NCBI GenBank assembly: GCA_029866215.1 | Contig: JARWZU010000088.1 | Coordinates: 186,001 to 250,000, forward strand | Length of the DNA stretch: 64,000 nucleotides | Direction: 5' to 3' | Source: Akkermansiaceae bacterium | GTDB lineage: Bacteria; Verrucomicrobiota; Verrucomicrobiia; Verrucomicrobiales; Akkermansiaceae | Shown: piece after piece, positions 1 to 64,000 of the stretch | How positions within the stretch are numbered: the stretch's first letter is position 1 | Layout: each line of letters begins with the position of its first letter | Made by a program: the position numbers and the translations under genes | The notes under the pieces: model-generated | Database searches by the model: none | Told to the model about the DNA's origin: nothing | What the model saw: only the letters and a program-made list of their open reading frames with translations

Positions 1-666
1 AGTAGTATCTCTAGCACTTTCGGTTGGGCGTACTCCACCGATGCTGACTATGGAGACAGTCACCGCAACCGCGCCTTCCGCTTCACACTCACCACCGCGG
101 GACAAATCCAACTTTCTGCGCAGAGCACTGGCGCAGGCAATGTGTTGCTGCCAGCACTCTCGATTTACTCAGGACTGGCGCACATCGCCCCAGATTCATT
201 AGATCATGATGGTACTTTGCTCAGCGTCTCTTATCTGAATGGACGATTCGGCCCTGATGTCGCGCAGGGATCTTTCAACGCCCTTGGCGATTGGGCGATC
301 GGCAACGAAGACGTTTACAATACCCCAGGAGATTCGACGAGTAGCGTCGCGGTACCAGCAAGCCTCAGCCACTTTAGCTATATCGGAAATGTAGCAGACG
401 GAACCTCTACCAATTACGGCTCGTCAGCGGGAATTCATGGCGATGGAACTGCAGACGGAAAGGTGAGTGCATGGTTCGATCTTCCCGCCGGCGACTATAC
501 AGTCATGGTCGGCGGCGCAACGATGTACAGCGGAAGCCTTCCAGCAGGACCTTACACCAGCTACCCGGTGAACGTCACCTTGAGCGTAATTCCTGAACCT
601 TCCGCGCCTCTACTTTTTGCACTTGCAACTCTAGGCCTAACATTTCGTCGCCGCCGACTGGTCTAG
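1..666 (+). CDS. PEP-CTERM sorting-domain protein, 5' end outside window
   Basis: The frame is open from base 1, so this is the C-terminal 221 residues of a longer gene; the GTG at 142 is internal. The visible part is a secreted, beta-rich, Ser/Thr/Gly-rich domain with repeated aromatic-Ser motifs. It ends in a PEP-CTERM signal: a Pro-Glu-Pro triplet (VIPEPSAP), a hydrophobic stretch of about 15 residues, then an RRRR cluster just before the stop. In known systems this tail is cut by exosortase and the protein is sorted to the outer surface, often with exopolysaccharide. No exosortase gene is in the window. The globular part is not assigned to a family. Confidence 0.85.
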   Translation, partial: SSISSTFGWAYSTDADYGDSHRNRAFRFTLTTAGQIQLSAQSTGAGNVLLPALSIYSGLAHIAPDSLDHDGTLLSVSYLNGRFGPDVAQGSFNALGDWAIGNEDVYNTPGDSTSSVAVPASLSHFSYIGNVADGTSTNYGSSAGIHGDGTADGKVSAWFDLPAGDYTVMVGGATMYSGSLPAGPYTSYPVNVTLSVIPEPSAPLLFALATLGLTFRRRRLV

Positions 667-746
667 AGTGATAAAAGATTGATAGAGGGACTACCCCTTG
701 ATGAATGATCGCAATCCTTCGCCCTTACTTTACAAAGGCCCTAGCC

Positions 747-2030
747 TCAGATCCTCGAGAGAAGGATCTCATTTCCCAACAGAACGAAATCCACGCTCCC
801 CTTGAGCGTTTGATTGATGAACGGCGTGTTTTGTGACTTCGACTTCATAAACTCTGCCGTGAAGGTGGTCTCCCCTTCCGCGTCGAATAGGATGAGATCG
901 GCAGGCTGCCCGACCTCGATCGCAACGGCCGGCAACCCCATGAGACGACGAGGTTCGGCGGAATAACGCTTCACGATGAGATCCCAACCGAATTTTTCCG
1001 TGAGGACGAAATGATGAAAAAGAGAGACCAGCGCGGTGTCCATGCCAGTGATTCCGTTGGGAGCACTCACAAAATCCTGCGATTTCTCAAACGGCGTGTG
1101 CGGCGCATGATCCGTTGCGATCAGGTCAAAGACCCCATCGATGAGACCTTGCAGAAGCCCATCGTTGTCAGCCTGGGTGCGGAGCGGAGGGTTCATTTTG
1201 TAATTGGTGTCAAAATCCCCAATGTGCTCGTCCGTAAATAACAAATGATGCGGCGAAACCTCTGCGGTGACCTTCACATCGCCGCGCGCTTTCCACCACC
1301 GAATGGTTTCCATGCCCAACTTGCTCGATACGTGCTGAATATGAATGTGAGCACCGGCGGCGTGAGCAAGGCGAATGTCACGATCGATGATGATTTCCTC
1401 GGCACATGCCGGGGAGCCTTTGATGCCGAGCCGATAACTGACCACCCCGTCATTGAGGGCACGGGGACCTGCAAGTTCTGGAACTTCACAGTGACTGGCA
1501 AAGAACATTCCGAATTCCGCCGCGTATTGCATCGCACGGAACAAAACTGCAGGATCGCCGGTGGTATCGCCGTCATCCGTGAGCATTTTCACCCCGAGCG
1601 CACGCATGCCATCGATGCCAGCGAGCTCCTTGCCATGTCGATCCTTGGTGACACAGCCCGAGGTGTGGACCGGGATGCGGGCAGTTCGCTTCGCGATTTC
1701 CAGCACGTTCGCCACCACGGTGGCAGAGTCGATCGCTGGACGGGTATTGGGCATCATCACAACGCCGGTGATCCCGCCATTGATGGCCGCCTCGGATCCA
1801 GTGGCGATGGTTTCCTTGGCCTCAAAGCCCGGCTCGCGAAAATGGACATGGGCGTCGAACATTCCCGGCGCGAGCACCCGCTTGGCAGCGTTAATGACCT
1901 TAGCCCCTGCTGGAGCCGTTAGATTCTGACCGATCGCTTGAATTTTCCCATTGGAAATGAGGACATCGCCATCGACGAGCGCAGGAGAATGTTCTGAAGC
2001 GATGCAAGCGTTTTGAATGAGGATGGTCAT
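747..2030 (-). CDS. pyrC: Dihydroorotase (class I type)
   Basis: Catalyses the reversible cyclisation of N-carbamoyl-aspartate to dihydroorotate, the third step of pyrimidine synthesis, in the cytoplasm. The 427-residue protein is an amidohydrolase TIM barrel. Seen are the metal-binding motif DAHVHFREPG near residue 60, MPNT, TDDGD near 150, further His ligands (ASHCE, HIQHVSS), the substrate motif KMNPPLR and the catalytic ATDHAPH near 305. Length fits class I enzymes such as those of Bacillus and Aquifex. It starts at an ATG and is the last gene of the leftward block, converging on the PEP-CTERM gene. A 7-bp inverted repeat (749-769) lies in its last codons but has no T-run. No aspartate carbamoyltransferase gene is adjacent. 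Confidence 0.93.
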   Translation of the reverse strand: MTILIQNACIASEHSPALVDGDVLISNGKIQAIGQNLTAPAGAKVINAAKRVLAPGMFDAHVHFREPGFEAKETIATGSEAAINGGITGVVMMPNTRPAIDSATVVANVLEIAKRTARIPVHTSGCVTKDRHGKELAGIDGMRALGVKMLTDDGDTTGDPAVLFRAMQYAAEFGMFFASHCEVPELAGPRALNDGVVSYRLGIKGSPACAEEIIIDRDIRLAHAAGAHIHIQHVSSKLGMETIRWWKARGDVKVTAEVSPHHLLFTDEHIGDFDTNYKMNPPLRTQADNDGLLQGLIDGVFDLIATDHAPHTPFEKSQDFVSAPNGITGMDTALVSLFHHFVLTEKFGWDLIVKRYSAEPRRLMGLPAVAIEVGQPADLILFDAEGETTFTAEFMKSKSQNTPFINQTLKGSVDFVLLGNEILLSRI

Positions 2031-2098
2031 GGGCTCGCGACCAGTTTGGACAGGATCGCGGTCATTTCAAGCCCGCTACACATGAAACTCGGTGAATC

Positions 2099-3031
2099 TC
2101 AGCCCTTCAGGATGCCGTCGAGCCAAGTGATCATTTTACGGCGGTGAGCACCATCATCATGGGAGAGGGCCGTGCCGTGGCGACCGCCTTTGACTTCAAA
2201 CAGCGTTTTCGGTTCTCCAGCGGCTTCGAAAAGTTGGTGCCCCTGGGACACTGGGACCACCTCATCGCTGCTGCCATGGACCACGAGCAATGGCACCGGA
2301 GCGAGTTTTTTCACGAAATCCTTGGGTGCAAGTTCGTCGGTCACGAGGCTGGCTCCGAGTTGACCAGCGACGATGCGGGCCATCGCTTGATACGAGGCGA
2401 AGGCGCCATCAATGACGATCGCTCGCAAGCCTTTCACCGGCGCTTCGCCAAGGGCAGTCACCGATTGAGCGCCGCCGAGGCTGTGGCCGTAGGAAATCAG
2501 TCGATTGGGATCGATGTCTTTGCGCTGACGCATCAAGGCAAATGCTGCCTTCACATCGTCGATCATGCCACGGCGGTCGACGCTACCATCCGATTTCCCA
2601 AATCCTCGGTAGTCGTAAATCATCACGTTGAAGTTCGCATCCGCGAGCCAAGTGCAAAACCCAAGGTGATGCCCCATCGATCCGGCATTGCCATGCGAGA
2701 AAACGACGGTGCCTTTCGCGGATGCTGCCGACTTGTGTTTTGCCGGAATGAACCACCCGTGCAACTTGGTGCCATCGGCGGATTTGAAATCGATCGATTC
2801 AAACTTGAGTCCCCATGCAGCGGGCGTCGTCGGCTCGTCACGAGTCGGAAAATAGAACAATTGGTTGCCACCGTTTTTACCGACCGCACCCTCGACAACT
2901 CTCGCGAGGTCGCCATTCGGGTCTTGGAGCAACGCTGAGAGATCGTCCGCACTGATCGGCGATCGCCCTGGTTCTGCGGCAAGCAAAAAGGCAAGCGAGG
3001 AGAGCCAGCAAGCAAAAATCCGAAAGTTCAT
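2099..3031 (-). CDS. Secreted alpha/beta hydrolase (serine hydrolase)
   Basis: Likely an exported esterase or peptidase-like hydrolase of the alpha/beta fold. I chose the ATG at 3031 because it directly precedes a signal peptide (NFRIFACWLSSLAFLLAAEP); an ATG at 3073 would add 14 residues. The core shows the oxyanion HGNAG motif, the nucleophile elbow GHSLGG, the acid in HGSSDEVVP and the catalytic His in GGRHGTA, so the Ser-Asp-His triad is complete. This domain order resembles the FrsA/BAAT-like family found in many Gram-negative bacteria. Substrate unknown. It lies between pyrC and lysC on the same strand with 70-75 bp gaps, so co-transcription is possible but not shown. Confidence 0.8.
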   Translation of the reverse strand: MNFRIFACWLSSLAFLLAAEPGRSPISADDLSALLQDPNGDLARVVEGAVGKNGGNQLFYFPTRDEPTTPAAWGLKFESIDFKSADGTKLHGWFIPAKHKSAASAKGTVVFSHGNAGSMGHHLGFCTWLADANFNVMIYDYRGFGKSDGSVDRRGMIDDVKAAFALMRQRKDIDPNRLISYGHSLGGAQSVTALGEAPVKGLRAIVIDGAFASYQAMARIVAGQLGASLVTDELAPKDFVKKLAPVPLLVVHGSSDEVVPVSQGHQLFEAAGEPKTLFEVKGGRHGTALSHDDGAHRRKMITWLDGILKG

Positions 3032-3104
3032 CACCCATGGAACGAAGCTGCGGAGCTGATTTGTCGAATTCATCCGTCAGTCGATCCGGAGCCGCTTAAA
3101 TCCA

Positions 3105-4331
3105 TCAAACAGGTGCCTTGTCCAAACCAAAGGCATCGTGCACCGCGCGCGCTGCATCCTCGATCCGTGGTTCGTCGACGGTCACCGCAATTTTGATTTC
3201 TGAGGTCGAGATCATGCCGATGTTGATTCCAGCATCACCGAGTGCCTTAAACATCGTTGCTGCCACGCCCGAGTGCGAACGCATGCCGATGCCGACGGCG
3301 GAGAGTTTCGCGATGCCGGCTTCCGTCTCGATCTTCGAGCTTGGCGCGAGGCTCGCGAGCAATGGCTTAAGCGCAGCTTGCGCCTTGCCGAGATCGCTCG
3401 AGTGCATCGTGAACGAATGGCGAGCGAAGCCATCGTGCGCGATGTTTGAAATGATCATGTCCAAGTTGATCTCCGCATCACCGAGGGCGCCGAGGATTCG
3501 GCCGGACATGCCGGGCTCGTCAGGGATACCCGTGAGAGTGACGCGTGCTTGCGAGCGTTCGATCGAGACGCCACGAATGACGACGTTTTCCATATTGGGA
3601 TGTTCTTCTAACACGAGAGTTCCTGGGTTGTTGTTGAGTGAGGAGCGGACTTCGAAAACGACGCCGAATTTCTTGGCAAATTCCACCGAGCGAGATTGCA
3701 TCACCTTCGAGCCGGACGATGCCATTTCCAGCATTTCGTCGTAGGAAATTTCTGGCAGCTTGCGGGCGTTTTTCACGATGCGTGGGTCGCAGGTATAAAC
3801 GCCATCGACATCTGTTAGGATCTGACAGACATCCGCTTTCAGTGCGGCCGCCACGGCGATGGCGGTGAGGTCTGACCCACCACGGCCAAGGGTGTGAATC
3901 ATTCCGCTCGGAGTCACTCCCTGAAACCCCGCGACCACCAGCGATTTCCCCTCAGCGAGAAAGCTCTGCATGAGCGATGGGTCCATGTTCAGAATGCGTC
4001 CGCGCGTATGCGAACCGGTGGTGTGAATACCCGCCTGGCTGCCAGTAATCGAGATTGCAGGCACGCCAACTTCATGAAGCGCCATGGCGAGGAGAGCGAT
4101 CGACTGCTGTTCGCCGGTGGCAAGCAAGACGTCCAGTTCGCGCTCCGAAGGATTTTCCGCGAGTTCCTTGGCCATCTTGATCAAGCCATCGGTGACACCC
4201 GACATCGCGGAAACAACCGCCACGACTTGATTTCCCTCGTCGCGGGTGCGTTTCATGCGAGTCGCGACGTTTCGGATGCGATCGAGAGAGCCGACGGAAG
4301 TTCCGCCGTATTTTTGAACGATAAGGGCCAT
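3105..4331 (-). CDS. lysC: Aspartate kinase
   Basis: Phosphorylates aspartate, the committed step to lysine, threonine, methionine and diaminopimelate. I use the ATG at 4331, which gives the canonical N-terminus MALIVQKYGGTSVGS; a longer frame from 4403 would overlap the preceding gene and adds nothing conserved. The protein has an amino-acid kinase domain (KYGGTSVG, VVAVVSAMSGVTDGL, GRGGSDLTAIAVAAAL, ILTDVDGVYTCDPRIV) and two C-terminal ACT domains (GIPDEPGMSGRILGAL; GMRSHSGVAATMFKAL). The ACT region implies feedback control by lysine and/or threonine. It is monofunctional; homoserine dehydrogenase is a separate gene at 22.3-23.6 kb. The stop of the nitric-oxide synthase gene lies 65 bp upstream on the same strand. 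Confidence 0.95.
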   Translation of the reverse strand: MALIVQKYGGTSVGSLDRIRNVATRMKRTRDEGNQVVAVVSAMSGVTDGLIKMAKELAENPSERELDVLLATGEQQSIALLAMALHEVGVPAISITGSQAGIHTTGSHTRGRILNMDPSLMQSFLAEGKSLVVAGFQGVTPSGMIHTLGRGGSDLTAIAVAAALKADVCQILTDVDGVYTCDPRIVKNARKLPEISYDEMLEMASSGSKVMQSRSVEFAKKFGVVFEVRSSLNNNPGTLVLEEHPNMENVVIRGVSIERSQARVTLTGIPDEPGMSGRILGALGDAEINLDMIISNIAHDGFARHSFTMHSSDLGKAQAALKPLLASLAPSSKIETEAGIAKLSAVGIGMRSHSGVAATMFKALGDAGINIGMISTSEIKIAVTVDEPRIEDAARAVHDAFGLDKAPV

Positions 4332-4396
4332 GGGTGAAGCGGGCGGGATTGAAGTGGAACTTGGTAGCCTTGGCAAGAAATTGAAGTGCCGAAAAT

Positions 4397-5398
4397 TCAC
4401 CAAGCGCGTTGCTGGTCAACGAACGACGGTTCGGGGCGAGCGGCGTCGTAGTAGCGATGAAACACCGGACAAGCCGAGCCAGACATCGGCGGAACCAGCC
4501 ATGACCAGTCGCCCGGCACGCTGCGGCCGCACTTTTTCTCTTGGGCGACATGCTGCATGAATTGTGAGGAAGCCGTGTGATGATCGACGATCGCCACCCC
4601 CGCCTCGCGGAAGGAATGCAGCACTGCCGTGTTCAATTCGACCAGCGCCCGGTCTTTCCAGAGCATTCTGCGTGACGAGCGGTCGATGCCCATGCGGTCG
4701 GCGATGTCTGGCAGAAGATTGTAGCGGCTTTCGTCGCCGAGGTTTCGAGATGCGATCTCGGTGCCCATGTAATAGCCGCTGAAGGGTGCTGCGGTGAAAC
4801 GGAGTCCGTGCCCCACCAGTGCCATGTCGGAAACTGCAGGCAAGGCGTGCCACTTCAGCCGGAGGTCCGCAAACCATGGAAAATCGGGGTGCGTGAGTGG
4901 CACCTCCAACACCGCATCCTCTGGCACGACAAAAAGCTTGGGCGATCCTCCTGGGCACTCGATCACCAACGGTAAGACATCAAAAGCCCCACGGTCACGG
5001 GGCGGCTGCCACCCCATTTCGATGATTTTCTCGGTCAGCAGCACCTGCTCTGGATCTCCAAGAACGGTGCCATCTGACGCACGGTAGCCAGCGTAACGGA
5101 TCAACTGGCGGTTCCAGATCCGAATCCCCCGCTCGCCCGGCTCGGCAGGCTGAAACACCGTGACGGTCGGCCGGATTTTTCCCGCATGAGTCGAATGCCG
5201 GAGATGCGCGACGCACCCTTCGAAGACCTCGTCTGGCGTCGCCGCCGAGCGGGCATCCAAAAGCTCAAGCGTCTGCCAAAACAAGCGACCAATGCAGCGG
5301 GCGTTGTTCCGCCAAGCGATTCGAGCCATCTCCGTGAGATTCTCAGAATTGCTGGCGTCCAGACTTGTCGGAATTGGCATGCCAAATGGCTCGGTCAT
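4397..5398 (-). CDS. nos: Bacterial nitric-oxide synthase, oxygenase domain
   Basis: Oxidises L-arginine to citrulline and nitric oxide; bacterial forms hold only the haem domain and borrow a reductase. All signature stretches are present: the haem thiolate in WRNNARCIGRLFW (Cys35), KIRPT, IWNRQLIRYAGY, GAFDVLPLVI, the arginine-binding Glu214 in YMGTEIASRNL, the pterin-site motif HHTASSQF and the C-terminal GDWSWLVPPMSG. The C-terminus is complete. The N-terminus is about 27 residues shorter than in Bacillus enzymes. The frame stays open upstream to and into glyS, but I see no ATG, GTG or TTG in it before 5464, so an earlier start would have to overlap glyS. It sits between glyS and lysC on the same strand. 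Confidence 0.92.
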   Translation of the reverse strand: MTEPFGMPIPTSLDASNSENLTEMARIAWRNNARCIGRLFWQTLELLDARSAATPDEVFEGCVAHLRHSTHAGKIRPTVTVFQPAEPGERGIRIWNRQLIRYAGYRASDGTVLGDPEQVLLTEKIIEMGWQPPRDRGAFDVLPLVIECPGGSPKLFVVPEDAVLEVPLTHPDFPWFADLRLKWHALPAVSDMALVGHGLRFTAAPFSGYYMGTEIASRNLGDESRYNLLPDIADRMGIDRSSRRMLWKDRALVELNTAVLHSFREAGVAIVDHHTASSQFMQHVAQEKKCGRSVPGDWSWLVPPMSGSACPVFHRYYDAARPEPSFVDQQRAW

Positions 5399-5463
5399 GG
5401 GATCATCATTTCTTGCGGAACCATCAGATTCCTGAACGGTGGGAAACTCGCGCGCCGAAGCAC

Positions 5464-7029
<1,566 letters not shown>

Positions 7030-7128
7030 AAATTCAATTGGTAAAGGCGAAGAGGGAAGCAGGTGTGAAGCCGCGCGGCAAGGCGGGATTGCATGGTTCA
7101 CCACCCCACCCAAATGACGATCCGCCAA

Positions 7129-8508
7129 CTAGAGCAGCGTGCCACGAAGGACCACCCCCGCCACCGCGAAGTAAATGATCAGACCCGTCACATCCACCAA
7201 GGTCGCCACAAATGGCGCGGAGGATGTCGCCGGGTCAAGCCCGAGCCGCTTCAGCAAAAATGGCAGCATCGACCCCGATAAGGTCCCCCAAAGCACCACC
7301 CCGATCAGCGAAATCCCAACCGTCATGGCCAATAACAACCAGTGCGGCCCGTATACATCCGAAAAAACCGACCACACGACGATCCGCAAAATCCCGATCA
7401 CCGCCAAAATCAGCCCCAGCACCAGCCCGGAAAATATTTCCCGCCGCATCACCTTCCACCAATCGCGCAAGCCCACCTCGCCAATCGCCATCGCCCGAAT
7501 AATCAAGGTCGCCGCCTGCGATCCGCTATTTCCGCCGCTCGAGATGATCAGCGGCACGAAAACTGCCAGAATCACCGCTTTGGAAATATCATCTTGAAAG
7601 TGACCCATCGCCGTAGCCGTCAGCATTTCGCCCACAAAAAGAACCACCAGCCACGTCGCCCGTTTCTTGACAAGCCTCGCCAAGGAAATGTCCATGTAGG
7701 GCTCATCAAGTTGCTCCATCCCCCCGAGCTTTTGGATGTCCTCGGTGGCCTCCTCCTCGACCACGTCAAGAATATCATCCACCGTCACGATCCCCACCAA
7801 GCCGCCATGCCCATCGACCACAGGCAAAACCGTCCGGTCGTATTTGCGGAATGCGGAGATGGCAGATTCTTGATCATCGGTAGCCGTGAGTGAAATGAGC
7901 ACATCATTTCGCAGGTCCTTGACCTTGGCTTCAAGCGGAGCAAGGAGGATTTCGCGGATGCGAACTTCGTCGACGAGTTTGCCCAGCGCATCGACCACGT
8001 ACAGCACGTTCAAGGTCTCGCGGTCACGCCCATAGCTGCGGATATGATCGAGCACCTCCCGCGCATTCCATTCATCCCGCAAGGTCAGGTACTCGGACGT
8101 CATCAGCCGTCCGATGCTGTTCTCTGGATAATCCAACAAACGCAGCGCCACCGCACGCTCCCTCGGAGAGAGAGACTCAACCAAGCGTGCGCAAACCGCA
8201 GTTGGCAACTCTTCCAACAAAGCCGTCCGGTCATCGGGCGACATCGCATCAAGAATCCCCGCAGCCTGTTCATTGCCCATCGCATGGATCAATTCCTCTT
8301 GGGCCTCGACGGGTAGATATTCGAAAAATTCCGTCGCCAATTGCATCGGCAGCAAGCGGAACAAAGCCGCCTGCTCGGCCGGCTCGAAATCCTCAATCAA
8401 CTCCGCAGAGTCTGCGGGAGTGAGGGCCGTCAGCGAGGCCCGAATGGCCATGAAATTCCTTGCTTCCAGCAGCTCGGCCAATTCTCGGGATGTTAGCTTC
8501 GTGCTCAT
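7129..8508 (-). CDS. mgtE: MgtE-family magnesium transporter
   Basis: Homodimeric inner-membrane Mg2+ channel gated by cytoplasmic magnesium. The 459-residue protein has the full order: an N-terminal helical superhelix domain (residues 1-125, many Glu/Leu/Ala repeats), two CBS domains (about 135-255, with a GIVTVDDILDVV motif), the plug helix, and five C-terminal transmembrane helices. The ion-pore signature GGNSGSQAATLIIRAMA is intact. It begins at an ATG at 8508. On the minus strand its 5' leader carries a perfect 8-bp hairpin (8585-8605) that could be regulatory. The glyS start is about 100 bp downstream on the same strand. Confidence 0.94.
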   Translation of the reverse strand: MSTKLTSRELAELLEARNFMAIRASLTALTPADSAELIEDFEPAEQAALFRLLPMQLATEFFEYLPVEAQEELIHAMGNEQAAGILDAMSPDDRTALLEELPTAVCARLVESLSPRERAVALRLLDYPENSIGRLMTSEYLTLRDEWNAREVLDHIRSYGRDRETLNVLYVVDALGKLVDEVRIREILLAPLEAKVKDLRNDVLISLTATDDQESAISAFRKYDRTVLPVVDGHGGLVGIVTVDDILDVVEEEATEDIQKLGGMEQLDEPYMDISLARLVKKRATWLVVLFVGEMLTATAMGHFQDDISKAVILAVFVPLIISSGGNSGSQAATLIIRAMAIGEVGLRDWWKVMRREIFSGLVLGLILAVIGILRIVVWSVFSDVYGPHWLLLAMTVGISLIGVVLWGTLSGSMLPFLLKRLGLDPATSSAPFVATLVDVTGLIIYFAVAGVVLRGTLL

Positions 8509-8844
8509 GCGATTGAGAATTGAAATGAGGTCAGACAGGGCATGACCTCCCGAGCCACAATGAGCAAGCCGAAACGGATCACTCCACGGGTATCTTTTAC
8601 CCGTGAGGAGTTGGACGCATGTCCGCTGGTTATTTCACTCAGCCGCAAAAGCCCGAGATGCGATGAGTTCACTCAAAATCCTAACAGAACCAACCGAGGG
8701 CTCTGCGAGAACCGTCGCCGTGAGGAAAAACAGTGCTAGGAGAGGGGCGAGGCATTCAGTCATCACGAACTAAACTTTCCCAGTGAAAACGGCATGCCGA
8801 TTCCAACAAATTGAAATCTCGAATTCGTGTAGCCCGCGGATTCC
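8509..8844. other. Intergenic region between divergent mgtE and hydrolase genes
   Basis: This 336-bp gap holds the promoters of two divergent genes. The only clear structure is an inverted repeat at 8585-8605: CACGGGTA, a 5-base loop TCTTT, then TACCCGTG. Seen from mgtE it lies about 80 bases upstream of the start codon, in the expected leader. It is not followed by a T-run on either strand, so it is not an obvious terminator. I could not match it to a known magnesium riboswitch. Short open frames here have no recognisable features. Confidence 0.45.
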
Positions 8845-9876
8845 GTGAACCTTCATCAGACATTGCAGTTTTTTGAATTTCTGCGACAGTCCAGTGTGGC
8901 TATTTTTACGCTCCCTCCGACCTACCAGAAGTTTCTGGCTGGTTTGGCAGCATTGTGCGTCGTTGCCTGCGTCCCTCAGGAGAAACTCGTCAGCTTTCAA
9001 AAATCCGTCGAATCCAAGGCGGACGATTTCGGCTACCGCAAGTGGATTTCCAAAGAAACCCCGCAAGATGTGATCCTAATTGGAATCCATGGATTCTGCG
9101 GGGCCTCGATTGATTACAACAATCTTGGCAACCACCTCCTCCAGCACCAACCTGATACTGGCCTCTACGCCTATGAGGTCCGCGGCCAAGGCAGCGACCC
9201 CATTCACAAACGCCGCGGCGACATCGGCGACCCGCTCGACTGGTACCGCGACTTATTTGCATTCACCCAGCTCGTTCAAGAAAGGCATCCCCGCGCCAAA
9301 ATCGTTTGGTTCGGCGAAAGCATGGGTGCACTCATCGCCGCCCATTCAGCGGTCAAGGCGCCCTCAGGGGAGCCGGCCTGTGACGGATTGATCCTCTCGT
9401 CACCCATTGTGAGGTTCCGCGACGACATCCCCGCATGGACGCCAGGGTTGATCCAAGTCGCCGCGACCACCCTGCCTCTTGCCCGGATTTCCCTCGACAC
9501 CTTGGTAGGTGGACAGGACGTGCAAATGACAAAGACCACCCACCACAAGGAGCAAAGCGCGAAAAACTCGTACCAAGTCGACGACTATACCCTCCGAATG
9601 ATCGGCGCCCTCAGCGGCCACATCCAAAGCATGAACGACTGCGCTGCGGATTTTCGCCAGCCCATACTCGTGCTCCATGGCGGAAAAGACTACTTCAACA
9701 ACGACTCAGACGTCCGTGGTTTCGTCGCCCGCATCCCCCGCTGGACCTCGAAAACCTACCACAATTACCCCAAAGCCTTCCACTTGTTGATGTACGACGA
9801 GCAGAAAGAGATCGTCTTCCGAGACATCGAGCGCTGGCTGGACCTGCTCCGGAAAAACCGATTGAAGAAATTTTAG
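8845..9876 (+). CDS. Lipoprotein alpha/beta hydrolase (lysophospholipase-like)
   Basis: A serine hydrolase of the Hydrolase_4/monoacylglycerol-lipase type, probably lipid-anchored in the envelope. A hydrophobic segment ends in a lipobox (LCVVAC, Cys42). Both candidate starts are GTG: 8845 (343 residues) or 8896, the latter leaving a more usual signal-peptide length. Triad: nucleophile in GESMGALIAAHSA, acid in LHGGKDYFN, His in KAFHLLMYDE; the oxyanion region is IGIHGFCGAS. Domain length suits the family. It faces mgtE divergently and is followed on the same strand by rpmB after 84 bp. Substrate not deducible. Confidence 0.8.
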   Translation: MNLHQTLQFFEFLRQSSVAIFTLPPTYQKFLAGLAALCVVACVPQEKLVSFQKSVESKADDFGYRKWISKETPQDVILIGIHGFCGASIDYNNLGNHLLQHQPDTGLYAYEVRGQGSDPIHKRRGDIGDPLDWYRDLFAFTQLVQERHPRAKIVWFGESMGALIAAHSAVKAPSGEPACDGLILSSPIVRFRDDIPAWTPGLIQVAATTLPLARISLDTLVGGQDVQMTKTTHHKEQSAKNSYQVDDYTLRMIGALSGHIQSMNDCAADFRQPILVLHGGKDYFNNDSDVRGFVARIPRWTSKTYHNYPKAFHLLMYDEQKEIVFRDIERWLDLLRKNRLKKF

Positions 9877-9960
9877 GCGGAATTTGTGTGGATTCGTCTT
9901 GACGTGTCCGCTCGGATCGCCATCCTCCGCGTCCCGCAACTCCAACAGAAACACTTTTTT

Positions 9961-10224
9961 ATGGCACGCATCTGCAGTATTCGAGGAACCCGCGTCCGCT
10001 CCGGCGGCAAAATTCACCGTTCCGGTTTGGCCAAGAAAAAAGGCGGTATCGGTCGCCACGTCACCAAGGTGGTCAAGCGCACAATTTCCCCTAACCTTCA
10101 AAACAAGCGCATCTGGGTGCCAGAACTCGGCAAGTTTATCCGCGTTAAGCTCAGCTGCCGTGCCTTGAAAACAGTGAACAAGAATGGTGCCTTCGTTACC
10201 TTGAAAAAGGCCGGCATCATCTAA
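9961..10224 (+). CDS. rpmB: 50S ribosomal protein L28
   Basis: Structural protein of the large ribosomal subunit, 87 residues. The start MARICSIRG matches the family N-terminus (MARVCxxTG), and the conserved core NLQNKRIWVPELGKFIRVKLSCRAL is present near residues 45-70. A longer frame from 9886 exists but its N-terminus is not L28-like, so the ATG at 9961 is used. There is no strong Shine-Dalgarno sequence. The gene stands alone and ends just before a rho-independent terminator. L28 genes often pair with rpmG (L33); none is adjacent here. Confidence 0.93.
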   Translation: MARICSIRGTRVRSGGKIHRSGLAKKKGGIGRHVTKVVKRTISPNLQNKRIWVPELGKFIRVKLSCRALKTVNKNGAFVTLKKAGII

Positions 10225-10253
10225 GATCTCTGAAGGATTACTCTGAAAATTTC

Positions 10254-10281
10254 AGGCTCAGTGGAAACACTGGGCCTTTTT
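10254..10281 (+). terminator. Rho-independent terminator after rpmB
   Basis: AGGCTCAGTG, loop GAAA, then CACTGGGCCT followed by a run of T. The stem has one mismatch and a stable GNRA-type tetraloop. It lies 30 bases after the rpmB stop and between two convergent genes. Confidence 0.85.
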
Positions 10282-10289
10282 CATGCAAA

Positions 10290-11588
10290 TCAGCCGATCA
10301 CGCAGGGCACCAAGACCCCATCACTCATGCCGTGAATCTTCTTCTTGTCGGCTGGCACGATGGTCGCCAAGCAGCCCCCAAACTTCGTTTCTTGGGCGTC
10401 GTTAGTGAAAAAGTACGGGCAAAGCCTGACTCGACCCTGCATCAGCTCGACGGAGCCATCGTCACGGAACACGGGATGCTCGATCCGGCGCCCCTCGCGG
10501 AATTCTTGCAGAATCCACGGATGCTCCGCAGACTCTCCGAGCGCAGCTTGCAAGCGATCGGACCATTCTTGGCCCGAGAGATCGTGGCCGACAAAAACCC
10601 CGCGCGAGCCCCATGCCGTCTCGTGGAAGCCGCTGATTTTTAGTACGAGCTGGCGGTCTTTTTGGCTAAAACCTGCGACTTCGTCCCACGAATGAGCCTC
10701 AAGCCTCGGCAGGGCCGCGTACGGTGGCAGGGCGGCGGGATCCAGCACCCACCCAAAAGGAATCAACTCACGGAGTCGTTGGAGGTGATTTCCACGGAGC
10801 GCTTGTCCCCAGATCTTTCGCAAGGCCGGCGACCAAAAAAGCGCCAACCACAACTTGTCTTCCAAGTGCGGTTTGAATGGCGGTGTCACCGTCGCCCCTC
10901 CAGCTGCAGCCATTTCACCCAGCCGCCTCGCAGCGGGAATCGACTCCCAGTCGAACAATTCAAAAAACCGATACAACGCCTGACCGTCCGGCTCGTAACT
11001 CTCCGCCGCCACCACTTGCCAAGCTGCTCCCAATTCGCCAGCCAACCACTCCATCTCGGGCCGATAGTCCACTGACTCCTCAGAAATCAACACCGTCCCA
11101 CCATCGGGCATCAGCGAGCGAAATCCATCGAGCATCCCATCACCACCGCCCAACACCTCGAACCCCGCCTTGGCGTAAACCTGGGACAACCACGCGGTTA
11201 CCCCCATCCCACCGGGCACGCTGTCGAGCTCGGTCATCGCGAATCCTGAATCGGTCAAAATCAAGTCAGGCCGGATGACTCGCGGAAATTGATCTGCCGT
11301 AGACGCCTGCCGCTGGGAGTCAGCCAACCAATCGGGCTTCCCTTGGTCCAGCAACTCGGCCAACCAACTCGGCAATTTCCCCGCAGCACTGCGCCGATAA
11401 AGTCCGTCGCATGCTTGCTGGAACCTCGCCAATGGATGCCCGAGCGCCATCATCTGGCGAGCCTCCGCTTGGCTGAGTCTCAGTGGCTCCGGCGACCACC
11501 GCCAAGCACCCCCGCCAAACAATCCACCCTCCGGTAAGGCATCGCGCAATTCTGAAAGACTCAATCCCATGCGACACCTAACTTCCAC
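10290..11588 (-). CDS. Unassigned protein, possibly a circularly permuted ATP-grasp enzyme
   Basis: A 432-residue soluble protein without signal peptide or membrane helix. Blocks such as RPDLILTDSGFAMTELDS with PGGMG (residues about 105-130), LEDKLWLALFW, and the C-terminal VLKISGFHETAWGSRGVFVG followed by WILQEF recall circularly permuted ATP-grasp proteins of the glutathionylspermidine-synthase-like group, where a Lys of a VLK motif and a downstream QE contact ATP. That is an inference from pattern only; the substrate is unknown. An alternative start is the ATG at 11570 (MGLSLSELRD). It is transcribed divergently from the zinc-ribbon gene and converges on rpmB. Confidence 0.5.
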   Translation of the reverse strand: MEVRCRMGLSLSELRDALPEGGLFGGGAWRWSPEPLRLSQAEARQMMALGHPLARFQQACDGLYRRSAAGKLPSWLAELLDQGKPDWLADSQRQASTADQFPRVIRPDLILTDSGFAMTELDSVPGGMGVTAWLSQVYAKAGFEVLGGGDGMLDGFRSLMPDGGTVLISEESVDYRPEMEWLAGELGAAWQVVAAESYEPDGQALYRFFELFDWESIPAARRLGEMAAAGGATVTPPFKPHLEDKLWLALFWSPALRKIWGQALRGNHLQRLRELIPFGWVLDPAALPPYAALPRLEAHSWDEVAGFSQKDRQLVLKISGFHETAWGSRGVFVGHDLSGQEWSDRLQAALGESAEHPWILQEFREGRRIEHPVFRDDGSVELMQGRVRLCPYFFTNDAQETKFGGCLATIVPADKKKIHGMSDGVLVPCVIG

Positions 11589-11665
11589 TCCATCCGCCGA
11601 ATTGCCAAGCGATTCTTCCGACTTGCAAGAAATGAAAACCTCGCGCTCATTGGGGCTACCCGTTC

Positions 11666-11956
11666 ATGCCCGATGTTTTGAAATATCAATGCCCATTTTG
11701 TGACACCGACGTCCGCGTGGGCTCTCCATGCCCGGGCTGCACAAAATTGGAACGCAAACCCAAAGTAAAGCGAACCCAGCTCGACCACTCAGCCAATGGA
11801 CTCGACCTGCCCGACGAATCATTCGACTACGATGCATTCGTCGCCCAAGAATTTGGCCCGGCCCCACACCGTAAACTCGGCGTGAAATGGTACTGGTGGC
11901 TACTCGGCGTCGCCCTCCTCATCGGCATGGTCGCCAGCCTGTTTCGCCTCAAATGA
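11666..11956 (+). CDS. Small zinc-ribbon protein with C-terminal membrane anchor
   Basis: A 96-residue protein with an N-terminal zinc ribbon (CPFC, ten residues, CPGC, residues 9-27), a polar linker, and a single C-terminal transmembrane helix (WYWWLLGVALLIGMVASLF, residues about 75-93) with a basic end. This is a tail-anchored layout with the ribbon in the cytoplasm. Function unknown. The last 8 bases of the gene overlap the 3' end of the convergent lutC gene, so transcripts overlap there. Confidence 0.7.
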   Translation: MPDVLKYQCPFCDTDVRVGSPCPGCTKLERKPKVKRTQLDHSANGLDLPDESFDYDAFVAQEFGPAPHRKLGVKWYWWLLGVALLIGMVASLFRLK

Positions 11957-12557
11957 CCAAAGCGATTTGCTCGCCCGGCCCGTGAACTCCCTCGATCAGG
12001 ATGCCCTCGACGTCCGCCGTCTTGGATGGCCCAGTGCACCAAATGATGTTTGGGCTGTCGCCAAATGCAGCAACTGCGTCAGGAATTGAGCGGTGGATCT
12101 CCTCGCGCGTGAGAACCGCCACATGCACCCATGGTGACAGGGCAGCAAGCCGGTGCGACGTGCGATCGTCGTCGATGATGACCGTCCCCGATTCGGCGAT
12201 GGCACCCGATGCACGCGTGATGCCAAACTGATAATCATCGTAACGGTCGCGATGGTATTCCGTCTCCACCACAAGACCTGCGCCTGCCAACTGCGCGCCA
12301 ATGCCATCGTAAAGCAATGGATCACAATATCCATGAAGCTGGTTCGATTGCTTAAGAAAATCCAACAACTCTGCGACCGATGTCATCGCTCGGCCATTCA
12401 CAGCGGAAAAATTGCGGGTAAAAATTTCCCACAAATCTGTGCCCTGAAGCTTCGGCTGCGAGTGAACGATGCTCAGATCATACTCGGGGTATGCTGCCTT
12501 TGCTTTCACCATGGCAGTGGCGGATTCGATCTTGGCAAAAATGGCGGTGCGAGACAT
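11949..12557 (-). CDS. lutC: Lactate utilisation protein C (LUD domain)
   Basis: Third subunit of the LutABC iron-sulfur complex that oxidises L-lactate to pyruvate at the inner membrane. The 202-residue protein is the stand-alone LUD domain: a DYQFGITRASGAIAESGTVII core near residues 115-135, then HVAVLTREEI and the C-terminal NIIWCTGPSKTADVEGILIEGVHGP, the family's hallmark block. It follows lutB by 47 bp on the same strand, in the usual lutA-lutB-lutC order. The 3' end overlaps the convergent zinc-ribbon gene by 8 bp. Confidence 0.92.
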   Translation of the reverse strand: MSRTAIFAKIESATAMVKAKAAYPEYDLSIVHSQPKLQGTDLWEIFTRNFSAVNGRAMTSVAELLDFLKQSNQLHGYCDPLLYDGIGAQLAGAGLVVETEYHRDRYDDYQFGITRASGAIAESGTVIIDDDRTSHRLAALSPWVHVAVLTREEIHRSIPDAVAAFGDSPNIIWCTGPSKTADVEGILIEGVHGPGEQIALVI

Positions 12558-12604
12558 GGGCGAGCGGAATAATCAGTTGGAATAATCGGTTATCAATTGG
12601 AAAC

Positions 12605-14023
12605 TCACGGAGCCTTCCTACCACGAGCGGCGGCGGCTTGATGAGTTTTCATCCATTTACGGAAATCGCCTCCCTTGGAATCCGGTAGGGTGCGTTGACC
12701 TAACCAATCTTGCAACGGCTTGATCGGGGCAACTTGAATCGGTAGGTGATTCATGGCCTTGGACATCGTCATCGCCGTGCGCCACAACGAAGGCGAAGTC
12801 GCGAGCGTGGCAAATGGTGACATGGGAATCGCGCCTGCGGACGGCACCGATTCCTTCTTCGCCTTGTCCCTCAATCGCAAAAGCAAATCGGGAATCGGGA
12901 TGTCCACCGGGCACACTTCGTTGCAGGCCCCACAAAGCGACGAGGCTTTTGGAAGATCTGCCAACTCCGGAAAACGACTGCCGAAAAGAATCGGTGAAAG
13001 CACCGCGCCCACCGGGCCACCATAAGTCGAACGGTAGGCATGCCCAGATGCCTGCCGATAGACCGGACAAACGTTCTGACAGGCGCCGCAGCGGATGCAG
13101 CGGAGGATTTCACGGCAATTCGATGCGAGCACATCGGTGCGGCCATTATCCATGAACACCACGTGCATGTGCTCTGGCCCATCCGGTTGGTTGACAGAAC
13201 GAGGGCCATTGATGAACTCGGTGTAAACCGTCAATTGCTGGCCGGTTGCAGACCTCCCTAACAGATTAAGAAACACCGCGAGGTCTTTTTCCTGCGGGAT
13301 GACTTTCTCAATGCCAACCAACGCGATGTGGACCTGCACGGGAGCCATGCCGAATCGCGAATTTCCCTCGTTGGTGATGAGCGCGAGCCGACCGGTATCA
13401 GCACAAACAAAGTTAGCACCCGTAATGCCGGCCTGCGCCGCCATGTATTTTTCACGGAGAAACACCCTCGCCCGCCGAGTGATGGTTTCGGGATCGTCAT
13501 TGTAATCCTCCGCCACCCCCTCACGGACAAAGGTCTTGGCGATGTCGCGGCGGTTCTTGTGAATGATTGGCTTGACGATGTGCGAGGGCTCATCTCCATC
13601 CAACTGAATGATGAACTCCCCAAGATCCGACTCAAGGCACTCGACGCCGTTTTCAATGAGAAACGGGTTGAGGTGGATCTCCTCCGCCGCCATCGACTTG
13701 GACTTCGTGAGCTGGGTAACCCCGTGCTGACGAAGAATCGCAAGAATCGTTTGGCGCGCATCCTCATCCGTCGATGCATAATGGACATTCACCCCGCGTG
13801 AGGTGAGGGATTCCTCTGCCTTCGCAAGGTATTCACCGAGGTGGTGCAATGTGTGATCCTTGATGGATGCCGCCAACTTACGGATCGCATCCGGATCCGG
13901 ATAATCTTGGTGAAGTGAATGGTAGCGCTTCTCAGTGCCCTTCGACGAACCATCGATGACCGAAGCTTGCTTCTCGTCGGAGATGTCGCGGGCGTACTGA
14001 TCGATTGGTTGAATGCCGATCAT
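12605..14023 (-). CDS. lutB: Lactate utilisation iron-sulfur protein B
   Basis: Electron-transfer subunit of the LutABC lactate oxidase complex. The 472-residue protein has an N-terminal LUD domain (with ANFVCADTGRLALITNEGNSR) and a ferredoxin-like segment carrying two 4Fe-4S clusters: CIRCGACQNVCP near residue 310 and CGACNEVCP near 363. A C-terminal LutB tail ends in a basic stretch. Its ATG overlaps the lutA stop by 4 bases (14020-14023), indicating translational coupling. Confidence 0.94.
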   Translation of the reverse strand: MIGIQPIDQYARDISDEKQASVIDGSSKGTEKRYHSLHQDYPDPDAIRKLAASIKDHTLHHLGEYLAKAEESLTSRGVNVHYASTDEDARQTILAILRQHGVTQLTKSKSMAAEEIHLNPFLIENGVECLESDLGEFIIQLDGDEPSHIVKPIIHKNRRDIAKTFVREGVAEDYNDDPETITRRARVFLREKYMAAQAGITGANFVCADTGRLALITNEGNSRFGMAPVQVHIALVGIEKVIPQEKDLAVFLNLLGRSATGQQLTVYTEFINGPRSVNQPDGPEHMHVVFMDNGRTDVLASNCREILRCIRCGACQNVCPVYRQASGHAYRSTYGGPVGAVLSPILFGSRFPELADLPKASSLCGACNEVCPVDIPIPDLLLRLRDKAKKESVPSAGAIPMSPFATLATSPSLWRTAMTMSKAMNHLPIQVAPIKPLQDWLGQRTLPDSKGGDFRKWMKTHQAAAARGRKAP

Positions 14024-14772
14024 AAAAGTGAATTTCTAAGAACTTGAACTGCGTGGAGATGTTCGATCGGCCGCCCCTGAGTGCGAGCCAAACCGGTAAG
14101 GTGCATGAGACACGACATGTCGCCACTGACGAGAATGTCAGGCTCCGCCTCAAGGAGGTGATCAAGTTTTAATGAACCCATGCGGCCGGAAATGTGGGGA
14201 AAAGTGACGGAGAAGGTCCCGCCGAATCCACAGCATTGCTCGTCTTGCCCAAAGGGAACCACCACCGCGTTTTCGATTGAGCTCAACAACTCCAGTGTCG
14301 CCTCGCCACTCCCGGTACCACGACTGTGGCACGAACGATGAAACACGATGCGCGTGGATTCCTCAAATTTGCCCGGCCATTTCGTGATGCCAAGACCATT
14401 GAAAATGAAGTCCATCACCTCCCAAGTCCGGCGCGCAAGCGAGTCGATCCCTGCTTCTGGCTGCTCCTCAAACTGGAGAGGATTCCCGTGGAAATTCATG
14501 GCCGCACAAGATCCAGACGGAACGATGACCGGTAGATCTCCCGAGAAAACCGAGGCGCAGTGACGAGCCACCTTCCGCGAGGCAACCCAATCCCCAGAAT
14601 TAAACGCCGGCTGACCACAGCAAGTTTGATTGTCAGGAAATTCAACACTCACCCCCAAGTGCTCAAGCACCTCAACCGTCGCGCGTGCAACATCGTCATA
14701 AAAGGCATCGCACAAACAAGTGCCCATCAGGAGGACTCGCTTGCCGGTAGGTCTTTGAAAATGATCAGTCAT
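14020..14772 (-). CDS. lutA: Lactate utilisation protein A (CCG-domain)
   Basis: Cysteine-rich subunit of the LutABC L-lactate oxidase. Two CCG domains, like those of heterodisulfide reductase and GlpC, are visible: the first with MGTCLCDAF and DNQTCCGQPAFNSG, the second with VVFHRSCHSRG-type HRSCH and DEQCCGFGGTFSV. These cysteines bind Fe-S clusters in the family. First gene of lutABC. The 130 bp upstream is A+T-rich and likely holds the promoter; a sigma-54 activator gene lies beyond it on the same strand. I found no sigma-54 -24/-12 pair in that gap. Confidence 0.93.
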   Translation of the reverse strand: MTDHFQRPTGKRVLLMGTCLCDAFYDDVARATVEVLEHLGVSVEFPDNQTCCGQPAFNSGDWVASRKVARHCASVFSGDLPVIVPSGSCAAMNFHGNPLQFEEQPEAGIDSLARRTWEVMDFIFNGLGITKWPGKFEESTRIVFHRSCHSRGTGSGEATLELLSSIENAVVVPFGQDEQCCGFGGTFSVTFPHISGRMGSLKLDHLLEAEPDILVSGDMSCLMHLTGLARTQGRPIEHLHAVQVLRNSLL

Positions 14773-14902
14773 GGGGAAATTTCACTCACACCTGCTTTAA
14801 TATGCAAGTGACGAAAAATTAATAAGAAATCCCAAAAGAGCAATAGCAAATGTCGTTACAATAACATTTTAAAGCCATCAACCGCCTTACGCACCCTCAC
14901 CC

Positions 14903-16297
14903 TCAATCAATCCCAAACCGCTTGCGCTTCCGATAGAGCGTCGCCTTGTCAATCCCAAGCACCGAGGCCGCCTCATGAAGCGAGGGCGCCCAATCGAGCA
15001 CCTTGGTCAAATGGGCCTGCTCGATTTCATCCAATCGATGGTCTCCACCAATGCCGAGGTGCAGCAATTCATGCCCCTGACCTTGACCGTGGTGCGCCAT
15101 CGCCGTCGGCCGTGGCAAATCCTCCGCCTCAAGTCGTGATCCACGCGTCAAGATCGTCGCCCGCTCGATCGCATTGCGCAACTCACGTAGATTGCCAGGC
15201 CAAGGGTAATCCAATAACGCTCCACGACCGCTCACACTGAACCCGTCGATCTCTCGACCCAACTGAAGCGCGAAAAACTCGAGGTAATCGTTGGCGAATT
15301 GCTCAAGATCCGCAGGACGCTGGCGCAACGAGGGCACGGTAACGCAAATGACATTGAGTCGGTAATATAGATCCTCGCGAAAATCTCCACTGCGGACGCG
15401 CGCGGCCAAGTCACGATTGGTCGCTGCAATGACACGAACATTTGCCTCCCGTACTTTGTTTTCACCTAGCCGCTCGTATTCACGCTCTTGAAGCAAGCGG
15501 AGCAACTTCGGCTGAATTTCCATTGGTAACTCGCCGATCTCATCGAGAAAAAGCGTACCGCCATCCGCCGCGTGGATCTTCCCCCACGTGTCCCGGATCG
15601 CCCCTGTGAAAGAACCTTTCATGTGCCCAAACAACGCACTCTCTAACAGATCTTTCGAAAGACTTGGACAACTCACCGTCACGAATGGCTTGCTGCTAAG
15701 GTGGCTACGCTGATGCACCTCACGAGCAATCACGCTCTTGCCCGTGCCACTTTCGCCTAGGATTAGAATCGATGCGGAAGTCGATGCTGCGCGAAACAAG
15801 ATCTCAAATTCCCGGCGAGTCTTCGCATCCGCAGAGGAAAATCGGTGGGGCGGCGATGAAGCCAACCCTTCCATTCGTAGATTCGAACCCACCTCGTTTG
15901 AGGCAGTGAAATCGATCCTCTGCCGCTTAGCTTTATGTGCTGCACTCAAGACACGCATGATTTCCGCTATTCCAAAAGGCATCTCCATGCATTCAAGCAC
16001 TCCTAACTGACGAGCCTTCTCCATTTGACCCGCCGAATCCGGTGGAACCACCATCACCACCAACTGAAGCGGCTTCAGTTCACGCATCTTTCGCAAAATC
16101 TTCAATCCATCGCTCCCACTGATTTCAAAATCTAATAAAACTAGATCAAATTCCTCTTCACGCACTCGTCGTAAAGCAAGCCCTCCATCATCCACCACTT
16201 CTACATAATGACCTGCCGCCTCCAAGACCGCTAATGCATCGTGCCTCAGCGACTTATCGTGATCAACGATCAGAATGTCCATGGAGTCGTTCGTCAT
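14903..16297 (-). CDS. Sigma-54-dependent response regulator, NtrC family
   Basis: Transcription activator that uses ATP hydrolysis to open sigma-54 promoters. From the ATG at 16297 (MTNDSMDILIVDHDKS) the order is receiver domain (phospho-acceptor in LVLLDFEISGSDG), AAA+ domain (Walker A GESGTGKS, Walker B GGTLFLDEIGEL, arginine finger region FREDLYYRLNV) and a C-terminal Fis-type helix-turn-helix (HEAASVLGIDKATLYRKRKRFGI). The sigma-54 contact loop reads GSFTGA instead of GAFTGA. An in-frame ATG at 16372 would add 25 unlike residues. No partner histidine kinase is adjacent. Its position before lutABC suggests, but does not prove, control of lactate use. Confidence 0.92.
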   Translation of the reverse strand: MTNDSMDILIVDHDKSLRHDALAVLEAAGHYVEVVDDGGLALRRVREEEFDLVLLDFEISGSDGLKILRKMRELKPLQLVVMVVPPDSAGQMEKARQLGVLECMEMPFGIAEIMRVLSAAHKAKRQRIDFTASNEVGSNLRMEGLASSPPHRFSSADAKTRREFEILFRAASTSASILILGESGTGKSVIAREVHQRSHLSSKPFVTVSCPSLSKDLLESALFGHMKGSFTGAIRDTWGKIHAADGGTLFLDEIGELPMEIQPKLLRLLQEREYERLGENKVREANVRVIAATNRDLAARVRSGDFREDLYYRLNVICVTVPSLRQRPADLEQFANDYLEFFALQLGREIDGFSVSGRGALLDYPWPGNLRELRNAIERATILTRGSRLEAEDLPRPTAMAHHGQGQGHELLHLGIGGDHRLDEIEQAHLTKVLDWAPSLHEAASVLGIDKATLYRKRKRFGID

Positions 16298-16518
16298 AGA
16301 AAATTTGCATTTGCGCCTCGCCAAATCGGGGTCTTGCATCATGAACTTTTCTCGGGGCCAATGCCAGAACATTAGTCATCGATTTTTCAAGTGACACCCA
16401 CAATGGCTTGAATCCAGCACCGTCCATCCGAAACAAAAATTGAGTGCTTTGAAAAATTTCATTGGAAATTCTATCAAAATGGTGGAAAGCTAACGCCGTT
16501 ACCCCACCCCCAAACTAA

Positions 16519-16782
16519 ATGAAATCGAAAAAGAACCTCACTCGGTTTACCTACGACACCGCAGCCTTCCAAGGATGGAGGCTTTCCATCTGCAGAGCTG
16601 GTACCTCATTCATTCGCTACTTCCCTGACAAGAAGTTCGGCGGAGAAAAGGAATCACTGGCCGCCGCCGAAAGCGCGCTCGAGGAAATCAAATCCTTGGT
16701 CGACAACTCCAAACGCGTCGAAGGAAAACTCTCACCGAGCATCATCAAAAAGGCCGAGAAAATCCTCACGATCTCAGCCTAG
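16519..16782 (+). CDS. Small basic protein, weakly AP2-like
   Basis: An 87-residue protein starting at an ATG shortly after an A-rich stretch. The pattern GWRLSICRAGTSFIRYF, then FGG and a helix rich in Ala and Glu, recalls the strand-strand-helix fold of bacterial AP2-type DNA-binding domains, but the match is weak. The C-terminal third is basic and helical. No operon partner: the next gene, rsfS, begins 116 bp downstream. Function unknown. Confidence 0.55.
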   Translation: MKSKKNLTRFTYDTAAFQGWRLSICRAGTSFIRYFPDKKFGGEKESLAAAESALEEIKSLVDNSKRVEGKLSPSIIKKAEKILTISA

Positions 16783-16898
16783 CCCCCCACTCCGGACTCT
16801 TCACTTGCCCCGGAACCGTACCGTACCACTAAATCTTGCAAGTTTGAGTTGGCATGATCCGCAGAGGTCGGCTACATTGACCATCCCCACGGGGAATT

Positions 16899-17264
16899 AT
16901 GGCGATACAAGGTGAAGAACTGGCTCTGGCATGTGCGAAGGCCGCTGATGAAATCAAGGCTGAGCACATCCGTGTGTGGGACATGCGTGGTGTTTCGAAC
17001 CTAACAGACTACATGGTGGTCTGTTCGGGCTCTTCTATGCCCCAGCTCCGAGCCGTGCTGCGCGACGTCGCAGGCACGGTCGAGGACTTGCATGGAGTCA
17101 AACCCACCATGACCGAGGGTAAGGCTGACACCCGTTGGGTTGTTCTGGACTACATCGACGTCATGGTTCACGTGATGCACGAGGAGCTCCGTGAATACTA
17201 CGGCTTGGAAGATCTTTGGAAAGACGCCAAGGAAGTGACTTGGCACCAAGAGCAGTCGGCATAG
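16899..17264 (+). CDS. rsfS: Ribosomal silencing factor RsfS
   Basis: Binds L14 of the large subunit and blocks subunit joining under nutrient limitation. The 121-residue protein has the RsfS/Iojap signature: ALACAKAADEIKAE, the conserved LTDYMVVCSGSS, the GWVLLDY-type stretch RWVVLDYIDVMVHVM and the C-terminal YYGLEDLWKDA. It is usually near nadD in other bacteria; here its neighbours are the Mla-type ATPase gene downstream and a small orphan upstream. Confidence 0.93.
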   Translation: MAIQGEELALACAKAADEIKAEHIRVWDMRGVSNLTDYMVVCSGSSMPQLRAVLRDVAGTVEDLHGVKPTMTEGKADTRWVVLDYIDVMVHVMHEELREYYGLEDLWKDAKEVTWHQEQSA

Positions 17265-17323
17265 TCGCCATTTGTTACTGAATGAGCCTAACCATGGTTC
17301 TAACAGGATGACTCCAAAGCGGT

Positions 17324-18115
17324 TTGGCGATCTGCCACCAACCGGCGAACCCTTTTCCCCTCGTGGACCAGCCTTACATCCGCATCCGCAGGCTAACCCA
17401 CCATTTTGGCGAAAATGAGGTACTGCGTGGGCTGGATCTCGACATCTTTCGGGGCGAAACTCTTGTGATCCTCGGAGGTTCTGGAGGTGGAAAATCGGTC
17501 TTACTAAAGCACCTTGCGGGTTTGCTCCGGCCAATTCATGGCAGCATCCAAGTCGATGGCCTGGAAATTGCCAATCTCGACGAGCGCGCGCTGGGTCCAG
17601 TCCGCCGCCAAATGGGCATCTTGTTCCAAGGTGGCGCTCTATTTGACTCACTGACCGTCGCCGAAAACGTGGCCTTTCCGCTTCGAGAAAGCGGAGAAGC
17701 CAAGGAGCCAGAAATCGAATCTCGAGTGATCGAGGCACTGAAAATGGTTCGACTCTCTGGTCAAGAAGACAAGCTGCCATCCGAGTTATCGGGCGGCATG
17801 CGCAAGCGGGTGGCCTTGGCCCGCGCAGTGGTGGGACGGCCGACCTGTGTGCTTTACGATGAACCTCAAGCAGGGCTGGACCCCATCAACGCTGACTCCA
17901 TCGACCATCTCATCAAAGAACTGCAGCGAACGATGGCGGTCACCTCAGTGGTGGTCACTCACGACATTCGCAGCGTTTTCCATATCGCAGACCGCATCGC
18001 TTTCCTCGCCAATGGCAAAATCGAATGGCTGGGAACACCTCAAGCACTCACCGATACAGACAATCATGACCTGCGTAAGTTCATTGCCGGTGACTCGGGC
18101 GAAGCGTGGAAATAG
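17324..18115 (+). CDS. mlaF: ABC transporter ATPase, MlaF type
   Basis: ATPase of a phospholipid/ toluene-resistance type MCE transporter at the inner membrane. Walker A GGSGGGKSVLLKHL, Q-loop ILFQGGALFDSLTV, signature LSGGMRKRVALARA and Walker B CVLYDEPQAGLDPI are all intact; LSGGM and the D-loop match MlaF. The start is uncertain: TTG at 17324 or GTG at 17363, the latter giving MDQPYIRIRRLTHHF, which aligns better with the family. The gene for the MCE substrate-binding protein follows after 56 bp. The permease gene mlaE, normally adjacent, is not in the window. Confidence 0.9.
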   Translation: MAICHQPANPFPLVDQPYIRIRRLTHHFGENEVLRGLDLDIFRGETLVILGGSGGGKSVLLKHLAGLLRPIHGSIQVDGLEIANLDERALGPVRRQMGILFQGGALFDSLTVAENVAFPLRESGEAKEPEIESRVIEALKMVRLSGQEDKLPSELSGGMRKRVALARAVVGRPTCVLYDEPQAGLDPINADSIDHLIKELQRTMAVTSVVVTHDIRSVFHIADRIAFLANGKIEWLGTPQALTDTDNHDLRKFIAGDSGEAWK

Positions 18116-18171
18116 CGCCGCCTTGGCATTTTACGATTTCGCAATCTTCAAATTGATGTCATTGATGGTAG

Positions 18172-19194
18172 ATGCCAGTCCCCACAAAGCACACCGAAAT
18201 GTTCGTGGGGATCTTCCTCTTGGTCGGCTTCATCCTGTTAGGAGGGCTAATCCTCCAATTTGGGAAATTCAGGAATCACCTGAAAGGACACTACACTCTA
18301 ACACTAATCTTCGATGATGCCTCAGGCGTGATCAAAGGCTCGGAGGTCAGCATGGGAGGCGCCCACATCGGCCAAGTCGAGAAATTGCCAGCACTCAATG
18401 ATGCCGTACGTGTCGAAGTCGAACTATTCATCGCAGATACCATCCGCATTCCTGTAGGATCCACCTTCCAGATCAACTCAGCCACACTGCTTGGCGATAA
18501 GCTCATTGTCGTAACTCCCCCAGCCGACCGAAGTCGTGGGATGATTCAACCTGGTAGCCGCATCGAGGGCGCAGGTCCTTCCGGCCTCGACGCCATTCAA
18601 AACAATGCCTCCATCGTGGTCAAAGATGTCCTCGGCATCATTAAAAGTGCCGAAAAAACTCTCGTGAAATTCGATACCGCTACTGATGAATTCCAGTCGA
18701 TGGCACAACAACTGGAAGAAGTTTCTACCAAGATCAATCGATCCATTCTCGCGGATGAAAACCTCAAACTGGTTGATCGTACCATGGAAAACCTTGCGAC
18801 TGCATCCGAAGATTGGAAGAACGCCAGTCGCCAACTGGAACCTACCCTAACAGAAACCCGCACCGTGGTCGCTTCAGCGCAGCGAGTGGCTTTGGACGCT
18901 GCCGCCACTCTTAAATCTGCCAATGAGACATTGGCACGTCTGAAGCCAATTCTCACCGAAATCCCTGATGCAGTGGAAACGATTTCCAACACCTCCAAAA
19001 AAATCGGCAAAACCTTTGAGCGCATTAACCAAGGGGCCGGACTCCTTGGCGCGTTGGCCACAGACAATGAGGTCGCACTCGATGCCAAAGCTTTCATGCA
19101 CAATCTCAAACAACATGGAATTCTTCTTTACCGAAATCCCGCGAACGATCCCTCAAAAAAACCATCCCAAAAAATCGGTAGTACGCATCGCTGA
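18172..19194 (+). CDS. mlaD: MCE-family lipid transport protein, MlaD type
   Basis: Periplasmic, membrane-anchored lipid carrier. The N-terminus holds one transmembrane helix (MFVGIFLLVGFILLGGLIL, residues about 10-28), then an MCE domain (FDDASGVIKGSEVSMGGAHIG, residues 47-130) and a long helical C-terminus with many Thr/Ala/Glu positions (residues 150-310) that likely forms a coiled tube, as in longer MlaD proteins. It is longer (340) than E. coli MlaD (about 183). It lies directly after mlaF; mlaB/mlaC are not seen. It converges on the pseudokinase gene 42 bp away. Confidence 0.9.
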   Translation: MPVPTKHTEMFVGIFLLVGFILLGGLILQFGKFRNHLKGHYTLTLIFDDASGVIKGSEVSMGGAHIGQVEKLPALNDAVRVEVELFIADTIRIPVGSTFQINSATLLGDKLIVVTPPADRSRGMIQPGSRIEGAGPSGLDAIQNNASIVVKDVLGIIKSAEKTLVKFDTATDEFQSMAQQLEEVSTKINRSILADENLKLVDRTMENLATASEDWKNASRQLEPTLTETRTVVASAQRVALDAAATLKSANETLARLKPILTEIPDAVETISNTSKKIGKTFERINQGAGLLGALATDNEVALDAKAFMHNLKQHGILLYRNPANDPSKKPSQKIGSTHR

Positions 19195-19236
19195 CATCAT
19201 CGCGAGATGGTGCGTATTCCATCACGGCGTGAACGG

Positions 19237-20622
19237 TCAATCCACCACTTCGATCGATCTTCGATTGAGAATCAAAATCACCGGACGTTGCAAACTTCCC
19301 GCCTTGTACAACTTGACCATCCCGCGCAAACGAATGCGCTTGCCGATGAGCGGGCGAAGCTTTTCTTCCGTAAGATCCCCCGTGAGATTGGCTTTCTCCA
19401 CTGCGGCTCGGACGTCGCCAAGGCCAGCTTGTTTCGAAAACTGAAGGTACATCGTCTTCCCCGATTTTGAAAATGCGATCTCGGAAAAAACCCCCTCAAG
19501 ACTCACCATATTCCCATCCTGCGCGATCAGCAGATCACGATCATTCGGCGTGAAGCAATCTTTGCCCACCGCCACCTCAGCTGGTTTAACTACCTCAGGC
19601 GGTTCAACTACCTCAGCTGGTTTAACTACCTCAGCTGGTTCACTGCTGACGACCGGAGAGTCATGCACCTCCGGCTCTGGCTCGACTATTTTCACAACAG
19701 AATCTTTCTTCGCAGGTTTCAGATCAAGCTCAACATCATCCTCTAACACCTCTTGCACCTGAACCTTCGCCCCATGCCCGATCCTCGCATAATTCCATTG
19801 GATTAGCACCCAGCCACCCGCCGCCATGGAAACCAATGCAAGGACCCCAAACAAGGCGGCTGGCACGCGGCGACGTTTTTTGATCGGCAAGGCGAGAGGC
19901 TTCGATGCCGGACGAATCGGCCGGCTCACCGCGATCGGGGGCACCGCTTTCATGCAGTTACTCAAAGCTTCTAGGACTTCTCCCAAGCGCGTTTGGGGCG
20001 AGACGCTACGAAGCCAATTGAGCCAGCGAGCCAGTCCTCGGCCCTCATGGTCAGCGACCAACCTTCCCCTCCAGCCCATCAGGTCCTCAGTGAGGCTCAC
20101 AAGCGAAGCAAACCCCCTCTGGCTCGTGTTTTTCCCGAGCCACTTCAAGGGCGATGCCCAAAAGGTGAACCCATGACCACCCCCATCAACACCGAGAACG
20201 ATGGCCTTGAGCTCGGTCTCAACCCAGATCCCTTCTTGCCCAAGTGCACCGGATAAAAATTCTGAAACTTCAATCGCCCGCTGAATGAGACCTTCGACCT
20301 CTTCTAACGTCAACGACCTCTCTGCAACCCGTTGCACCAACGATGATCCATCGATCCATTCGGTGGCGATGAACGGCAACCCATCCACCGAATCACACCC
20401 CCCTCCCACCACCGCACGAAGACCCGGATGTTGAAGACCTGTTAGAATCTCAACCGCATTTCCGTAGGCGAGCTGCTCATCCCCCTCCAATCCTCCACCA
20501 TCAACGCCAAATGGAAAAAACCGCCGAAGCGCCACCTCACGGCCCGTTGAGGAATCGACCGCTCGGAAAACGACTCCCGAAGCGTCTTGGTCAACGATGT
20601 CCTCAATTTCAAAACGCTTCAT
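19237..20622 (-). CDS. Membrane pseudokinase with C-terminal OB-fold-like domain
   Basis: 461 residues. Residues 1-230 resemble a serine/threonine protein-kinase fold: F-x-I-x-D-I-V start, SGVVFRAVDSSTGREVALRR in place of the glycine loop and beta-3 strand, and a hinge-like PFIATEWIDGSSL. Catalytic residues are missing: the beta-3 Lys is Arg, and no HRD or DFG is seen. A transmembrane helix (253-275) follows a basic stretch. Then comes an acidic linker with four 6-residue EVVKPA-type repeats and a C-terminal beta domain (about 360-461: NMVSLEGVFSEIAF, MYLQF, GKRIRLRGMVKLY) resembling an OB fold. Probably a scaffold or sensor; partner unknown. Confidence 0.7.
   Translation of the reverse strand: MKRFEIEDIVDQDASGVVFRAVDSSTGREVALRRFFPFGVDGGGLEGDEQLAYGNAVEILTGLQHPGLRAVVGGGCDSVDGLPFIATEWIDGSSLVQRVAERSLTLEEVEGLIQRAIEVSEFLSGALGQEGIWVETELKAIVLGVDGGGHGFTFWASPLKWLGKNTSQRGFASLVSLTEDLMGWRGRLVADHEGRGLARWLNWLRSVSPQTRLGEVLEALSNCMKAVPPIAVSRPIRPASKPLALPIKKRRRVPAALFGVLALVSMAAGGWVLIQWNYARIGHGAKVQVQEVLEDDVELDLKPAKKDSVVKIVEPEPEVHDSPVVSSEPAEVVKPAEVVEPPEVVKPAEVAVGKDCFTPNDRDLLIAQDGNMVSLEGVFSEIAFSKSGKTMYLQFSKQAGLGDVRAAVEKANLTGDLTEEKLRPLIGKRIRLRGMVKLYKAGSLQRPVILILNRRSIEVVD
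19574..19645 (-). repeat. Four 18-bp tandem units coding EVVKPA repeats
   Basis: Plus-strand unit ACCTCAGCTGGTTTAACT occurs four times at 19574, 19592, 19610 and 19628 with few differences. The 18-bp period keeps the frame of the pseudokinase gene and codes the Pro/Glu/Val linker between its membrane helix and its C-terminal domain. Slippage could change linker length between strains. Confidence 0.9.
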
Positions 20623-20691
20623 CGCGCGGAGCTTCTAGCACGAAGAATGAATTTCCAAGTCGCGATATGCGGATTTACACGAATCCTTCGA

Positions 20692-21306
20692 TCAACCCAT
20701 CTCGGGTAGCGACACCCGATCAAGCACCGCAAACCGCTGCGGCTGATGGAAATCAGGCTCACCTTGGCCGAGGTCCACCGCGCTAAAGTATTTTAAGTCG
20801 GGCGACCCAATCACCAGGCTGACATTCGCCCGCGTCTGGGAGCCAAAGTCAATCCGTGCCTCGAGCAAATCGAGCGGGATGGCCATGGCCGCCAGCCACG
20901 CGTCATCCGGTGCCATTTCCGCAAACGTCTCAACCCCTGGCATCGCGATATCCAAGGCATCAAAACGGACTCGGGGAGCCGTGAATTCGCACGACCACCA
21001 TGCTCCATTCGGCGCGAGATTGAACTCAAAATACCGACCACTTACTGGGTCTGAGAGAAAAAGCTCCGCAACGTCATACTGCCAGAGTTCAGCTTGAAAC
21101 ACCCCTGGCCGAGCCCGCGGGTGAATCCTCGCTGGCCGCCGGTGGCTTGCGATGAACCACAAACGCTGCGGGTCAATCACCAGCGAAAATGCGGGGATCG
21201 GATCGAGGGCGACACCTTGAAGGTCCTTTTCCAAGCCGAATAATGGCACATCAAGCGCCCCCCAGATCAAGGGTCGTAAGCTCTGAAAAACAGTCATCGC
21301 CAGCAT
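20692..21306 (-). CDS. CBM9-like carbohydrate-binding-fold protein
   Basis: A 204-residue protein without a clear signal peptide; an alternative start is the ATG at 21297. The central pattern, ELWQYDVAELFLSDPVSGRYFEFNLAPNGAWW followed by a strand, DDAWLAAMAIPLDLL and an Arg/Asn-rich end, matches the family-9 carbohydrate-binding (DOMON-like) fold used both in xylanases and in stand-alone bacterial proteins. Binding residues cannot be confirmed. It lies alone between the pseudokinase gene and the DUF1287 gene, divergent from the latter. Confidence 0.65.
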   Translation of the reverse strand: MLAMTVFQSLRPLIWGALDVPLFGLEKDLQGVALDPIPAFSLVIDPQRLWFIASHRRPARIHPRARPGVFQAELWQYDVAELFLSDPVSGRYFEFNLAPNGAWWSCEFTAPRVRFDALDIAMPGVETFAEMAPDDAWLAAMAIPLDLLEARIDFGSQTRANVSLVIGSPDLKYFSAVDLGQGEPDFHQPQRFAVLDRVSLPEMG

Positions 21307-21474
21307 CCTGCTTGCCCAGCCGAAGGATTGTCCAGCGAGGAGTTTGCATCACGCACCTGCGGATTCCACGTAGAAATCCGTTAGGCCGCGCCATTGTAAA
21401 AAAGCACTTAAAAAATTTTGATTTCATTGGCATTTCACCCCACCGTTTGCCATACACTCCTCGTCAGTCATACC

Positions 21475-22230
21475 ATGTCTCGGTCCCGTACAGGATTTTA
21501 TCACACCATCGAATACATCGGCCCTCGTCCGCAGCGGCCGAAGCGCCGGAATTTTTTCGGTGGCTGGGTGATCATCGCCATTGCTCTGGGAATTGGCACT
21601 TGGTTTGGAAGACCATTGATCCCCTTCATCAAGGCCGCCCAAGTCTCGGCATCCCCCGAGCGAGCTGCCATGTTGATTCCTGCTCTCGAACAATCGAACA
21701 ACTTCGGTGACCGCCTCGCAGCTGCCGCGCTCATTCATTCGGAAAACTCGATTTCCTACGATCCATCGTACTACAAGATTGCCTATCCAGACGGCGATGT
21801 ACCCCCGAATAAAGGGGTTGCTGCCGATGTAATCATTCGTTGCTACCGAGCACTCGGCACCGACCTCCAAGTTTCCGTCCACGAAGACATGATGGCGGAT
21901 TTCCGCAGTTATCCCGGACTCTGGGGGGCTACCACGCCCGACACCAACATCGATCACCGCCGCGTCGCAAACCTCCAGCGGTTTTTTGAGCACAAGGGCG
22001 AACGCATTCCGCCATCCCGCGTAGCCACCCAGTATCGTCCCGGCGACATTGTCGTCTGGGAGCTCGGAAATGCTGAAAAACACATCGGCATTGTCGTCCC
22101 AGGCCCCGCCAACCGCGCCGGCGAGATGTGGGTGGTGCACAACATGGGTGCTGGAGTGAAATGGGAAAACTCACTTTTCGACTACAAAGTCGTCAGTCAC
22201 TTCCGCTTTTCAGGTAGCGGATCTCGCTAA
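21475..22230 (+). CDS. DUF1287 family protein with N-terminal membrane anchor
   Basis: I use the ATG at 21475 (MSRSRTGFYHTIEYIG); a frame from 21418 is longer but less likely. One transmembrane helix (FFGGWVIIAIALGIGTWF, residues about 27-45) anchors a periplasmic DUF1287 domain: YDPSYYKIAYPDGDVP, IIRCYRALGTDLQ, HEDM, NIDHRRVANLQRFF, YRPGDIVVWELG and HIGIVV. The family resembles NlpC/P60-type papain-like hydrolases. Oddity: where relatives, as I recall them, have GVCTDV, this protein has GVAADV, so the expected catalytic-type Cys is Ala. It may be a binding protein rather than an enzyme. Function of the family is unknown. Confidence 0.8.
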   Translation: MSRSRTGFYHTIEYIGPRPQRPKRRNFFGGWVIIAIALGIGTWFGRPLIPFIKAAQVSASPERAAMLIPALEQSNNFGDRLAAAALIHSENSISYDPSYYKIAYPDGDVPPNKGVAADVIIRCYRALGTDLQVSVHEDMMADFRSYPGLWGATTPDTNIDHRRVANLQRFFEHKGERIPPSRVATQYRPGDIVVWELGNAEKHIGIVVPGPANRAGEMWVVHNMGAGVKWENSLFDYKVVSHFRFSGSGSR

Positions 22231-22257
22231 GCGCTCCAGACGCTGTTAGGATCAGAG

Positions 22258-23583
22258 CTAGCCCAAGTTCTCGATCCGGAAGACAACCGGCGCGCTGTTG
22301 ATGCAATCAAGCGCCGCAATTTCAGACAGCGCGGTCTGAAGCTTCCCAAATGGACAGGTGTGCAGGAGAAAAACCATGTCCACAAACTCAGCGTCCGGGT
22401 TCGAGGGATTCACGGGCGAGTGAGTTCCCGAAATACCAATCCGGTGATCCGCCAACACCCGCGCGATCTCCGCCACCACTCCAGGCCGGTCGGTCACGTC
22501 AAATCGCACATAATAGGCCGTCGCTGTCTCCTCGACTGGGAGGATTCGGCCACTCTCACGGTAAGGCAAAAACCCACGATGCCCCGATGCTTGGCGAAGC
22601 CCGCGAGCGGCTTCCACCAAATCCGCGACCACCGACGACGCGGTCGGGTCCTGGCCAGCACCCCGCCCGTAAAAGAGTGACTCACCCGCCGCATCACCGT
22701 GCACCGCCACCGCATTGAACACGCCATGGACCGACGCTAGAATGTGGGTCTGCGCGATGAACGAAGGCTGGACCCGTAATTCCACCGCTCCATCGGCTTT
22801 TTGCCGGATCACCGCCAGCAACTTGACCACGTAACCCAGCGATTTGGCGAAATGAATGTCAGCGGGGCGGACTTGCTCGATCCCCGAAACGTGAATCTCC
22901 GCAGGATCAATCGAAAACCCATAGGCCAGCGTGGACAAAAGAAGTGCCTTGTGCGCCGCATCCCAGCCATTCACATCCAGTGTCGGATCGGCCTCGGCGT
23001 ACCCAAGCGCTTGCGCCTCAGCGAGCGCGACATCAAACGTCAACCCCGCATCCGTCATCCGCCCAAGGATGTAATTCGAAGTGCCATTGATGATTCCCGA
23101 AAACGACTGGATTTGGTTGCCAATGAATGAATCTTGAACGGTCCGGATAATCGGGATGCCACCTGCCACCGCAGCCTCAAAGTGGATTGGCGTCTCCATC
23201 TCCCGCGAGAGCGCGAACAACTCGACCCCGCGCTCGGCCAGCAGCGCCTTGTTGCCCGTCACCACCGGTTTCTTCGCCTTCAATGCCGCCGCAACAATCT
23301 CAAACGCATCGGTCGTGCCACCAATCAACTCAACCACGATGTCGACCGCAGGATCCTCGATCAACTGCCGCCAGTCGGTGGTGAGCAGAGCGGGATCCAC
23401 CGCGCTCGTGGACGCACGAACCTTGGCCACATCCCGCACAAGAATTTTCGCAATGTGCAAGGCAACGGCTCCACCAGTGCGTTCGGTAATGAGGTCGCCC
23501 GTTCGCTCCAAGGTGTTCCAAACCCCAGAACCAACCGTTCCAAATCCAGCCAAACCGATACCAATGGATGAGCAAGTGTTCAC
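22258..23583 (-). CDS. hom: Homoserine dehydrogenase
   Basis: Reduces aspartate semialdehyde to homoserine, the branch to threonine and methionine. From the GTG at 23583 (codes for VNTCSSIGIGLAGFG) it is 441 residues; an ATG at 23619 would add 12. Rossmann motif GLAGFGTVGSGV, active-site blocks VVTGNKALLAERG, AAVAGGIPIIRTVQ, SGIINGTSNYIL, the lysine-bearing region EADPTLDVNGWDAAHK and a C-terminal ACT domain (RFDVTDRPGVVAEIARVL) for feedback control are present. It is not fused to a kinase; lysC is 18 kb away. Confidence 0.95.
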   Translation of the reverse strand: MNTCSSIGIGLAGFGTVGSGVWNTLERTGDLITERTGGAVALHIAKILVRDVAKVRASTSAVDPALLTTDWRQLIEDPAVDIVVELIGGTTDAFEIVAAALKAKKPVVTGNKALLAERGVELFALSREMETPIHFEAAVAGGIPIIRTVQDSFIGNQIQSFSGIINGTSNYILGRMTDAGLTFDVALAEAQALGYAEADPTLDVNGWDAAHKALLLSTLAYGFSIDPAEIHVSGIEQVRPADIHFAKSLGYVVKLLAVIRQKADGAVELRVQPSFIAQTHILASVHGVFNAVAVHGDAAGESLFYGRGAGQDPTASSVVADLVEAARGLRQASGHRGFLPYRESGRILPVEETATAYYVRFDVTDRPGVVAEIARVLADHRIGISGTHSPVNPSNPDAEFVDMVFLLHTCPFGKLQTALSEIAALDCINSAPVVFRIENLG

Positions 23584-23647
23584 TCCGAGGACTCTTACCC
23601 GATTTCGCGCACTGTCCAAGCTGGAAGAAACAAAAAAAGCACAACCT

Positions 23648-23881
23648 TCAACCCAACCCAGAATTTTGTCGCTCTGCCTCTAACCAATCACCGCTTGAAT
23701 CACCCGGCAGGCCATGTTCAGTCCGATGGCGGTAATTCAGGTGGGCGGCCCGCGCAATCACCTCGATCGAAGGCCTGACCTCACCGGGGGAGGATTTGAC
23801 TTTTCCCGTGGTGCTCTTCTTGGCTGGAACCTTCTTTGCGGCGGTCTTCAGCGTGGTTTTTGCAGTTTTCTTAGCAGCCAT
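23648..23881 (-). CDS. DUF2934 protein with histone-H1-like Lys/Ala tail
   Basis: From the ATG at 23881 the product is 77 residues. Residues 1-32 are Lys/Ala/Thr-rich (AAKKTAKTTLKTAAKKVPAKK), as in bacterial histone-H1-like DNA-binding tails. The C-terminal half is a DUF2934 motif: a helix with ARAAHLNYRHRTEHG, then GDSSGDWLEAER. Such small proteins are common in Verrucomicrobiota, Planctomycetota and Acidobacteriota; nucleic-acid binding is inferred from charge only. It ends 65 bp upstream of hom on the same strand. Confidence 0.8.
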   Translation of the reverse strand: MAAKKTAKTTLKTAAKKVPAKKSTTGKVKSSPGEVRPSIEVIARAAHLNYRHRTEHGLPGDSSGDWLEAERQNSGLG

Positions 23882-23983
23882 GACTCGTAAGTTTCGCCGC
23901 CAACCTAGCAATCAAGATGCCAATTCTTCTGCAATCCCCGCGACTCGGGATTGCCAGCGAGCATGATCCACGTATGATTTGGC

Positions 23984-25192
23984 ATGGCCAACGGCTATTC
24001 ATTGAACGCCCCGCGACTCAAAAAGACCTACCGGCTTCCTGGCCCGAATCACCTCGGCTGGTGGGCTACTCTCGCAATGATCGGCTCGATCCTCTTGCAC
24101 GTGGTTTTTTTCCTCGCTCTGGACCGAATGAAAATCGCTTTCAAATTCGACGAAGCCCACGAATTGAGCACCCGGCAAATCGATGTCCGCCAAGTCGAGG
24201 TTCGCCCGACCGATGCCGAGCGCTCACTTCCTCCTGAAGATGTCATCACCCCTCCCCAAAACAGCGCCTCCCTGCTCGATGAAGTCGATCTGCTGGCCAA
24301 ACTGCCAAAAGATCAGGACATCGACATCAAACCCGATGTCTCCCAAGCAGAGTACGCACTAAAAATGCAAACCCCCGCAGTTCAAGGAGCGCCCGAGAAC
24401 GTCGCTCCCGACACCTCTTCCGGCTTTGAGGTGGACACCGACTTGCCCGATCTCGGACGCCAACCGGATTTGATCAAACCCGCAGAAGTCGGCCAAATCA
24501 CCGTCGATCCAGGCATGTCGCAGGTGGACGAATCGGACATGGGAAAATTCACCGAGGACCTCATCCAACATGGCGCCAATGGCAAAACCGCCGGCGGCAC
24601 ACTCGATGGAATGACCTCACTGGACTCGCTGCTCGATCTACCCTCAAACATCCTCCTCAACAAAAAAACCATGCTCCCCAGCGACCTGTTGTTCGACTTC
24701 AACAGCTCGGAACTCCGGGAAAGCGCCAAGGTCGGCCTCATGAAACTCTGCCTCTTAATCGACCGAAATCCCGACCTCTACTGCTGGATCGAGGGCCACA
24801 CCGACCTTGTCGGCGGCGATGAGTTCAATCTCGAGCTCTCCATCAAACGCTCGCAGGCGGTGAAAAACTATCTCACCCGCTCGCTCCGTGTCGATGCCTC
24901 CAAGATCATCACCCGCGGATTTGGCCGCTACGAACCGATCATCACCACCGGAAGCGCCGAACAACAAGCAGTCAACCGCCGCGTCGAAGTCCGCATGCGC
25001 CAAACCCCACCTCCAATCGACCAAATCAAAATCCAACCCAGAAAAGCCTCCGTCGTGGATGAAGGCCCAACGCCCCGAGCGATTCTCGTGAAGCCCGCTC
25101 GGGCGATTCCCGTCCCCGAAGACCTCACCGAAATCCCCGCCGCCGAACCAGAAATCCCCCGCGCGATCCCCCGCGCCGAGCCAGTCGAGTAA
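23984..25192 (+). CDS. OmpA-family protein with N-terminal membrane helix
   Basis: 402 residues. An N-terminal transmembrane helix (WWATLAMIGSILLHVVFFLAL, residues about 26-46) is followed by an acidic, Pro/Asp-rich periplasmic linker, then an OmpA C-like peptidoglycan-binding domain (about 230-345: LLFDFNSSELRESAK, WIEGHTDLVGGDEFNLELSIKRSQAVKNYL, NRRVEVRM) and a Pro/Glu/Ala-rich tail. The layout, an inner-membrane anchor plus a wall-binding domain, resembles TonB/Pal-like tethers rather than an outer-membrane barrel. It precedes alaS by 107 bp on the same strand. Confidence 0.85.
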   Translation: MANGYSLNAPRLKKTYRLPGPNHLGWWATLAMIGSILLHVVFFLALDRMKIAFKFDEAHELSTRQIDVRQVEVRPTDAERSLPPEDVITPPQNSASLLDEVDLLAKLPKDQDIDIKPDVSQAEYALKMQTPAVQGAPENVAPDTSSGFEVDTDLPDLGRQPDLIKPAEVGQITVDPGMSQVDESDMGKFTEDLIQHGANGKTAGGTLDGMTSLDSLLDLPSNILLNKKTMLPSDLLFDFNSSELRESAKVGLMKLCLLIDRNPDLYCWIEGHTDLVGGDEFNLELSIKRSQAVKNYLTRSLRVDASKIITRGFGRYEPIITTGSAEQQAVNRRVEVRMRQTPPPIDQIKIQPRKASVVDEGPTPRAILVKPARAIPVPEDLTEIPAAEPEIPRAIPRAEPVE

Positions 25193-25299
25193 CCCCCTCG
25201 CACCCCCAAGCGAAAATCTCCCACCCCCAAGGCTTTACTTCCCCCCCGCACTTCCTCCATCTTCGCGGCCCTTTCCGCCAACCCGGAAAACCCGTGCCC

Positions 25300-28200
25300 A
25301 TGACCGCCGCAGAGATCCGCCAAAGCTTCCTCGACTTTTTCAAAGAGAAACAGCACACCCTCGTGCCCTCCGCCTCGCTGCTCCCGCAGTCGCCGGGATT
25401 GCTGTTCACGAACGCCGGGATGAATCCATTCGTGCCCTATTTCCTCGGCGTGGACAAGGCTCCCTACAACCCACCCCGCGCTGCCGACACCCAAAAGTGC
25501 ATCCGCGCAGGCGGCAAACACAACGACCTCGAAGATGTCGGCTACGACACCTACCACCACACGTTTTTCGAAATGCTCGGGAACTGGTCGTTCGGCGACT
25601 ATTTCAAGAAGGAAGCCATCGCTTGGGCATGGGAACTCGTCGTCGAGCGCTGGGGCCTCCCCGCCCACCGCCTTTACGCGTCCGTTTACGCCCCAAAACC
25701 CGGCGATCCGGGCGAGTTTGACCAAGAGGCTTATGACATCTGGGCCGCACTCTTCATCTCGAAAGGCTGCGACCCCGCCGTGCAAATCGTCCACGGCAAT
25801 GTGAAAGACAACTTCTGGATGATGGGCGAAACCGGCCCCTGCGGCCCCTGCTCCGAGCTCCACGTCGACCTCACCCCTGAGGGCAACCCCGTCACCGGCC
25901 GCAACCTCGTCAACAACGACTCCGACCTCTGCATCGAAATCTGGAACCTCGTCTTCATCCAGTACAATGCCGAAGCCGACGGCACCTTCCGCGAGCTCCC
26001 CGCCAAACACATCGACACCGGCATGGGCTTCGAGCGCGCCTGCTCCATCATCCAGTGCACCAACGGCTTCACCGACTTTTCCAAGAAGCCCAGCAACTAC
26101 GACACCGACGTTTTCCGCCCCATTTTCGCCAAAATCGAGCAACTCACCGGCCTCCGCTACCAAGGCACCTTCCCCGCCGCGCCCGGAAATGGCTCCAATC
26201 TCATTGAAAACAAGCCTGTTTCGCCTGCAAACGCCGTAGGAGCACTCCCCGCGCCTGTAGGAGAGATTTCCCAGGCCGTAGGAGCGGCTACCACGCCCGT
26301 AGGAGAAGCTCCGGCACCCGTAGGAGGCCCGGCGACATACGTAGGAGATGCGCCGGAACCCCCAGAAAACCGCCCGGCAGCCATCGGGGGCACGGACGAG
26401 CAAATCGCCATCGACATCGCCTTCCGCGTCATCGCCGACCACCTCCGCACCCTCAGTTTCTCCATCGCGGACGGCATCATGCCCGGCAACAACGGCCGCA
26501 ACTACGTCCTCCGCCGCATCCTCCGCCGCGCCGTCAAATACGGCCGCACCCTCGGCTTCTCCGGCGACAAGCCGTTCTTCGGTGCACTCGTGGAAACCCT
26601 CGTCGCCGAAATGGGCAGCGTTTTCCCCGAGCTAAAAAACCGCCAAGATGTCGTCCGCCAAACACTAGAAAACGAAGAAGCCAGCTTCAACCAGACACTG
26701 GATCGGGGACTTAAGCGCCTCGAAGACGCGATGCTCGAAATCACAAACAACACAGTCTCCGGAGAAGTCGCCTTCGAACTCTACGACACCTTCGGTTTCC
26801 CCTCAGACCTCACCGAGCTCATTGCTCAAGAAAAGGGATTATCTGTGGATACGGAGGTCTTCGAGGAATTGATGGAACAACAACGCGAACGCGCCCGCGC
26901 CGCCCAGAAAACCAGCGTGGTCCGCGCCCTCGACATCTCCACCGCTGCCGTCACGGAATTCGTCGGCTTCGAGTCGAACACGGTCGAAGCCACCATCCTC
27001 GAAATCCACCCGCAAGAAGACGCGCTGTTTGTCATCACCGACCAAACCGTCTTCTACGCCGAAATGGGCGGACAGTCGGGCGACACCGGCTCGCTCATTT
27101 CTAGCAGCACCGAAATCGAAATCACCGGCACCCAGCAAATCGGCAAGGCCCGTGCCCACATCGTTCCTCAATCTGAAATCTCAAATTTAAAATCTCAGCT
27201 CACCGCAGGCGACAAGATCACCCTCAGACTCGACACCTCCCGCCGCCGCCCGATCGAAGCCCACCACTCCGCGACCCACCTTCTCCACTGGGCGCTTCAC
27301 GAAGTCGTCTCCGCCGACGCCGCCCAGCAAGGTTCCTCCGTCGATGAAAACCGCCTGCGCTTCGACTTCAACAGCGCCGCCGTCACGCCCGAGCAAATCG
27401 CCGCGATGGAGGAAAAGGTCAACGCCGCCATCGCCGCGCAAGACTCGGTTTCTTGGACCGAAGTCAACCACGCCGACATCAAAGGCCGCGCAGACATCAT
27501 GCAATTCTTCGGCGACAAATACGGCGATGTCGTCCGCGTCGTCCAGATCGGCGGTCAACCCAATGCCCTCAACGGTTACTCGCAAGAACTCTGCGGCGGC
27601 ACCCACGTCCGCAACACCCGCGAGATCGGCCTTTTCAAAATCAAATCAGAAGGTGCCGTCGCGTCCGGCGTCCGCCGCATCGAAGCCGTTTGCGGCGAGG
27701 CCGCCTGGGCCCACCTCAACGAAGTCGTCGAAAAGTGGGATACCGAGCTCAAAGCCGCCGCTGCCAAGCTCAAGGCCGCCAATGAAAAACTAACCGCCCT
27801 CGGCGAAGCCCCTCTCACGGTCAACGAATTCCCGCACATCATGGACAGCATGCTCGCCGAGCGCGCCGACATCGCCCAGATCAACGCGACCTTCGCCCAC
27901 GGCCAGCGCACGCTCGACGAAACCCAAGCCGCCGCCATCGAAGCCGAAAAGCGCTTCAAGAAGATCCAATCTTCCGCCGCCGCCAAAATGGCCGACGAAG
28001 CCCTCGCCGAGCTCATCGCCCAAGGCCAGCCCATCGTCGTCTCCTTCGAGTCCGACGCCTCGCTGCTCCAAGAGCTCCAGAACGGCCTCAAAAAGAAAAA
28101 CTTCGCCGGCCCCGCCCTACTCATCGTCGACGACGGCGAAAAACTCCACCTCGCCACCTATTGCGGCGACTCCGCCCTCGCCGCTGGCCTCAAGGCTGGC

Positions 28201-28335
28201 GACCTCCTCCGCGATCTCGCCGCCCTCGCCGGCGGCAAAGGCGGCGGCAAACCCGACCAAGCCCGCGGCGCCGCGCCCGACCGCAGCAAACTCGAAGAAC
28301 TCAAAGCCGCCGCCACCCAGCGCTTCAGCGGCTAG
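25300..28335 (+). CDS. alaS: Alanyl-tRNA synthetase with two in-frame repeat insertions
   Basis: Charges tRNA-Ala and edits mischarged Ser and Gly. I prefer the ATG at 25300 ([14 protein letters not shown]) over a GTG at 25294. Aminoacylation domain, tRNA-recognition domain ([31 protein letters not shown]), editing domain with [12 protein letters not shown] and CGGTHVRNT, and the C-Ala domain are present. At about 1011 residues it exceeds the usual 860-880. Part of the excess is an insertion near residues 295-370 holding six 7-residue units (VGxxxxP) coded by a 21-bp minisatellite. A second short insertion (SEISNLKSQ) lies in the linker before the editing domain. The last 9 codons and stop lie in a dispersed 52-bp repeat. 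Confidence 0.96.
   Translation: [1011 protein letters not shown]
26236..26361 (+). repeat. Six 21-bp tandem units (GTAGGAG-N14) inside alaS
   Basis: GTAGGAG recurs exactly every 21 bp at 26236, 26257, 26278, 26299, 26320 and 26341. The 14 bases between are variable and G+C-rich but often begin so as to pair with the GGAG core (for example GGAGAAGCTCC and GGAGCACTCC), giving small hairpins. As 21 is divisible by 3, the alaS frame is kept and each unit codes VG followed by five residues, usually ending in Pro or Ala. Confidence 0.97.
27170..27199 (+). repeat. A/T-rich AATCTGAAATCTCAAAT-type insertion in alaS
   Basis: A 30-bp low-G+C run made of AATCTGAAATCTC, AAATTT and AAAATCTCA elements sits in an otherwise G+C-rich gene. 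It codes SEISNLKSQ. From memory, strings of this kind (AAATCTGAAATCT repeats) are scattered in Verrucomicrobiota and Planctomycetota genomes; that is not checked here. Confidence 0.6.
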
Positions 28336-28360
28336 CGCTTCGGTCGCAAGCTGGGGCCCG
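28309..28360 (+). repeat. 52-bp dispersed repeat, copy 1 (alaS 3' end)
   Basis: Matches 29607-29658 at 47 of 52 positions. It spans the last nine alaS codons, the TAG stop and 25 bp beyond, through CTGGGGCCCG. The outer parts CCAGC and GCTGG are complementary, so it can fold as an imperfect hairpin, like REP elements. Confidence 0.85.
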
Positions 28361-28441
28361 AATTACACCCACGATTCTTGCATCCGGCAAGTACGCCTCA
28401 GTGGGTGAATGGATCGGCAATTTGAAAAATCACCCGCTTTA

Positions 28442-28480
28442 AACTTGAAATCCTCCAGTCATGATGGAGGATTTCAGCCT
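28442..28480 (+). repeat. 39-bp palindromic repeat, copy 1
   Basis: Perfect 12-bp arms TGAAATCCTCCA (28446-28457) and TGGAGGATTTCA (28465-28476) with loop GTCATGA. Copy 2 at 29694-29732 differs at two positions. The right arm carries GGAGG 10 bases before the TTG start of the ATPase gene, so the hairpin would hide its ribosome-binding site. Confidence 0.9.
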
Positions 28481-29598
28481 TGATCCACCGCGCAAACTAT
28501 CTGAACGAGATCCGGACTGGGCTAGGGCGCAGTCCGGTGGTGGCGTTGATCGGGCCGCGGCAATGCGGCAAGACCACCTTGGCACGCGAACTGATGGCGA
28601 GCGATTCGCCAAACTATTTCGATCTGGAAGACCCTGCAACCGCTCTAGTTTTGCGGAACCCGATGAGTGCTTTGTCGGGCCTAACGGGTCTGGTGGTGAT
28701 CGATGAAGCGCAACGCGCCCCTGAATTGTTTCCGGTGCTGCGTGTGTTGGCAGACCGCGAGGAGCAGCCTGCGACGTTTTTGATCCTCGGCAGCGCATCA
28801 CCGGAACTTTCACGGCAGGCGTCCGAGTCGTTGGCGGGGCGGGTGGAGATCATCGAACTGACTGGATTCGGTGTTTCAGAACTACCAGCCGCTGATGAAC
28901 ATCAGTTGTGGGTGCGTGGCGGCTTTCCGCGTTCTTTCTTGGCGAAAACCGATCGGGACAGCTTCGATTGGCGGAGGCAGTTCACGCGCACCTTCCTCGA
29001 GCGTGACCTTGCCGGACTGGGTTTTGGAATGGCGCCACAGGCGATGGGCCGCTTCTGGACGATGCTCGCCCACTACCATGGCCAGAATTGGAACGGCAAT
29101 GAAATCGCTGCGTCCATGGGGATTTCGCCGACCACGGCGCGTCATTACCTCGACGCGCTTGAGCAAACTTTCATGATCCGCCGACTCCTGCCATGGCATA
29201 TCAATGTGGGCAAGCGTCTGGTGAAAACCCCAAAAATCTATTTCCGCGACAGCGGGATTTTCCATGCGCTTCAGGGAATCGGCTCCCATGGCGACCTGCT
29301 GGCCCATCCGAAACTCGGGGCTTCTTGGGAAGGCTTCGCATTGGAGCAAATTTTGTGCGCCCACGCTGGCGAGGCCGCTTACTTTTACGCGATCCACAGC
29401 GGGTCCGAGCTGGATCTCTATTTTCCGAGTTTGAACAAAGGCATCGAAATCAAGTTCCAAGACGCCCCGAAGCTCACCCGCTCCATGCACATCGCGATGG
29501 AGGATCTGAAATTGAATGAACTGCAGGTGGTCTACCCGGGTAGCCGGGAATACATGCTGGCAGAAGGAATTCGCGCGGTTCCCTTGTCCCGCGCGTGA
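28480..29598 (+). CDS. AAA ATPase of the DUF4143 family
   Basis: 372 residues, starting with TTG (MIHRANYLNEIRTGLG), the family's usual N-terminus. Walker A GPRQCGKTTLA (residues 25-35), Walker B LVVIDEAQRAPELF near 70-83, sensor-1 TFLILGSAS, then a winged-helix part and a C-terminal DUF4143 domain with a PD-(D/E)XK-like pattern (SGSELDLYF then GIEIKF). Members are widespread orphan ATPases, often near toxin-antitoxin and mobile genes; their role is unsettled. The gene lies between two direct copies of a 52-bp and a 39-bp repeat, and its ribosome-binding site GGAGG sits in a hairpin arm. The next genes are VapBC-type, on the opposite strand. Confidence 0.9.
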   Translation: MIHRANYLNEIRTGLGRSPVVALIGPRQCGKTTLARELMASDSPNYFDLEDPATALVLRNPMSALSGLTGLVVIDEAQRAPELFPVLRVLADREEQPATFLILGSASPELSRQASESLAGRVEIIELTGFGVSELPAADEHQLWVRGGFPRSFLAKTDRDSFDWRRQFTRTFLERDLAGLGFGMAPQAMGRFWTMLAHYHGQNWNGNEIAASMGISPTTARHYLDALEQTFMIRRLLPWHINVGKRLVKTPKIYFRDSGIFHALQGIGSHGDLLAHPKLGASWEGFALEQILCAHAGEAAYFYAIHSGSELDLYFPSLNKGIEIKFQDAPKLTRSMHIAMEDLKLNELQVVYPGSREYMLAEGIRAVPLSRA

Positions 29599-29606
29599 TC
29601 CAATTC

Positions 29607-29658
29607 GCCGCCAGCCAGCGCTTCAACAGCTAACGCTTCGGTCGCATGCTGGGGCCCG
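29607..29658 (+). repeat. 52-bp dispersed repeat, copy 2 (alaS-end duplicate)
   Basis: Begins 8 bp after the ATPase stop codon and matches copy 1 at 47 of 52 positions. It still encodes an alaS-like tail in one frame (AASQRFNS, stop) although no alaS sequence precedes it. A 35-bp spacer, unlike the 81-bp one of copy 1, separates it from palindrome copy 2. Confidence 0.85.
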
Positions 29659-29693
29659 CTGGGATGAATCATCGCCGCATCGCACCCTCCTTC

Positions 29694-29732
29694 AACTTGA
29701 AATCCTCCAGTCATAATGGAGGATTTCAACCT
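29694..29732 (+). repeat. 39-bp palindromic repeat, copy 2
   Basis: Arms TGAAATCCTCCA (29698-29709) and TGGAGGATTTCA (29717-29728) with loop GTCATAA. Weak similarity to copy 1 continues for about 20 bases past the right arm, into what in copy 1 is the start of the ATPase gene, hinting at a lost second reading frame here. Confidence 0.88.
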
Positions 29733-29808
29733 AGGCCAGCCACGTAAGCTAGAGTTCTACCGTAGAGTTTTCGAAAATCCAGCGCGGCCCAATGACCTCC
29801 TTCCAAGC

Positions 29809-30225
29809 CTACCATCGCTCACTCGGTTTCTTGAGAGTGACACCTTTGATCTTCGCGAAGTCGCGATCAAACGAAACCACCGCTCGCTTGTCATGGATCG
29901 AGGTTGCGGCCAAGTAACAGTCGACAAAGTCCAACTTGCTGCCGCCAAAAAGCTTGAGGGCGTGGAGCATGTGATCCAGCTCAGCGGAAGAAAACCCCGG
30001 ACAGGAAAGGAGTTGCGCAAGCACGTCTGCGGTTTTGGCACGCGGGAATTCGTAAAATCCAGTGAGCACGAAAACCGCCTCTGCGAGAACCATCGGAAGC
30101 ACCACGAGGCGTGTTTTACCTGCTTCTGCAGCCTGAAAGAGATCGGCGACCTGTTTGGCTTGGTCGGCGGGCTCGCCTGTGATGAAGCGCAGCAAGACGT
30201 TCGTATCAGCCAACAACGACTTCAT
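29809..30225 (-). CDS. PIN-domain toxin, VapC type
   Basis: A 138-residue ribonuclease of type II toxin-antitoxin systems. The acidic PIN active site is complete: Asp7 (LLADTNVLLRF), Glu49 (VLAEAVFVL), Asp99 and Asp102 (LDFVDCYLAA) and Asp120 (VVSFDRDF). VapC enzymes cut tRNA or rRNA in a Mg2+-dependent way; the target here is unknown. The ATG overlaps the antitoxin stop by 4 bases, so the pair is translationally coupled with the antitoxin first, as usual. Confidence 0.92.
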   Translation of the reverse strand: MKSLLADTNVLLRFITGEPADQAKQVADLFQAAEAGKTRLVVLPMVLAEAVFVLTGFYEFPRAKTADVLAQLLSCPGFSSAELDHMLHALKLFGGSKLDFVDCYLAATSIHDKRAVVSFDRDFAKIKGVTLKKPSERW

Positions 30226-30482
30226 GGCCGTCCCTCCCGCGAAGCTTTAGCAGCCCAGCCTTCGCGAGCTTTTGCGCGTGCCTCCTTGAAGGGCACTCCG
30301 GATTTCCCTGCGGGTGGCTTGAGAGCACCGAAAACCGCCATGACCCCGGGCTGCGGGCGAATCACCACCGAGTCGCCTTGGATTTCATACACGATCCGAT
30401 CACCCGTCTTCAGTTGCAAGGCCCGACGAATCAGAGCCGGAAGGGTGGTTTGGCCTTTACTGGTGATGGTGGATTGAGTCAT
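30222..30482 (-). CDS. AbrB/SpoVT-type antitoxin
   Basis: An 86-residue antitoxin. Residues 1-47 form a swapped-hairpin AbrB DNA-binding domain (STITSKGQTTLPALIRRALQLKTGDRIVYEI, then VVIRP). The basic C-terminal part (KEARAKAREGWAAKASREGRP) is expected to wrap the PIN toxin. It begins at an ATG preceded by AAGGA. The repeats just upstream are probable autoregulation sites. Confidence 0.9.
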   Translation of the reverse strand: MTQSTITSKGQTTLPALIRRALQLKTGDRIVYEIQGDSVVIRPQPGVMAVFGALKPPAGKSGVPFKEARAKAREGWAAKASREGRP

Positions 30483-30516
30483 AAAAATTTCCTTACTCTA
30501 AAAATTTATCCTTACT
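30483..30516 (-). promoter_or_regulatory. Direct repeats upstream of the antitoxin: probable operator
   Basis: On the plus strand AAAAATTTCCTTACT (30483-30497) and AAAAATTTATCCTTACT (30500-30516) repeat in tandem, differing by a 2-base insertion. On the coding strand the proximal copy includes the AAGGA ribosome-binding site. Paired sites next to an AbrB-type antitoxin gene fit self-repression; this is an inference from position. Confidence 0.55.
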
Positions 30517-30540
30517 TTTCAAAAATTCAAGGACTTCGAT

Positions 30541-30699
30541 GATACGAATATAGAGTCCGCATTTCTACCAGAGGGAAGCGACGTGGAAAATGACGCGTTT
30601 CTCGACGAGGATTACTTCGAGCGTCTGCTGGAGGAGATCCGAGAAATCCGCCTGTCCGAGCGACGCTTTTACCAAAAGATCGCGGAAATCTATTCCACC
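30541..30699 (+). pseudogene. RhuM-family gene fragment
   Basis: The frame codes DEDYFERLLEEIREIRLSER followed by RFYQKIAEIY, a stretch typical of the middle of RhuM virulence-type proteins (DYFDELLERIRDIRSSEKRFYQKV). Neither the N-terminal DNA-binding-like part nor the C-terminal part is present; after residue 39 the frame runs into unrelated sequence. A GTG at 30583 could start translation, but the product would be a stub. It is a remnant next to a toxin-antitoxin pair. The rest of the 30.5-30.85 kb gap shows nothing recognisable. Confidence 0.7.
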
Positions 30700-30854
30700 A
30701 TCTCTCACCTCTGCAGTTGTCGTCTTAATTACCGACACCCCTTGAGCCGCAAACACTTTACAGCGGATAGGCCCAACCCGTTAAATTCCAGCCTTGCTCG
30801 TGGCCCCAGCCCTCTGGCAAACTTTTGACTCAAATCCATCAACCACGAAATCTC

Positions 30855-31952
30855 ATGTCACTGACGATCAAACCGAAATCCGAATGCACCTTCGACCAAA
30901 TCTCGATGGGTGAAGTCATGCTCCGCCTCGATCCAGGCGAGGGCCGCATCCGCACCGCACGCCAATTCGCCGCTTGGGAAGGTGGCGGCGAGTACAACAC
31001 CTCGCGCGGACTCAAGAAATGTTTCGGCTACAAAACCGCAGTGGTCACCGCATTCGTCGATAACGAAGTGGGCCACCTCATCGAGGATTTCATCATGCAG
31101 GGCGGCGTCGCCACGGACTTCATCCAATGGCGCGAGGACGACGGCATCGGCCGCAACGTGCGCAATGGTCTGAATTTCACCGAACGCGGATTCGGCATTC
31201 GCGGCGCAGTGGGAAATCCTGACCGTGGCAACACCGCCGCATCCCAACTCAAGCCTGGCGATGTCGATTGGGACCACATTTTCGGCACGCTCGGCGTGCG
31301 TTGGTTCCACACGGGCGGCATCTACGCGGCGCTCTCGGAAACCACCGCAGCCCTCACGGTCGAGGCGGTGAAGGCGGCTAACAAATACGGCACCGTCGTT
31401 TCCTACGACCTCAACTACCGTCCGTCGCTCTGGAAAACCATCGGCGGCCTTGCCAAGGCCCAAGAAGTGAACCGCGAAATCGCCAAGTACGTCGATGTCA
31501 TGATCGGCAACGAAGAGGATTTCACTGCATCGCTCGGCTTTGAAGTCGAGGGCGTGGATCACAACATTTCGTCGATCGAGTTAGATGCCTTCAAGGCGAT
31601 GATCGAAACCGCCGTGAAGGAGTTCCCAAACTTCAAGGTCGCTGCCACCACGCTCCGTGGCGTGATCTCCGCAACGGTCAACGACTGGTCTGCCATCCTC
31701 TGGCACGATGGGAAATTCCACGAAAGCCGCAAGTACCCAGGTCTCGAAATCCTCGACCGCGTTGGCGGCGGTGATTCGTTCGCCTCAGGCCTGCAGTTCG
31801 GTTTCCTCGAATTCAACGACGCGCAAAAGGCTGTCGAATACGGTGCGGCTCACGGCGCGCTTGCCTCGACCACCCCGGGCGACACCTCGATGGTGACCCG
31901 CAAGGAGGTCGAGAAACAAATCGGTGGCGGCGGCGCACGCGTCGTCCGCTAA
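30855..31952 (+). CDS. PfkB-family sugar kinase (2-keto-3-deoxygluconate kinase-like)
   Basis: Phosphorylates a sugar or sugar acid in the cytoplasm. The ATG at 30855 (MSLTIKPKSECTFDQISMGE) is preferred to one 30 bp upstream. The ribokinase fold shows the GGGEYNTSRGLKKCFGYKT sugar-binding start, SYDLNYRPSLWK, IGNEEDF, TTLRGV and the C-terminal anion-hole/catalytic motif DRVGGGDSFASGLQFG, with Asp as base. The insert GVRWFHTGGIYAALSE resembles KDG kinases, so pectin or alginate breakdown products are possible substrates. A strong terminator follows. No aldolase gene is adjacent. Confidence 0.85.
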   Translation: MSLTIKPKSECTFDQISMGEVMLRLDPGEGRIRTARQFAAWEGGGEYNTSRGLKKCFGYKTAVVTAFVDNEVGHLIEDFIMQGGVATDFIQWREDDGIGRNVRNGLNFTERGFGIRGAVGNPDRGNTAASQLKPGDVDWDHIFGTLGVRWFHTGGIYAALSETTAALTVEAVKAANKYGTVVSYDLNYRPSLWKTIGGLAKAQEVNREIAKYVDVMIGNEEDFTASLGFEVEGVDHNISSIELDAFKAMIETAVKEFPNFKVAATTLRGVISATVNDWSAILWHDGKFHESRKYPGLEILDRVGGGDSFASGLQFGFLEFNDAQKAVEYGAAHGALASTTPGDTSMVTRKEVEKQIGGGGARVVR

Positions 31953-31977
31953 CCAAACACTAGCCTGCACAAGCTTC

Positions 31978-32020
31978 GTTGCCCGCACTGGATTCACCTC
32001 CATGCGGGCAACTTTCTTTT
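31978..32020 (+). terminator. Rho-independent terminator after the PfkB kinase gene
   Basis: GTTGCCCGCA (31978-31987) and TGCGGGCAAC (32003-32012) pair perfectly around a 15-base loop and are followed by TTTCTTTT. It lies 26 bp after the kinase stop. Confidence 0.88.
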
Positions 32021-32092
32021 AGGCCATCAACGACCACCCAGCCACGATCAAACAAACGGCTCCGCCAAGAATCTAACGGACCAACCGATTTC

Positions 32093-33136
32093 TTACGCGA
32101 CGGCCATGTTGGTTTTCCAGAAAAAGTCAGCATCAATCTGGCCAGTCTGGATGAGATACTGGAGTTGCTTGAGTCGGGTGTATGGGCGGAAGCTAAAGTC
32201 GGCGGAGGTAAGTTGGATTTGGTTGAATAAATCATAGAACTGCTTGGCGCCCTTCGCGGCATCCCAATCGCACGAGAACTCAGGCAAATGCCGTGCAAGC
32301 TTGTCGAAGCTGACTCGGTAGCTCCGGTTGTCTGCACCCTGGGTGCCGAACGTCGTCGTGCAACCGGCAAAACAATCGGCCACGATTTGTGCCACTTCCC
32401 GAACGCGATAATTTTGCTCATTGGACCCGATGTTGAGAATTTCACCGTGGATCGCATCCGTCGGAGCTGCGAGCGCACAGCAGATGGCCTTGCCAATATC
32501 CAATCCATGAATCAACGGCCGCCACGGCGTCCCATCGCTGGTCATCTTGATTTCTTGAGTGGTCCACGCCAGCGCACTCAGATTATTCACTACTAGATCG
32601 AATCGCTGCCTCGGCGAGGCTCCGAATGCAGTCGAATTCCGGAAAAACACTGGCGAAAAATTGGAATCCGCCAGCGGCATGATGTCTCGTTCGCAAAGCG
32701 TCTTGCACTCGGCATAGGCGGTTTGCGGGTTCACCGGGGTTTCTTCCGTCACTGGCTCCTCGCTGTCGGAGACGCCGTACACCGAACACGATGACATGTA
32801 TACAAACCGGCGGATACCGGCATCTTTTGCAATCTGCGCCAACCGGACCGATCCCTTGTGATTGATTTCGTAGGTGATGTGCTGCGCCAGTTCTCCGGTA
32901 GGATCATTGGATAGCTCTGCCATGTGTACCATCGCATCATGTCCCTCGATGTCCTCCGCAGTTAGATGGCGGATGTCCTTGACGATGGTGGCTGCCTGGT
33001 CGCCCTTGGCATTGTAGAGGTAGCCATTTTTATAATAACCCACGTCAACACCGGTGACTTCGTGCCCTTGTGCTAACAACTGCGGTACAAGCAATGCACC
33101 GAGATAACCCTCTGTTCCTGTGACAATGACTTTCAT
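32093..33136 (-). CDS. NAD-dependent sugar epimerase/dehydratase
   Basis: Extended short-chain dehydrogenase, 347 residues. Nucleotide-binding GTEGYLGALLVPQLL at the N-terminus, MVHMAELSNDP, the catalytic SSCSVYG Ser and the YxxxK motif (YAECKTLCE), and the downstream RNSTAFG are intact. It probably acts on a nucleotide sugar for surface polysaccharide; the exact substrate cannot be read. Its ATG overlaps the stop of the upstream lhgO-type gene by 4 bases (33133-33136), so the two are coupled. Confidence 0.85.
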   Translation of the reverse strand: MKVIVTGTEGYLGALLVPQLLAQGHEVTGVDVGYYKNGYLYNAKGDQAATIVKDIRHLTAEDIEGHDAMVHMAELSNDPTGELAQHITYEINHKGSVRLAQIAKDAGIRRFVYMSSCSVYGVSDSEEPVTEETPVNPQTAYAECKTLCERDIMPLADSNFSPVFFRNSTAFGASPRQRFDLVVNNLSALAWTTQEIKMTSDGTPWRPLIHGLDIGKAICCALAAPTDAIHGEILNIGSNEQNYRVREVAQIVADCFAGCTTTFGTQGADNRSYRVSFDKLARHLPEFSCDWDAAKGAKQFYDLFNQIQLTSADFSFRPYTRLKQLQYLIQTGQIDADFFWKTNMAVA

Positions 33137-34338
33137 GATAAGTGAGTGCTTTGTGTGATTTTTCTAACGAGTGATTTACCGATTTCAATCGATGCCGTCG
33201 CCGCAGGTGATGGTGCATTGCAAACATGAAGATCCCCATTCTGCTTCACGATGAGAAAGTCATCGACAAGCGAACCATCCTCCCAAAGCGCTTGAGCTCT
33301 AACACCTGACTTGCAGGGCATAAGGTCCTCTGCCGCGATCTCGGGGATCATCCGCTGCAGGCTCTGAACAAATGCTGCCTTGGAAAATGAACGCCGAATC
33401 TCCCGCAGCCCTTCTTCTAGGTTTTTCCCAGCAAGTTTCCAAAATCCTTTGTATGCAAGGGTTTCATAGACATCGCGAAGATCAAAATCCGTTTTGGCAT
33501 AGCCCTCACGCTTCAGCGCAAGCACCGCGTTCGGCCCCGCATGGACCGACCCATCAATCATCCTCGTAAAATGGACTCCAAGAAATGGGAAATTGGGATT
33601 GGGCACTGGATAAATGAGAGTTTTCACGAGATGTCGCCTCTCAGGTACCAACTCGAAATATTCTCCTCGGAACGGCACGATGCGCGCACCGGGATCCGCA
33701 CCCGCCATCTGCGCGACCCGATCGCTGTGGAGCCCTGCGCAATTGATCACCGCCTTGGCCGCAAATGCCTTCTCCGTCGTGCTGATGATTCTGAAATCCC
33801 GGTGGGAAGTGATGTCGATCACCCTCGCCCCAAATTTCACCACCCCGCCGTCACGCTGGATCAACTCAAGATACGTTTTCGCCACCTCGAGATAACTGGT
33901 GATGCCGGTCGAAAGAACGCGAACCCCAGCGACGCATTGAACATGCGGCTCGATCTCGCGCACGCGCTCGGCTGACATTTTTTCAACCGGGCACCCATTT
34001 TCAATTCCACGCTGATAGAGGTTTTCTAATAGCGCGAGTTCGCTCTGTTTGGTCGCGACAATGATCTTTCCACAAACCTCGTGAGGGATGCCGTGTTCCT
34101 TGCAGAATGCCACCATACTAGTGGCTCCCGACATTGCAAATTTCGCCTTGAAACTACCTGGCTTGTAGTAAATTCCAGAGTGGATCACTCCCGAGTTTCT
34201 CCCCGTCTGGTGCATGGCCGGACCACCCTCTTTCTCTAATAGCAGGATTCGCGCTTTGGGAAATGATTTCCCAAGATGATAGGCCGTTGATAGACCGACA
34301 ATTCCGCCACCAATCACTGCGTAGTCATATCGTTTCAT
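33133..34338 (-). CDS. lhgO: L-2-hydroxyglutarate oxidase-like FAD enzyme
   Basis: FAD-dependent oxidase of the DAO fold, 401 residues from the ATG at 34338. FAD-binding GGGIVGLSTAYHL, the LhgO hallmark HQTGRNSGVIHSGIYYKPGS, CGKIIVA, the mid-protein NCAGLHSDRVAQMAG and the C-terminal NAPSPAATASIEIG fit the family closely. It oxidises L-2-hydroxyglutarate, passing electrons to the quinone pool. Here it is coupled to a sugar epimerase gene, which is an unusual partner and might mean a different hydroxyacid substrate. Confidence 0.88.
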   Translation of the reverse strand: MKRYDYAVIGGGIVGLSTAYHLGKSFPKARILLLEKEGGPAMHQTGRNSGVIHSGIYYKPGSFKAKFAMSGATSMVAFCKEHGIPHEVCGKIIVATKQSELALLENLYQRGIENGCPVEKMSAERVREIEPHVQCVAGVRVLSTGITSYLEVAKTYLELIQRDGGVVKFGARVIDITSHRDFRIISTTEKAFAAKAVINCAGLHSDRVAQMAGADPGARIVPFRGEYFELVPERRHLVKTLIYPVPNPNFPFLGVHFTRMIDGSVHAGPNAVLALKREGYAKTDFDLRDVYETLAYKGFWKLAGKNLEEGLREIRRSFSKAAFVQSLQRMIPEIAAEDLMPCKSGVRAQALWEDGSLVDDFLIVKQNGDLHVCNAPSPAATASIEIGKSLVRKITQSTHLS

Positions 34339-34649
34339 CAATCTCGGACCATGGTTAGAGGATGAATCATTCGCATTTCCGAATCGCCGAGAACTGCGGA
34401 ATTTTCAACGACCAGAAAGCTCAACAAATCCCATGAATCTGAAATGGATCGCAAGCCCGTCACCACGCGGGGGGGAACTTTAGCGACGATCAATGAGTGG
34501 TTTTTATATGGGGGAATCAAGCCATAGCATCATAGCAGATTCATCGCAGCCGCCAAGGTATTTCAGTAGCAGATTTCAAATCCGCTCATTTCACCCATCG
34601 CCATCTTCTAAAGTAACCCTAGCAAATCGTTCTAATAGAACCAATCGAG
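34339..34649. other. Intergenic region between cysE and lhgO
   Basis: 311 bp, both neighbours leftward. It holds the lhgO promoter and the cysE 3' end region. The only structure seen is a 13-bp near-palindrome GTTCTAATAGAAC (34629-34641) just after the cysE stop, too short and without a T-run to be called a terminator. No gene is supported. Confidence 0.4.
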
Positions 34650-35513
34650 TTAAATATCATAGCTGCAATCGAGTCGCTGATTCATCTCGCTTGCAGGATT
34701 CGCTTCACTCGAGACCCCTACGACCACTGCTGGCACGCCTGCCACTGTTTTGTGAGCGGCAACGTCATTGAGCACAACGCTTCCTGCACCCACCTTGGCA
34801 CCCGTACCAATTTCCACCCTTCCAAGAATCTTGGCGCCCGCACCAATAAGCACTCCCGACCGAATGATCGGATGTCGGTCACCACCCGCTTTGCCAGTAC
34901 CCCCAAGCGTGACCTCATGCAGAATCGAGACATCGTCCTCGATGATCGCGGTCTCCCCAACGACAAATGACGTTGCATGATCGAGCAAGATGCCAGAGCC
35001 GATACGCGCAGCGGGATGGATGTCCACCGCAAACGCCTCACTGGCGAGGCTTTGAAAATACAGCGCCAACCAGCGCCGACCATCGAGCCAGAGCTGATGG
35101 GAAACCCGATAAGTCGTTAGAGCGAGAAACCCTTTAAAAAACAGCACCGGTTCGAGAGGCGAGAAACAGGCGGGATCACGCTCGAACATGGCAGCTAGAT
35201 CACGAGCCGCCTCATGGACGATATGCGAGTGCTGCTCAAAAACCCCGGTGAGTAATGGCTCCATGCTCGCACGTGGCATGTCTTCACGCGCCAGACGCCT
35301 CGCCAAACGAGCCCCCAGAGCGGCCGCGAGCGAGTCCCGCGACAAGATCACATCATGCACGAGGTGCTGCAGCGTCAACTCTTCAGCAGCGACTCGCTCC
35401 GCCTCACGCCTCAGCACCTGCCAAGTGTCTTCGAGTTCGCCAAGCCCGCCGCCGTACCGCGCCGCTAGATTCTTGCTCGCCGTGTGAGTTCCGATATGGT
35501 CTGATTCGTTCAT
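34650..35513 (-). CDS. cysE: Serine O-acetyltransferase
   Basis: Acetylates serine to O-acetylserine, the first step of cysteine synthesis. From the ATG at 35513 (MNESDHIGTH) it has 287 residues, close to E. coli CysE (273). The N-terminal helical domain ends at FFKGFLALTTYRVSHQLW. The left-handed beta-helix contains DIHPAARIGSGILLDHATS, VSILHEVTLGGTGKAGGDRHP and GAGAKILGRVEIGTGAKVGAGSVVL. Frames extending upstream to 35696 lie antisense to the Rrf2 gene and are not CysE-like. Its start codon overlaps that of the divergent Rrf2 gene. Confidence 0.94.
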   Translation of the reverse strand: MNESDHIGTHTASKNLAARYGGGLGELEDTWQVLRREAERVAAEELTLQHLVHDVILSRDSLAAALGARLARRLAREDMPRASMEPLLTGVFEQHSHIVHEAARDLAAMFERDPACFSPLEPVLFFKGFLALTTYRVSHQLWLDGRRWLALYFQSLASEAFAVDIHPAARIGSGILLDHATSFVVGETAIIEDDVSILHEVTLGGTGKAGGDRHPIIRSGVLIGAGAKILGRVEIGTGAKVGAGSVVLNDVAAHKTVAGVPAVVVGVSSEANPASEMNQRLDCSYDI

Positions 35514-35925
35514 GAAGATTTCACAGAAATTGGAATACGCCTGCCGGGCGCTGGCCCAACTGGCGAAATACCATGACGGGCGAACTCTTACACGGCTTGA
35601 GGACCTAGCGCAACGCGAAGCAGTGTCTGCGAACTTTCTTGTGCAAATCCTCAATGACCTCAGGCGAGCCGGCCTCATCGAGAGCCGCCGAGGCAAGGCC
35701 GGCGGTTACCTGCTCGCCCGCCGCGCAGACCAAATCTCGCTTCGCCAAGTCGTCGAGGCAGTGGATCCCTCGCTGCTGCAATGCTCGGTTACCCGCGATG
35801 GTGACTCAGGCGCTGCCGTTCGATTGGCATGGGAACAAGTCTCTGACAGCCTCCAAAACTCCCTAGGCAAAATCACCCTGGACCATCTCGCCACCAAACA
35901 GGGCGACCCAATGTTCTACATTTGA
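35512..35925 (+). CDS. Rrf2-family transcription regulator (CymR-like)
   Basis: A 137-residue winged-helix repressor. The N-terminus MKISQKLEYACRALAQLAKY and the motif REAVSANFLVQILNDLRRAGLIESRRGKAGGYLLAR are typical of Rrf2 proteins. The three cluster-binding cysteines of IscR are absent (only one Cys in LLQCSV), which points to the CymR type, known in Firmicutes to repress cysteine genes through the CysK-O-acetylserine complex. Position head-to-head with cysE supports such a role, by inference. The ATG shares two bases with the cysE start codon. Confidence 0.88.
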   Translation: MKISQKLEYACRALAQLAKYHDGRTLTRLEDLAQREAVSANFLVQILNDLRRAGLIESRRGKAGGYLLARRADQISLRQVVEAVDPSLLQCSVTRDGDSGAAVRLAWEQVSDSLQNSLGKITLDHLATKQGDPMFYI

Positions 35926-36036
35926 ACCCGACTCTTGAGGGTATCCGAAATTTAGTTAGGAAAGGTTGAATATTTAGCTCGCCCTCTGTGAAAATTTCAG
36001 CTAAGGGACTGTCATCGTTTAACCCGTTCCAGTCTT

Positions 36037-36669
36037 ATGTCCGCACTTGGAGAACACACTCACCACATCAAGATCCGCTCCACACAGATGGAAATGCCGT
36101 CGAATGCGGGCTCAAGCCGCGAAGATGACTTTGACCGCAAACTCCGCGCTGCCCAAGAAGATCTCGACCGAATCCAGCTCCAACGCGAGGAGCTTGAGCG
36201 AAAAAAACGGGAGCTTGAGGCGTTTACCGAGCGCAAGCACGCTTTCCTTTCTCAGCAGGTTGAATTCACCGAAAAGCTAACTTCAGCGCTTACGCTGATG
36301 GATCGCGGCTTGTTTGAAATCCGCCAAGAGGCGAATGATCTAGAGGAATGCCGGGCATGTTTCGCGAGTCATCTCGACAAGATTCAAAAAATCAACCCCG
36401 AGAGCTGGACCCGTGAAAACCAAGCCGAGAAGCTTGAAAAATCCTTTATGACTCTGGACATGGGTGCCGACGAGTACGACCAAGCGGCCACCCATTTCGA
36501 AGGAACCCAAAGCGGCGCCATTTTTGGCCGGGCCTCCAAGCGCAGCCGCGGCGCGAATCGCGGTTTGAGCAACTCGGAGTTCATGACCAACCTTCGCAAT
36601 GGCTTCGCCTTCAATCTGCCGATCGTCGTGATTGGAGGACTGGCACTGCTCGTTTATCTCAGCAAGTAA
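36037..36669 (+). CDS. Coiled-coil protein with C-terminal membrane anchor
   Basis: 210 residues of unknown function. Residues about 27-100 are a charged coiled coil (DRKLRAAQEDLDRIQLQREE, then ERKKRELEAF). The C-terminus is one transmembrane helix (FNLPIVVIGGLALLVYLSK), so it is tail-anchored with the coil in the cytoplasm. The start may be the ATG at 36037 or one of two ATGs near 36090. The following gene encodes a second coiled-coil, tail-anchored protein only 18 bp away, so the two probably form one operon and perhaps a hetero-complex. Confidence 0.7.
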   Translation: MSALGEHTHHIKIRSTQMEMPSNAGSSREDDFDRKLRAAQEDLDRIQLQREELERKKRELEAFTERKHAFLSQQVEFTEKLTSALTLMDRGLFEIRQEANDLEECRACFASHLDKIQKINPESWTRENQAEKLEKSFMTLDMGADEYDQAATHFEGTQSGAIFGRASKRSRGANRGLSNSEFMTNLRNGFAFNLPIVVIGGLALLVYLSK

Positions 36670-36687
36670 CCCTCGGCCCCACTCGCC

Positions 36688-37008
36688 ATGAGCCGCAATG
36701 CCATTCTCAAAGAGGAATTGGAACTCACGCAACTTCGTGAGACCGAACAACGCCTCCTCCAAATGGAGCGGGAAATCGCGGAACTGCCCAAGAAACTTGC
36801 GGAAGAACGAAAAGAGCGCGAGTCCACCATGCCGCCTCACCCAGAGATTGCGGACCGCAGACGGCGCAAGCTCCATGATGAACTCGTTTCCCGTGGTGCC
36901 GTCGCAAATGTTAGGCGCGACCAAAGCCGCAGCCTAACCCTTTCCATACTTCTCCTCGTAGCCACTGGATCACTAATCTGGTGGGGCCTGAAGTTAATGC
37001 ATGGCTGA
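36688..37008 (+). CDS. Small coiled-coil, tail-anchored protein
   Basis: 106 residues. Residues 5-50 form a Glu/Leu/Arg-rich coiled coil (LKEELELTQLRETEQRLLQ), a basic stretch follows (DRRRRKLHDEL), and a C-terminal transmembrane helix (LSILLLVATGSLIWWGLKL) ends the protein. Same layout as the gene 18 bp upstream, although I see no clear sequence similarity. Function unknown. Confidence 0.68.
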   Translation: MSRNAILKEELELTQLRETEQRLLQMEREIAELPKKLAEERKERESTMPPHPEIADRRRRKLHDELVSRGAVANVRRDQSRSLTLSILLLVATGSLIWWGLKLMHG

Positions 37009-37035
37009 GCCACCTGCTCTACCGTAGCGAGCCGC

Positions 37036-37590
37036 TCAAGATTCCTTCTGCAGTCGAGCCTGAAGTTCCGGCCACTGCGCACGACCCACGATGTAGCCCA
37101 CGCATCCATCCTTGCCGCACAAACAGGGATGATCTTCGTAGCAATCCACATCGAATCCATAGTCAAACGTCAACTCCTCGCCCACCTCAATGTCAGTGGT
37201 CGAGTGGATGAAAATTTTCTTTCCATGAATCCACGCCTCACAGTTCGGACTGCATGAATGGTTGATCAGTCGAGCGGTGTTCCAAGGGACATTGCCGTCG
37301 ATGTCATACTTTTTCGACAAGGTGAAAATATAGACTGCAGCGTCCCCGGTCTCCAATGACTTCTCATGCTGTGAAATTCCGCGCGACTCGCTTTCTGTCT
37401 TGTCGATCAACTCGCCGACGTACTCGATAATCTTCGTTTCCTTCGGAATAAAACGGGTCGCGTAAACCCCGCGGCCATGAATCGCAGATCCTCGGACCTC
37501 ACAATACGGACTTTGGCTGCGCTCCCATAGAGCGAGCATCTTGCGGTGTAAGATTTTTTCCGCCGATTCGACCTTCTTTTTTACTGCCAT
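37036..37590 (-). CDS. SET-domain protein (lysine methyltransferase-like)
   Basis: From the ATG at 37590 (MAVKKKVES) it has 184 residues. The SET fold is complete: the SAM-binding AIHGRGVYATRFIPKETKIIEYVGE start, the pseudoknot ARLINHSCSPNCEAW, GEELTFDYGFD, and a post-SET-like cysteine cluster (CLCGKDGCVGYI). Such bacterial proteins are close to eukaryotic histone methyltransferases; known bacterial examples modify their own histone-like or ribosomal proteins. A possible substrate in this window is the Lys-rich DUF2934 protein at 23.7 kb, but that is speculation. The upstream secreted-protein gene ends 10 bp before it. Confidence 0.9.
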   Translation of the reverse strand: MAVKKKVESAEKILHRKMLALWERSQSPYCEVRGSAIHGRGVYATRFIPKETKIIEYVGELIDKTESESRGISQHEKSLETGDAAVYIFTLSKKYDIDGNVPWNTARLINHSCSPNCEAWIHGKKIFIHSTTDIEVGEELTFDYGFDVDCYEDHPCLCGKDGCVGYIVGRAQWPELQARLQKES

Positions 37591-37600
37591 GGTGGGGATC

Positions 37601-38272
37601 CTATCGAGATTCGCGCTTTTGCAAAACAGGAAGCTGGAGGTCATTCGGCAAGGTTCCGAACAAGCTCCGCAAATCGTTCACGGTTAGACCCGCGCCGTCA
37701 ATGAAAGTCCAGTCGTTCTTACCCTTATCTGAAATGGCCACCTGAAAGCCCGTGCTGTCGATCACCAGCGGCTTCGGATCCCCCGGCCTAATGATGCGGA
37801 ACTTGGTCTCCGTCGGAATCAACACCAACCATTTGGTAAACACCAAGCTCTCCACTTCTCCGCCATTCACTCGATCGACCCTTTTACCCGGCCCAACTTC
37901 GTATGACCTCGGCTGTCCCTGCGGCTTAAACGAAATCATGCTCACTCCTTGCTGCAGCATCTGACGCGACACGCCAGCAAGTTGTTTTTCGAGTTCCTTC
38001 ATTCCACCCATTCGGTTTGCAGTGCGCTCTTTCCAAAGCGGATTCATCCGGTCAACCGCAACTTGGTACCGACCCATCACGACCTCATCTCCGAGCTTGC
38101 TCACCGCCGCGACGGCAGATGCTACGACCTCCGAAGGGGCCACAGACGCAGGAGATTCTTTCTTCGGAATCGCCGGGAGCGGCGCCAAAGGCGGAGGATT
38201 GCCTGAGGCCAATGGGGAGAAACCCACAACCAAAGTTGCAGCAAGCAAAGGATGGAAAAGCAACGATTTCAC
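37601..38272 (-). CDS. Secreted protein of unknown function
   Basis: I start it at the GTG at 38272, which precedes a signal peptide (VKSLLFHPLLAATLVVGFSPLASG); the frame is open to 38341. The mature part has a Pro/Ala-rich start, a helical stretch (DRMNPLWKERTANRMGGMKELEKQ) and a beta-rich C-terminal half containing WLVLIPTETKFRII and WTFIDGAG. These last features recall proteins with a small NTF2-like or beta-sandwich fold, but I cannot name a family. The SET-domain gene follows after 10 bp. Confidence 0.72.
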   Translation of the reverse strand: MKSLLFHPLLAATLVVGFSPLASGNPPPLAPLPAIPKKESPASVAPSEVVASAVAAVSKLGDEVVMGRYQVAVDRMNPLWKERTANRMGGMKELEKQLAGVSRQMLQQGVSMISFKPQGQPRSYEVGPGKRVDRVNGGEVESLVFTKWLVLIPTETKFRIIRPGDPKPLVIDSTGFQVAISDKGKNDWTFIDGAGLTVNDLRSLFGTLPNDLQLPVLQKRESR

Positions 38273-38363
38273 AACGCATGGATGCCCTCTGACACCCCTC
38301 TCGTCAAGCTTGCCCGAATTCCGCTTGGATTTCTCCCCCACTTTGCCTCATGCTCCCACCCCC

Positions 38364-39266
38364 ATGGCGAAACAAGCACTCGGAAAAGGTCTCGGCGCAC
38401 TAATCAAGAAAAGTGCGGCACCCGCAGCGATGGAAACACCGCTCGCGCCTGAGGACTTCAAACGCGTCCGCGATGTCCCGCTCGACCTCGTCGTCCCCAG
38501 CCCTCTGCAGCCCCGCCACCAGTTCGTCGAGGCCCCGCTCGATGACCTCATGGAGTCGATCCGCCAGCACGGCATCATCCAACCGCTGATCGTCCGCGCC
38601 GTGGATGGAAAGCTCGAACTCATCGCCGGAGAACGCCGCTGGAGAGCATCGCGCAAACTCGGTCTAACCACCGTCCCCGTCATCGAGCGCGAGGCCTCCG
38701 ACCGCGATGTGCTTGAAATGGCCCTCATCGAGAACCTCCAACGCGAGGACCTCAACCCGATGGAAGAGGCCGCCGGCTACGTTAGACTCGCCGAGGAATT
38801 TTCTCTCAAACAAGATGACATCGCCACACGCGTCGGCAAATCCCGTGCCAGCGTCGCCAACGCCATGCGACTGCTCGGACTGCATCTCGATGTGCAAATG
38901 CTCGTCGCCCAAGCGCGTCTCACCGTCGGCCACGCCAAAGCGATCCTCGCCGTCAAAGACCTCGACGCCCAACTGCTGATCTCCGAGCAGATCATCCGTC
39001 GTCAGCTCACGGTCCGCGCCACCGAAAAACTGGCACAGTCGTTTCTCACCGGAGAACACGCCGACACCCCAAACGCGAAGAAACCCGCCGCAGCGCGCGA
39101 AATCGACATCCACATCCGCGCCATCACCAACCGCCTACGCGAGCACCTCGCCACCCACGTCGCCATCCAGCATTCTTCGAAAAAAGGCAAAATCGAAATC
39201 GAATACTACGGCGACGACGACCTCCAACGCTTGATCGATCTGCTCGGCTTGGAAAGCTCGGATTGA
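38364..39266 (+). CDS. parB: Chromosome-partitioning protein ParB
   Basis: CTP-dependent DNA clamp loading at parS sites near the origin. From the ATG at 38364 (MAKQALGKGLGALIK, the typical ParB start) it has 300 residues. ParB/Srx domain with IRQHGIIQPLIVR, the CTP-binding GERRWRA and ENLQREDLNPMEEA; the central helix-turn-helix (LKQDDIATRVGKSRASVANAMRLL); and a C-terminal dimerisation domain rich in basic residues. The usual partner parA is not adjacent, and I saw no parS palindrome (GTTTCACGTGAAAC type) in the window. An in-frame extension back to 38022 lies antisense to the previous gene and is not ParB-like. Confidence 0.93.
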   Translation: MAKQALGKGLGALIKKSAAPAAMETPLAPEDFKRVRDVPLDLVVPSPLQPRHQFVEAPLDDLMESIRQHGIIQPLIVRAVDGKLELIAGERRWRASRKLGLTTVPVIEREASDRDVLEMALIENLQREDLNPMEEAAGYVRLAEEFSLKQDDIATRVGKSRASVANAMRLLGLHLDVQMLVAQARLTVGHAKAILAVKDLDAQLLISEQIIRRQLTVRATEKLAQSFLTGEHADTPNAKKPAAAREIDIHIRAITNRLREHLATHVAIQHSSKKGKIEIEYYGDDDLQRLIDLLGLESSD

Positions 39267-39407
39267 CCCAGATTTCTGAGCGGGTTCGACTCACGCCAGA
39301 TCGCTCAAATGAACGGTTTCTAGTGGATCGCCCCCACCGCCTGTCACCTCTCCCAAGCTCAATGCGCACTTGCGTTTGATCCACCGCTCAGCGAAGCTCA
39401 TTTCGCC

Positions 39408-40262
39408 GTGCAGCCCGAACGCCACAAGCCAATCTGGCTCACTCCCAACCTGTTGAGCCTCGACGCTCCACTCGTAGCCGTTGCTTGGTTGTACATGTTC
39501 GCAAAAACGTGGCGGGTAAATTACCTCCCTTGGGTGGCTTACGCATCCCTCGCCCTCGTGGTCTGGCTGATCTACGTGATGGATCGCCTCTTGGATGTCT
39601 CCATGGGAGGCCATCGCGCTCGATCCCAGGCCCGCCATGACTTCCACCGCAAACACGCCCGCACATTCCGCAACTTGGCATGGGCCGCTGCCGGAATCGC
39701 ATCGGTCATGATCCTCAAAGGGCTTCCGATGACCATCTACGGATACGCCTTCGTCGCCGCCATCATGGTCGGTGGATTCTTCACACTTTCGATGCTCTCC
39801 AACGCCGAGTCTCCCGAAATCCCCTATGCGAAAAATGTCGTGGCGGGCCTCACCTTCGCCTACGGCACGGCGATGCTGGCCCACGCTTACACCGGATTCG
39901 AAAAAGAAGCCCTGCTTCGCTCGCCCGAGATGATTTGCTTCGCCGTCCTCTGCATCTTGAACATTTCGGCCATCGACCTCTGGGAACATGCCAGTCAAAG
40001 CAACGACATCGAAATCAAGGCCTCAGACGAGCTCGCACTCACCTTGCCATTGACGCTGTTAGGTGGTGCTTCCTTGGTTTTCGCACTGCGCGACCCCGAC
40101 CTAACCACCCGTCCTTTTTTCTACGCAATCCTCACTGGCGCCGCCCTCCTCCAAGTCTTGAACCGGACTCGCTCAAAATGGTCGACGAGTTCGCTCCGCG
40201 TGCTGGCGGATGCCGCACTGCTCGTCCCATTGCTGGTCTTCATGGCATCGTCCAAATCCTAA
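39408..40262 (+). CDS. Polytopic membrane protein, possibly UbiA-like
   Basis: 284 residues with about eight hydrophobic helices. After the second helix comes the motif YVMDRLLDVS and then RSQARHDFHRKHARTFR. An Asp-rich DxxxD-type motif at a helix end followed by basic residues is reminiscent of UbiA prenyltransferases, but the usual second Asp motif is not clear. It is followed closely by ruvB (107 bp). I cannot assign a substrate. Confidence 0.6.
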   Translation: MQPERHKPIWLTPNLLSLDAPLVAVAWLYMFAKTWRVNYLPWVAYASLALVVWLIYVMDRLLDVSMGGHRARSQARHDFHRKHARTFRNLAWAAAGIASVMILKGLPMTIYGYAFVAAIMVGGFFTLSMLSNAESPEIPYAKNVVAGLTFAYGTAMLAHAYTGFEKEALLRSPEMICFAVLCILNISAIDLWEHASQSNDIEIKASDELALTLPLTLLGGASLVFALRDPDLTTRPFFYAILTGAALLQVLNRTRSKWSTSSLRVLADAALLVPLLVFMASSKS

Positions 40263-40371
40263 GCCCCGCATCTTTCTCACGCCCCTCACCCCGCTCCATC
40301 ATGATCTCAGACCCAAAAATCCGCGCTTCACTCAACGCGCCTGCTGAGTTCAAATCTCCCGTCCACGCGTG

Positions 40372-41403
40372 ATGCCTGAAAATTTCTACCAACAAACTAC
40401 CGCCGCGCCGCAGACTTCTTTCGACGTCTCGCTCCGCCCTCCCGCATTTTCGGAGTTCATCGGTCAGGAAAAAGTAAAGGAACGGATTCTCCTGATGCTC
40501 GAGGCGGCCAAGCAACGGGGCGACGTACTCGACCACGTTCTACTCTCCGGCCCGCCCGGATTGGGAAAAACCACTCTAGCTAACCTCATCGCCCACGCCG
40601 CCGGAACCCAACTTCACACGACCTCGGGGCCTCAAATCGAAAAGGCCGGTGACCTCGCGGGAATTCTAACCAATATCCAAAAAGGCGACATCCTGTTCAT
40701 CGATGAAATCCACCGCCTCCACCCCGCCATCGAGGAGTACCTCTATCCGGCCATGGAGGACTTCCGCCTGGACATCATCATCGACTCGGGACCATCCGCT
40801 CGATCGATCCAAATCAATTTGCCCCGCTTCACGCTTGTCGGCGCGACCACGCGCTCGGGCATGCTGACGGCTCCACTCCGCTCACGCTTCGGCCTCGCCA
40901 ACCGCCTCGACTATTACACCCACGAGGAACTTGCGATGATCATCGAGCGCTCGGCCGGCTTGCTCGACGTCCCAATCGAGCACGAGGGCGCGCTGGAGGT
41001 TGCCTCCCGCTCACGCGGCACGCCACGGGTAGCCAACGCCCTACTCCGCTGGGTAAGAGATTTCGCCCAAGTGCGCGGCGAGGGTTTCATCGACCAAAAG
41101 ATCGCCGACGCCGCACTGGCCATGATCGAGATCGACTCGCAAGGGCTCGATGAAATGGACAAACGTCTGCTCGAGGTCCTCATCTACAAGTTCGGGGGCG
41201 GCCCGGTCGGCCTGAACTCGGTGGCCGTCGCCGTCGGAGAAGATGCCGCGACGATTGAGGAGGTCCACGAGCCTTTCCTCATCATGCAAGGGTTCCTCAT
41301 GCGGACCCCGCGCGGACGCATCGCCCTGCCCGCTGCCTACGAGAAAATCGGCGCACCCGCTCCTGCCAACCGGCCCGAGGACCCTCAGTCGAGTTTGTTC
41401 TAA
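40372..41403 (+). CDS. ruvB: Holliday junction branch-migration helicase RuvB
   Basis: Hexameric AAA+ motor that drives branch migration with RuvA. GTG at 40369 is directly followed by ATG at 40372 (MPENFYQQ); I use the ATG. Walker [13 protein letters not shown], Walker [25 protein letters not shown], sensor-1 [11 protein letters not shown], arginine finger PLRSRFG and the C-terminal winged helix ([12 protein letters not shown]) are present. Length 343 is normal. ruvA and ruvC are not adjacent. Confidence 0.96.
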
Positions 41404-41508
41404 ATCCCCACGCATCACCGCATTACGCCCCTGCCGCGAGAAGTCATTGCACCCAGATGCACCATTCCGGCTTGATAGTTGCCCGATAAAACTCAAACCT
41501 GCATCTTC

Positions 41509-42825
41509 ATGTCCGCCGCCGTTCAACACACCCTCGCTGGCCCAGCCACTCTGGAAGGCACCTCGCTTCACACGGGGCAAAAGGTCACGCTCACTCTCAA
41601 ACCCGCGCCCGAGGGCCATGGATTCAAATTCCGCCGCATCGATTTACCCGACCAACCGTTCATCAACGCCGACGTCGACAAGGTGCAAACGGTCGAGCGC
41701 GCGACCACGCTGGCTGAGGGCTCCGTCAAGGTTCACACGGTCGAACACGTGATTTCCGCCCTCGTCGGCATGGGCATTGACAACGCGCTGATCGAAATGG
41801 ACGCGAACGAACCACCGATCGGCGACGGTTCGTCCCGCCCCTTTGTACAACTCATTAGAAAAGTCGGGCTGGTCGCTCAATCCGCACCACGCAAGGTGTG
41901 GGAAATCCGCGAGCCAATTCACTTGGAAACCGGCGATGGCACACTCATCACCATCGTCCCTTGCAAGACGTTCAAGGTGTCGGTGACCAACGTGGGCCCC
42001 GAAGGCCGCTTCACCCAGTATTTCTCCACCGAAGTCAACCCAGCGACTTACGAGAAAGAAATCTGCGCCGCTCGGACTTTCGTTTACTACGAGGACGTGA
42101 AGCCACTGCTCGACAAAGGCCTCATCAAAGGCGGCTCCCTCGAAAGCGCCGTGGTGATCCGAGGCAATGAAATCATGTCCAAGGAGCCGATGCGCTTCAG
42201 CAACGAATTCGCCCGCCACAAGGCGCTCGACCTCATCGGCGACTTGATGCTGTCCGGCATTCGCATTTACGGACACGTGATTGCGGTGAAACCCGGCCAC
42301 GGGCCAAACACGCAAATGGCCGCTCTACTCAAGGCCCAGTATGCCAAAATGCGCTCGATGGTCCCCGCCGCTGTCAAAATCCCGGATGGCGAGAGCGTGC
42401 TCGATATCCACGAAGTGCTGAAGATCCTGCCGCACCGCTATCCCTTCCTCATGATCGACCGCGTGGTCGACTGCCTTGGCGACAGCAAATGCACCGCGGT
42501 CAAAAACGTGACGATCAACGAGCCCTACTTCGCCGGCCATTTCCCGGGTCACCCGATCATGCCCGGCGTCTTGCAACTTGAAGCCATGGCGCAAGTCTCC
42601 TCAGTCTTGATGCTCCGCAAGCCGGAAAACAGTGGGAAAATCGGTTACTTCATGAGCGCCGACAACGTGAAATGGCGCCGCCCCGTGCTGCCAGGCGATA
42701 CCCTTTTCATCGAAAGCGAAATCATCAAGACCCGCGGCTCGATCGGCCAGACCCGCTGCCGCTGTCTCGTCAATGGCGAGGTCGTCTCCGAAGCCGAACT
42801 GAAATTTGCGCTCATGGATCGCTAG
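41509..42825 (+). CDS. lpxC/fabZ: LpxC-FabZ bifunctional fusion
   Basis: One polypeptide with UDP-3-O-acyl-GlcNAc deacetylase (lipid A synthesis) and beta-hydroxyacyl-ACP dehydratase (fatty-acid synthesis). From the ATG at 41509 (MSAAVQHTLAGPATLEGTSLH) residues 1-285 are LpxC, with zinc ligands in VHTVEHVISAL and the RHKALDLIGDLML block. Residues about 300-438 are FabZ: LKILPHRYPFLMIDRV, active-site His in NEPYFAGHFPGHPIMPGVLQLEAMAQ with Glu. The fusion is known from Bacteroidota and PVC bacteria and couples the competing pathways for (R)-3-hydroxyacyl-ACP. It shows that the organism makes, or retains genes for, lipid A. Confidence 0.96.
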   Translation: MSAAVQHTLAGPATLEGTSLHTGQKVTLTLKPAPEGHGFKFRRIDLPDQPFINADVDKVQTVERATTLAEGSVKVHTVEHVISALVGMGIDNALIEMDANEPPIGDGSSRPFVQLIRKVGLVAQSAPRKVWEIREPIHLETGDGTLITIVPCKTFKVSVTNVGPEGRFTQYFSTEVNPATYEKEICAARTFVYYEDVKPLLDKGLIKGGSLESAVVIRGNEIMSKEPMRFSNEFARHKALDLIGDLMLSGIRIYGHVIAVKPGHGPNTQMAALLKAQYAKMRSMVPAAVKIPDGESVLDIHEVLKILPHRYPFLMIDRVVDCLGDSKCTAVKNVTINEPYFAGHFPGHPIMPGVLQLEAMAQVSSVLMLRKPENSGKIGYFMSADNVKWRRPVLPGDTLFIESEIIKTRGSIGQTRCRCLVNGEVVSEAELKFALMDR

Positions 42826-42910
42826 ATCGCCGCCGCCCAAGGCGCTCGCTCGCTAGCAATGCCCACCGCCGCCTCAATTCACCTTTTCCCAGCAACCAAC
42901 CTTTTCTAAC

Positions 42911-44782
42911 ATGTCCGAACGCAAGACTCTCGACGAACGCAACCAGATGACCGATCTGGAGCGACTCCGCCATTCCTGTGCCCACGTCCTCGCCACTGCG
43001 ATTTGCCGGATCTGGCCAGACGTCCAATTCGCCGCAGGCCCGCCCGTCGAAAATGGATTCTACTACGACATGGATCTCAAGCACCGGATCTCACCGGAGG
43101 ATTTCCCACGCATCGAGGAGGAAATGAAAAAGGTGGTGAAGGACAACGATTCCTTCGAGCGCTTCACGGTCTCGCGCGACGAAGCCCTCAGCCTCGCCAA
43201 AGCCGGTCGTCTTGGCGCCGTCGCCGATCGGGAAATCGCAAGCGTCTTCAAGGTGGATCTCCTCAATGACATCCCAGAGGGCGAAGAAATCTCGATCTTC
43301 AAAAATGGCGACTTCTGGGACCTTTGCGCCGGCCCTCACGTCGGTCGGACAGGAAATTGCAAGGCCTTCAAGGTGATGAGCGTCGCGAGTTCCTACTACA
43401 AAGGCGACAAAGATCGCCAATCGCTCCAACGGATTTACGGCACGTGCTTCAAGAACTCGACCGAGCTGTTAGAGCATCTCACCCGCCTTGAGGAGGCGAA
43501 AAAACGCGACCACCGCCGCCTCGGCAAGGAACTCGGACTGTTCCACATCGACGAAGCCGTTGGCCAAGGCTTGATCCTTTGGAAGCCCAAGGGCGCATTG
43601 GTCCGCCGCTCACTTCAGGACTTCATCACTCAAGAACTCGACAAACAAGGCTACTCCCAAGTCTTCACGCCGCACATCGGCAAGCTCGACCTCTACCGGA
43701 CCTCTGGCCATTTCCCCTACTATCAAGAAAGCCAGTACCCCGCCATCGCCGAGCGCGATGTGTTAGAAAAACTCGCGGATGAGGACGCTTCGTGTTCGCA
43801 GCTCCTCAACGGCTTGGAAAAAGGCGAGTACGAGGGCTACCTGCTCAAGCCGATGAATTGCCCGCACCACATCAAAATTTACGCGAGCGACCACCACTCT
43901 TACCGCGACTTGCCCGTCCGGCTTGCGGAGTTCGGCACGGTTTACCGCTGGGAGCAATCCGGCGAACTCGGCGGCATGACGCGTGTCCGTGGATTCACCC
44001 AAGATGATGCCCATTTGTTCTGCACGCCCGACCAAGTCGCCGCGGAAGTCACCGGCTGCCTCGACCTCGTCAAAAAAGTCCTCGGCACCCTCGGCATGGA
44101 GAACTACCGCGTCCGACTTTCCCTCCGCGATCCTGCGTCGGACAAATACGTGGGCTCCGCCGAAAACTGGGACAAGGCCGAAGCTGCCCTCCGGCAAGCC
44201 GTGCAAACCCTCGGCGTGGAGTACACCGAGGAACTTGGCGAAGCAGCATTCTACGGCCCGAAGATCGACTTCGTCGTCAAGGACGTGATTGGCCGCGATT
44301 GGCAACTTGGCACGGTGCAGGTCGACTACAACCTGCCGGTTCGTTTCGGCCTCACCTACGTCGGCGCAGACAACCAACCGCACACGCCGGTGATGATTCA
44401 TCGCGCGCCCTTCGGATCGCTCGAGCGCTTCACGGGTCTGCTCATCGAACACTTCGAGGGAAAATTCCCCGCATGGCTGGCTCCAGAACAAGTCCGCGTG
44501 ATTCCCATTTCAGAAAAAACCCTCGAGGCTGCCGAGAGCACCGCTGCACTCCTCGCCGACCTCGGCGTCCGCGTGTCGGTCGATCGAACCAACGATAAAA
44601 TTGGCGCGAAGATCCGTCTCGCCCGCCTCGACCGAGTGCCCTACATGATTGTCCTTGGTGCCAAGGAAGTGGAAGAAGGCACCGTCTCGATCCGCCACCG
44701 CGACCACGAGGAACTCGAAACGAAGACGCTTGAAGAGTTCACCGCTCAGATCACCACCGAAATCCGCGAACGCCGACTTTAA
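42911..44782 (+). CDS. thrS: Threonyl-tRNA synthetase, no TGS domain
   Basis: Charges tRNA-Thr. After a short N-terminus the protein enters directly the editing domain (LERLRHSCAHVLATAICRIW with the HxxxH pattern, and DLCAGPHV); the N-terminal TGS domain of E. coli ThrRS is absent. The catalytic core has GLILWKPKGALVRRSL, MNCPHHIKIY with the zinc Cys, the motif 2 block RLAEFGTVYRWEQSGEL and the motif 3 MIHRAPFGSLERF, followed by an anticodon domain (VRVIPISEKTLEAAE). Length is still 623 because of a roughly 30-residue insertion near residue 290 (VLEKLADEDASCSQLL). Confidence 0.95.
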   Translation: MSERKTLDERNQMTDLERLRHSCAHVLATAICRIWPDVQFAAGPPVENGFYYDMDLKHRISPEDFPRIEEEMKKVVKDNDSFERFTVSRDEALSLAKAGRLGAVADREIASVFKVDLLNDIPEGEEISIFKNGDFWDLCAGPHVGRTGNCKAFKVMSVASSYYKGDKDRQSLQRIYGTCFKNSTELLEHLTRLEEAKKRDHRRLGKELGLFHIDEAVGQGLILWKPKGALVRRSLQDFITQELDKQGYSQVFTPHIGKLDLYRTSGHFPYYQESQYPAIAERDVLEKLADEDASCSQLLNGLEKGEYEGYLLKPMNCPHHIKIYASDHHSYRDLPVRLAEFGTVYRWEQSGELGGMTRVRGFTQDDAHLFCTPDQVAAEVTGCLDLVKKVLGTLGMENYRVRLSLRDPASDKYVGSAENWDKAEAALRQAVQTLGVEYTEELGEAAFYGPKIDFVVKDVIGRDWQLGTVQVDYNLPVRFGLTYVGADNQPHTPVMIHRAPFGSLERFTGLLIEHFEGKFPAWLAPEQVRVIPISEKTLEAAESTAALLADLGVRVSVDRTNDKIGAKIRLARLDRVPYMIVLGAKEVEEGTVSIRHRDHEELETKTLEEFTAQITTEIRERRL

Positions 44783-44896
44783 GGCAATTCCCGAGGCAGA
44801 TTCGATCGCAATTGAACGGTCGTTTCTGCCTTTCCATCTTTGACAATCGGCTCGCAAGAAGCCAGTTTCCCCCGCGTTCCCTTACTACTCAATCTT

Positions 44897-46279
44897 ATGG
44901 CTTACGATCTCATTGTCATTGGTGGCGGCCCTGCCGGCTACGTCGCCGCAATCCGCGCAGCTCAACTCGGAAAAAAAGTCGCCTGCGTCGAAGCAGATCG
45001 TGCAGGTGGCACCTGCCTCAACTGGGGCTGCATCCCCACCAAGTCACTGCTGAAAAATGCAGAGGTCTACCACATGCTCACCCACAAGGCGGCTGAGTTT
45101 GGCCTGAAAATCGAAGGACTTTCTTACGACTGGTCCGCGGTCATCGGCCGCTCACGCAAGGTAGCAGATCGCCTCGCAGGTGGCATCGAGTTCCTCCTGA
45201 AAAAGAATGGCATCGACTACGTCCGCGGATTCGGCTCCATCGAAGGCACCGGAAAAGTCGGCGTGAAGGCGACCGATGGCAGCAGCCAAGTGCTGGAAAC
45301 CAAGGACATTCTCGTGGCAACTGGTTGCAAAACCCGAGGCCTCCCGCCACTGCCATTCAACGGCAAATCGGTCATCGGATCGAAGGAAGCCATGGTCCTT
45401 CCAGAACAACCGAAGGAGCTACTCATCATCGGCGCGGGCGCCATCGGTGTGGAATTCGCCTACATTTACAACGCATTCGGCACCAAGGTGACCCTGATCG
45501 AAATGGCACCTCGGATTCTTCCAGTCGAAGATGATGAAGTCGGAGATGCATTAGAAAAATCCCTCATCAAACAGGGCATCCGCTGCCTCACCAACACCAA
45601 GATCACCGCAATGGCGGACAAGGGCACTCACGTGGAACTCACGGTCGAAGGGCCGAAGGAAAACGGCACGCTCACCGCGCCGGTCTGCATCGTCGCAATC
45701 GGCATCCAACCGGTGCTTCCCGGCGGACAACAACCGAAACTCGATGACCGCGGCTACATTGTCGTCGGCGATCGCTACGAGACATCGATCCCTGGCGTTT
45801 ACGCGGTCGGCGATGTGAATGGCCCACCATGGCTGGCCCACGTGGCATCCTTTGAGGCAGTTCAAGCGGTCGAGGGCCTTTACGTCCCAGGCTACAAGCC
45901 ACGGAAGGTCACCAATTTCCCTGGCTGCACCTACTGCCACCCGCAAGTGGCTTCGGTCGGCAAGACCGAGCGCGCACTCAAGGAGGAAGGAATTGAATAC
46001 ACCGTCGGCAAGATCCCATTTGTGGCCATCGGCAAGGCGATCGCGTCAGGCGAACCCGACGGATTTGCAAAGCTGCTCTACGGCAAAAAACACGGCGAGC
46101 TGCTCGGTGCTCACATCATCGGTGATAACGCAACCGAACTCATCGCGGAAATGGGCCTCGCCCTCGACCAAGAACTGACGGCGACCGAAATTCACTCGAC
46201 CATCCACGCCCATCCAACGATGTCCGAGGTGATCCACGAGGCGACCCTCGCTTCAGAAGGCCACGCCATTCATTTCTGA
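44897..46279 (+). CDS. lpdA: Dihydrolipoamide dehydrogenase
   Basis: FAD disulfide oxidoreductase (E3) of the 2-oxoacid dehydrogenase and glycine cleavage complexes. ATG at 44897 (MAYDLIVIGGGPAGYVAAIRAA). Redox-active disulfide in GGTCLNWGCIPTK, NAD-binding IIGAGAIGVEFAYIYNAFG, second FAD motif GVYAVGDVNGPPWLAH, and the dimer-interface catalytic His-Glu pair near the C-terminus (HAHPTMSEVIHEA). The Trp in CLNWGC (often Val) is typical of this PVC/FCB-like subgroup. No E1 or E2 genes lie nearby. A minisatellite follows its stop. Confidence 0.95.
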   Translation: MAYDLIVIGGGPAGYVAAIRAAQLGKKVACVEADRAGGTCLNWGCIPTKSLLKNAEVYHMLTHKAAEFGLKIEGLSYDWSAVIGRSRKVADRLAGGIEFLLKKNGIDYVRGFGSIEGTGKVGVKATDGSSQVLETKDILVATGCKTRGLPPLPFNGKSVIGSKEAMVLPEQPKELLIIGAGAIGVEFAYIYNAFGTKVTLIEMAPRILPVEDDEVGDALEKSLIKQGIRCLTNTKITAMADKGTHVELTVEGPKENGTLTAPVCIVAIGIQPVLPGGQQPKLDDRGYIVVGDRYETSIPGVYAVGDVNGPPWLAHVASFEAVQAVEGLYVPGYKPRKVTNFPGCTYCHPQVASVGKTERALKEEGIEYTVGKIPFVAIGKAIASGEPDGFAKLLYGKKHGELLGAHIIGDNATELIAEMGLALDQELTATEIHSTIHAHPTMSEVIHEATLASEGHAIHF

Positions 46280-46341
46280 GAAACGAGTTCGATCGCCTCG
46301 CCGACGTCCGCAAAGCCTCTATTTCGGGGTGTTCGGGTGCA

Positions 46342-46563
46342 ATGTTCGGGTGCTTGTGAGCGATGTAAAGGTGCTCGTACATCATGTTCGGGTGCTTGTG
46401 CGCGATGTAAAGTTGCCCGTACATCATGTTCGGGTGCTTGTGCGCGATGTAAAGGTGCCCGTTACATCATGTTCGGGTGCTTGTGCGCGATGTAAAGTTG
46501 CCCGTACATCATGTTCGGGTGCTTGTGCGCGATGTAAAATTGCCCGTGCACGATGTACGGGCA
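46342..46563. repeat. 42-bp minisatellite, five copies, ending in a hairpin
   Basis: Units beginning ATGTTCGGGTGCTTGTG start at 46342, 46384, 46426, 46469 and 46511. Units 1, 2, 4 and 5 are 42 bp; unit 3 is 43 bp by one extra T. In the first four units GATGTA and TACATC can pair around a short loop. The last unit diverges and runs into TGCCCGT/ACGGGCA, a hairpin at 46541-46563. The array lies in the 507-bp gap between lpdA and the porin gene; the remainder of that gap (46564-46724) shows no gene. Confidence 0.95.
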
Positions 46564-46724
46564 CCCGTGCACAACGAAAAGGAACCCCGGTGCCCGCGCC
46601 TGAGCCATCCGCTCACACCATCCGCATCCCAACTGCAGCTTCTAGGTTGAGGTCAAAATTGCCCGCCTCAGCGGCCTGCCCCAGCGCTTTGGATGTTTGT
46701 CTCCAATTTCACCAGGATACAAGA

Positions 46725-46752
46725 AAGGGCGGTTGCTTGCGCAACCGCCCTT
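46725..46752 (-). terminator. Rho-independent terminator of the porin-like gene
   Basis: Perfect 12-bp arms AAGGGCGGTTGC (46725-46736) and GCAACCGCCCTT (46741-46752) around a 4-base loop. Read leftward it ends in TTTCTTG, as expected for the gene at 46787-47473. Confidence 0.88.
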
Positions 46753-46786
46753 GGAATAAGTTTAGTTCAAATGACTTTCTTCAAAC

Positions 46787-47473
46787 TTAGAAGCTGACGC
46801 TGAGCATGCCACCTGCGGAGAACTCGTCTTCGAATGCATCTGCAATCGCAACCGAGTAAGCCACGAATGGCGACAGCTTGGCGTGTTCTGCAAAGCCATA
46901 GTCAAGCGATGCTCTGGTGGTCCATGAGCTGAACTCACCTGCTTCTCCGTAGTAGCCTACGTTCGTGGCTGCATTGAGGTTGAGGCAAGGGCTGAGTTCG
47001 AAGCCACGGGCGAAGCCGAGCTCGGTGTAGCCATAGTTTGTATCAAGACCTTGGGCACCTTCAACGCCCCAGAAATAGGTAAGCGTAGCTTGTGCAAACC
47101 CAAGATCACGCGACAAACCGAAAGAAATCTCTTGGGTTCTTGCATTTGAAGCGTCTGGGTATGCGTAGGCGATGTAACCAATCGATGCATCTGCAAAACC
47201 GAGATCTTTCGTCACGGAGCCGTAGAGATCAATTTCCTCAAAAGAATTTTGAACACTTCCGTTCCAGATTCCAGCGGCGATGGTGAGACCGTTCACTTCG
47301 GTGGAAGCGTCGATTCCAGTTTCAACGAGGGCTTTGCCCAAGCTTTGACCGCGGAACAGATACTCGCTGGAGTAACCTGCGTGGAGCGTGTATTCGACTT
47401 CAGCCTGAGCGATGCCAGCCACGAGGGCGGAGACAGCGGCCAAGGCGCCAATGGTTTTGCAGTAGTTTTGCAT
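46787..47473 (-). CDS. Outer-membrane porin-like protein (TorF type)
   Basis: From the ATG at 47473 (MQNYCKTIGALAAVSALVAGIAQA, a signal peptide) the product has 228 residues. The mature protein is a run of amphipathic beta strands starting GYSSEYLFRGQSLG, a phrase typical of the TorF/TIGR02001 putative porins, and it ends with an aromatic residue (SVSF), the outer-membrane assembly signal. It faces the ammonium-transporter gene divergently, 377 bp away, and may supply outer-membrane passage for nitrogen compounds; that is inference. Confidence 0.82.
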   Translation of the reverse strand: MQNYCKTIGALAAVSALVAGIAQAEVEYTLHAGYSSEYLFRGQSLGKALVETGIDASTEVNGLTIAAGIWNGSVQNSFEEIDLYGSVTKDLGFADASIGYIAYAYPDASNARTQEISFGLSRDLGFAQATLTYFWGVEGAQGLDTNYGYTELGFARGFELSPCLNLNAATNVGYYGEAGEFSSWTTRASLDYGFAEHAKLSPFVAYSVAIADAFEDEFSAGGMLSVSF

Positions 47474-47757
47474 TGTGTTGTGTTGGTTTTCGGTTGCTGC
47501 TTGCATCCTCACGTTGTCAGGGTTTGCGACTAGTTTGGAGCGAGTTGGGACAATTAGCGGCTTGGCTTTAACACCTTTGCCGACAACTTCCCGTGGGTTA
47601 TGTTTAACATGTCCTAATGACTTGTCCAGCTTTTTTGGCTAGATTTTGCATTTTTATAGCCTCCCTAGAATTAGTTTTAGCTTCGTTACCAGCTTGAACG
47701 TTGGAAATCCCTTCTGTTTTTGGGACGCTCATCATAAAAAAATGCGTTTTGCTCGTC

Positions 47758-47774
47758 TTGGCACGGTGATTGCT
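47758..47774 (+). promoter_or_regulatory. Sigma-54 (-24/-12) promoter of the ammonium transporter gene
   Basis: TTGGCACGGTGATTGCT matches the sigma-54 consensus TTGGCACGNNNNTTGCW at all conserved positions, with GG and GC 10 bases apart. It ends 76 bp before the amt start codon. The upstream 47474-47757 stretch is A+T-rich, includes an 11-bp palindrome ATGTTTAACAT (47600-47610), and must also hold the porin promoter; no gene is supported there and I could not identify NtrC sites with confidence. Confidence 0.88.
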
Positions 47775-47850
47775 ACCCGGGGTCTGTGAGTCTCTTTGAT
47801 TAGGAATCACTGCGACGAACCAAATAAATACTCGATCAACCCTGACCACC

Positions 47851-49377
47851 ATGACCAGTCAACATCTCAACAAACTGCGAGGCCTTGCGGCCGCTGCAAT
47901 CGCACTCATCGCCATCCCCATGTGTCCGATCGCATCGGCACAAGACGCTGCGGCGACGCCGCCTGCAACTGAAGCGGCGGCAACGCCACCTGCAGCCACC
48001 ACCGAGCAGCGGCTTGCTGACCTTGAGAGCTATTTCAACAATGTGGGTGTCGGCGGCTCCACCGATGCTCCATGGACGTCCAAAGTTGCGGGTCTTCCGG
48101 GACCAGGTCACAACGGCTGGATGATGACCTGCGCGGCGTTGGTTCTTTTCATGACGCTTCCGGGACTGGCTCTCTTCTATGGCGGCTTGGTTCGCAAAAA
48201 GAACGTCCTCAGTGTTTTGGCCCAGTGCTTGGGCTGCGCAGGGATGGTCACCGTCATCTGGTGGGCAGTCGGCTACAGCTTGATCTTCGGTAAAAGTTTC
48301 AACTCGCCTTTCTTGGGTGGTACCGAGTTCTTCTTCCTCAAAGGAGTTACCAGCGCGCCCAACACGGATTACTGCTACTGGATCTCACAAAACGTGTTTG
48401 CAATGTATCAGTTGATGTTTGCGATCATCACCCCAGCGCTCATCATTGGCGCCATTGCTGAGCGCATGAAATTCTCTGCCATCATGGCCTTCATCTTCAT
48501 CTGGATGTTCGTGGTTTACATCCCAATGGCCCACATGATCTGGGGTGTCACTGGACTCATGAACGGTGTCTGGAATGGCGATGCAGCCGTCAAAGCCATC
48601 GACTTCGCTGGTGGTACCGTGGTTCACATGACCTCGGGCTGGAGCGCCCTAGTGCTCTGCATCATCCTCGGCAAGCGCCTTGGATTCGGTAAGGAGAAAA
48701 TGTCCCCGCACAGCATGGTGCTTTGCATGGTGGGTACTGGAATGCTCTGGGTCGGCTGGTACGGATTCAACGCCGGTTCGGCTCTCTCCGCTGATGGTAT
48801 CTCCGCCAATGCCTTCATGACCACCACCCTGGCAGCTGCAACCGCTGGCTTCGTTTGGGCCATCATTGAAAAGGTGCTCAAGGGTCACGCTTCGATCTTG
48901 GGCATGTGCTCGGGCATCGTCTCAGGATTGGTCGTGATCACCCCTGCTTGCGGATTCGTCGATGCAACCGGAGCAATCATCATCGGTGTCCTCGCCGCGA
49001 TCATCCCTTACATCTTCGTGATGTACGTCAAGGGCAAGCTGGGCTACGACGACGCCCTCGACACCTTCGGGATTCACGCGGTCGGTGGAACACTTGGTGC
49101 TGTGTTGACAGGCATTCTCGCAACGAGCTCCGTCAATGGAAACCTCACTTCCGTGAACACCTACGCTGCCAAGAATGGCCTTGATAAGCTGGTGGCCAAT
49201 GGCGGGCTACTCGGCCAGCAGTTGATCGCCATCGCGATCACCTTGGTGCTCTCGATCGTGGCAACGGTGATTATCGCCTTCGTGGTCAAGGCTCTGATCG
49301 GCCTCCGCCCAAGCCCTGAATCCGAGACCTCAGGTCTAGACATCAGCGACCACGGCGAAGAAGGTTACAACCTCTGA
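47851..49377 (+). CDS. amtB: Ammonium transporter AmtB
   Basis: Trimeric inner-membrane ammonium channel, 508 residues. Signal peptide (LAAAAIALIAIPMCPIASAQ), a polar Ala/Thr/Pro-rich extracytoplasmic segment to about residue 85, then eleven membrane helices. Recognised: ALVLFMTLPGLALFYGGLVRKKN, the pore histidines in GGTVVHMTSGWSAL and FGIHAVGGTLGAVLTG, and a short acidic C-terminal tail that would contact GlnK. No glnK gene follows; a strong terminator does. The sigma-54 promoter upstream implies nitrogen-limitation control. Confidence 0.95.
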   Translation: MTSQHLNKLRGLAAAAIALIAIPMCPIASAQDAAATPPATEAAATPPAATTEQRLADLESYFNNVGVGGSTDAPWTSKVAGLPGPGHNGWMMTCAALVLFMTLPGLALFYGGLVRKKNVLSVLAQCLGCAGMVTVIWWAVGYSLIFGKSFNSPFLGGTEFFFLKGVTSAPNTDYCYWISQNVFAMYQLMFAIITPALIIGAIAERMKFSAIMAFIFIWMFVVYIPMAHMIWGVTGLMNGVWNGDAAVKAIDFAGGTVVHMTSGWSALVLCIILGKRLGFGKEKMSPHSMVLCMVGTGMLWVGWYGFNAGSALSADGISANAFMTTTLAAATAGFVWAIIEKVLKGHASILGMCSGIVSGLVVITPACGFVDATGAIIIGVLAAIIPYIFVMYVKGKLGYDDALDTFGIHAVGGTLGAVLTGILATSSVNGNLTSVNTYAAKNGLDKLVANGGLLGQQLIAIAITLVLSIVATVIIAFVVKALIGLRPSPESETSGLDISDHGEEGYNL

Positions 49378-49403
49378 TCTCCTCATCGTTGATCATTCAT
49401 TCC

Positions 49404-49434
49404 ACGGGCGGGCCGGAAACGGTCCGCCCGTTTT
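49404..49434 (+). terminator. Rho-independent terminator after amtB
   Basis: ACGGGCGGGCCG (49404-49415), loop GAAA, CGGTCCGCCCGT (49420-49431), then TTT. One G-T pair; otherwise perfect. It lies 26 bp after the stop codon. Confidence 0.92.
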
Positions 49435-49494
49435 CGTGTCGATCTGGATCACCCAACCAAAGGGGCAGTGGGTCAGTTCCATTCGGCATGCAGC

Positions 49495-49563
49495 CGCCTC
49501 ATTTGGGATCGAGGTGCCAACGAGAACACCAATGGCTTAATCAGACAATATCTACCGAAGGAA
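49495..49563 (+). pseudogene. IS30-family transposase remnant
   Basis: A frame here codes WDRGANENTNGLIRQYLPK, nearly the signature PWQRGxNENTNGLLRQYFPK that surrounds the catalytic Glu of IS30 transposases. Only about 23 codons survive; sequence on both sides is unrelated and no terminal inverted repeats were seen. It marks an old insertion at the left end of the glycan region. Confidence 0.85.
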
Positions 49564-49873
49564 ATGGTAGGCTTGGCGTTTCATTTTCGGTTTATTTGGC
49601 GGTTTAGGGGTTATCGGAGGTCAAAAATTGACAAAAAAGCGGGTAAAATGACTCCCCGCGAGGCAAGGGGACGTTTTGGCGACGCACGGGGCGTTTTTTC
49701 TGCGCCAAGGGGTAGCTTCCCCATGGCGCAAGGGGAAGACCTCTTGGCAATGGCTAAAACAATCGCCCAGCGCAGCTTGTGTCCCATAGGTTCAGCGACT
49801 GAGGCAGCGACGCGCAGGCAGAGCGCGCGGGGTTGGCCGGAGTGGGGATTTCTCCGCCGAAGCAACTCGGATG
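49564..49873. other. Non-coding region with a degenerate G-rich repeat
   Basis: This gap between the IS30 remnant and the sulfatase gene has no supported gene. Around 49657-49740 a motif of the form GCG, 1-4 bases, then AAGGGG or ACGGGG occurs four times at roughly 20-25 bp spacing. One copy, AAGGGGTAGCTTCCCC, is also a small hairpin. Frames running through it are of low complexity. Confidence 0.4.
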
Positions 49874-51604
49874 TCAGTTCTCCAGCAACTGTTTTAGGCG
49901 TAGATCACCGGCGGCGGGGCGGATGGCGCGAGCGGGGCCGAGGAACTGGCGGCGGAGGTCAATGAAAGGGCGTGCCCTCTGTTCAGTCAGGTGATCGTAA
50001 TTCGGATTGAGCGCGGGCATGTATTTCGTCGCGACATTGGCATCCAGCCAGTCGTTGAGTTCCTTGAAGAGCTGCCGTGTTTTTTCCGGCATCGATTCGG
50101 CGAGGTTTTGTTTTTCGTAGGGATCGTTCTTGAGGTCGTGCAGCCAAAGGCGGCCGTTCCAATCGAAGATCAGTTTGAAATCGCCCTTGCGGATGGCGGA
50201 GTGGGGAGTGAGTGGGAAACCGTCGTCTGGGTGCAGTGGCGCGACGTTGAACGGATAGTGCCAGATGAAGGTGTCGCGAACGTAAGCCTTGGTCTTGTTC
50301 GATGGGTCCTTGAAGAGGGAAACGAGGCTGTGGCCGTCGATCTTGTGCTTGGCACGAAGCGTCTCCGGATCGATGCCGCCGGCCTGGACGAGGGTGGGAA
50401 ACAGGTCGCTGGCAGCTACGGGGACATCTGACCAATTTCCGGCGGGAATCGCCGCGGGCCAGCGGAGAATCAGCGGGACGCGGATGCCGCCCTCGAACAT
50501 CATCGCCTTGCCGCCCTTGAAGGGGGCGTTGCTGGTGGTGGGAGTGTCGCCTTTTTGGGTGAGGTAGGAGACGCCGCCGTTGTCGCTCATGAAGATGACA
50601 AGGGTGTTTTCTGTTAAGTTAAGTTCATCGAGCGTGGCCATCAGGCGGCCGACGGATTGGTCGAGGCTGCGGACCATTCCGGCGTATGTCGCATCGGTGT
50701 GGCCGTTCCAGCCTTTGGTCGGTTTGTTTTTAAAGTGGTCGATGTCCTGTTGCTTGGCCTGGAAGGGCGAGTGGACTGCGAGTTGGCAGAAATAGAGCAG
50801 GAATGGCTGGTCCGGCCGAGTTTTGTGGTGGGAGCGGATGAAGCGGTCGGCCTGGGTGGTGAGGTGGTCGGTCAGATAATCCTCAGCGGTGGCTTCCCCG
50901 GATTTTCCCCACAGCAGTTCCTTCTGCGGCATGGTGGGGTCGTTCTTTGTCTTGCGGTCCCAGAGCGGCTGCCACTTGAAGAATGGCGAGCCGCCGGCAT
51001 CGAAGTAGGCGATTTCCTCAAATCCCTGGTCGCGAGGCTGATAGCCTTCCGCGCCATGGCCGCCGACGTGCCACTTGCCGATGAATGCCGAGCGGTGGCT
51101 TGTCAGGGCCTCGGCAAAGGTGAGTTCGTCCCGGCCTTGGTCGGTCTGGCGGCCAGCCGGGAGGGCGAGCAGGGTGCTGCCGTTGAGCAGGGCTTGCGGG
51201 GTCTTGATCGGGTCGCCCCAGTAGCGGGCATCGAGCGGGAGATAGCTGGGGGGCGCTTGCTGATTGAGAGCGTAGAAGGAGAGAGCGGTGTGCGGAGTGG
51301 CAGTGGTGACGCCGAGTGAGGGTGCGTTTTTCCCGGTGAGCAGTGACGCGCGGGTGGGCGAGCAAAGCTGATAGGCATAGGCCTGTGAGAATGCCAGACC
51401 GCTGGCGGCGAGGCGGTCAAGGTTAGGAGTTTCATAAAACATCCTGTCCTTGCCCTCGCCGGTGGCTTTTTCCGCGAATGCGTTCACATCGGTGTAGCCG
51501 AGATCGTCGGCGAGAATGAACAGGATGTTCGGCGGCTTGGCGGCGTGCGCGCTGGTGATGAGCAGCAGCGGCAGCAGCGCGCAAAGGCGGGGGAATGGTT
51601 TCAT
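49874..51604 (-). CDS. Secreted type I sulfatase
   Basis: Hydrolyses a sulfate ester, probably on a polysaccharide, in the periplasm or outside. Signal peptide (LCALLPLLLITSAHAA), then the sulfatase fold: NILFILADDLGYTD metal ligands, the modification motif CSPTRASLLTG (Cys81, converted to formylglycine in the family), FIGKWHVGG, and IFMSDNGG with the second metal-binding part. 576 residues is normal. A C-terminal subdomain contains RKGDFKLIFDW and LWLHDLKNDPYEKQNLAE. A maturase was not seen in the window. The fucP-type remnant lies 30 bp upstream, which suggests they once formed an operon. Confidence 0.93.
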   Translation of the reverse strand: MKPFPRLCALLPLLLITSAHAAKPPNILFILADDLGYTDVNAFAEKATGEGKDRMFYETPNLDRLAASGLAFSQAYAYQLCSPTRASLLTGKNAPSLGVTTATPHTALSFYALNQQAPPSYLPLDARYWGDPIKTPQALLNGSTLLALPAGRQTDQGRDELTFAEALTSHRSAFIGKWHVGGHGAEGYQPRDQGFEEIAYFDAGGSPFFKWQPLWDRKTKNDPTMPQKELLWGKSGEATAEDYLTDHLTTQADRFIRSHHKTRPDQPFLLYFCQLAVHSPFQAKQQDIDHFKNKPTKGWNGHTDATYAGMVRSLDQSVGRLMATLDELNLTENTLVIFMSDNGGVSYLTQKGDTPTTSNAPFKGGKAMMFEGGIRVPLILRWPAAIPAGNWSDVPVAASDLFPTLVQAGGIDPETLRAKHKIDGHSLVSLFKDPSNKTKAYVRDTFIWHYPFNVAPLHPDDGFPLTPHSAIRKGDFKLIFDWNGRLWLHDLKNDPYEKQNLAESMPEKTRQLFKELNDWLDANVATKYMPALNPNYDHLTEQRARPFIDLRRQFLGPARAIRPAAGDLRLKQLLEN

Positions 51605-51634
51605 GAGGTTATTTGACTGGGTGCGACTTGGGGA

Positions 51635-52066
51635 TCAATGGCCCCTTGTGACACGCACGTCAAGTACACCTTCCGAACCGCTGAGTTTGCTCCAGAAGAG
51701 TCCGTAGCCGGCGACCCAGACGAAGCAGACGAGCGGGACGATGAATCCGGCGGACATGCCGTCCGTGCTGGTGTCGGCGATGTGGCCCATCAGCTTGGGC
51801 ATGATTGCACCGCCCATGATGGCCATGACGATGAAGGAGGAGGCGTTCTTCGCGCGGCTACCGAGGCCGTGGATACCGAGCGAGAAGATCGTGGGAAACA
51901 TGATGGACATGAAGAAGTAGCTGAGGAACAGCGCGATTGCGGAGGCCCAACCGAGTTTCAGAAGAACCAACAGGCTGCAAACGGCGGCGGCGATGGCGAA
52001 GGTGCCGAGCACTTTGTGAGCGGGGAATTTCTTCAGCAATCCGGCGCCGATGAAGCGCCACTCAAT
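51635..52066 (-). pseudogene. 5'-truncated FucP-type sugar:H+ symporter
   Basis: The frame codes the C-terminal third of an L-fucose permease-like MFS protein: WRFIGAGLLKKFPAHKVL, FFMSIMFPTIFSLGIHGLG and SSFIVMAIMGGAIMPKLMGH match E. coli FucP closely. Upstream of about 52066 the frame turns into unrelated Arg/Ser/His-rich sequence and no start with transporter-like sequence follows, so roughly 290 N-terminal residues are missing. It cannot transport as it stands. The 265 bp between it and the sensor kinase gene hold no gene I can support. Confidence 0.85.
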
Positions 52067-52331
52067 GGAAGCCGACCGTCGGTGATGGCGCGACCATCTG
52101 CCACTACAGCGATCTAACTGCCTGCACAGTTGCGCGGTCCTGCACCGTCATCTTGATGACCGCCCGACCAGAGACCTAAATGACTAAAATGCTGATTCGC
52201 ATCGAAGGACAAACCATTTAGCGACCGCAGGACGCACTCTTTTCACTAGGCTAATGAAGCCAGAAACCAACGTTCGGAGAACGATTTGAATTTGTCCGGG
52301 TGCGCGGTTAGGCTGCGGAGCTTACTATATC

Positions 52332-53981
52332 ATGTCGTGCTTGAATCGCAAATTTCCCCTGATATATTCACTTTCTGATTTGATCACCATCCGCAAAATT
52401 CTAACACTTGCTGTATTTTCCTGCCTGCTGCATGGGGAACTCGCGGCGGCGATCTCCGTAGATGTCTTGGTGAATAGGGACGCAACTGCCCGGCAGGGGT
52501 CTAATCTCACGCTACCGGCGGGCACCAACGACCTGCGTTTTTTTGTAAAACCCCAGTCGCTGTCGGTGCGTTACAAACTCGAAGGTCTCGATGAGGACTG
52601 GAAACAGAGAGTGGATACCATTTTCCTCCGAGTGGTTTTTTTCAACCCAAAAGGCGACCCGATCCAAATGAACCCCTTCCCCGCAAGCGGTCGAAGCGCG
52701 GGCTGGGGAAAAACAACCGAGGACTCCGAATTCACTCCGCGGGTTGAAAATGTCACCGTGCCACGTCATGCGGTTTACATGTCCCTCGCCATGACCACCG
52801 CCGGACCCGCCTCGCTCATCGGGATCTACGCGATCAAGGATTTGAGGGTCTCCGCGATGGGAGAATCCGAGTTCACCACCAAGGTCCTGATGTCCGCCGG
52901 CGGATTTCTAGAAAAACCCAATGCGGAGTGGAAAAAGTCCGGCACCCATCCCTCCATGGCGAGCATGCTCGAACACCAAAATCAGACGGATTCCTCACCC
53001 ATTCTCCAGATCGTCGACGACGACATCAACGCCCATGCCGACTGGACGACGGGGATCAAGATTCCTCCTGACGTCGCTAACCGCGGAACCCTGAAAATCA
53101 GTTGGAAAGAAGCCTACAACACGGGATTGGGCGATAACTTCACAGCGGTCTATGAGCGTCTTCCCGCTGGGAAATACCGTTTCGTGGTTGAAGACCTCTC
53201 CTTACTGGGGAAACCGCTGCAATCGAGAGTCTCTGTTTCTATTATCGTTCCGCAGGTTTTCTGGAAGAGCTTCTGGTTCTGGGGGGCCGCCACCTTGGTA
53301 CTCGCCTTGATTTCGATCGTGATCGGACGTTATTTGCTCCGTCGGAAGATTCGCCACCATCTGGAGCAGGAGCGGATGATTTCCGAGGAGCGGCGGCGGA
53401 TCGCGCTGGATTTGCACGACGACATCGGCACGCGAGTTTCCCACATCTCGTTGGTCGCCTCCCATGCCGACAACGCCATCCTCCATGAAGAGGCAAACAA
53501 GGCGTTCGGACAAATTTCCTCCATGTCCCGCGACTTGATCGGCGCCCTATCGGAATCCGTGTGGATGCTCAATCCAAACAACGACGACTTGGAATCGCTG
53601 GTGGATTTCCTCTACCGACTCGTCAACGAACTCTGCCGCTTGAAGAATATCCGTTGCCGGGTGGACGCAGTGTTCGTGATGGAGAAACAAACCATCAGCT
53701 ATGAATTCCGGCACAATGTGAGCCTCGCGGTCAAAGAGTGCGTGAACAACGTGCTGAAACATTCGCACGCCACCGAGCTCGACATGAAAATCGAACTGGA
53801 AAAGAACGTTCTCGCGATTAGCATTACCGACAATGGTGTCGGTATCTCTGAAAAATCCCGCCGCACCGGTCTCGGGCTCGACAGCCTCAAAAGCCGCATG
53901 AAATCCATCGCTGGTAATTGCACGTTCGAGCACCTTGCCGAGGGAGGTCTGCGGATTATTCTAACCGCGCCAGTGGCATAA
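52332..53981 (+). CDS. Sensor histidine kinase, NarX/HisKA_3 type
   Basis: 549 residues. An N-terminal hydrophobic segment (residues about 22-40) acts as signal or anchor. A large periplasmic sensor region contains LRFFVKPQSLSVRYKLEGLDEDW near 70-95, like the Y_Y_Y modules of polysaccharide-responsive hybrid sensors. A second transmembrane helix lies at about 313-333. The cytoplasmic part has a HisKA_3 dimerisation domain with phospho-acceptor His362 (RRRIALDLHDDIGTRV) and an HATPase_c domain (VKECVNNVLKHS, SITDNGVGI, GLGLDSLKSRM). The cognate regulator gene follows after 19 bp. Confidence 0.92.
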   Translation: MSCLNRKFPLIYSLSDLITIRKILTLAVFSCLLHGELAAAISVDVLVNRDATARQGSNLTLPAGTNDLRFFVKPQSLSVRYKLEGLDEDWKQRVDTIFLRVVFFNPKGDPIQMNPFPASGRSAGWGKTTEDSEFTPRVENVTVPRHAVYMSLAMTTAGPASLIGIYAIKDLRVSAMGESEFTTKVLMSAGGFLEKPNAEWKKSGTHPSMASMLEHQNQTDSSPILQIVDDDINAHADWTTGIKIPPDVANRGTLKISWKEAYNTGLGDNFTAVYERLPAGKYRFVVEDLSLLGKPLQSRVSVSIIVPQVFWKSFWFWGAATLVLALISIVIGRYLLRRKIRHHLEQERMISEERRRIALDLHDDIGTRVSHISLVASHADNAILHEEANKAFGQISSMSRDLIGALSESVWMLNPNNDDLESLVDFLYRLVNELCRLKNIRCRVDAVFVMEKQTISYEFRHNVSLAVKECVNNVLKHSHATELDMKIELEKNVLAISITDNGVGISEKSRRTGLGLDSLKSRMKSIAGNCTFEHLAEGGLRIILTAPVA

Positions 53982-54000
53982 CTCACCAAATAGGAATCCA

Positions 54001-54633
54001 ATGATCCCCGAGAAAAAAAGCGTCGTCATCGTCGAAGACGACCTCCGGCTCCAGCAGCACCTGATCGAAATCATCAAGGGCGCGAATGATATCACCTTTT
54101 TGGGTGCGGTTTCCTCCGCCGAGGAGGCCGAGCTAAAGATCCCCGCGCTCCGGCCTGACGTCGTTCTGATGGACATCAATCTGCCCGGAAAATCAGGCAT
54201 CGACTGCATCCGCGGGCTGAAGAAGCGCCTACCAAAACTCGAAGTAGTGATGCTCACGGCCTACGAGGAGGAGGACAACATTTTTCGGGCGCTGAAGGAG
54301 GGTGCGAGCGGTTATCTCATCAAATCGAGCAATTCGAATGACATTCTTGATGCCATCCGCGACGTGTTCGCCGGCGAGTCTCCGTTCTCTGGCCCCATCG
54401 CGCGGAAGATGGCGATGTATTTCCGGGAAGAGCGGCAAAACCAAGACGAACGTGAAACCCTGTCCCCTCGTGAAACCGAGGTTCTCAAGTTATTGGCCGC
54501 CGGATACATCCACAAGGAAGTGGCGGATCAGCTGGACATCACGGTGCCCACCGTCCGTACCTATGTGAGGCGCATCTGCTATAAACTGCATGTCCGCAGC
54601 AAGGTGGAGGCAATCATCAAATATCTGTCTTGA
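54001..54633 (+). CDS. NarL/LuxR-family response regulator
   Basis: 210 residues. Receiver domain with acidic pocket (VVIVEDDL), phospho-acceptor Asp58 (VVLMDINLPGKSGID), Thr switch (VVMLTAYEEED) and Lys (GYLIKSSN). The C-terminal LuxR helix-turn-helix reads LSPRETEVLKLLAAGYIHKE, then LDITVPTVRTYVRRICYKLHVRSKVEAI. It pairs with the sensor kinase gene 19 bp upstream. Nearby targets could be the divergent GH71/99-like and sulfatase-fusion genes, by inference from position. Confidence 0.94.
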   Translation: MIPEKKSVVIVEDDLRLQQHLIEIIKGANDITFLGAVSSAEEAELKIPALRPDVVLMDINLPGKSGIDCIRGLKKRLPKLEVVMLTAYEEEDNIFRALKEGASGYLIKSSNSNDILDAIRDVFAGESPFSGPIARKMAMYFREERQNQDERETLSPRETEVLKLLAAGYIHKEVADQLDITVPTVRTYVRRICYKLHVRSKVEAIIKYLS

Positions 54634-54725
54634 TCCCCAGACCAGGTTAGGCTCCCTTCGCCCTGTTCTGGAAATCTCGGGGATATCGCGTTCTCCATTT
54701 CCGCCGAAACTGACAGGCGCGTCAC

Positions 54726-56135
54726 TTACGGCGCGGTGGGAGATCCATTTGAGCGCGGTTGGGCTTTTGGGGGACCGGGCGTTGATCGATCGCTGCGATC
54801 GATCTGAGCATTACGGTCGATTTCTGATAGTGACTTCGTATCGTTTTTGATAGAAACGAGTCGATTGGGGACTGATTTTTGCGTGACGCGCTCGCCCCGA
54901 AGCAAGCGACCGCCCTCTCCCGTCAACCAGAGGTAGTGGTCGCTGGGAAGTCCTTCGTAGGTGACGAATGGGTTGGGGCCGACTGGGGGTGTGTTGGTAC
55001 ATTTGAAAATGGCGGTTCCTTCGTCAACCTCGTCGAACATGGCCACATAGATCATCGTGGCTCCTGCCCTTTTGGCACCACTGAACTGGGACCACAGGAA
55101 TTGGCCTTTCAGCCTTGGCGTCCGGTCGAATGCATCCTGCGGGTTCTTGTTGTGCCAACTGAATCCTGGAAAGACCACCGGCAGAAAATCGATGGACCGG
55201 TCGCTGCACCACTTGATATCCGCCGCGTAATACTTGTCGGCATGGGCGCTTGCGTCGGCGGGGGTGGAGTAGCGGCCGGGGGTCCATGGGCTGATGACAT
55301 CGGCAAGTTTCAGTAAGTCATGGAACGCTGGGTCGGTGATGGCATCCCGGTCTTGATTCCGCCACCCCGTGGGTACTCCGAGCATGACCGAGCAGCCGTC
55401 GGCTTTGAAAAAATCGACTAGGGCGCGGCATTCCTGCAGCGTGTACTCTCGCCCGTCATTTAAGCCGATCCCCCAGATCGCGACGAGAGGCTTGCCCTCG
55501 TGATGCAGGTAAGCGGGGTCACGGCCCATTTTCATCTTGTTCCTGAGCATCTTCCAGTCCGCTGAAATCACGGACGTCTCGCCAGCATTGAGTCCGCTTA
55601 GATCGTACATGACCGCGTATGTCCGGCCGTTGAGATTGGCACCTTCCCGGCAATTCGAGAGCACCACGTCCTTGTGATGTCGCAAGGATTCACCTTTCAG
55701 ACCGTTGGCGAAACGTTGCACGAAGACTCCGTCGATGCCGTAGTCGCGCATCCATTTGAAATGCCGCGTGACCGTGGAGCGGTTGTGGGAGCTGAAAACG
55801 ACCGCTGCCTCTCCGTTCGCGTGCTTGAAGCCGGTCGGAAAGCACTCTGCGGGGGTGGCATCGGACATGTCGGGCCACATATCGACGGTGACATTTCCCG
55901 GCGCAAAGGGTTTTGATCCACTGCGCGCCCAGTGGGTCCAGCCGAGACCGGCGCCATCGTCCGGGGTATTGAACCATCCTTGGTAGCCCGCCATCACCTT
56001 GCCCTTCAGGGTCGTGGTATTTACACTTTTGACGCTAGTTCCGGCATACGGAGTCAGGGGATCGACCCGCGCTTCGGCTCCCAGCGATGCTGCGGTAAGA
56101 AAAACCGTGAGAATGAAGAAAGGAACAAATTTCAT
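54726..56135 (-). CDS. Secreted GH71/GH99-like protein
   Basis: From the ATG at 56135 (MKFVPFFILTVFLTAASLGAEA, signal peptide) it has 469 residues. The (beta/alpha)8-type pattern KVMAGYQGWFNTPDDGAGLGWTHW, HFKWMRDYGIDGVFVQRF, YAVMYDLSG, KPLVAIWGIGLNDGR, VISPWTPGRY and FLPVVFPGFSWHN matches the glycoside-hydrolase 71/99-like proteins common in Bacteroidota and Verrucomicrobiota, where relatives cleave alpha-mannans or alpha-glucans. The C-terminal 40 residues are low-complexity. The frame is open further upstream to 56261 but without a signal. It is divergent from the sulfatase fusion across a 315-bp region. Confidence 0.82.
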   Translation of the reverse strand: MKFVPFFILTVFLTAASLGAEARVDPLTPYAGTSVKSVNTTTLKGKVMAGYQGWFNTPDDGAGLGWTHWARSGSKPFAPGNVTVDMWPDMSDATPAECFPTGFKHANGEAAVVFSSHNRSTVTRHFKWMRDYGIDGVFVQRFANGLKGESLRHHKDVVLSNCREGANLNGRTYAVMYDLSGLNAGETSVISADWKMLRNKMKMGRDPAYLHHEGKPLVAIWGIGLNDGREYTLQECRALVDFFKADGCSVMLGVPTGWRNQDRDAITDPAFHDLLKLADVISPWTPGRYSTPADASAHADKYYAADIKWCSDRSIDFLPVVFPGFSWHNKNPQDAFDRTPRLKGQFLWSQFSGAKRAGATMIYVAMFDEVDEGTAIFKCTNTPPVGPNPFVTYEGLPSDHYLWLTGEGGRLLRGERVTQKSVPNRLVSIKNDTKSLSEIDRNAQIDRSDRSTPGPPKAQPRSNGSPTAP

Positions 56136-56223
56136 CGGAAATAGGGTAGAGAGTCGGAGGTTACACTGAATTAAACCAAAGACTGATATAAGTGAAAATT
56201 TGCTACTTTTTGAAAAAGTTGGG

Positions 56224-56355
56224 TAGTCCACAAAACGATGACACTTCCAGCGACCTGACAAGAACTCGTGTTATCTATCAGGCCGAATGAAGCGAGACTC
56301 AACGTCTTGGAACCCCGACTAAAAATATGCGGCGATGTCGTCGCTTTGTGGACTA
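56224..56355. repeat. 132-bp element with 20-bp inverted ends
   Basis: Left end TAGTCCACAAAACGATGACA (56224-56243) and right end TGTCGTCGCTTTGTGGACTA (56336-56355) are inverted copies with 18 of 20 positions matching. The 92 bp between contain no gene. It occupies the divergent promoter region of the GH71/99-like and sulfatase-fusion genes. It could be a non-autonomous mobile element (MITE) or a paired operator; no target-site duplication was recognised. The rest of 56136-56450 shows no gene. Confidence 0.85.
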
Positions 56356-56450
56356 TGTTATGAGCCGCAGTTGTTTAGGCTTAGAGCTGCAATAGTGATA
56401 GATTTATCTCCATCGCATCTTCCGAATGTTTCTGCCCACCAAACCCAACG

Positions 56451-59400
56451 ATGACGCCCATCCAAAAAAGCCACCCGCGCCCCGCTTCTCCACAACGGAA
56501 GCGCACGTTCCTTGGCTCATTGGATGGGCTCCTCGCCGCCATGACGCTAACGCTCACCGCACCCTCCGCCTTCGCTGCCGCCCTCACTTGGGACACGACA
56601 TCAGGTGACGGAGCCACCATTACCGCGGCCAGCGGCAACTGGAACACGACTGCAGGAAACTTGGTCTGGAACAACGCCGTTTCGAACGTGATTTGGAGCC
56701 AGACCTCAGCCACCGACGGCAGCAACACCGCCACTTTTGCCGGCGCAGACGGCACCACCGACCAGTATGTGATCACGCCTGCTGCGCAAATGGCTGCGGA
56801 ATCGATCACCTTCAACAGCAGCGGCTACAAAGTCACCGGCAGCACGCTGGCCATCATGCCGACGACCACCACGAGCGGGGCCATCACCGTCGCCGCTGGC
56901 AAGACCGCCACCATCAATTCCGCCATCGCCTACGCCAACAATGCAGCCGCTGCCATCACGGTGAACGCGGGTTCCACACTCAACCTTGGCGGCGGTGCGA
57001 CCAATTCGCAATACACCTTTTCGGGTGCCGGCACGGTCAACGTGACCGCGGGGTCTTACTCAACCAACACCGGTGCCATCAACGTTGCCACTTTTAACCA
57101 AACGGGCGGCACCTTCAACATCACGCCAGGAAATGGCGTCGGTTACAACATCAACAGCACCACCCAAAACGTCGCCTACAACCTCTCCGGCGGCACCGTG
57201 ACCGTGAACGGCAACGCCTCGACGGCCACCGTCAGCAACGCTCATTTGGGTATCGGAAACGGGACCAGCGTCAACACATCCGCCTTGAATGTGAGCGGCA
57301 CCGGCGTCTTGAACGTGGGCACCACCGCCAGCCGTTCCGGCGAGATTCGCATCGGAAATACCGCCGCATCCAACGGTACGCTCAATGTGACGGGTGGCAC
57401 GGTCACCGTTGGCACCGGCAGCGCGACCAACCAGATTTACTTCCACAAGGCCGGGTCAAACTCGGGCTTCACCGCCGCGATGACCCAGTCCGCCGGCACG
57501 GTGACGACTAACGGCATCCAGTTCGGAGGTTCCACGGGTGCTACCACCTATATTGCCAACTCAGCAGCGAACTTAACCCTCAGCGGCGGCAGTCTTTACA
57601 TCGGTGCGGCAGGGATCACCAAAGGTACGGACGCCAGCGCCCTCGCAACCACCATCAAGCTACAAGGCGGCACACTGGGTGCCGAACAAAACTGGACCTC
57701 CTCGCTCGACATGAAACTGGGCACCACCACCGGCGGGCCCACCTTTCTAGCAGCTACCAGCAGTGCCGTTTCCAAAAACATCACCCTCTCGGGCGTGCTT
57801 TCGGATGATAGTTCAGTCAACGGCAAACTCACCAAGACCGGTGCCGGTAATCTGACACTCGCTGGCGCGAACACCTACACGGGCCCTACCACCATCAGCG
57901 CAGGCACCTTGACCTTGGGCGCGAGCAACGTGCTGCCGAACGCATCGGCCGTTTCGATCGCTGCCGCCACCCTCAACGCGGCGACATTTGCCGACACCGC
58001 CGGAACCCTCGACGTCACCGCTGCCACTTCCACCATCAACCTAGGCGCCGGAGCCGCGCTCGCGTTTGCGAACAGCAGCGCGATCGACTGGACCGGTGGC
58101 ACCCTGACCCTCACCGGGACTTTCACTTCGGGCTCCTCCCTGCGCTTCGGCACCACCAGCGGAGGATTGACCGCCACCCAACTCGGTAAGATCACCGCAA
58201 GCGGTTCTCCGACCTTCACCCTAAACGCAAACGGCTATCTGGTGGACAACACATCTCCACCGGCCAGCGACGCGGTCTTGAGCTTCGGCAACAGCGGCAC
58301 CGGGTTCGGGCCCACGCCGCCCTACATTCTCTCGGGAAGTAACACCGCGCCGATTTCCCTAACCTTTTCCATCAATGGCACCGGCGTGATTTCCCTCAAC
58401 GCCTCCACCACCAGCTCCAGCACCATTTTTATCAACATGGTAAACGAGTGGGATAGCAGTGATGTCGGAACGGTGACGAATTCTGCTTGGTTCAATACAT
58501 CCTTCACTCTAACGGGAAGCGGATCCGGCGGAGCAAACCTCGCCATCACCGAGAACGGCGGCGGCGGCATCGGCATCCAGGGCGAAAATACCAACCGGGT
58601 CGATGGCCTGAACTACGGCACGGACGGCACGACATCCACCCCGGAAACCCTGACGTGGACGCTCAGTGGTGCGCCAGCCGGCATGGCGCTCACCTTGAAA
58701 AACTGGTCCTACGTCGAGGGCAACGGCTCAGACATCCGGGTCTCGAACGGAACGACAAATGCCGACTTCCCGAACATGTCGGGTGCCACGGGAACGCTGA
58801 GCCTCCCTGCTGATTTTGTGCTCAACAATGGTGGTTCGCTTACTTTCAAAGAAATTCCCGGAATTGGGCTAACAGATGGCGCGAGCATCGCCGGCTTCAC
58901 TTTTGCGGTGGTCGCATCTTCCGCGCCTCCTGGGTCCGGAGGATTTGACAACGGCGCGGGAAACAACCTGTGGACCAACGCCACTAACTGGAGCCCCGAT
59001 GGCGTGCCTGCGTCTCCTACCGATGCCGTCATCGATGGCTACGATGTCATTCTCAACAGCGCGGCAGCCACCGGCCCGGACGAACTCCTGATCACCAACG
59101 GTTCGCTCACCGTGACCGGCAGCGGCGCGCTGACGATGCGCGCCATGACCCTCGGCCGCGACCTCACTAAAACCGTCCGCCTCGTCATCCATGGCTCAGG
59201 CGTGTCCTTCGGCTATTCCGGCTCATCCGCTACCGACGAGTTCGCGGTGGGTTCTGCCGCCACCGTGGAAACCAAGCCCGACTCGGGCGGCAGCGAGCCG
59301 CTTGAACTCGGGGCCGCCAAACTGGTCCTCGACGTCGGGTCAGAGTGGCTTCTCGATGGCACTCATTTCACCGGCCCCTACAACATCGGCGACCGTTTCG

Positions 59401-61781
59401 TGCTGGCGAACTTCGGATCACTCTCCGGCAGCACGGCAGCCATGCGCACCCGAAATTTCGACCTACCTTCCACTCGTCGGCTCGAATTGGTCGCCACCGC
59501 CACCTCGATTTACTACGAGGTGAAGACCCAGACCGCCGCCGTCGGGCCGAATATCATCATCATCAACACCGACGACCAGGCCGCCGACCAGCACTACGGT
59601 TTTGATGGCAGGAATTGCATTACACCGACGCTGGACTCACTCGTTTCCACTGGTCTGAAATTCAACTTGGCATTCTGCGCCGCGTCCGTATGCGGCGCCT
59701 CACGCTACTCGCTGCTCACCAGTCGTTGGCCCTCGCGAAATACCAGCGACACCTTCATATCTCGCTACCCACTCGGAACACTCGGCCGCTTCGGCGTGTC
59801 GGACACCGAGCTGGAGCATGACGGCCAAAACATCGGTGCATGGCTGCAGCAGGCCGGCTACCGCACCGGCTTTGTCGGGAAATCCCACGTGCTCGATGAC
59901 GACTTGAACTTTACCAGCAATTGGGCATCCAAGGGACTCATCACCTACGGCCAGACGGACGATCCGGCCACCAATGCCACGGTCAACGCGGCCATGCAGC
60001 ACAACCACCGCGTCGTCTGCCAGAACATGCGCACGCTGGGATACGATTATGTCGACGGCTTCTACCACGCCAATCTCAAGGAACTCTATAATAATAAGCT
60101 GAACGTCCACAACCAAGAGTGGATCACCAGCCGCGCCCTGAAATTCATCGATGAAAACCGCAACGAGCCTTTCTTCCTCTACATGGCGCCCACCATCAAC
60201 CACGGGCCGGTCAACGATAGCCTCACCACCGACCTGAACGCCGACCCGCGCTACACCAGCGCCGGCTACCTGCCCAACGAGGACTACTCGTTCATGCCGA
60301 CGCGCGCGTCGATCATCTCTCAGGTGAACGCCGCTGGCAAAGCACTCATCACCGCTCGCGAGACCTGGATCGACTACTCGGTCAAGGCCATCCTCGACAA
60401 GCTCACCGCCTACGGCATCCGCAACAACACGCTGATCATTTTCACCTCCGACCACGGCGAGAAGACGCTCTCCAGCCCAACGATCTGGGGCAAAACCTCG
60501 CTCTACGACTTGGGCATGAAGGTGCCTCTGGTGATGAATTGGCCAAATGGCATCGCCTCACCCGGTCGTGCGTACAACGAATTGGTCAGCCACGTGGACA
60601 TCGGATCGACGCTGCTTGCACTCGCGGGGGCCTCCAACCTACCGACCCGACCGGTGGATGGTGTCAGTCTGGTGCCGGTGCTCAACGGTAGCAGCGCGGC
60701 GGTGCGGAGCGACGTCTTCGGCGAGATGGGCTACGCCCGCGGCGTTCGCACCAAGACCCACAAATACATCGCCGTTCGCTACACCCCGTCGATTTACACC
60801 CAGATCGCGAGTGGCTATCGTTGGCCGGAATACAACGCCAGTACAACGACGGGAGGAACCGTCCCGCGACCCTATTACATCAACAACAGCGGTCTTGGTG
60901 GGGGCGTCGCGATGACCAACTCGACCTATTTCGATGACGACCAACTCTACAACCTAACCACCGATCCGAACGAAAACACCAATATCTATGGTCAAGAGCC
61001 CGCCACCACCTACGACCTCAAGAAACGCCTCGCCAGCTACATCGGCGGGATTCCCAACCGCCCGTTTCGGCAGTTTAGCGACAACTCCAAGGAGTTCTCA
61101 CCCACGCCGACTGCAACGCCCCAACCGCCGCAGTCACTTCAAGGGCAGTTCCAAGGAGTCAACCAAGTCAAACTCGACTGGACCGACGCCGCCAACAGCG
61201 AGCTTGGATACATCATTCAAAAATCCGTCAACGGAGGCCCATTCCAGATCATCGATGAAAAACCATCCGGAGTCACCACCAGCACTGTCTCGGTGAACGC
61301 GGGCGTGGAGGACATCGTTCTGCAAGTTTCCGCCTACAATTCGCTAGGCGATGCGGGTGCGGTGAATCCGGTGGATCTGCTCACGCCGAACTCCTGGCGT
61401 TTCAGAACCTTTGGCACCGCCGATCCGACTCTCATCGCGCCGGCCAGCCAGTGGAGCGCCGATGCCGACGGCGACGGACAAACGAATTTGTGGGAGTATG
61501 CCTTCGCGACCAATCCCCTCGCGTCGTCCTCGGTCGCGCGTTCCGAGGGCCGAATCACCGCGCAAGGCCAGGACTCTTATCTGGAATACTTGGTGCCCCG
61601 TGACGCCCGCAGAAATATTCAGATCGTTGGCGCCGTATCGGAGGATCTCATCACGTGGTTGAAAGGCGCGCCAGCCTGTGTGGTGGCCGAGGATACCCCG
61701 ACCCACCTGCTTTTTCGTTGCGCCTCGCCTGTCAAAGACCATCCCAAGCAGTTCATCCGGGCTGAAATCGCACAGCCATAA
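56451..61781 (+). CDS. Giant surface protein: beta-strand repeats fused to a sulfatase
   Basis: 1776 residues. Signal peptide (residues about 25-43). Residues 45-700: Gly/Ser/Thr/Asn-rich beta-helix repeats with autotransporter-associated motifs (GAGNLTLAGANTYTGPTTIS). 700-860: a beta domain of unknown family. About 865-1030: another repeat block (NNLWTNATNWSPDGVP). About 1033-1540: a sulfatase domain with metal ligands (NIIIINTDDQ), modification motif VCGASRYSLLTSR (C-x-A-x-R type), VGKSHVLDD and IFTSDHGEKT. Then a fibronectin-III-like module (VKLDWTDAANSELGYIIQKS) and a calcium-type repeat (DADGDGQTNLWEYAF). No outer-membrane barrel and no PEP-CTERM tail. It probably displays a sulfatase at or beyond the cell surface. 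Confidence 0.88.
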   Translation: MTPIQKSHPRPASPQRKRTFLGSLDGLLAAMTLTLTAPSAFAAALTWDTTSGDGATITAASGNWNTTAGNLVWNNAVSNVIWSQTSATDGSNTATFAGADGTTDQYVITPAAQMAAESITFNSSGYKVTGSTLAIMPTTTTSGAITVAAGKTATINSAIAYANNAAAAITVNAGSTLNLGGGATNSQYTFSGAGTVNVTAGSYSTNTGAINVATFNQTGGTFNITPGNGVGYNINSTTQNVAYNLSGGTVTVNGNASTATVSNAHLGIGNGTSVNTSALNVSGTGVLNVGTTASRSGEIRIGNTAASNGTLNVTGGTVTVGTGSATNQIYFHKAGSNSGFTAAMTQSAGTVTTNGIQFGGSTGATTYIANSAANLTLSGGSLYIGAAGITKGTDASALATTIKLQGGTLGAEQNWTSSLDMKLGTTTGGPTFLAATSSAVSKNITLSGVLSDDSSVNGKLTKTGAGNLTLAGANTYTGPTTISAGTLTLGASNVLPNASAVSIAAATLNAATFADTAGTLDVTAATSTINLGAGAALAFANSSAIDWTGGTLTLTGTFTSGSSLRFGTTSGGLTATQLGKITASGSPTFTLNANGYLVDNTSPPASDAVLSFGNSGTGFGPTPPYILSGSNTAPISLTFSINGTGVISLNASTTSSSTIFINMVNEWDSSDVGTVTNSAWFNTSFTLTGSGSGGANLAITENGGGGIGIQGENTNRVDGLNYGTDGTTSTPETLTWTLSGAPAGMALTLKNWSYVEGNGSDIRVSNGTTNADFPNMSGATGTLSLPADFVLNNGGSLTFKEIPGIGLTDGASIAGFTFAVVASSAPPGSGGFDNGAGNNLWTNATNWSPDGVPASPTDAVIDGYDVILNSAAATGPDELLITNGSLTVTGSGALTMRAMTLGRDLTKTVRLVIHGSGVSFGYSGSSATDEFAVGSAATVETKPDSGGSEPLELGAAKLVLDVGSEWLLDGTHFTGPYNIGDRFVLANFGSLSGSTAAMRTRNFDLPSTRRLELVATATSIYYEVKTQTAAVGPNIIIINTDDQAADQHYGFDGRNCITPTLDSLVSTGLKFNLAFCAASVCGASRYSLLTSRWPSRNTSDTFISRYPLGTLGRFGVSDTELEHDGQNIGAWLQQAGYRTGFVGKSHVLDDDLNFTSNWASKGLITYGQTDDPATNATVNAAMQHNHRVVCQNMRTLGYDYVDGFYHANLKELYNNKLNVHNQEWITSRALKFIDENRNEPFFLYMAPTINHGPVNDSLTTDLNADPRYTSAGYLPNEDYSFMPTRASIISQVNAAGKALITARETWIDYSVKAILDKLTAYGIRNNTLIIFTSDHGEKTLSSPTIWGKTSLYDLGMKVPLVMNWPNGIASPGRAYNELVSHVDIGSTLLALAGASNLPTRPVDGVSLVPVLNGSSAAVRSDVFGEMGYARGVRTKTHKYIAVRYTPSIYTQIASGYRWPEYNASTTTGGTVPRPYYINNSGLGGGVAMTNSTYFDDDQLYNLTTDPNENTNIYGQEPATTYDLKKRLASYIGGIPNRPFRQFSDNSKEFSPTPTATPQPPQSLQGQFQGVNQVKLDWTDAANSELGYIIQKSVNGGPFQIIDEKPSGVTTSTVSVNAGVEDIVLQVSAYNSLGDAGAVNPVDLLTPNSWRFRTFGTADPTLIAPASQWSADADGDGQTNLWEYAFATNPLASSSVARSEGRITAQGQDSYLEYLVPRDARRNIQIVGAVSEDLITWLKGAPACVVAEDTPTHLLFRCASPVKDHPKQFIRAEIAQP

Positions 61782-61786
61782 ATTCG

Positions 61787-62509
61787 ATGAATCCTATGAA
61801 TCCCACAAACCGTCCATCCCTAAGCGAAATCAAGCCGCGAGCCTCGACAAAAGGCTTCACCCTCGTCGAGCTCTTGGTCGTCATCACCATCATTGTGGTA
61901 CTTGCCGCTCTCACGACCGTCGGCATCGCGAAAATCAGATCCGCGGCGCGGGGGGCCACCTGCACTTCCAACCTCCGGCAGATCGGGGCGGCCATGCTTT
62001 CCTATGCGTCCGATAACAACAGCCAGTTGCCACCGCTCGAAGATAGAACCGGAGCTGGCGATAGCCTATTGGGGATCTGGCCAAAGATCATCGCAGATGG
62101 CGGGTATCTCCCCAGAGTCACCAATAGCAAAGGCATACTTTCCTGCGGTGCCGGCGCCTGGGCTTGCTCAGACTGCACCGTCGTGCAAACCAATTACCAA
62201 GGCTACGGCGTGGCTGAAGGAACTGTCATGAAAGTAAAAAAATCATCAGAGCCCGATGCAAAGGCTTCGACCCTCCTCCAGATCCCTAATCCCGAACGAA
62301 CATGGTTAGTGGGGGATGTGGCCAACCAAGCGCCCGATCTCAAAACAGGCTGGTACGCAACATGGGCAAATCCCTCGAGGTGGGGCGCACGCACTCCTGC
62401 CGCGCGTCACTCGAAAAAGGTCAACGTCTGCATGGTAGACGGACACGTGGAAAGCCTGACGCTGAAGGAACTGCAAGCGCCGGACAAGAACTATACGATG
62501 TACAAATAG
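61787..62509 (+). CDS. Prepilin-type N-methylation protein (pseudopilin-like)
   Basis: 240 residues. After a basic leader comes the type IV prepilin signal GFTLVELLVVITIIVVLAALTT, cut after Gly and methylated on Phe in known systems; Glu5 is present. The globular part has SNLRQIGAAMLSYASDNNSQLPP and the C-terminal HSKKVNVCMVDGHVESL, the H-x-DG pattern typical of the abundant secreted pseudopilin-like proteins of Lentisphaerota, Planctomycetota and Verrucomicrobiota. It starts 6 bp after the sulfatase-fusion stop, so both are probably co-transcribed. Confidence 0.9.
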   Translation: MNPMNPTNRPSLSEIKPRASTKGFTLVELLVVITIIVVLAALTTVGIAKIRSAARGATCTSNLRQIGAAMLSYASDNNSQLPPLEDRTGAGDSLLGIWPKIIADGGYLPRVTNSKGILSCGAGAWACSDCTVVQTNYQGYGVAEGTVMKVKKSSEPDAKASTLLQIPNPERTWLVGDVANQAPDLKTGWYATWANPSRWGARTPAARHSKKVNVCMVDGHVESLTLKELQAPDKNYTMYK

Positions 62510-62521
62510 TGGAGGGTCCGT

Positions 62522-62968
62522 TCAGCGCTTATTCTTTTTGCTGCCCGATTTCTCGGCATCGACCGATAGATCCACCGTCCGATCAATTGTTTTCCCGTTA
62601 GGTCCGGTTGGAAAGATCACACAAGAACAGTTGTTGTTCGCCACCGGCCAGCGGGTCGTGGCGATGGGCTTGTCTCCCGCGTCGCCGCGCTCGCTCCTGG
62701 TGATGTTGTAGTAGTGGTTTTCACTGGGTTCGGTGGGGCGAGACTTGGTGGCCTCCCCCGCTTCAAGCACGAGTTCGGTGGCACCGAGATTCAAAACCAC
62801 GGATTTCGCGGATCGTTTGATGAAAAAATAATTGCCCGCTTTGAACGAGTCATCGTCGAACCGGACGGCGAAGGACCTGAGTCCGGCGGGTTTTTCCTGA
62901 GCCAGCACGACGGCGAAGGACCGGCCTTCGATGGGTTTGTTTGATTTCTTGATTTTAAAAAAGGCAAT
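62522..62968 (-). pseudogene. 5'-truncated paralogue of the adjacent secreted protein
   Basis: The frame is open from just after the TGA of the upstream gene (62969-62971), in the same frame, to 62522. The product, from EGRSFAVVLAQEKPAG on, resembles the second half of the neighbour (EGRDFIILLEPAGATYKV): both continue with a beta-rich region, an SRP/APSRGEKPFY-type versus SENHYYNITRSE segment and a RWPxxxN motif. The first about 75 residues, including a signal peptide, are missing. A GTG at 62908 could start a 128-residue product. Either a decayed duplicate or a gene with an unusual start. Confidence 0.6.
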
Positions 62969-63658
62969 TCATTCGGCGGAAGCCATGGGCATCAGCCGCT
63001 CGTCCACCGCCTGATAAGTCAGGTTTCCCGCCTCGTTGCGATAGATGAAGGCGTAGCAGCGGACATTGTCGCGATGCGGCCAGCGGGAGTTGAAGAAGGG
63101 CCTGACCTTGCCGTTATCGGACTGATAGAGGGTGGCCTGATAGAAGGGCTTTTCACCGCGGCTGGGAGCCTTGGCGAACACGGCCATCCGCGGTTTGATC
63201 AGCGTTTTTTCCGATCCGAGAACCGCCATGACGGGGGTCTCCGAGGCGTTGAAAAACAGCGTGCTGTCCGCGCCGAAACGGGACTCTCCGCCATTGACGA
63301 GATGGACCTTGTAAGTGGCTCCGGCAGGTTCCAGCAGGATGATGAAATCTCTGCCCTCCGCCGGCAGCACGACGTTTGCAACGGCGCGGAAGCCGGATTC
63401 CTGCTTGGTGTCCGGAACCGCGAGGGCGAAGTCAAGGGTGCTGGGCTTGAACGGCTCACTGAGGCCGCGCGCGCCGATCTGGACCGCTGCGCCGGCCACG
63501 CCGCCGGACAGCGGCTGGAGCTTGACGATGGGCCCGCCCGGGACGAGCAGCATGGCTCGAACGCCTGCCGTCTTGGGCTCCGCGGCGGCGGTTAAGGAGC
63601 CTGAGAAACAGGCGGCGACCAGAAAGAAGTTGAACAAGTGGCGGAACATGGAGCTCAA
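62969..63658 (-). CDS. Secreted protein of unknown function, Verru_Chthon-linked
   Basis: 229 residues with a signal peptide (FRHLFNFFLVAACFSGSLTAAA). The mature part is beta-rich (VRAMLLVPGGPIVKLQPLSGG; EGRDFIILLEPAGATYKVHL; NSRWPHRDNVRCYAFIYRNE). No family is recognised. It starts 26 bp after the partial Verru_Chthon cassette protein A gene and is followed, in frame after its TGA, by a truncated paralogue, so the three belong to one leftward transcription unit. Confidence 0.72.
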   Translation of the reverse strand: MSSMFRHLFNFFLVAACFSGSLTAAAEPKTAGVRAMLLVPGGPIVKLQPLSGGVAGAAVQIGARGLSEPFKPSTLDFALAVPDTKQESGFRAVANVVLPAEGRDFIILLEPAGATYKVHLVNGGESRFGADSTLFFNASETPVMAVLGSEKTLIKPRMAVFAKAPSRGEKPFYQATLYQSDNGKVRPFFNSRWPHRDNVRCYAFIYRNEAGNLTYQAVDERLMPMASAE

Positions 63659-63684
63659 GGAATGTCGGGGTTGTTTGCGTGGCT

Positions 63685-64000
63685 TCAGAGGATTTCGCGG
63701 GAATCCAGGTAGCGGAATGAAACGATGTTGAAGCGGCGGCCGAGGGTTTTGTTGATGTTATTCAGCGCGGTTAGCGCATCGTAGGCGTTGTTGGTGGGAT
63801 CCACATAATCCGGCACGCGCTGGACCATGGCTTCACACCAGGAGCGTGCTAACACGTTTTTGCCAGAGGCATCGCGGGCCTCGCCGTAGCCGCGGATCAA
63901 GAAGGTGTCGCCGCGCACGGCAATCATCGGGCCAAGCGAGGTGAGCAGGTCGCCCTGTTTCACATAGCCGGGGGAGCCGATCGCCTTGGGGCCCGCCTCT
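63685..64000 (-). CDS. Verru_Chthon cassette protein A, C-terminal part
   Basis: The frame is open to the right window edge, so only the last 104 residues are seen. The tail GYVKQGDLLTSLGPMIAVRG, then DTFLIRGYGEARD, WCEAMVQRVPDYVDP and RRFNIVSFRYLDSREIL matches the C-terminus of Verru_Chthon cassette protein A, a large protein described only from Verrucomicrobiota and encoded with prepilin-like proteins B-D; the cassette's role is unknown. The pseudopilin-like gene at 61.8 kb may be a related component. Confidence 0.82.
   Translation of the reverse strand, partial: EAGPKAIGSPGYVKQGDLLTSLGPMIAVRGDTFLIRGYGEARDASGKNVLARSWCEAMVQRVPDYVDPTNNAYDALTALNNINKTLGRRFNIVSFRYLDSREIL

Follow-up and report, generated by a model that had tools for sequence, protein, structure and literature searches.

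A divergent cysE/rrf2 gene pair with overlapping start codons and putative embedded promoters in the Akkermansiaceae

In the genome of an Akkermansiaceae bacterium, the serine O-acetyltransferase gene cysE and a gene for a CymR-like regulator of the Rrf2 family are read in opposite directions from a single CATG, which holds both start codons. The CAT of the cysE start and the ATG of the rrf2 start have two bases in common (35512-35513 of the window, that is, of the whole 64,000-nucleotide stretch of DNA analysed); the overlap on opposite strands had been described in the earlier note, and its coordinates can be read off directly (CAT 35511-35513, ATG 35512-35514). The arrangement is old and retained in a clade of genera, with many related freshwater bacteria keeping it. 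It is probably best understood as a compacted divergent regulator-target pair with facing promoters embedded in the two genes and with CysK-assisted, CymR-like control of cysE. In this pair, a CymR-like regulator is transcribed away from its likely target gene, and compaction has gone as far as shared start codons, with apparently embedded promoters. The three features concerned are as follows.

34650..35513, minus strand: cysE, serine O-acetyltransferase, 287 aa (SATase_N and hexapeptide domains; TIGR01172; PDB matches)
35512..35925, plus strand: rrf2, CymR-like Rrf2-family regulator, 137 aa (Pfam Rrf2; TIGR00738; CymR fold)
35511..35514, strand not applicable: CATG, start of cysE (minus) and of rrf2 (plus), common bases 35512-35513 (from the sequence and alignments of relatives)

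The cysE product contains the Pfam SATase_N domain (100.6 bits) followed by a hexapeptide domain, exceeds the curated cut-off of TIGR01172 (218 versus 210.65 bits) and matches serine acetyltransferases in the PDB down to E 5e-78. The rrf2 product scores 109.7 bits against Pfam Rrf2 (PF02082; cut-off 30) and 109 bits against TIGR00738 (curated cut-off 73.3). In the source genome (3.0 Mb in 88 contigs), cysE is the sole full serine acetyltransferase gene found, cysK lies on a different contig and a second Rrf2 gene is present elsewhere. By rough gene calling, the other divergent gaps in the window span 33 to 526 nt, and the cysE/rrf2 pair is thus an outlier. By the same gene calling, another divergent pair, 49874-51604 (minus) and 51638-52117 (plus), is also close, at 33 nt.

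The window alone gives no proof of the cysE start: the frame continues upstream through rrf2, with further candidate starts at -141, -165 and -183, and a downstream GTG is found at codon 33, within the domain. The assignment is settled by relatives. Counting ATG, GTG and TTG as possible starts, the ATG in CATG is the sole candidate from the in-frame stop to codon 30 in 7 of the 76 non-identical loci with the exact overlap, and 25 of these 76 have no alternative within codons 2-30. For rrf2, no second start occurs within codons 2-12 in 75 of 129 loci, and the other 54 have a TTG at codon 7, inside the fold (one of them with a second TTG); an in-frame upstream start ahead of a stop is present in 73 of the 129 loci and absent from 56. 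The N-terminal sequence M-[KR]-[IV]-S is near-invariant, with V in place of M at GTG starts, and residue 3 is the first of the Pfam domain. With both frames fixed, the exact overlap requires just a C before the rrf2 ATG. Within the clade holding the exact loci, 77 of the 84 rows have C at this base and 7 have T, and most of the neighbouring linker bases vary; the C is thus conserved and the overlap is not due to chance. Nor is it an assembly artefact, because isolate records of Haloferula rosea (L086) and Haloferula luteola (L099) carry it. Collectively, these observations uphold the earlier claims that both N-termini fit their families and that no later start is credible.

The same overlap was sought in relatives and found to be common. 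We took in 170 loci with a strong cysE, leaving out three weak matches (L002-L004), and a divergent rrf2 was found within the sequence around cysE in 150 of them, 84 with the exact overlap. After identical rrf2 genes, rrf2 genes cut by contig ends and one locus with no ATG within 40 nt (L172) were dropped, 129 loci remained, 76 of which are exact. The six search patterns included the CysE N-terminus, with a possible bias towards exact loci; a sample of family genomes therefore provides the fairer figure. Of its 97 genomes, 92 were examined (G004 and G080 gave no match; G017, G027 and G054 were left out). The pair is present in 79 of the 92 (78 plus G029), with exact overlap in 23, offsets of 4 nt in 15, 8-10 nt in 18 and 18-23 nt in 21, whereas one pair has no near ATG and one has a 110-nt gap (G029). 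Exact overlap is therefore found in 23 of the 92 family genomes with an examined cysE, and 54 more have starts within 23 nt of each other; the majority of family genomes that carry the pair do without the exact overlap, at offsets of 4-23 nt, and it is thus not essential. By genus, it is present in 11 of 11 genomes of the source genus, 10 of 10 of genus g7 and 2 of 10 of g11. None of the 10 genomes examined from g3 (presumed to be Akkermansia, which is a guess) has the pair, and a few others also lack it. In another family of the same order, two genomes have the pair with roughly 140 and 250 nt between the starts (counted by hand). On a FastTree tree of 128 rows (leaving out L171, with its cut cysE), the exact state needs two changes, either a gain and a loss or two gains, and a subclade adjoining two exact rows is offset by 9 nt.

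The graded spacing, with family offsets of 0, 4, 8-10 and 18-23 nt, a rare 110-nt gap and wider gaps in order-mates, is in line with plain genome compaction, in which a divergent pair simply shrank until the starts met, saving space without any antisense control. The 9-nt subclade points the same way, as does the scarcity of Shine-Dalgarno (SD) sites: of the window's 51 gene starts, as roughly called, 3 have an SD-like 4-mer at -18 to -5, compared with 11% of random 14-mers, and PMC10783764 counts Akkermansia muciniphila and a Verrucomicrobia bacterium as SD-scarce. With SD sites absent, less must fit upstream of each start, and this scarcity makes the overlap affordable. On the other side, the exact overlap has been retained in 76 non-identical loci, across which the CysE linkers gain and lose codons, and conserved elements are found in both genes (below). 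We give plain compaction about an even chance of being the whole explanation. The overlap as such most likely arose by compaction and is tolerated in lineages that do not depend on an SD site.

The earlier note had reasoned that each promoter and leader must lie in the other gene unless the mRNAs are leaderless. We asked whether silent codons at the 76 exact loci are chosen more uniformly than expected from the codon usage of the gene itself, in blocks of 16 codons and with significance from 2000 permutations of columns, which do not model shared ancestry. The strongest blocks are codons 21-36 in rrf2 and codons 2-17 in cysE (1/2000 permutations each), in agreement with that reasoning. The elements proposed within and around them are listed below.

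35572..35619, minus strand: rrf2 codons 21-36, putative cysE promoter region (strongest silent-site block; codon counts)
35608..35613, minus strand: putative cysE -35 element TTGCGC (rrf2 codon 34 CAA in 75/75 Q, codon 33 GCG in 74/76)
35584..35592, minus strand: putative cysE extended -10 element TGTAAGAGT (18-bp spacer, counted to the hexamer AAGAGT; weak TATAAT match)
near 35575-35577, minus strand: predicted cysE start site (rrf2 codon 22 GAC in 72/73)
35514..35577, minus strand: predicted cysE leader of about 64 nt, antisense to rrf2 codons 1-22 (from the -10 position)
35463..35510, plus strand: cysE codons 2-17, putative rrf2 promoter region (strongest silent-site block)
35473..35478, plus strand: putative rrf2 -35 element TTGCTC (counts for cysE codons 13 and 14)
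35495..35505, plus strand: putative rrf2 -10 element, either TATGGT (35495-35500) or extended TGGTCTGAT (35497-35505) (conserved bases)

In addition to the rrf2 codons counted above, CTT26 (58/65), ACA27 (61/76) and GAA36 (75/76) are highly uniform among the exact loci. On the cysE side, codon 13 is AGC in 57 and codon 14 AAG in 37 of the 76 loci (runner-up codons 4 and 2). The bases upstream of the rrf2 ATG are conserved at T-17 (65/76), T-15, G-14 and T-12 (73/76 each), giving the rrf2-strand pattern T-N-T-G-N-T at -17 to -12, with TTGCTC farther upstream in the window; depending on which -10 is chosen, the rrf2 start site would fall 5 nt before the ATG or at it. The residue at cysE codon 6 is Q in 43 and H in 29 of the 76 loci, and its first two bases are each conserved in 73; at codon 5, nine different residues occur, with the middle A conserved in 73. 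In this part of the linker, the DNA is thus conserved and the protein varies. One relative with a 9-nt offset (L019) reads TGTTATACT, near an extended -10, at the place of TGTAAGAGT. Overall, the DNA at the 5' end of each gene is conserved beyond the needs of the protein, and the silent sites speak for a cysE promoter inside rrf2 that yields a leader and for an rrf2 promoter inside cysE that yields a leaderless or near-leaderless mRNA.

The putative cysE -10 (AAGAGT) and both readings of the rrf2 -10 depart from consensus at some bases, and a scan for consensus sigma-70 promoters called none at the junction. In favour of the promoter assignment, three rrf2 genes that are separated from cysE by real gaps (L174, L175 and L193) lack the cysE-promoter elements. 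Among the 18 loci with an 8-10-nt offset, the rrf2 block is significant (27/2000) and the cysE block is not (435/2000). No rrf2 block is significant in the 4-nt (147/2000) or 18-23-nt (405/2000) groups, which are small and diverse, and the cysE block is not significant in any group outside the exact one, although promoters must be housed in these genes too; the absence of a significant block counts against a universal promoter placement. Since the conserved elements show promoter constraint and not antisense regulation, they disfavour plain compaction only weakly.

If the conserved stretches hold the neighbour's promoter, the two promoters would face each other. Transcription of cysE would start at about 35576, giving a leader of some 64 nt antisense to rrf2 codons 1-22, and rrf2 would be transcribed from 0-5 nt before its ATG as a leaderless or near-leaderless mRNA. 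The first 65-70 nt of one mRNA would then be complementary to those of the other, and mutual interference between the genes, by transcription or by antisense RNA, is a possible by-product. A stronger proposal is that expression of cysE and of its repressor is mutually exclusive, through the overlap of the mRNA 5' ends or through collision of polymerases, and forms a switch-like double-negative loop. The arrangement resembles the excludons and overlapping 5'UTR pairs of Listeria and other bacteria in its divergent genes, its predicted overlap of transcript 5' ends, here covering the rrf2 start, and its one likely repressor; PMC4179725 describes excludons as divergent gene pairs whose functions are opposed or related. 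Unlike in excludons, whose antisense RNAs are long, the overlap deduced here from promoter positions is 65-70 nt and its antisense part would be an ordinary leader of about 64 nt, in which no conserved structure was found; related genera with other offsets still have the pair. We consider this proposal unlikely. More doubtful still is its fullest form, a cysteine switch built on the one CATG, in which formerly intergenic promoter DNA has become part of the CysE linker, each gene encodes its neighbour's promoter, rrf2 is leaderless, antisense pairing over 65-70 nt is obligate and cysE and a CysK-assisted repressor are mutually exclusive.

Searches for further signals in this region gave the following. 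Folding the cysE leaders of 26 loci with the exact overlap gives -2.6 kcal/mol and no real covariation, and the leader has no Rfam match up to E 1. A leader ORF was considered and rejected: in 47 of the 76 loci, the antisense of rrf2 codon 21, where the leader is predicted to begin, reads ATG, but the stops of this frame are not conserved, with 17 at -7 and the others scattered from -61 to +287. No operator was found. The palindrome ATTTCNNNGAAAT at rrf2 nt 7-19 shows silent bias and has 14 sites in its own genome, compared with 1 for a reversed control. It is complete in just 28 of the 76 loci, however, and of 10 of the 14 sites that were read, the junction's included, 9 are inside genes, with one in an apparent cysD; it was rejected as an operator candidate, and its silent bias may instead serve the A/T-rich start region of cysE. 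Comparison by eye of the regions upstream of cysK in 30 genomes revealed no shared block. In several of these (L209, L211-L213 and others), the upstream gene ends in YECGLH...F-Q-I, which we take to be typical of the PAPS reductase CysH, suggesting a cysH-cysK operon.

The regulator is CymR-like by its fold and its C-terminal tail. The best fold match of its AlphaFold model (39 sequences; mean pLDDT 87) is Bacillus subtilis CymR (2y75), which ranks first by both Foldseek (E 3.6e-11) and VIA (Z 18.4, rmsd 1.8, 127 aligned), with IscR near (Z about 16). The CymR profile NF047409 aligns over 1-139 of its 139 positions, that is, to the last one; the score of 74 bits is, however, 121 bits short of the curated cut-off of 195, and the protein cannot be filed as a CymR. 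The tail is the following feature.

35911..35922, plus strand: MFYI tail at the Rrf2 C-terminus, a predicted CysK-docking element (invariant M and I; disordered in the model)

Residues 131-137 are disordered in the model, the tail having a pLDDT below 50. The pattern M-aromatic-[YFH]-I is nonetheless present throughout the relatives, with M at -4, an aromatic residue at -3 and I at -1 in 129 of 129, unlike the variable residues at -6 to -10; a C-terminal Ile in CysE is found in just 67 of the 129. The tail also occurs in Rrf2 from the order-mates and from one member of the class, and is missing from the second Rrf2 of the source genome. A cysK gene was found in 59 of 60 genomes searched and adjoins the pair in five family genomes (G007, G016, G031, G040 and G046); in L134, which was read in detail, cysK is followed by a convergent rrf2 and then cysE in one cluster.

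This combination recalls the CymR-CysK system of Bacillus subtilis and Staphylococcus aureus, with which the protein shares the Rrf2 fold, the lack of an iron-sulphur Cys triad and an Ile-ending tail. CymR is reported to have a C-terminal Ile motif like other CysK partners (PMC12895370) and to act with CysK in response to O-acetylserine (PMC3828012). It differs from that system in scoring under the CymR cut-off, in being divergent to cysE with overlapping start codons and in belonging to a different phylum. By analogy with the family, when cysteine is ample and O-acetylserine low, the active site of CysK would take the Rrf2 tail and strengthen DNA binding, and the strengthened Rrf2 would lower transcription of cysE and probably of rrf2; O-acetylserine would compete with the tail and relieve repression. 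The earlier view of Rrf2 as the cysteine regulator thus stands in so far as the protein is likely part of cysteine control, given its CymR-like fold, its tail and the adjacency of cysK in some genera; that it represses cysE, that antisense transcription is regulatory and that the tie between the two genes is obligate are conjectural. In other words, the structural half of the earlier reading holds up well and the regulatory half is plausible.

Two further alternatives are improbable. One is that the protein is an iron-sulphur regulator of the IscR type rather than a cysteine regulator. IscR is a close match in fold and sequence, and its model scores 72.4 bits, near the 74 of CymR; this score misses the TIGR02010 cut-off of 207.55, and the M-aromatic-[YFH]-I tail and the linkage to cysE and cysK speak against the assignment. 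The three cluster-ligand Cys residues of IscR are near positions 92-104, and none of the 129 relatives has three Cys within residues 85-115 (none in 86, one in 42 and two in 1). This alternative is very unlikely. The least probable of all is a misplaced start, with CysE beginning at a later non-standard codon, such as one of the CTG or ATT type, and a short intergenic region left between the genes: residues 1-25 are a variable linker ahead of the SATase_N domain and the start counts are confined to ATG, GTG and TTG, but the C that creates the cysE ATG is conserved in 77 of 84 clade rows, 7 of the 76 loci have no other ATG, GTG or TTG, and the subclade with a 9-nt offset has T for this C in 7 of 8 rows, with an ATG 9 nt further on.

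As a head-to-head overlap of two protein genes, the pair belongs to the rarest class of gene overlaps. Divergent overlaps, counted at 331 against 1890 convergent and 12737 codirectional ones, are strongly under-represented in PMC2174442; PMC2478687 puts them at 1% and judges all long ones (> 60 bp) to be misannotations. Their rarity reflects the need to accommodate both sets of start signals in shared DNA. The cysE/rrf2 overlap differs from such cases in being retained across many genera, with both starts backed by relatives. Titles and abstracts on bacterial divergent overlapping start codons, on Rrf2 genes divergent to cysE and on transcription starts of Akkermansia cysE or cysteine genes contain no description of the arrangement. 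Its graded offsets (0, 4, 8-10, 18-23, 110 nt and more) over many genera provide a natural case for testing how such signals are made to fit, and the solution on view would be SD-free starts combined with promoters written in silent codon positions. The predicted docking would also extend CymR-like control of cysteine synthesis through CysK to the Verrucomicrobiota, whose regulators of this pathway are, to our knowledge, little known.

Genus g3, again under the assumption that it is Akkermansia, encodes a different Rrf2 lineage with several Cys residues (L232-L238); in three of the genomes, in which the positions were compared (G028, G038 and G047), a cysK-type gene lies no more than about 1.5 kb away. 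Its members end in YGAGI, RDGI, CNGI or CDGI, resembling the CysE tail that binds CysK. Two Rrf2 lineages may use CysK-docking tails. Elsewhere in the window, the open frame 37036-37644 (minus strand) resembles, by eye, a SET-domain protein, which is unusual in bacteria.

Follow-up and report, generated by a model that had tools for sequence, protein, structure and literature searches.

In the genome of an Akkermansiaceae bacterium, a single unbroken reading frame encodes a protein of 1776 residues in which PATR-type sequence precedes a sulfatase, raising the questions of which polymer this enzyme attacks, how it leaves the cell and how its two parts came together. A sequence-only reading of the DNA had described it as a self-displayed sulfatase fusion and had guessed at fucans, carrageenans and ulvans as substrates. 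We analysed the protein within the window, i.e. the whole stretch of 64 kb, corresponding to C4:186001-250000 in the coordinates of contig C4.

The sulfatase OpSulf1 of Ochrovirga pacifica belongs to subfamily S1_51 and is endo-acting on C6-sulfated alpha-1,3-mannan; it reportedly has to act first for GH195 to cut (PMC13063451). In Polaribacter sp. Hel1_33_78, the sulfatase and GH195 are fused in one protein carrying a T9SS domain (PbSulf1-GH195), and the mannan enzymes of the Polaribacter locus are split between extracellular and periplasmic ones (PMC13063451). Verrucomicrobia appear in that paper in the reference list alone, and the verrucomicrobial island analysed here therefore appears to be undescribed in it.

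Results

Domain organization of the protein

The features of the locus are listed in Table 1. Much of the earlier domain description was borne out. The N-terminus is signal-peptide-like and ends in ...TAPSAFA/A, the SAFA/A end being common to a PATR paralogue (C4:253272-255785), and it scored just below the cut-off of a simple hydrophobicity rule. Pfam identified a complete sulfatase domain of family S1 (PF00884, residues 1033-1394, E 3e-39, 135.5 bits against a cut-off of 25) together with SGSH_C, and NCBIfam agreed with the Pfam domain calls. The C-x-A-x-R modification motif reads C1081-G-A-S-R1085, which places the predicted modified cysteine exactly at residue 1081. The FnIII-like module was modelled by AlphaFold2 with a pLDDT of about 70-86 and aligned with fibronectin type III (best VIA-align Z 10.8, rmsd 2.1 over 88 residues); the calcium-type repeat corresponds to a D-A-D-G-D-G loop.

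The proposal that beta-strand repeats fill about 1000 residues ahead of the sulfatase stood only in part. A single curated PATR repeat was found there (PF12951, 43.5 bits against a cut-off of 27), and the stretch is made of three different pieces: a PATR-family-like part (residues 27-478), a linker, and a region belonging to the sulfatase gene (residues 605-1030). The AlphaFold2 model of the last piece had a mean pLDDT of 42, too poor for a fold assignment.

Table 1 Features of the sulfatase gene and its surroundings (window coordinates)
Feature	Position	Strand	Basis or remark
Second, stand-alone sulfatase, left edge of island	49874..51604	-	Pfam
Histidine kinase with Y_Y_Y sensor, candidate locus regulator	52332..53981	+	Pfam Y_Y_Y, HisKA_3, HATPase_c
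NarL-type response regulator, paired with the kinase	54001..54633	+	Pfam Response_reg and GerE
GH195 homologue, predicted endo-alpha-1,3-mannanase, sulfatase partner	54726..56261	-	divergent from sulfatase gene
PATR-sulfatase-FnIII-C-terminal-module protein	56451..61781	+	1776 aa
Signal-peptide-like N-terminus (residues 1-42, ...KRTFLGSLDGLLAAMTLTLTAPSAFA)	56451..56576	+	read from sequence
PATR-gene-derived segment (residues 27-478)	56529..57884	+	blastn, 83% DNA identity, gap-free, to C4:254413-255758
Sole curated PATR repeat (residues 460-489)	57828..57917	+	Pfam PF12951 43.5 bits, NCBIfam TIGR02601
Beta-rich pre-catalytic region (residues 605-1030)	58263..59540	+	conserved in PATR-less orthologues
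S1_51-type sulfatase domain (residues 1031-1543)	59541..61079	+	9FVT E 3e-105; clade support 100/99
Cys1081, predicted formylglycine, in C-G-A-S-R	59691..59693	+	sequence motif
Fibronectin type III module (residues ~1554-1655)	61110..61415	+	AlphaFold2 and VIA-align
Recurrent C-terminal module (residues ~1666-1776)	61446..61781	+	calcium-type loop, then seven-strand beta domain with terminal F-x-R
Pseudopilin-like protein (N_methyl and DUF1559/H-X9-DG), directly downstream of sulfatase	61787..62509	+	Pfam, NCBIfam

The sulfatase domain groups with S1_51 enzymes

The best PDB relative of the sulfatase domain was OpSulf1 (9FVT), which matched over 507 residues (1037-1543) with an E value of 3e-105 and about 39-40% identity. 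The second match, a kappa-carrageenan sulfatase, was far weaker (4e-26). We therefore rejected an identity as a fucan, carrageenan or ulvan sulfatase, and the substrates first guessed at gave way to that of the closest characterised relative, C6-sulfated alpha-1,3-mannan.

Relatives were collected from 388 genomes of the phylum, from further genome contigs and from a flavobacterial family, and a maximum-likelihood tree of 78 rows was computed. The window domain fell in a 12-row clade (support 100/99) with orthologues from two Akkermansiaceae (76% and 67% identical to it), an extra sulfatase of the related genome G388 and the flavobacterial Sulf1 enzymes, including 9FVT. The remaining window-genome sulfatases included in the tree fall outside this clade. 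Among the flavobacterial genomes, G572 encodes a protein 100% identical to 9FVT, and two others carry Sulf1-GH195 fusions of 1400 aa. By its position in the tree, the sulfatase is a member of the S1_51 clade, and S1_51-type activity, of which a single one is described (endo-action on C6-sulfated alpha-1,3-mannan), is predicted for it.

Residues C1081, R1085, K1144, H1146, H1251, D1334, H1335 and K1348 are invariant across the alignment. After C-G-A-S-R, the window protein and its closest orthologue have LTSR, another orthologue and most relatives LTGR. This replacement could weaken the recognition of Cys1081 by a formylglycine-generating enzyme (FGE); nine FGE-family matches were found in the window genome.

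A GH195 homologue is encoded next to the sulfatase

The product of the divergent neighbouring gene shares 45-46% identity with OpGH195, with a stand-alone Polaribacter GH195 and with the GH195 portion of the Polaribacter fusion (E about 1e-111 to 1e-137, in small local sets). The homology is full-length and the D-E-x-D-E-G motif is preserved. We considered the possibility that this protein was a GH99 enzyme. Yet, its match to Pfam GH99 was weak (34 bits) and that to GH99 structures reached an E value of only about 2e-3, and this identity was set aside in favour of GH195.

A GH195 homologue was present in all nine checked genomes holding an S1_51-like sulfatase. Across the 388 genomes of the phylum, the five with a strong sulfatase match were all among the 44 with GH195 (hypergeometric 1.5e-5); the independent evidence is smaller than this value suggests, because one of the five is the window genome and two belong to the same genus. 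With the window genome left out, four of four strong-sulfatase genomes also had GH195.

The window genome encodes a second GH195-like domain, 38% identical to the first. It lies in a protein of 1094 aa (C4:265681-268965, minus strand) that also has a PATR repeat and the C-terminal module described below. PATR is thus joined to at least two enzymes of the putative mannan pathway in this genome.

The gene pair lies in a putative mannan island

The kinase and response regulator of Table 1 directly adjoin the sulfatase/GH195 pair. The genes checked to the left of 49.8 kb have housekeeping roles (ammonium transporter, ThrRS, LpxC, RuvB, ParB). Rightward on the same contig follow three GH92s (C4:260834, C4:275844 and C4:286675), two of which share 54% and 50% identity with GH92s encoded in the Polaribacter locus. 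Sulfatases, a GluP/FucP-type MFS transporter for sugars and a ROK kinase are also encoded there. One of these sulfatase genes (C4:270585-273551, minus strand) encodes a 988-aa protein in which two sulfatase domains, both complete, follow one another. The exo-sulfatase for mannose-6-sulfate was matched only loosely, by C4:263344 (34% identity to a sulfatase of the O. pacifica locus). Judged by sequence, the island corresponds, in Verrucomicrobiota, to the sulfated-mannan locus of flavobacteria.

At the island's edge, a FucP-type sugar transporter is represented by its C-terminal third (51635-52039, minus strand), which matches positions 292-408 of the 410 in the model. The N-terminal part was not seen within 1.4 kb upstream, and this is probably a pseudogene remnant. 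The island also encodes an M12/M66-like metallopeptidase of 1632 aa (C4:255917-260815, minus strand), with PKD and carboxypeptidase-regulatory domains, PATR and the C-terminal module.

The identity of 39% to OpSulf1 leaves room for another sulfated alpha-mannan or another regiochemistry. More broadly, the mannan locus might be no more than a relative and the true substrate of the sulfatase some other sulfated polymer, for example a glycan rich in fucose or galactose, or a further sulfated alpha-mannan. Sulfatase specificity can shift inside a subfamily, the genome has many other sulfatases (39 PF00884 matches), and some S1_51-like relatives (loci L067 and L068) adjoin other sulfatases, with no GH195 named in the stretch seen. 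However, the adjacent GH195 gene, the genome-wide co-occurrence and the homologous GH92s all point to alpha-mannan, and we regard a different polymer as rather unlikely. We consider it probable that the protein is an exported, probably surface-held, endo-acting S1_51 sulfatase with an acquired PATR stalk, which starts the breakdown of C6-sulfated alpha-1,3-mannan.

Origin of the PATR segment

By blastn, window positions 56529-57874 aligned gap-free over 1346 bp, at 83.2% DNA identity, with the reverse strand of C4:254413-255758, which belongs to the PATR gene C4:253272-255785, ending in PEP-CTERM. Identity of the PATR segment to another PATR gene was 80%. At about 57,880, sliding identity to the neighbouring PATR gene dropped from 0.81 to 0.3-0.5, and from residue ~605 onward the homologues are sulfatase genes in sister genomes. 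The sulfatase, FnIII and C-terminal modules are common to all three close orthologues. PATR is missing in two: L064 (1466 aa), where the first pre-catalytic beta domain is apparently present twice, and L065, whose N-terminal part looks disrupted. PATR was therefore most likely added in the window lineage, and the alignments indicate that it was most likely gained by recombination with the neighbouring gene. Its lack in two orthologues also means that it is dispensable for the basic function.

The architecture had been thought rare, and this held: PATR occurred in one of the 273 sulfatase ORFs of the collected loci (a redundant set), that of the window protein itself, and no paper on PATR-type repeats with a sulfatase in Verrucomicrobiota was found in the open-licence PMC literature. 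Since the chimera is known from one genome, it could be a recent accident. It could also be non-functional, or an assembly artefact in which a PATR N-terminus was misjoined to a sulfatase gene; the sharp DNA break at about 57.9 kb separates two otherwise unrelated homologies, and the same join was found in no second genome among the loci compared. Yet the frame is open through the join and over 5.3 kb, the join lies inside a contig of 304 kb and the catalytic residues are intact. Moreover, the PATR segment is no collapsed repeat, as its identity to the nearest copy is 83% instead of 100%. We hold such a defect or artefact to be improbable, and the PATR-sulfatase architecture to be real and uncommon.

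Export route and C-terminal module

PATR repeats usually come from autotransporter passengers, and the protein might be a classical or broken type Va autotransporter, i.e. a PATR passenger with a sulfatase whose barrel was lost or is encoded apart. The absence of a barrel noted from the sequence was confirmed with PF03797, which was found neither in the protein nor in the window genome (97% complete), whereas the controls were detected. As this genome has no PF03797 though it has 36 PATR matches, an autotransporter route is unsupported. Furthermore, PATR precedes the enzyme in the chain and orthologues lack it, and several PATR proteins of the genome have PEP-CTERM or the shared module at their C-terminus. 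Type Va was rejected, and even its broken form appears highly improbable. The fusion itself exists, and an exported, probably surface-held sulfatase fits the evidence.

Two other known routes were also rejected, T9SS on the basis of its translocon. PEP-CTERM sorting requires a C-terminal PEP motif, transmembrane segment and Arg cluster; this tail is absent from the window protein and present in the paralogue C4:253272. As to T9SS, the translocon component SprA (PF14349) was not detected in the window genome or in the related G388, G081 and G211, while it was found in both flavobacterial controls.

The claim that the protein has no sorting tail was right as regards PEP-CTERM, but residues ~1666-1776 form a recurrent C-terminal module. 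It comprises ~110 residues, with a D-x-D-x-D-G-x-x-N-x-x-E loop followed by a seven-strand domain ending in F-x-R, modelled by AlphaFold2 as a seven-strand beta domain (pLDDT about 77-90). Our model of the module, built from seven sequences of which five are from the window genome and match by construction, gave 40 matches in this genome of 3.0 Mb. The module was terminal in 33 of 35 distinct full ORFs, usually finishing 0-5 residues short of the stop codon. Among the module proteins with a complete N-terminus, the majority start signal-peptide-like by the simple hydrophobicity rule. When seven members were searched, NCBIfam had no model for it and Pfam gave just weak TSP3_bac matches, in two of them; a fold search with the model of FnIII plus module returned a match list filled by the FnIII part. 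A second large sulfatase (C48:30321-33866, minus strand, 1181 aa) has the module and no PATR.

Within the island, the module is carried by the endo-sulfatase, one of the two GH195s and the metallopeptidase-PKD-PATR protein, and is absent from the GH92s and the stand-alone sulfatases read. This distribution matches the division into extracellular and periplasmic enzymes reported for Polaribacter (PMC13063451). We infer that the module, placed like a T9SS tail, serves as a sorting or retention signal, and it is the best candidate in the protein for such a function. It is conceivable, though we think it doubtful, that it is the sorting or export signal of an undescribed Verrucomicrobiota secretion or anchoring system, equivalent to the T9SS tail, with the PATR-sulfatase as one of about 33 cargoes.

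Near the sulfatase lie genes for a conserved 229-aa protein (62969-63658, minus strand) and a GspK/Verru_Chthon_A-like protein of 1174 aa (63685 to C4:253209, minus strand), relatives of which also adjoin the sulfatase in L064. With the pseudopilin also close by, a pilus-like or type II-like assembly could be involved in export. No paper on a Verru_Chthon cassette was found in the open-licence PMC literature.

Discussion

The sequence-only reading missed the S1_51 type and its pairing with GH195, the probable gain of PATR by recombination and the shared C-terminal module. With OpSulf1, the protein shares homology over the full catalytic domain, the clade, the active-site positions and a GH195 in the locus. 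It differs by the addition of PATR, the beta-rich region, FnIII and the C-terminal module, by an identity of 39%, and in that it is known from sequence. PbSulf1-GH195 is likewise a large multimodular secreted protein, in which an extracellular endo-sulfatase and a GH195 perform the first two steps of mannan breakdown. In the window, by contrast, these are two divergent genes, the sulfatase has PATR, FnIII and the C-terminal module, and SprA was undetected. The window protein is best read as working like the Sulf1 half of PbSulf1-GH195.

The N-terminal 478 residues are homologous to the island PATR genes, part of the Verrucomicrobiota PATR proteins (PF12951, TIGR02601); these genes, unlike the window protein, have no sulfatase, and they end, without a barrel, in PEP-CTERM or the C-terminal module. 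The latter resembles the T9SS C-terminal domain, though it is probably no member of that family, in being a beta-rich module at the end of many signal-peptide proteins, including extracellular enzymes. It differs in opening with a DxDxDG calcium-type loop, in its family matches, limited to weak TSP3_bac ones, and in the lack of a detected SprA.

In the mechanism that we propose, Cys1081 would be converted to formylglycine by an FGE-type enzyme, and the S1_51 sulfatase would remove sulfate inside the mannan chain. The neighbouring GH195 enzyme would then cut at the desulfated mannose, and the GH92 mannosidases and exo-sulfatases of the island would trim the fragments, the sugars presumably being taken up by the MFS transporter and phosphorylated by the ROK kinase. 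The PATR part, apparently copied from a neighbouring surface-protein gene, would be a stalk or spacer rather than an autotransporter passenger, and the C-terminal module would stand where the Polaribacter Sulf1-GH195 homologue has its T9SS tail.

Sulfated alpha-mannan was described in 2026 as an exudate of diatoms that selects for Polaribacter; should our reading hold, Verrucomicrobiota attack this polymer too, with homologous enzymes (S1_51, GH195, GH92) but a different display strategy. The PATR chimera would be a clear example of a surface repeat shuffled onto an enzyme. As the enzyme is T9SS-tailed in one phylum and bears another module in a SprA-negative genome, the pair offers a natural test of the role of this module, which is a question on protein export in Verrucomicrobiota.
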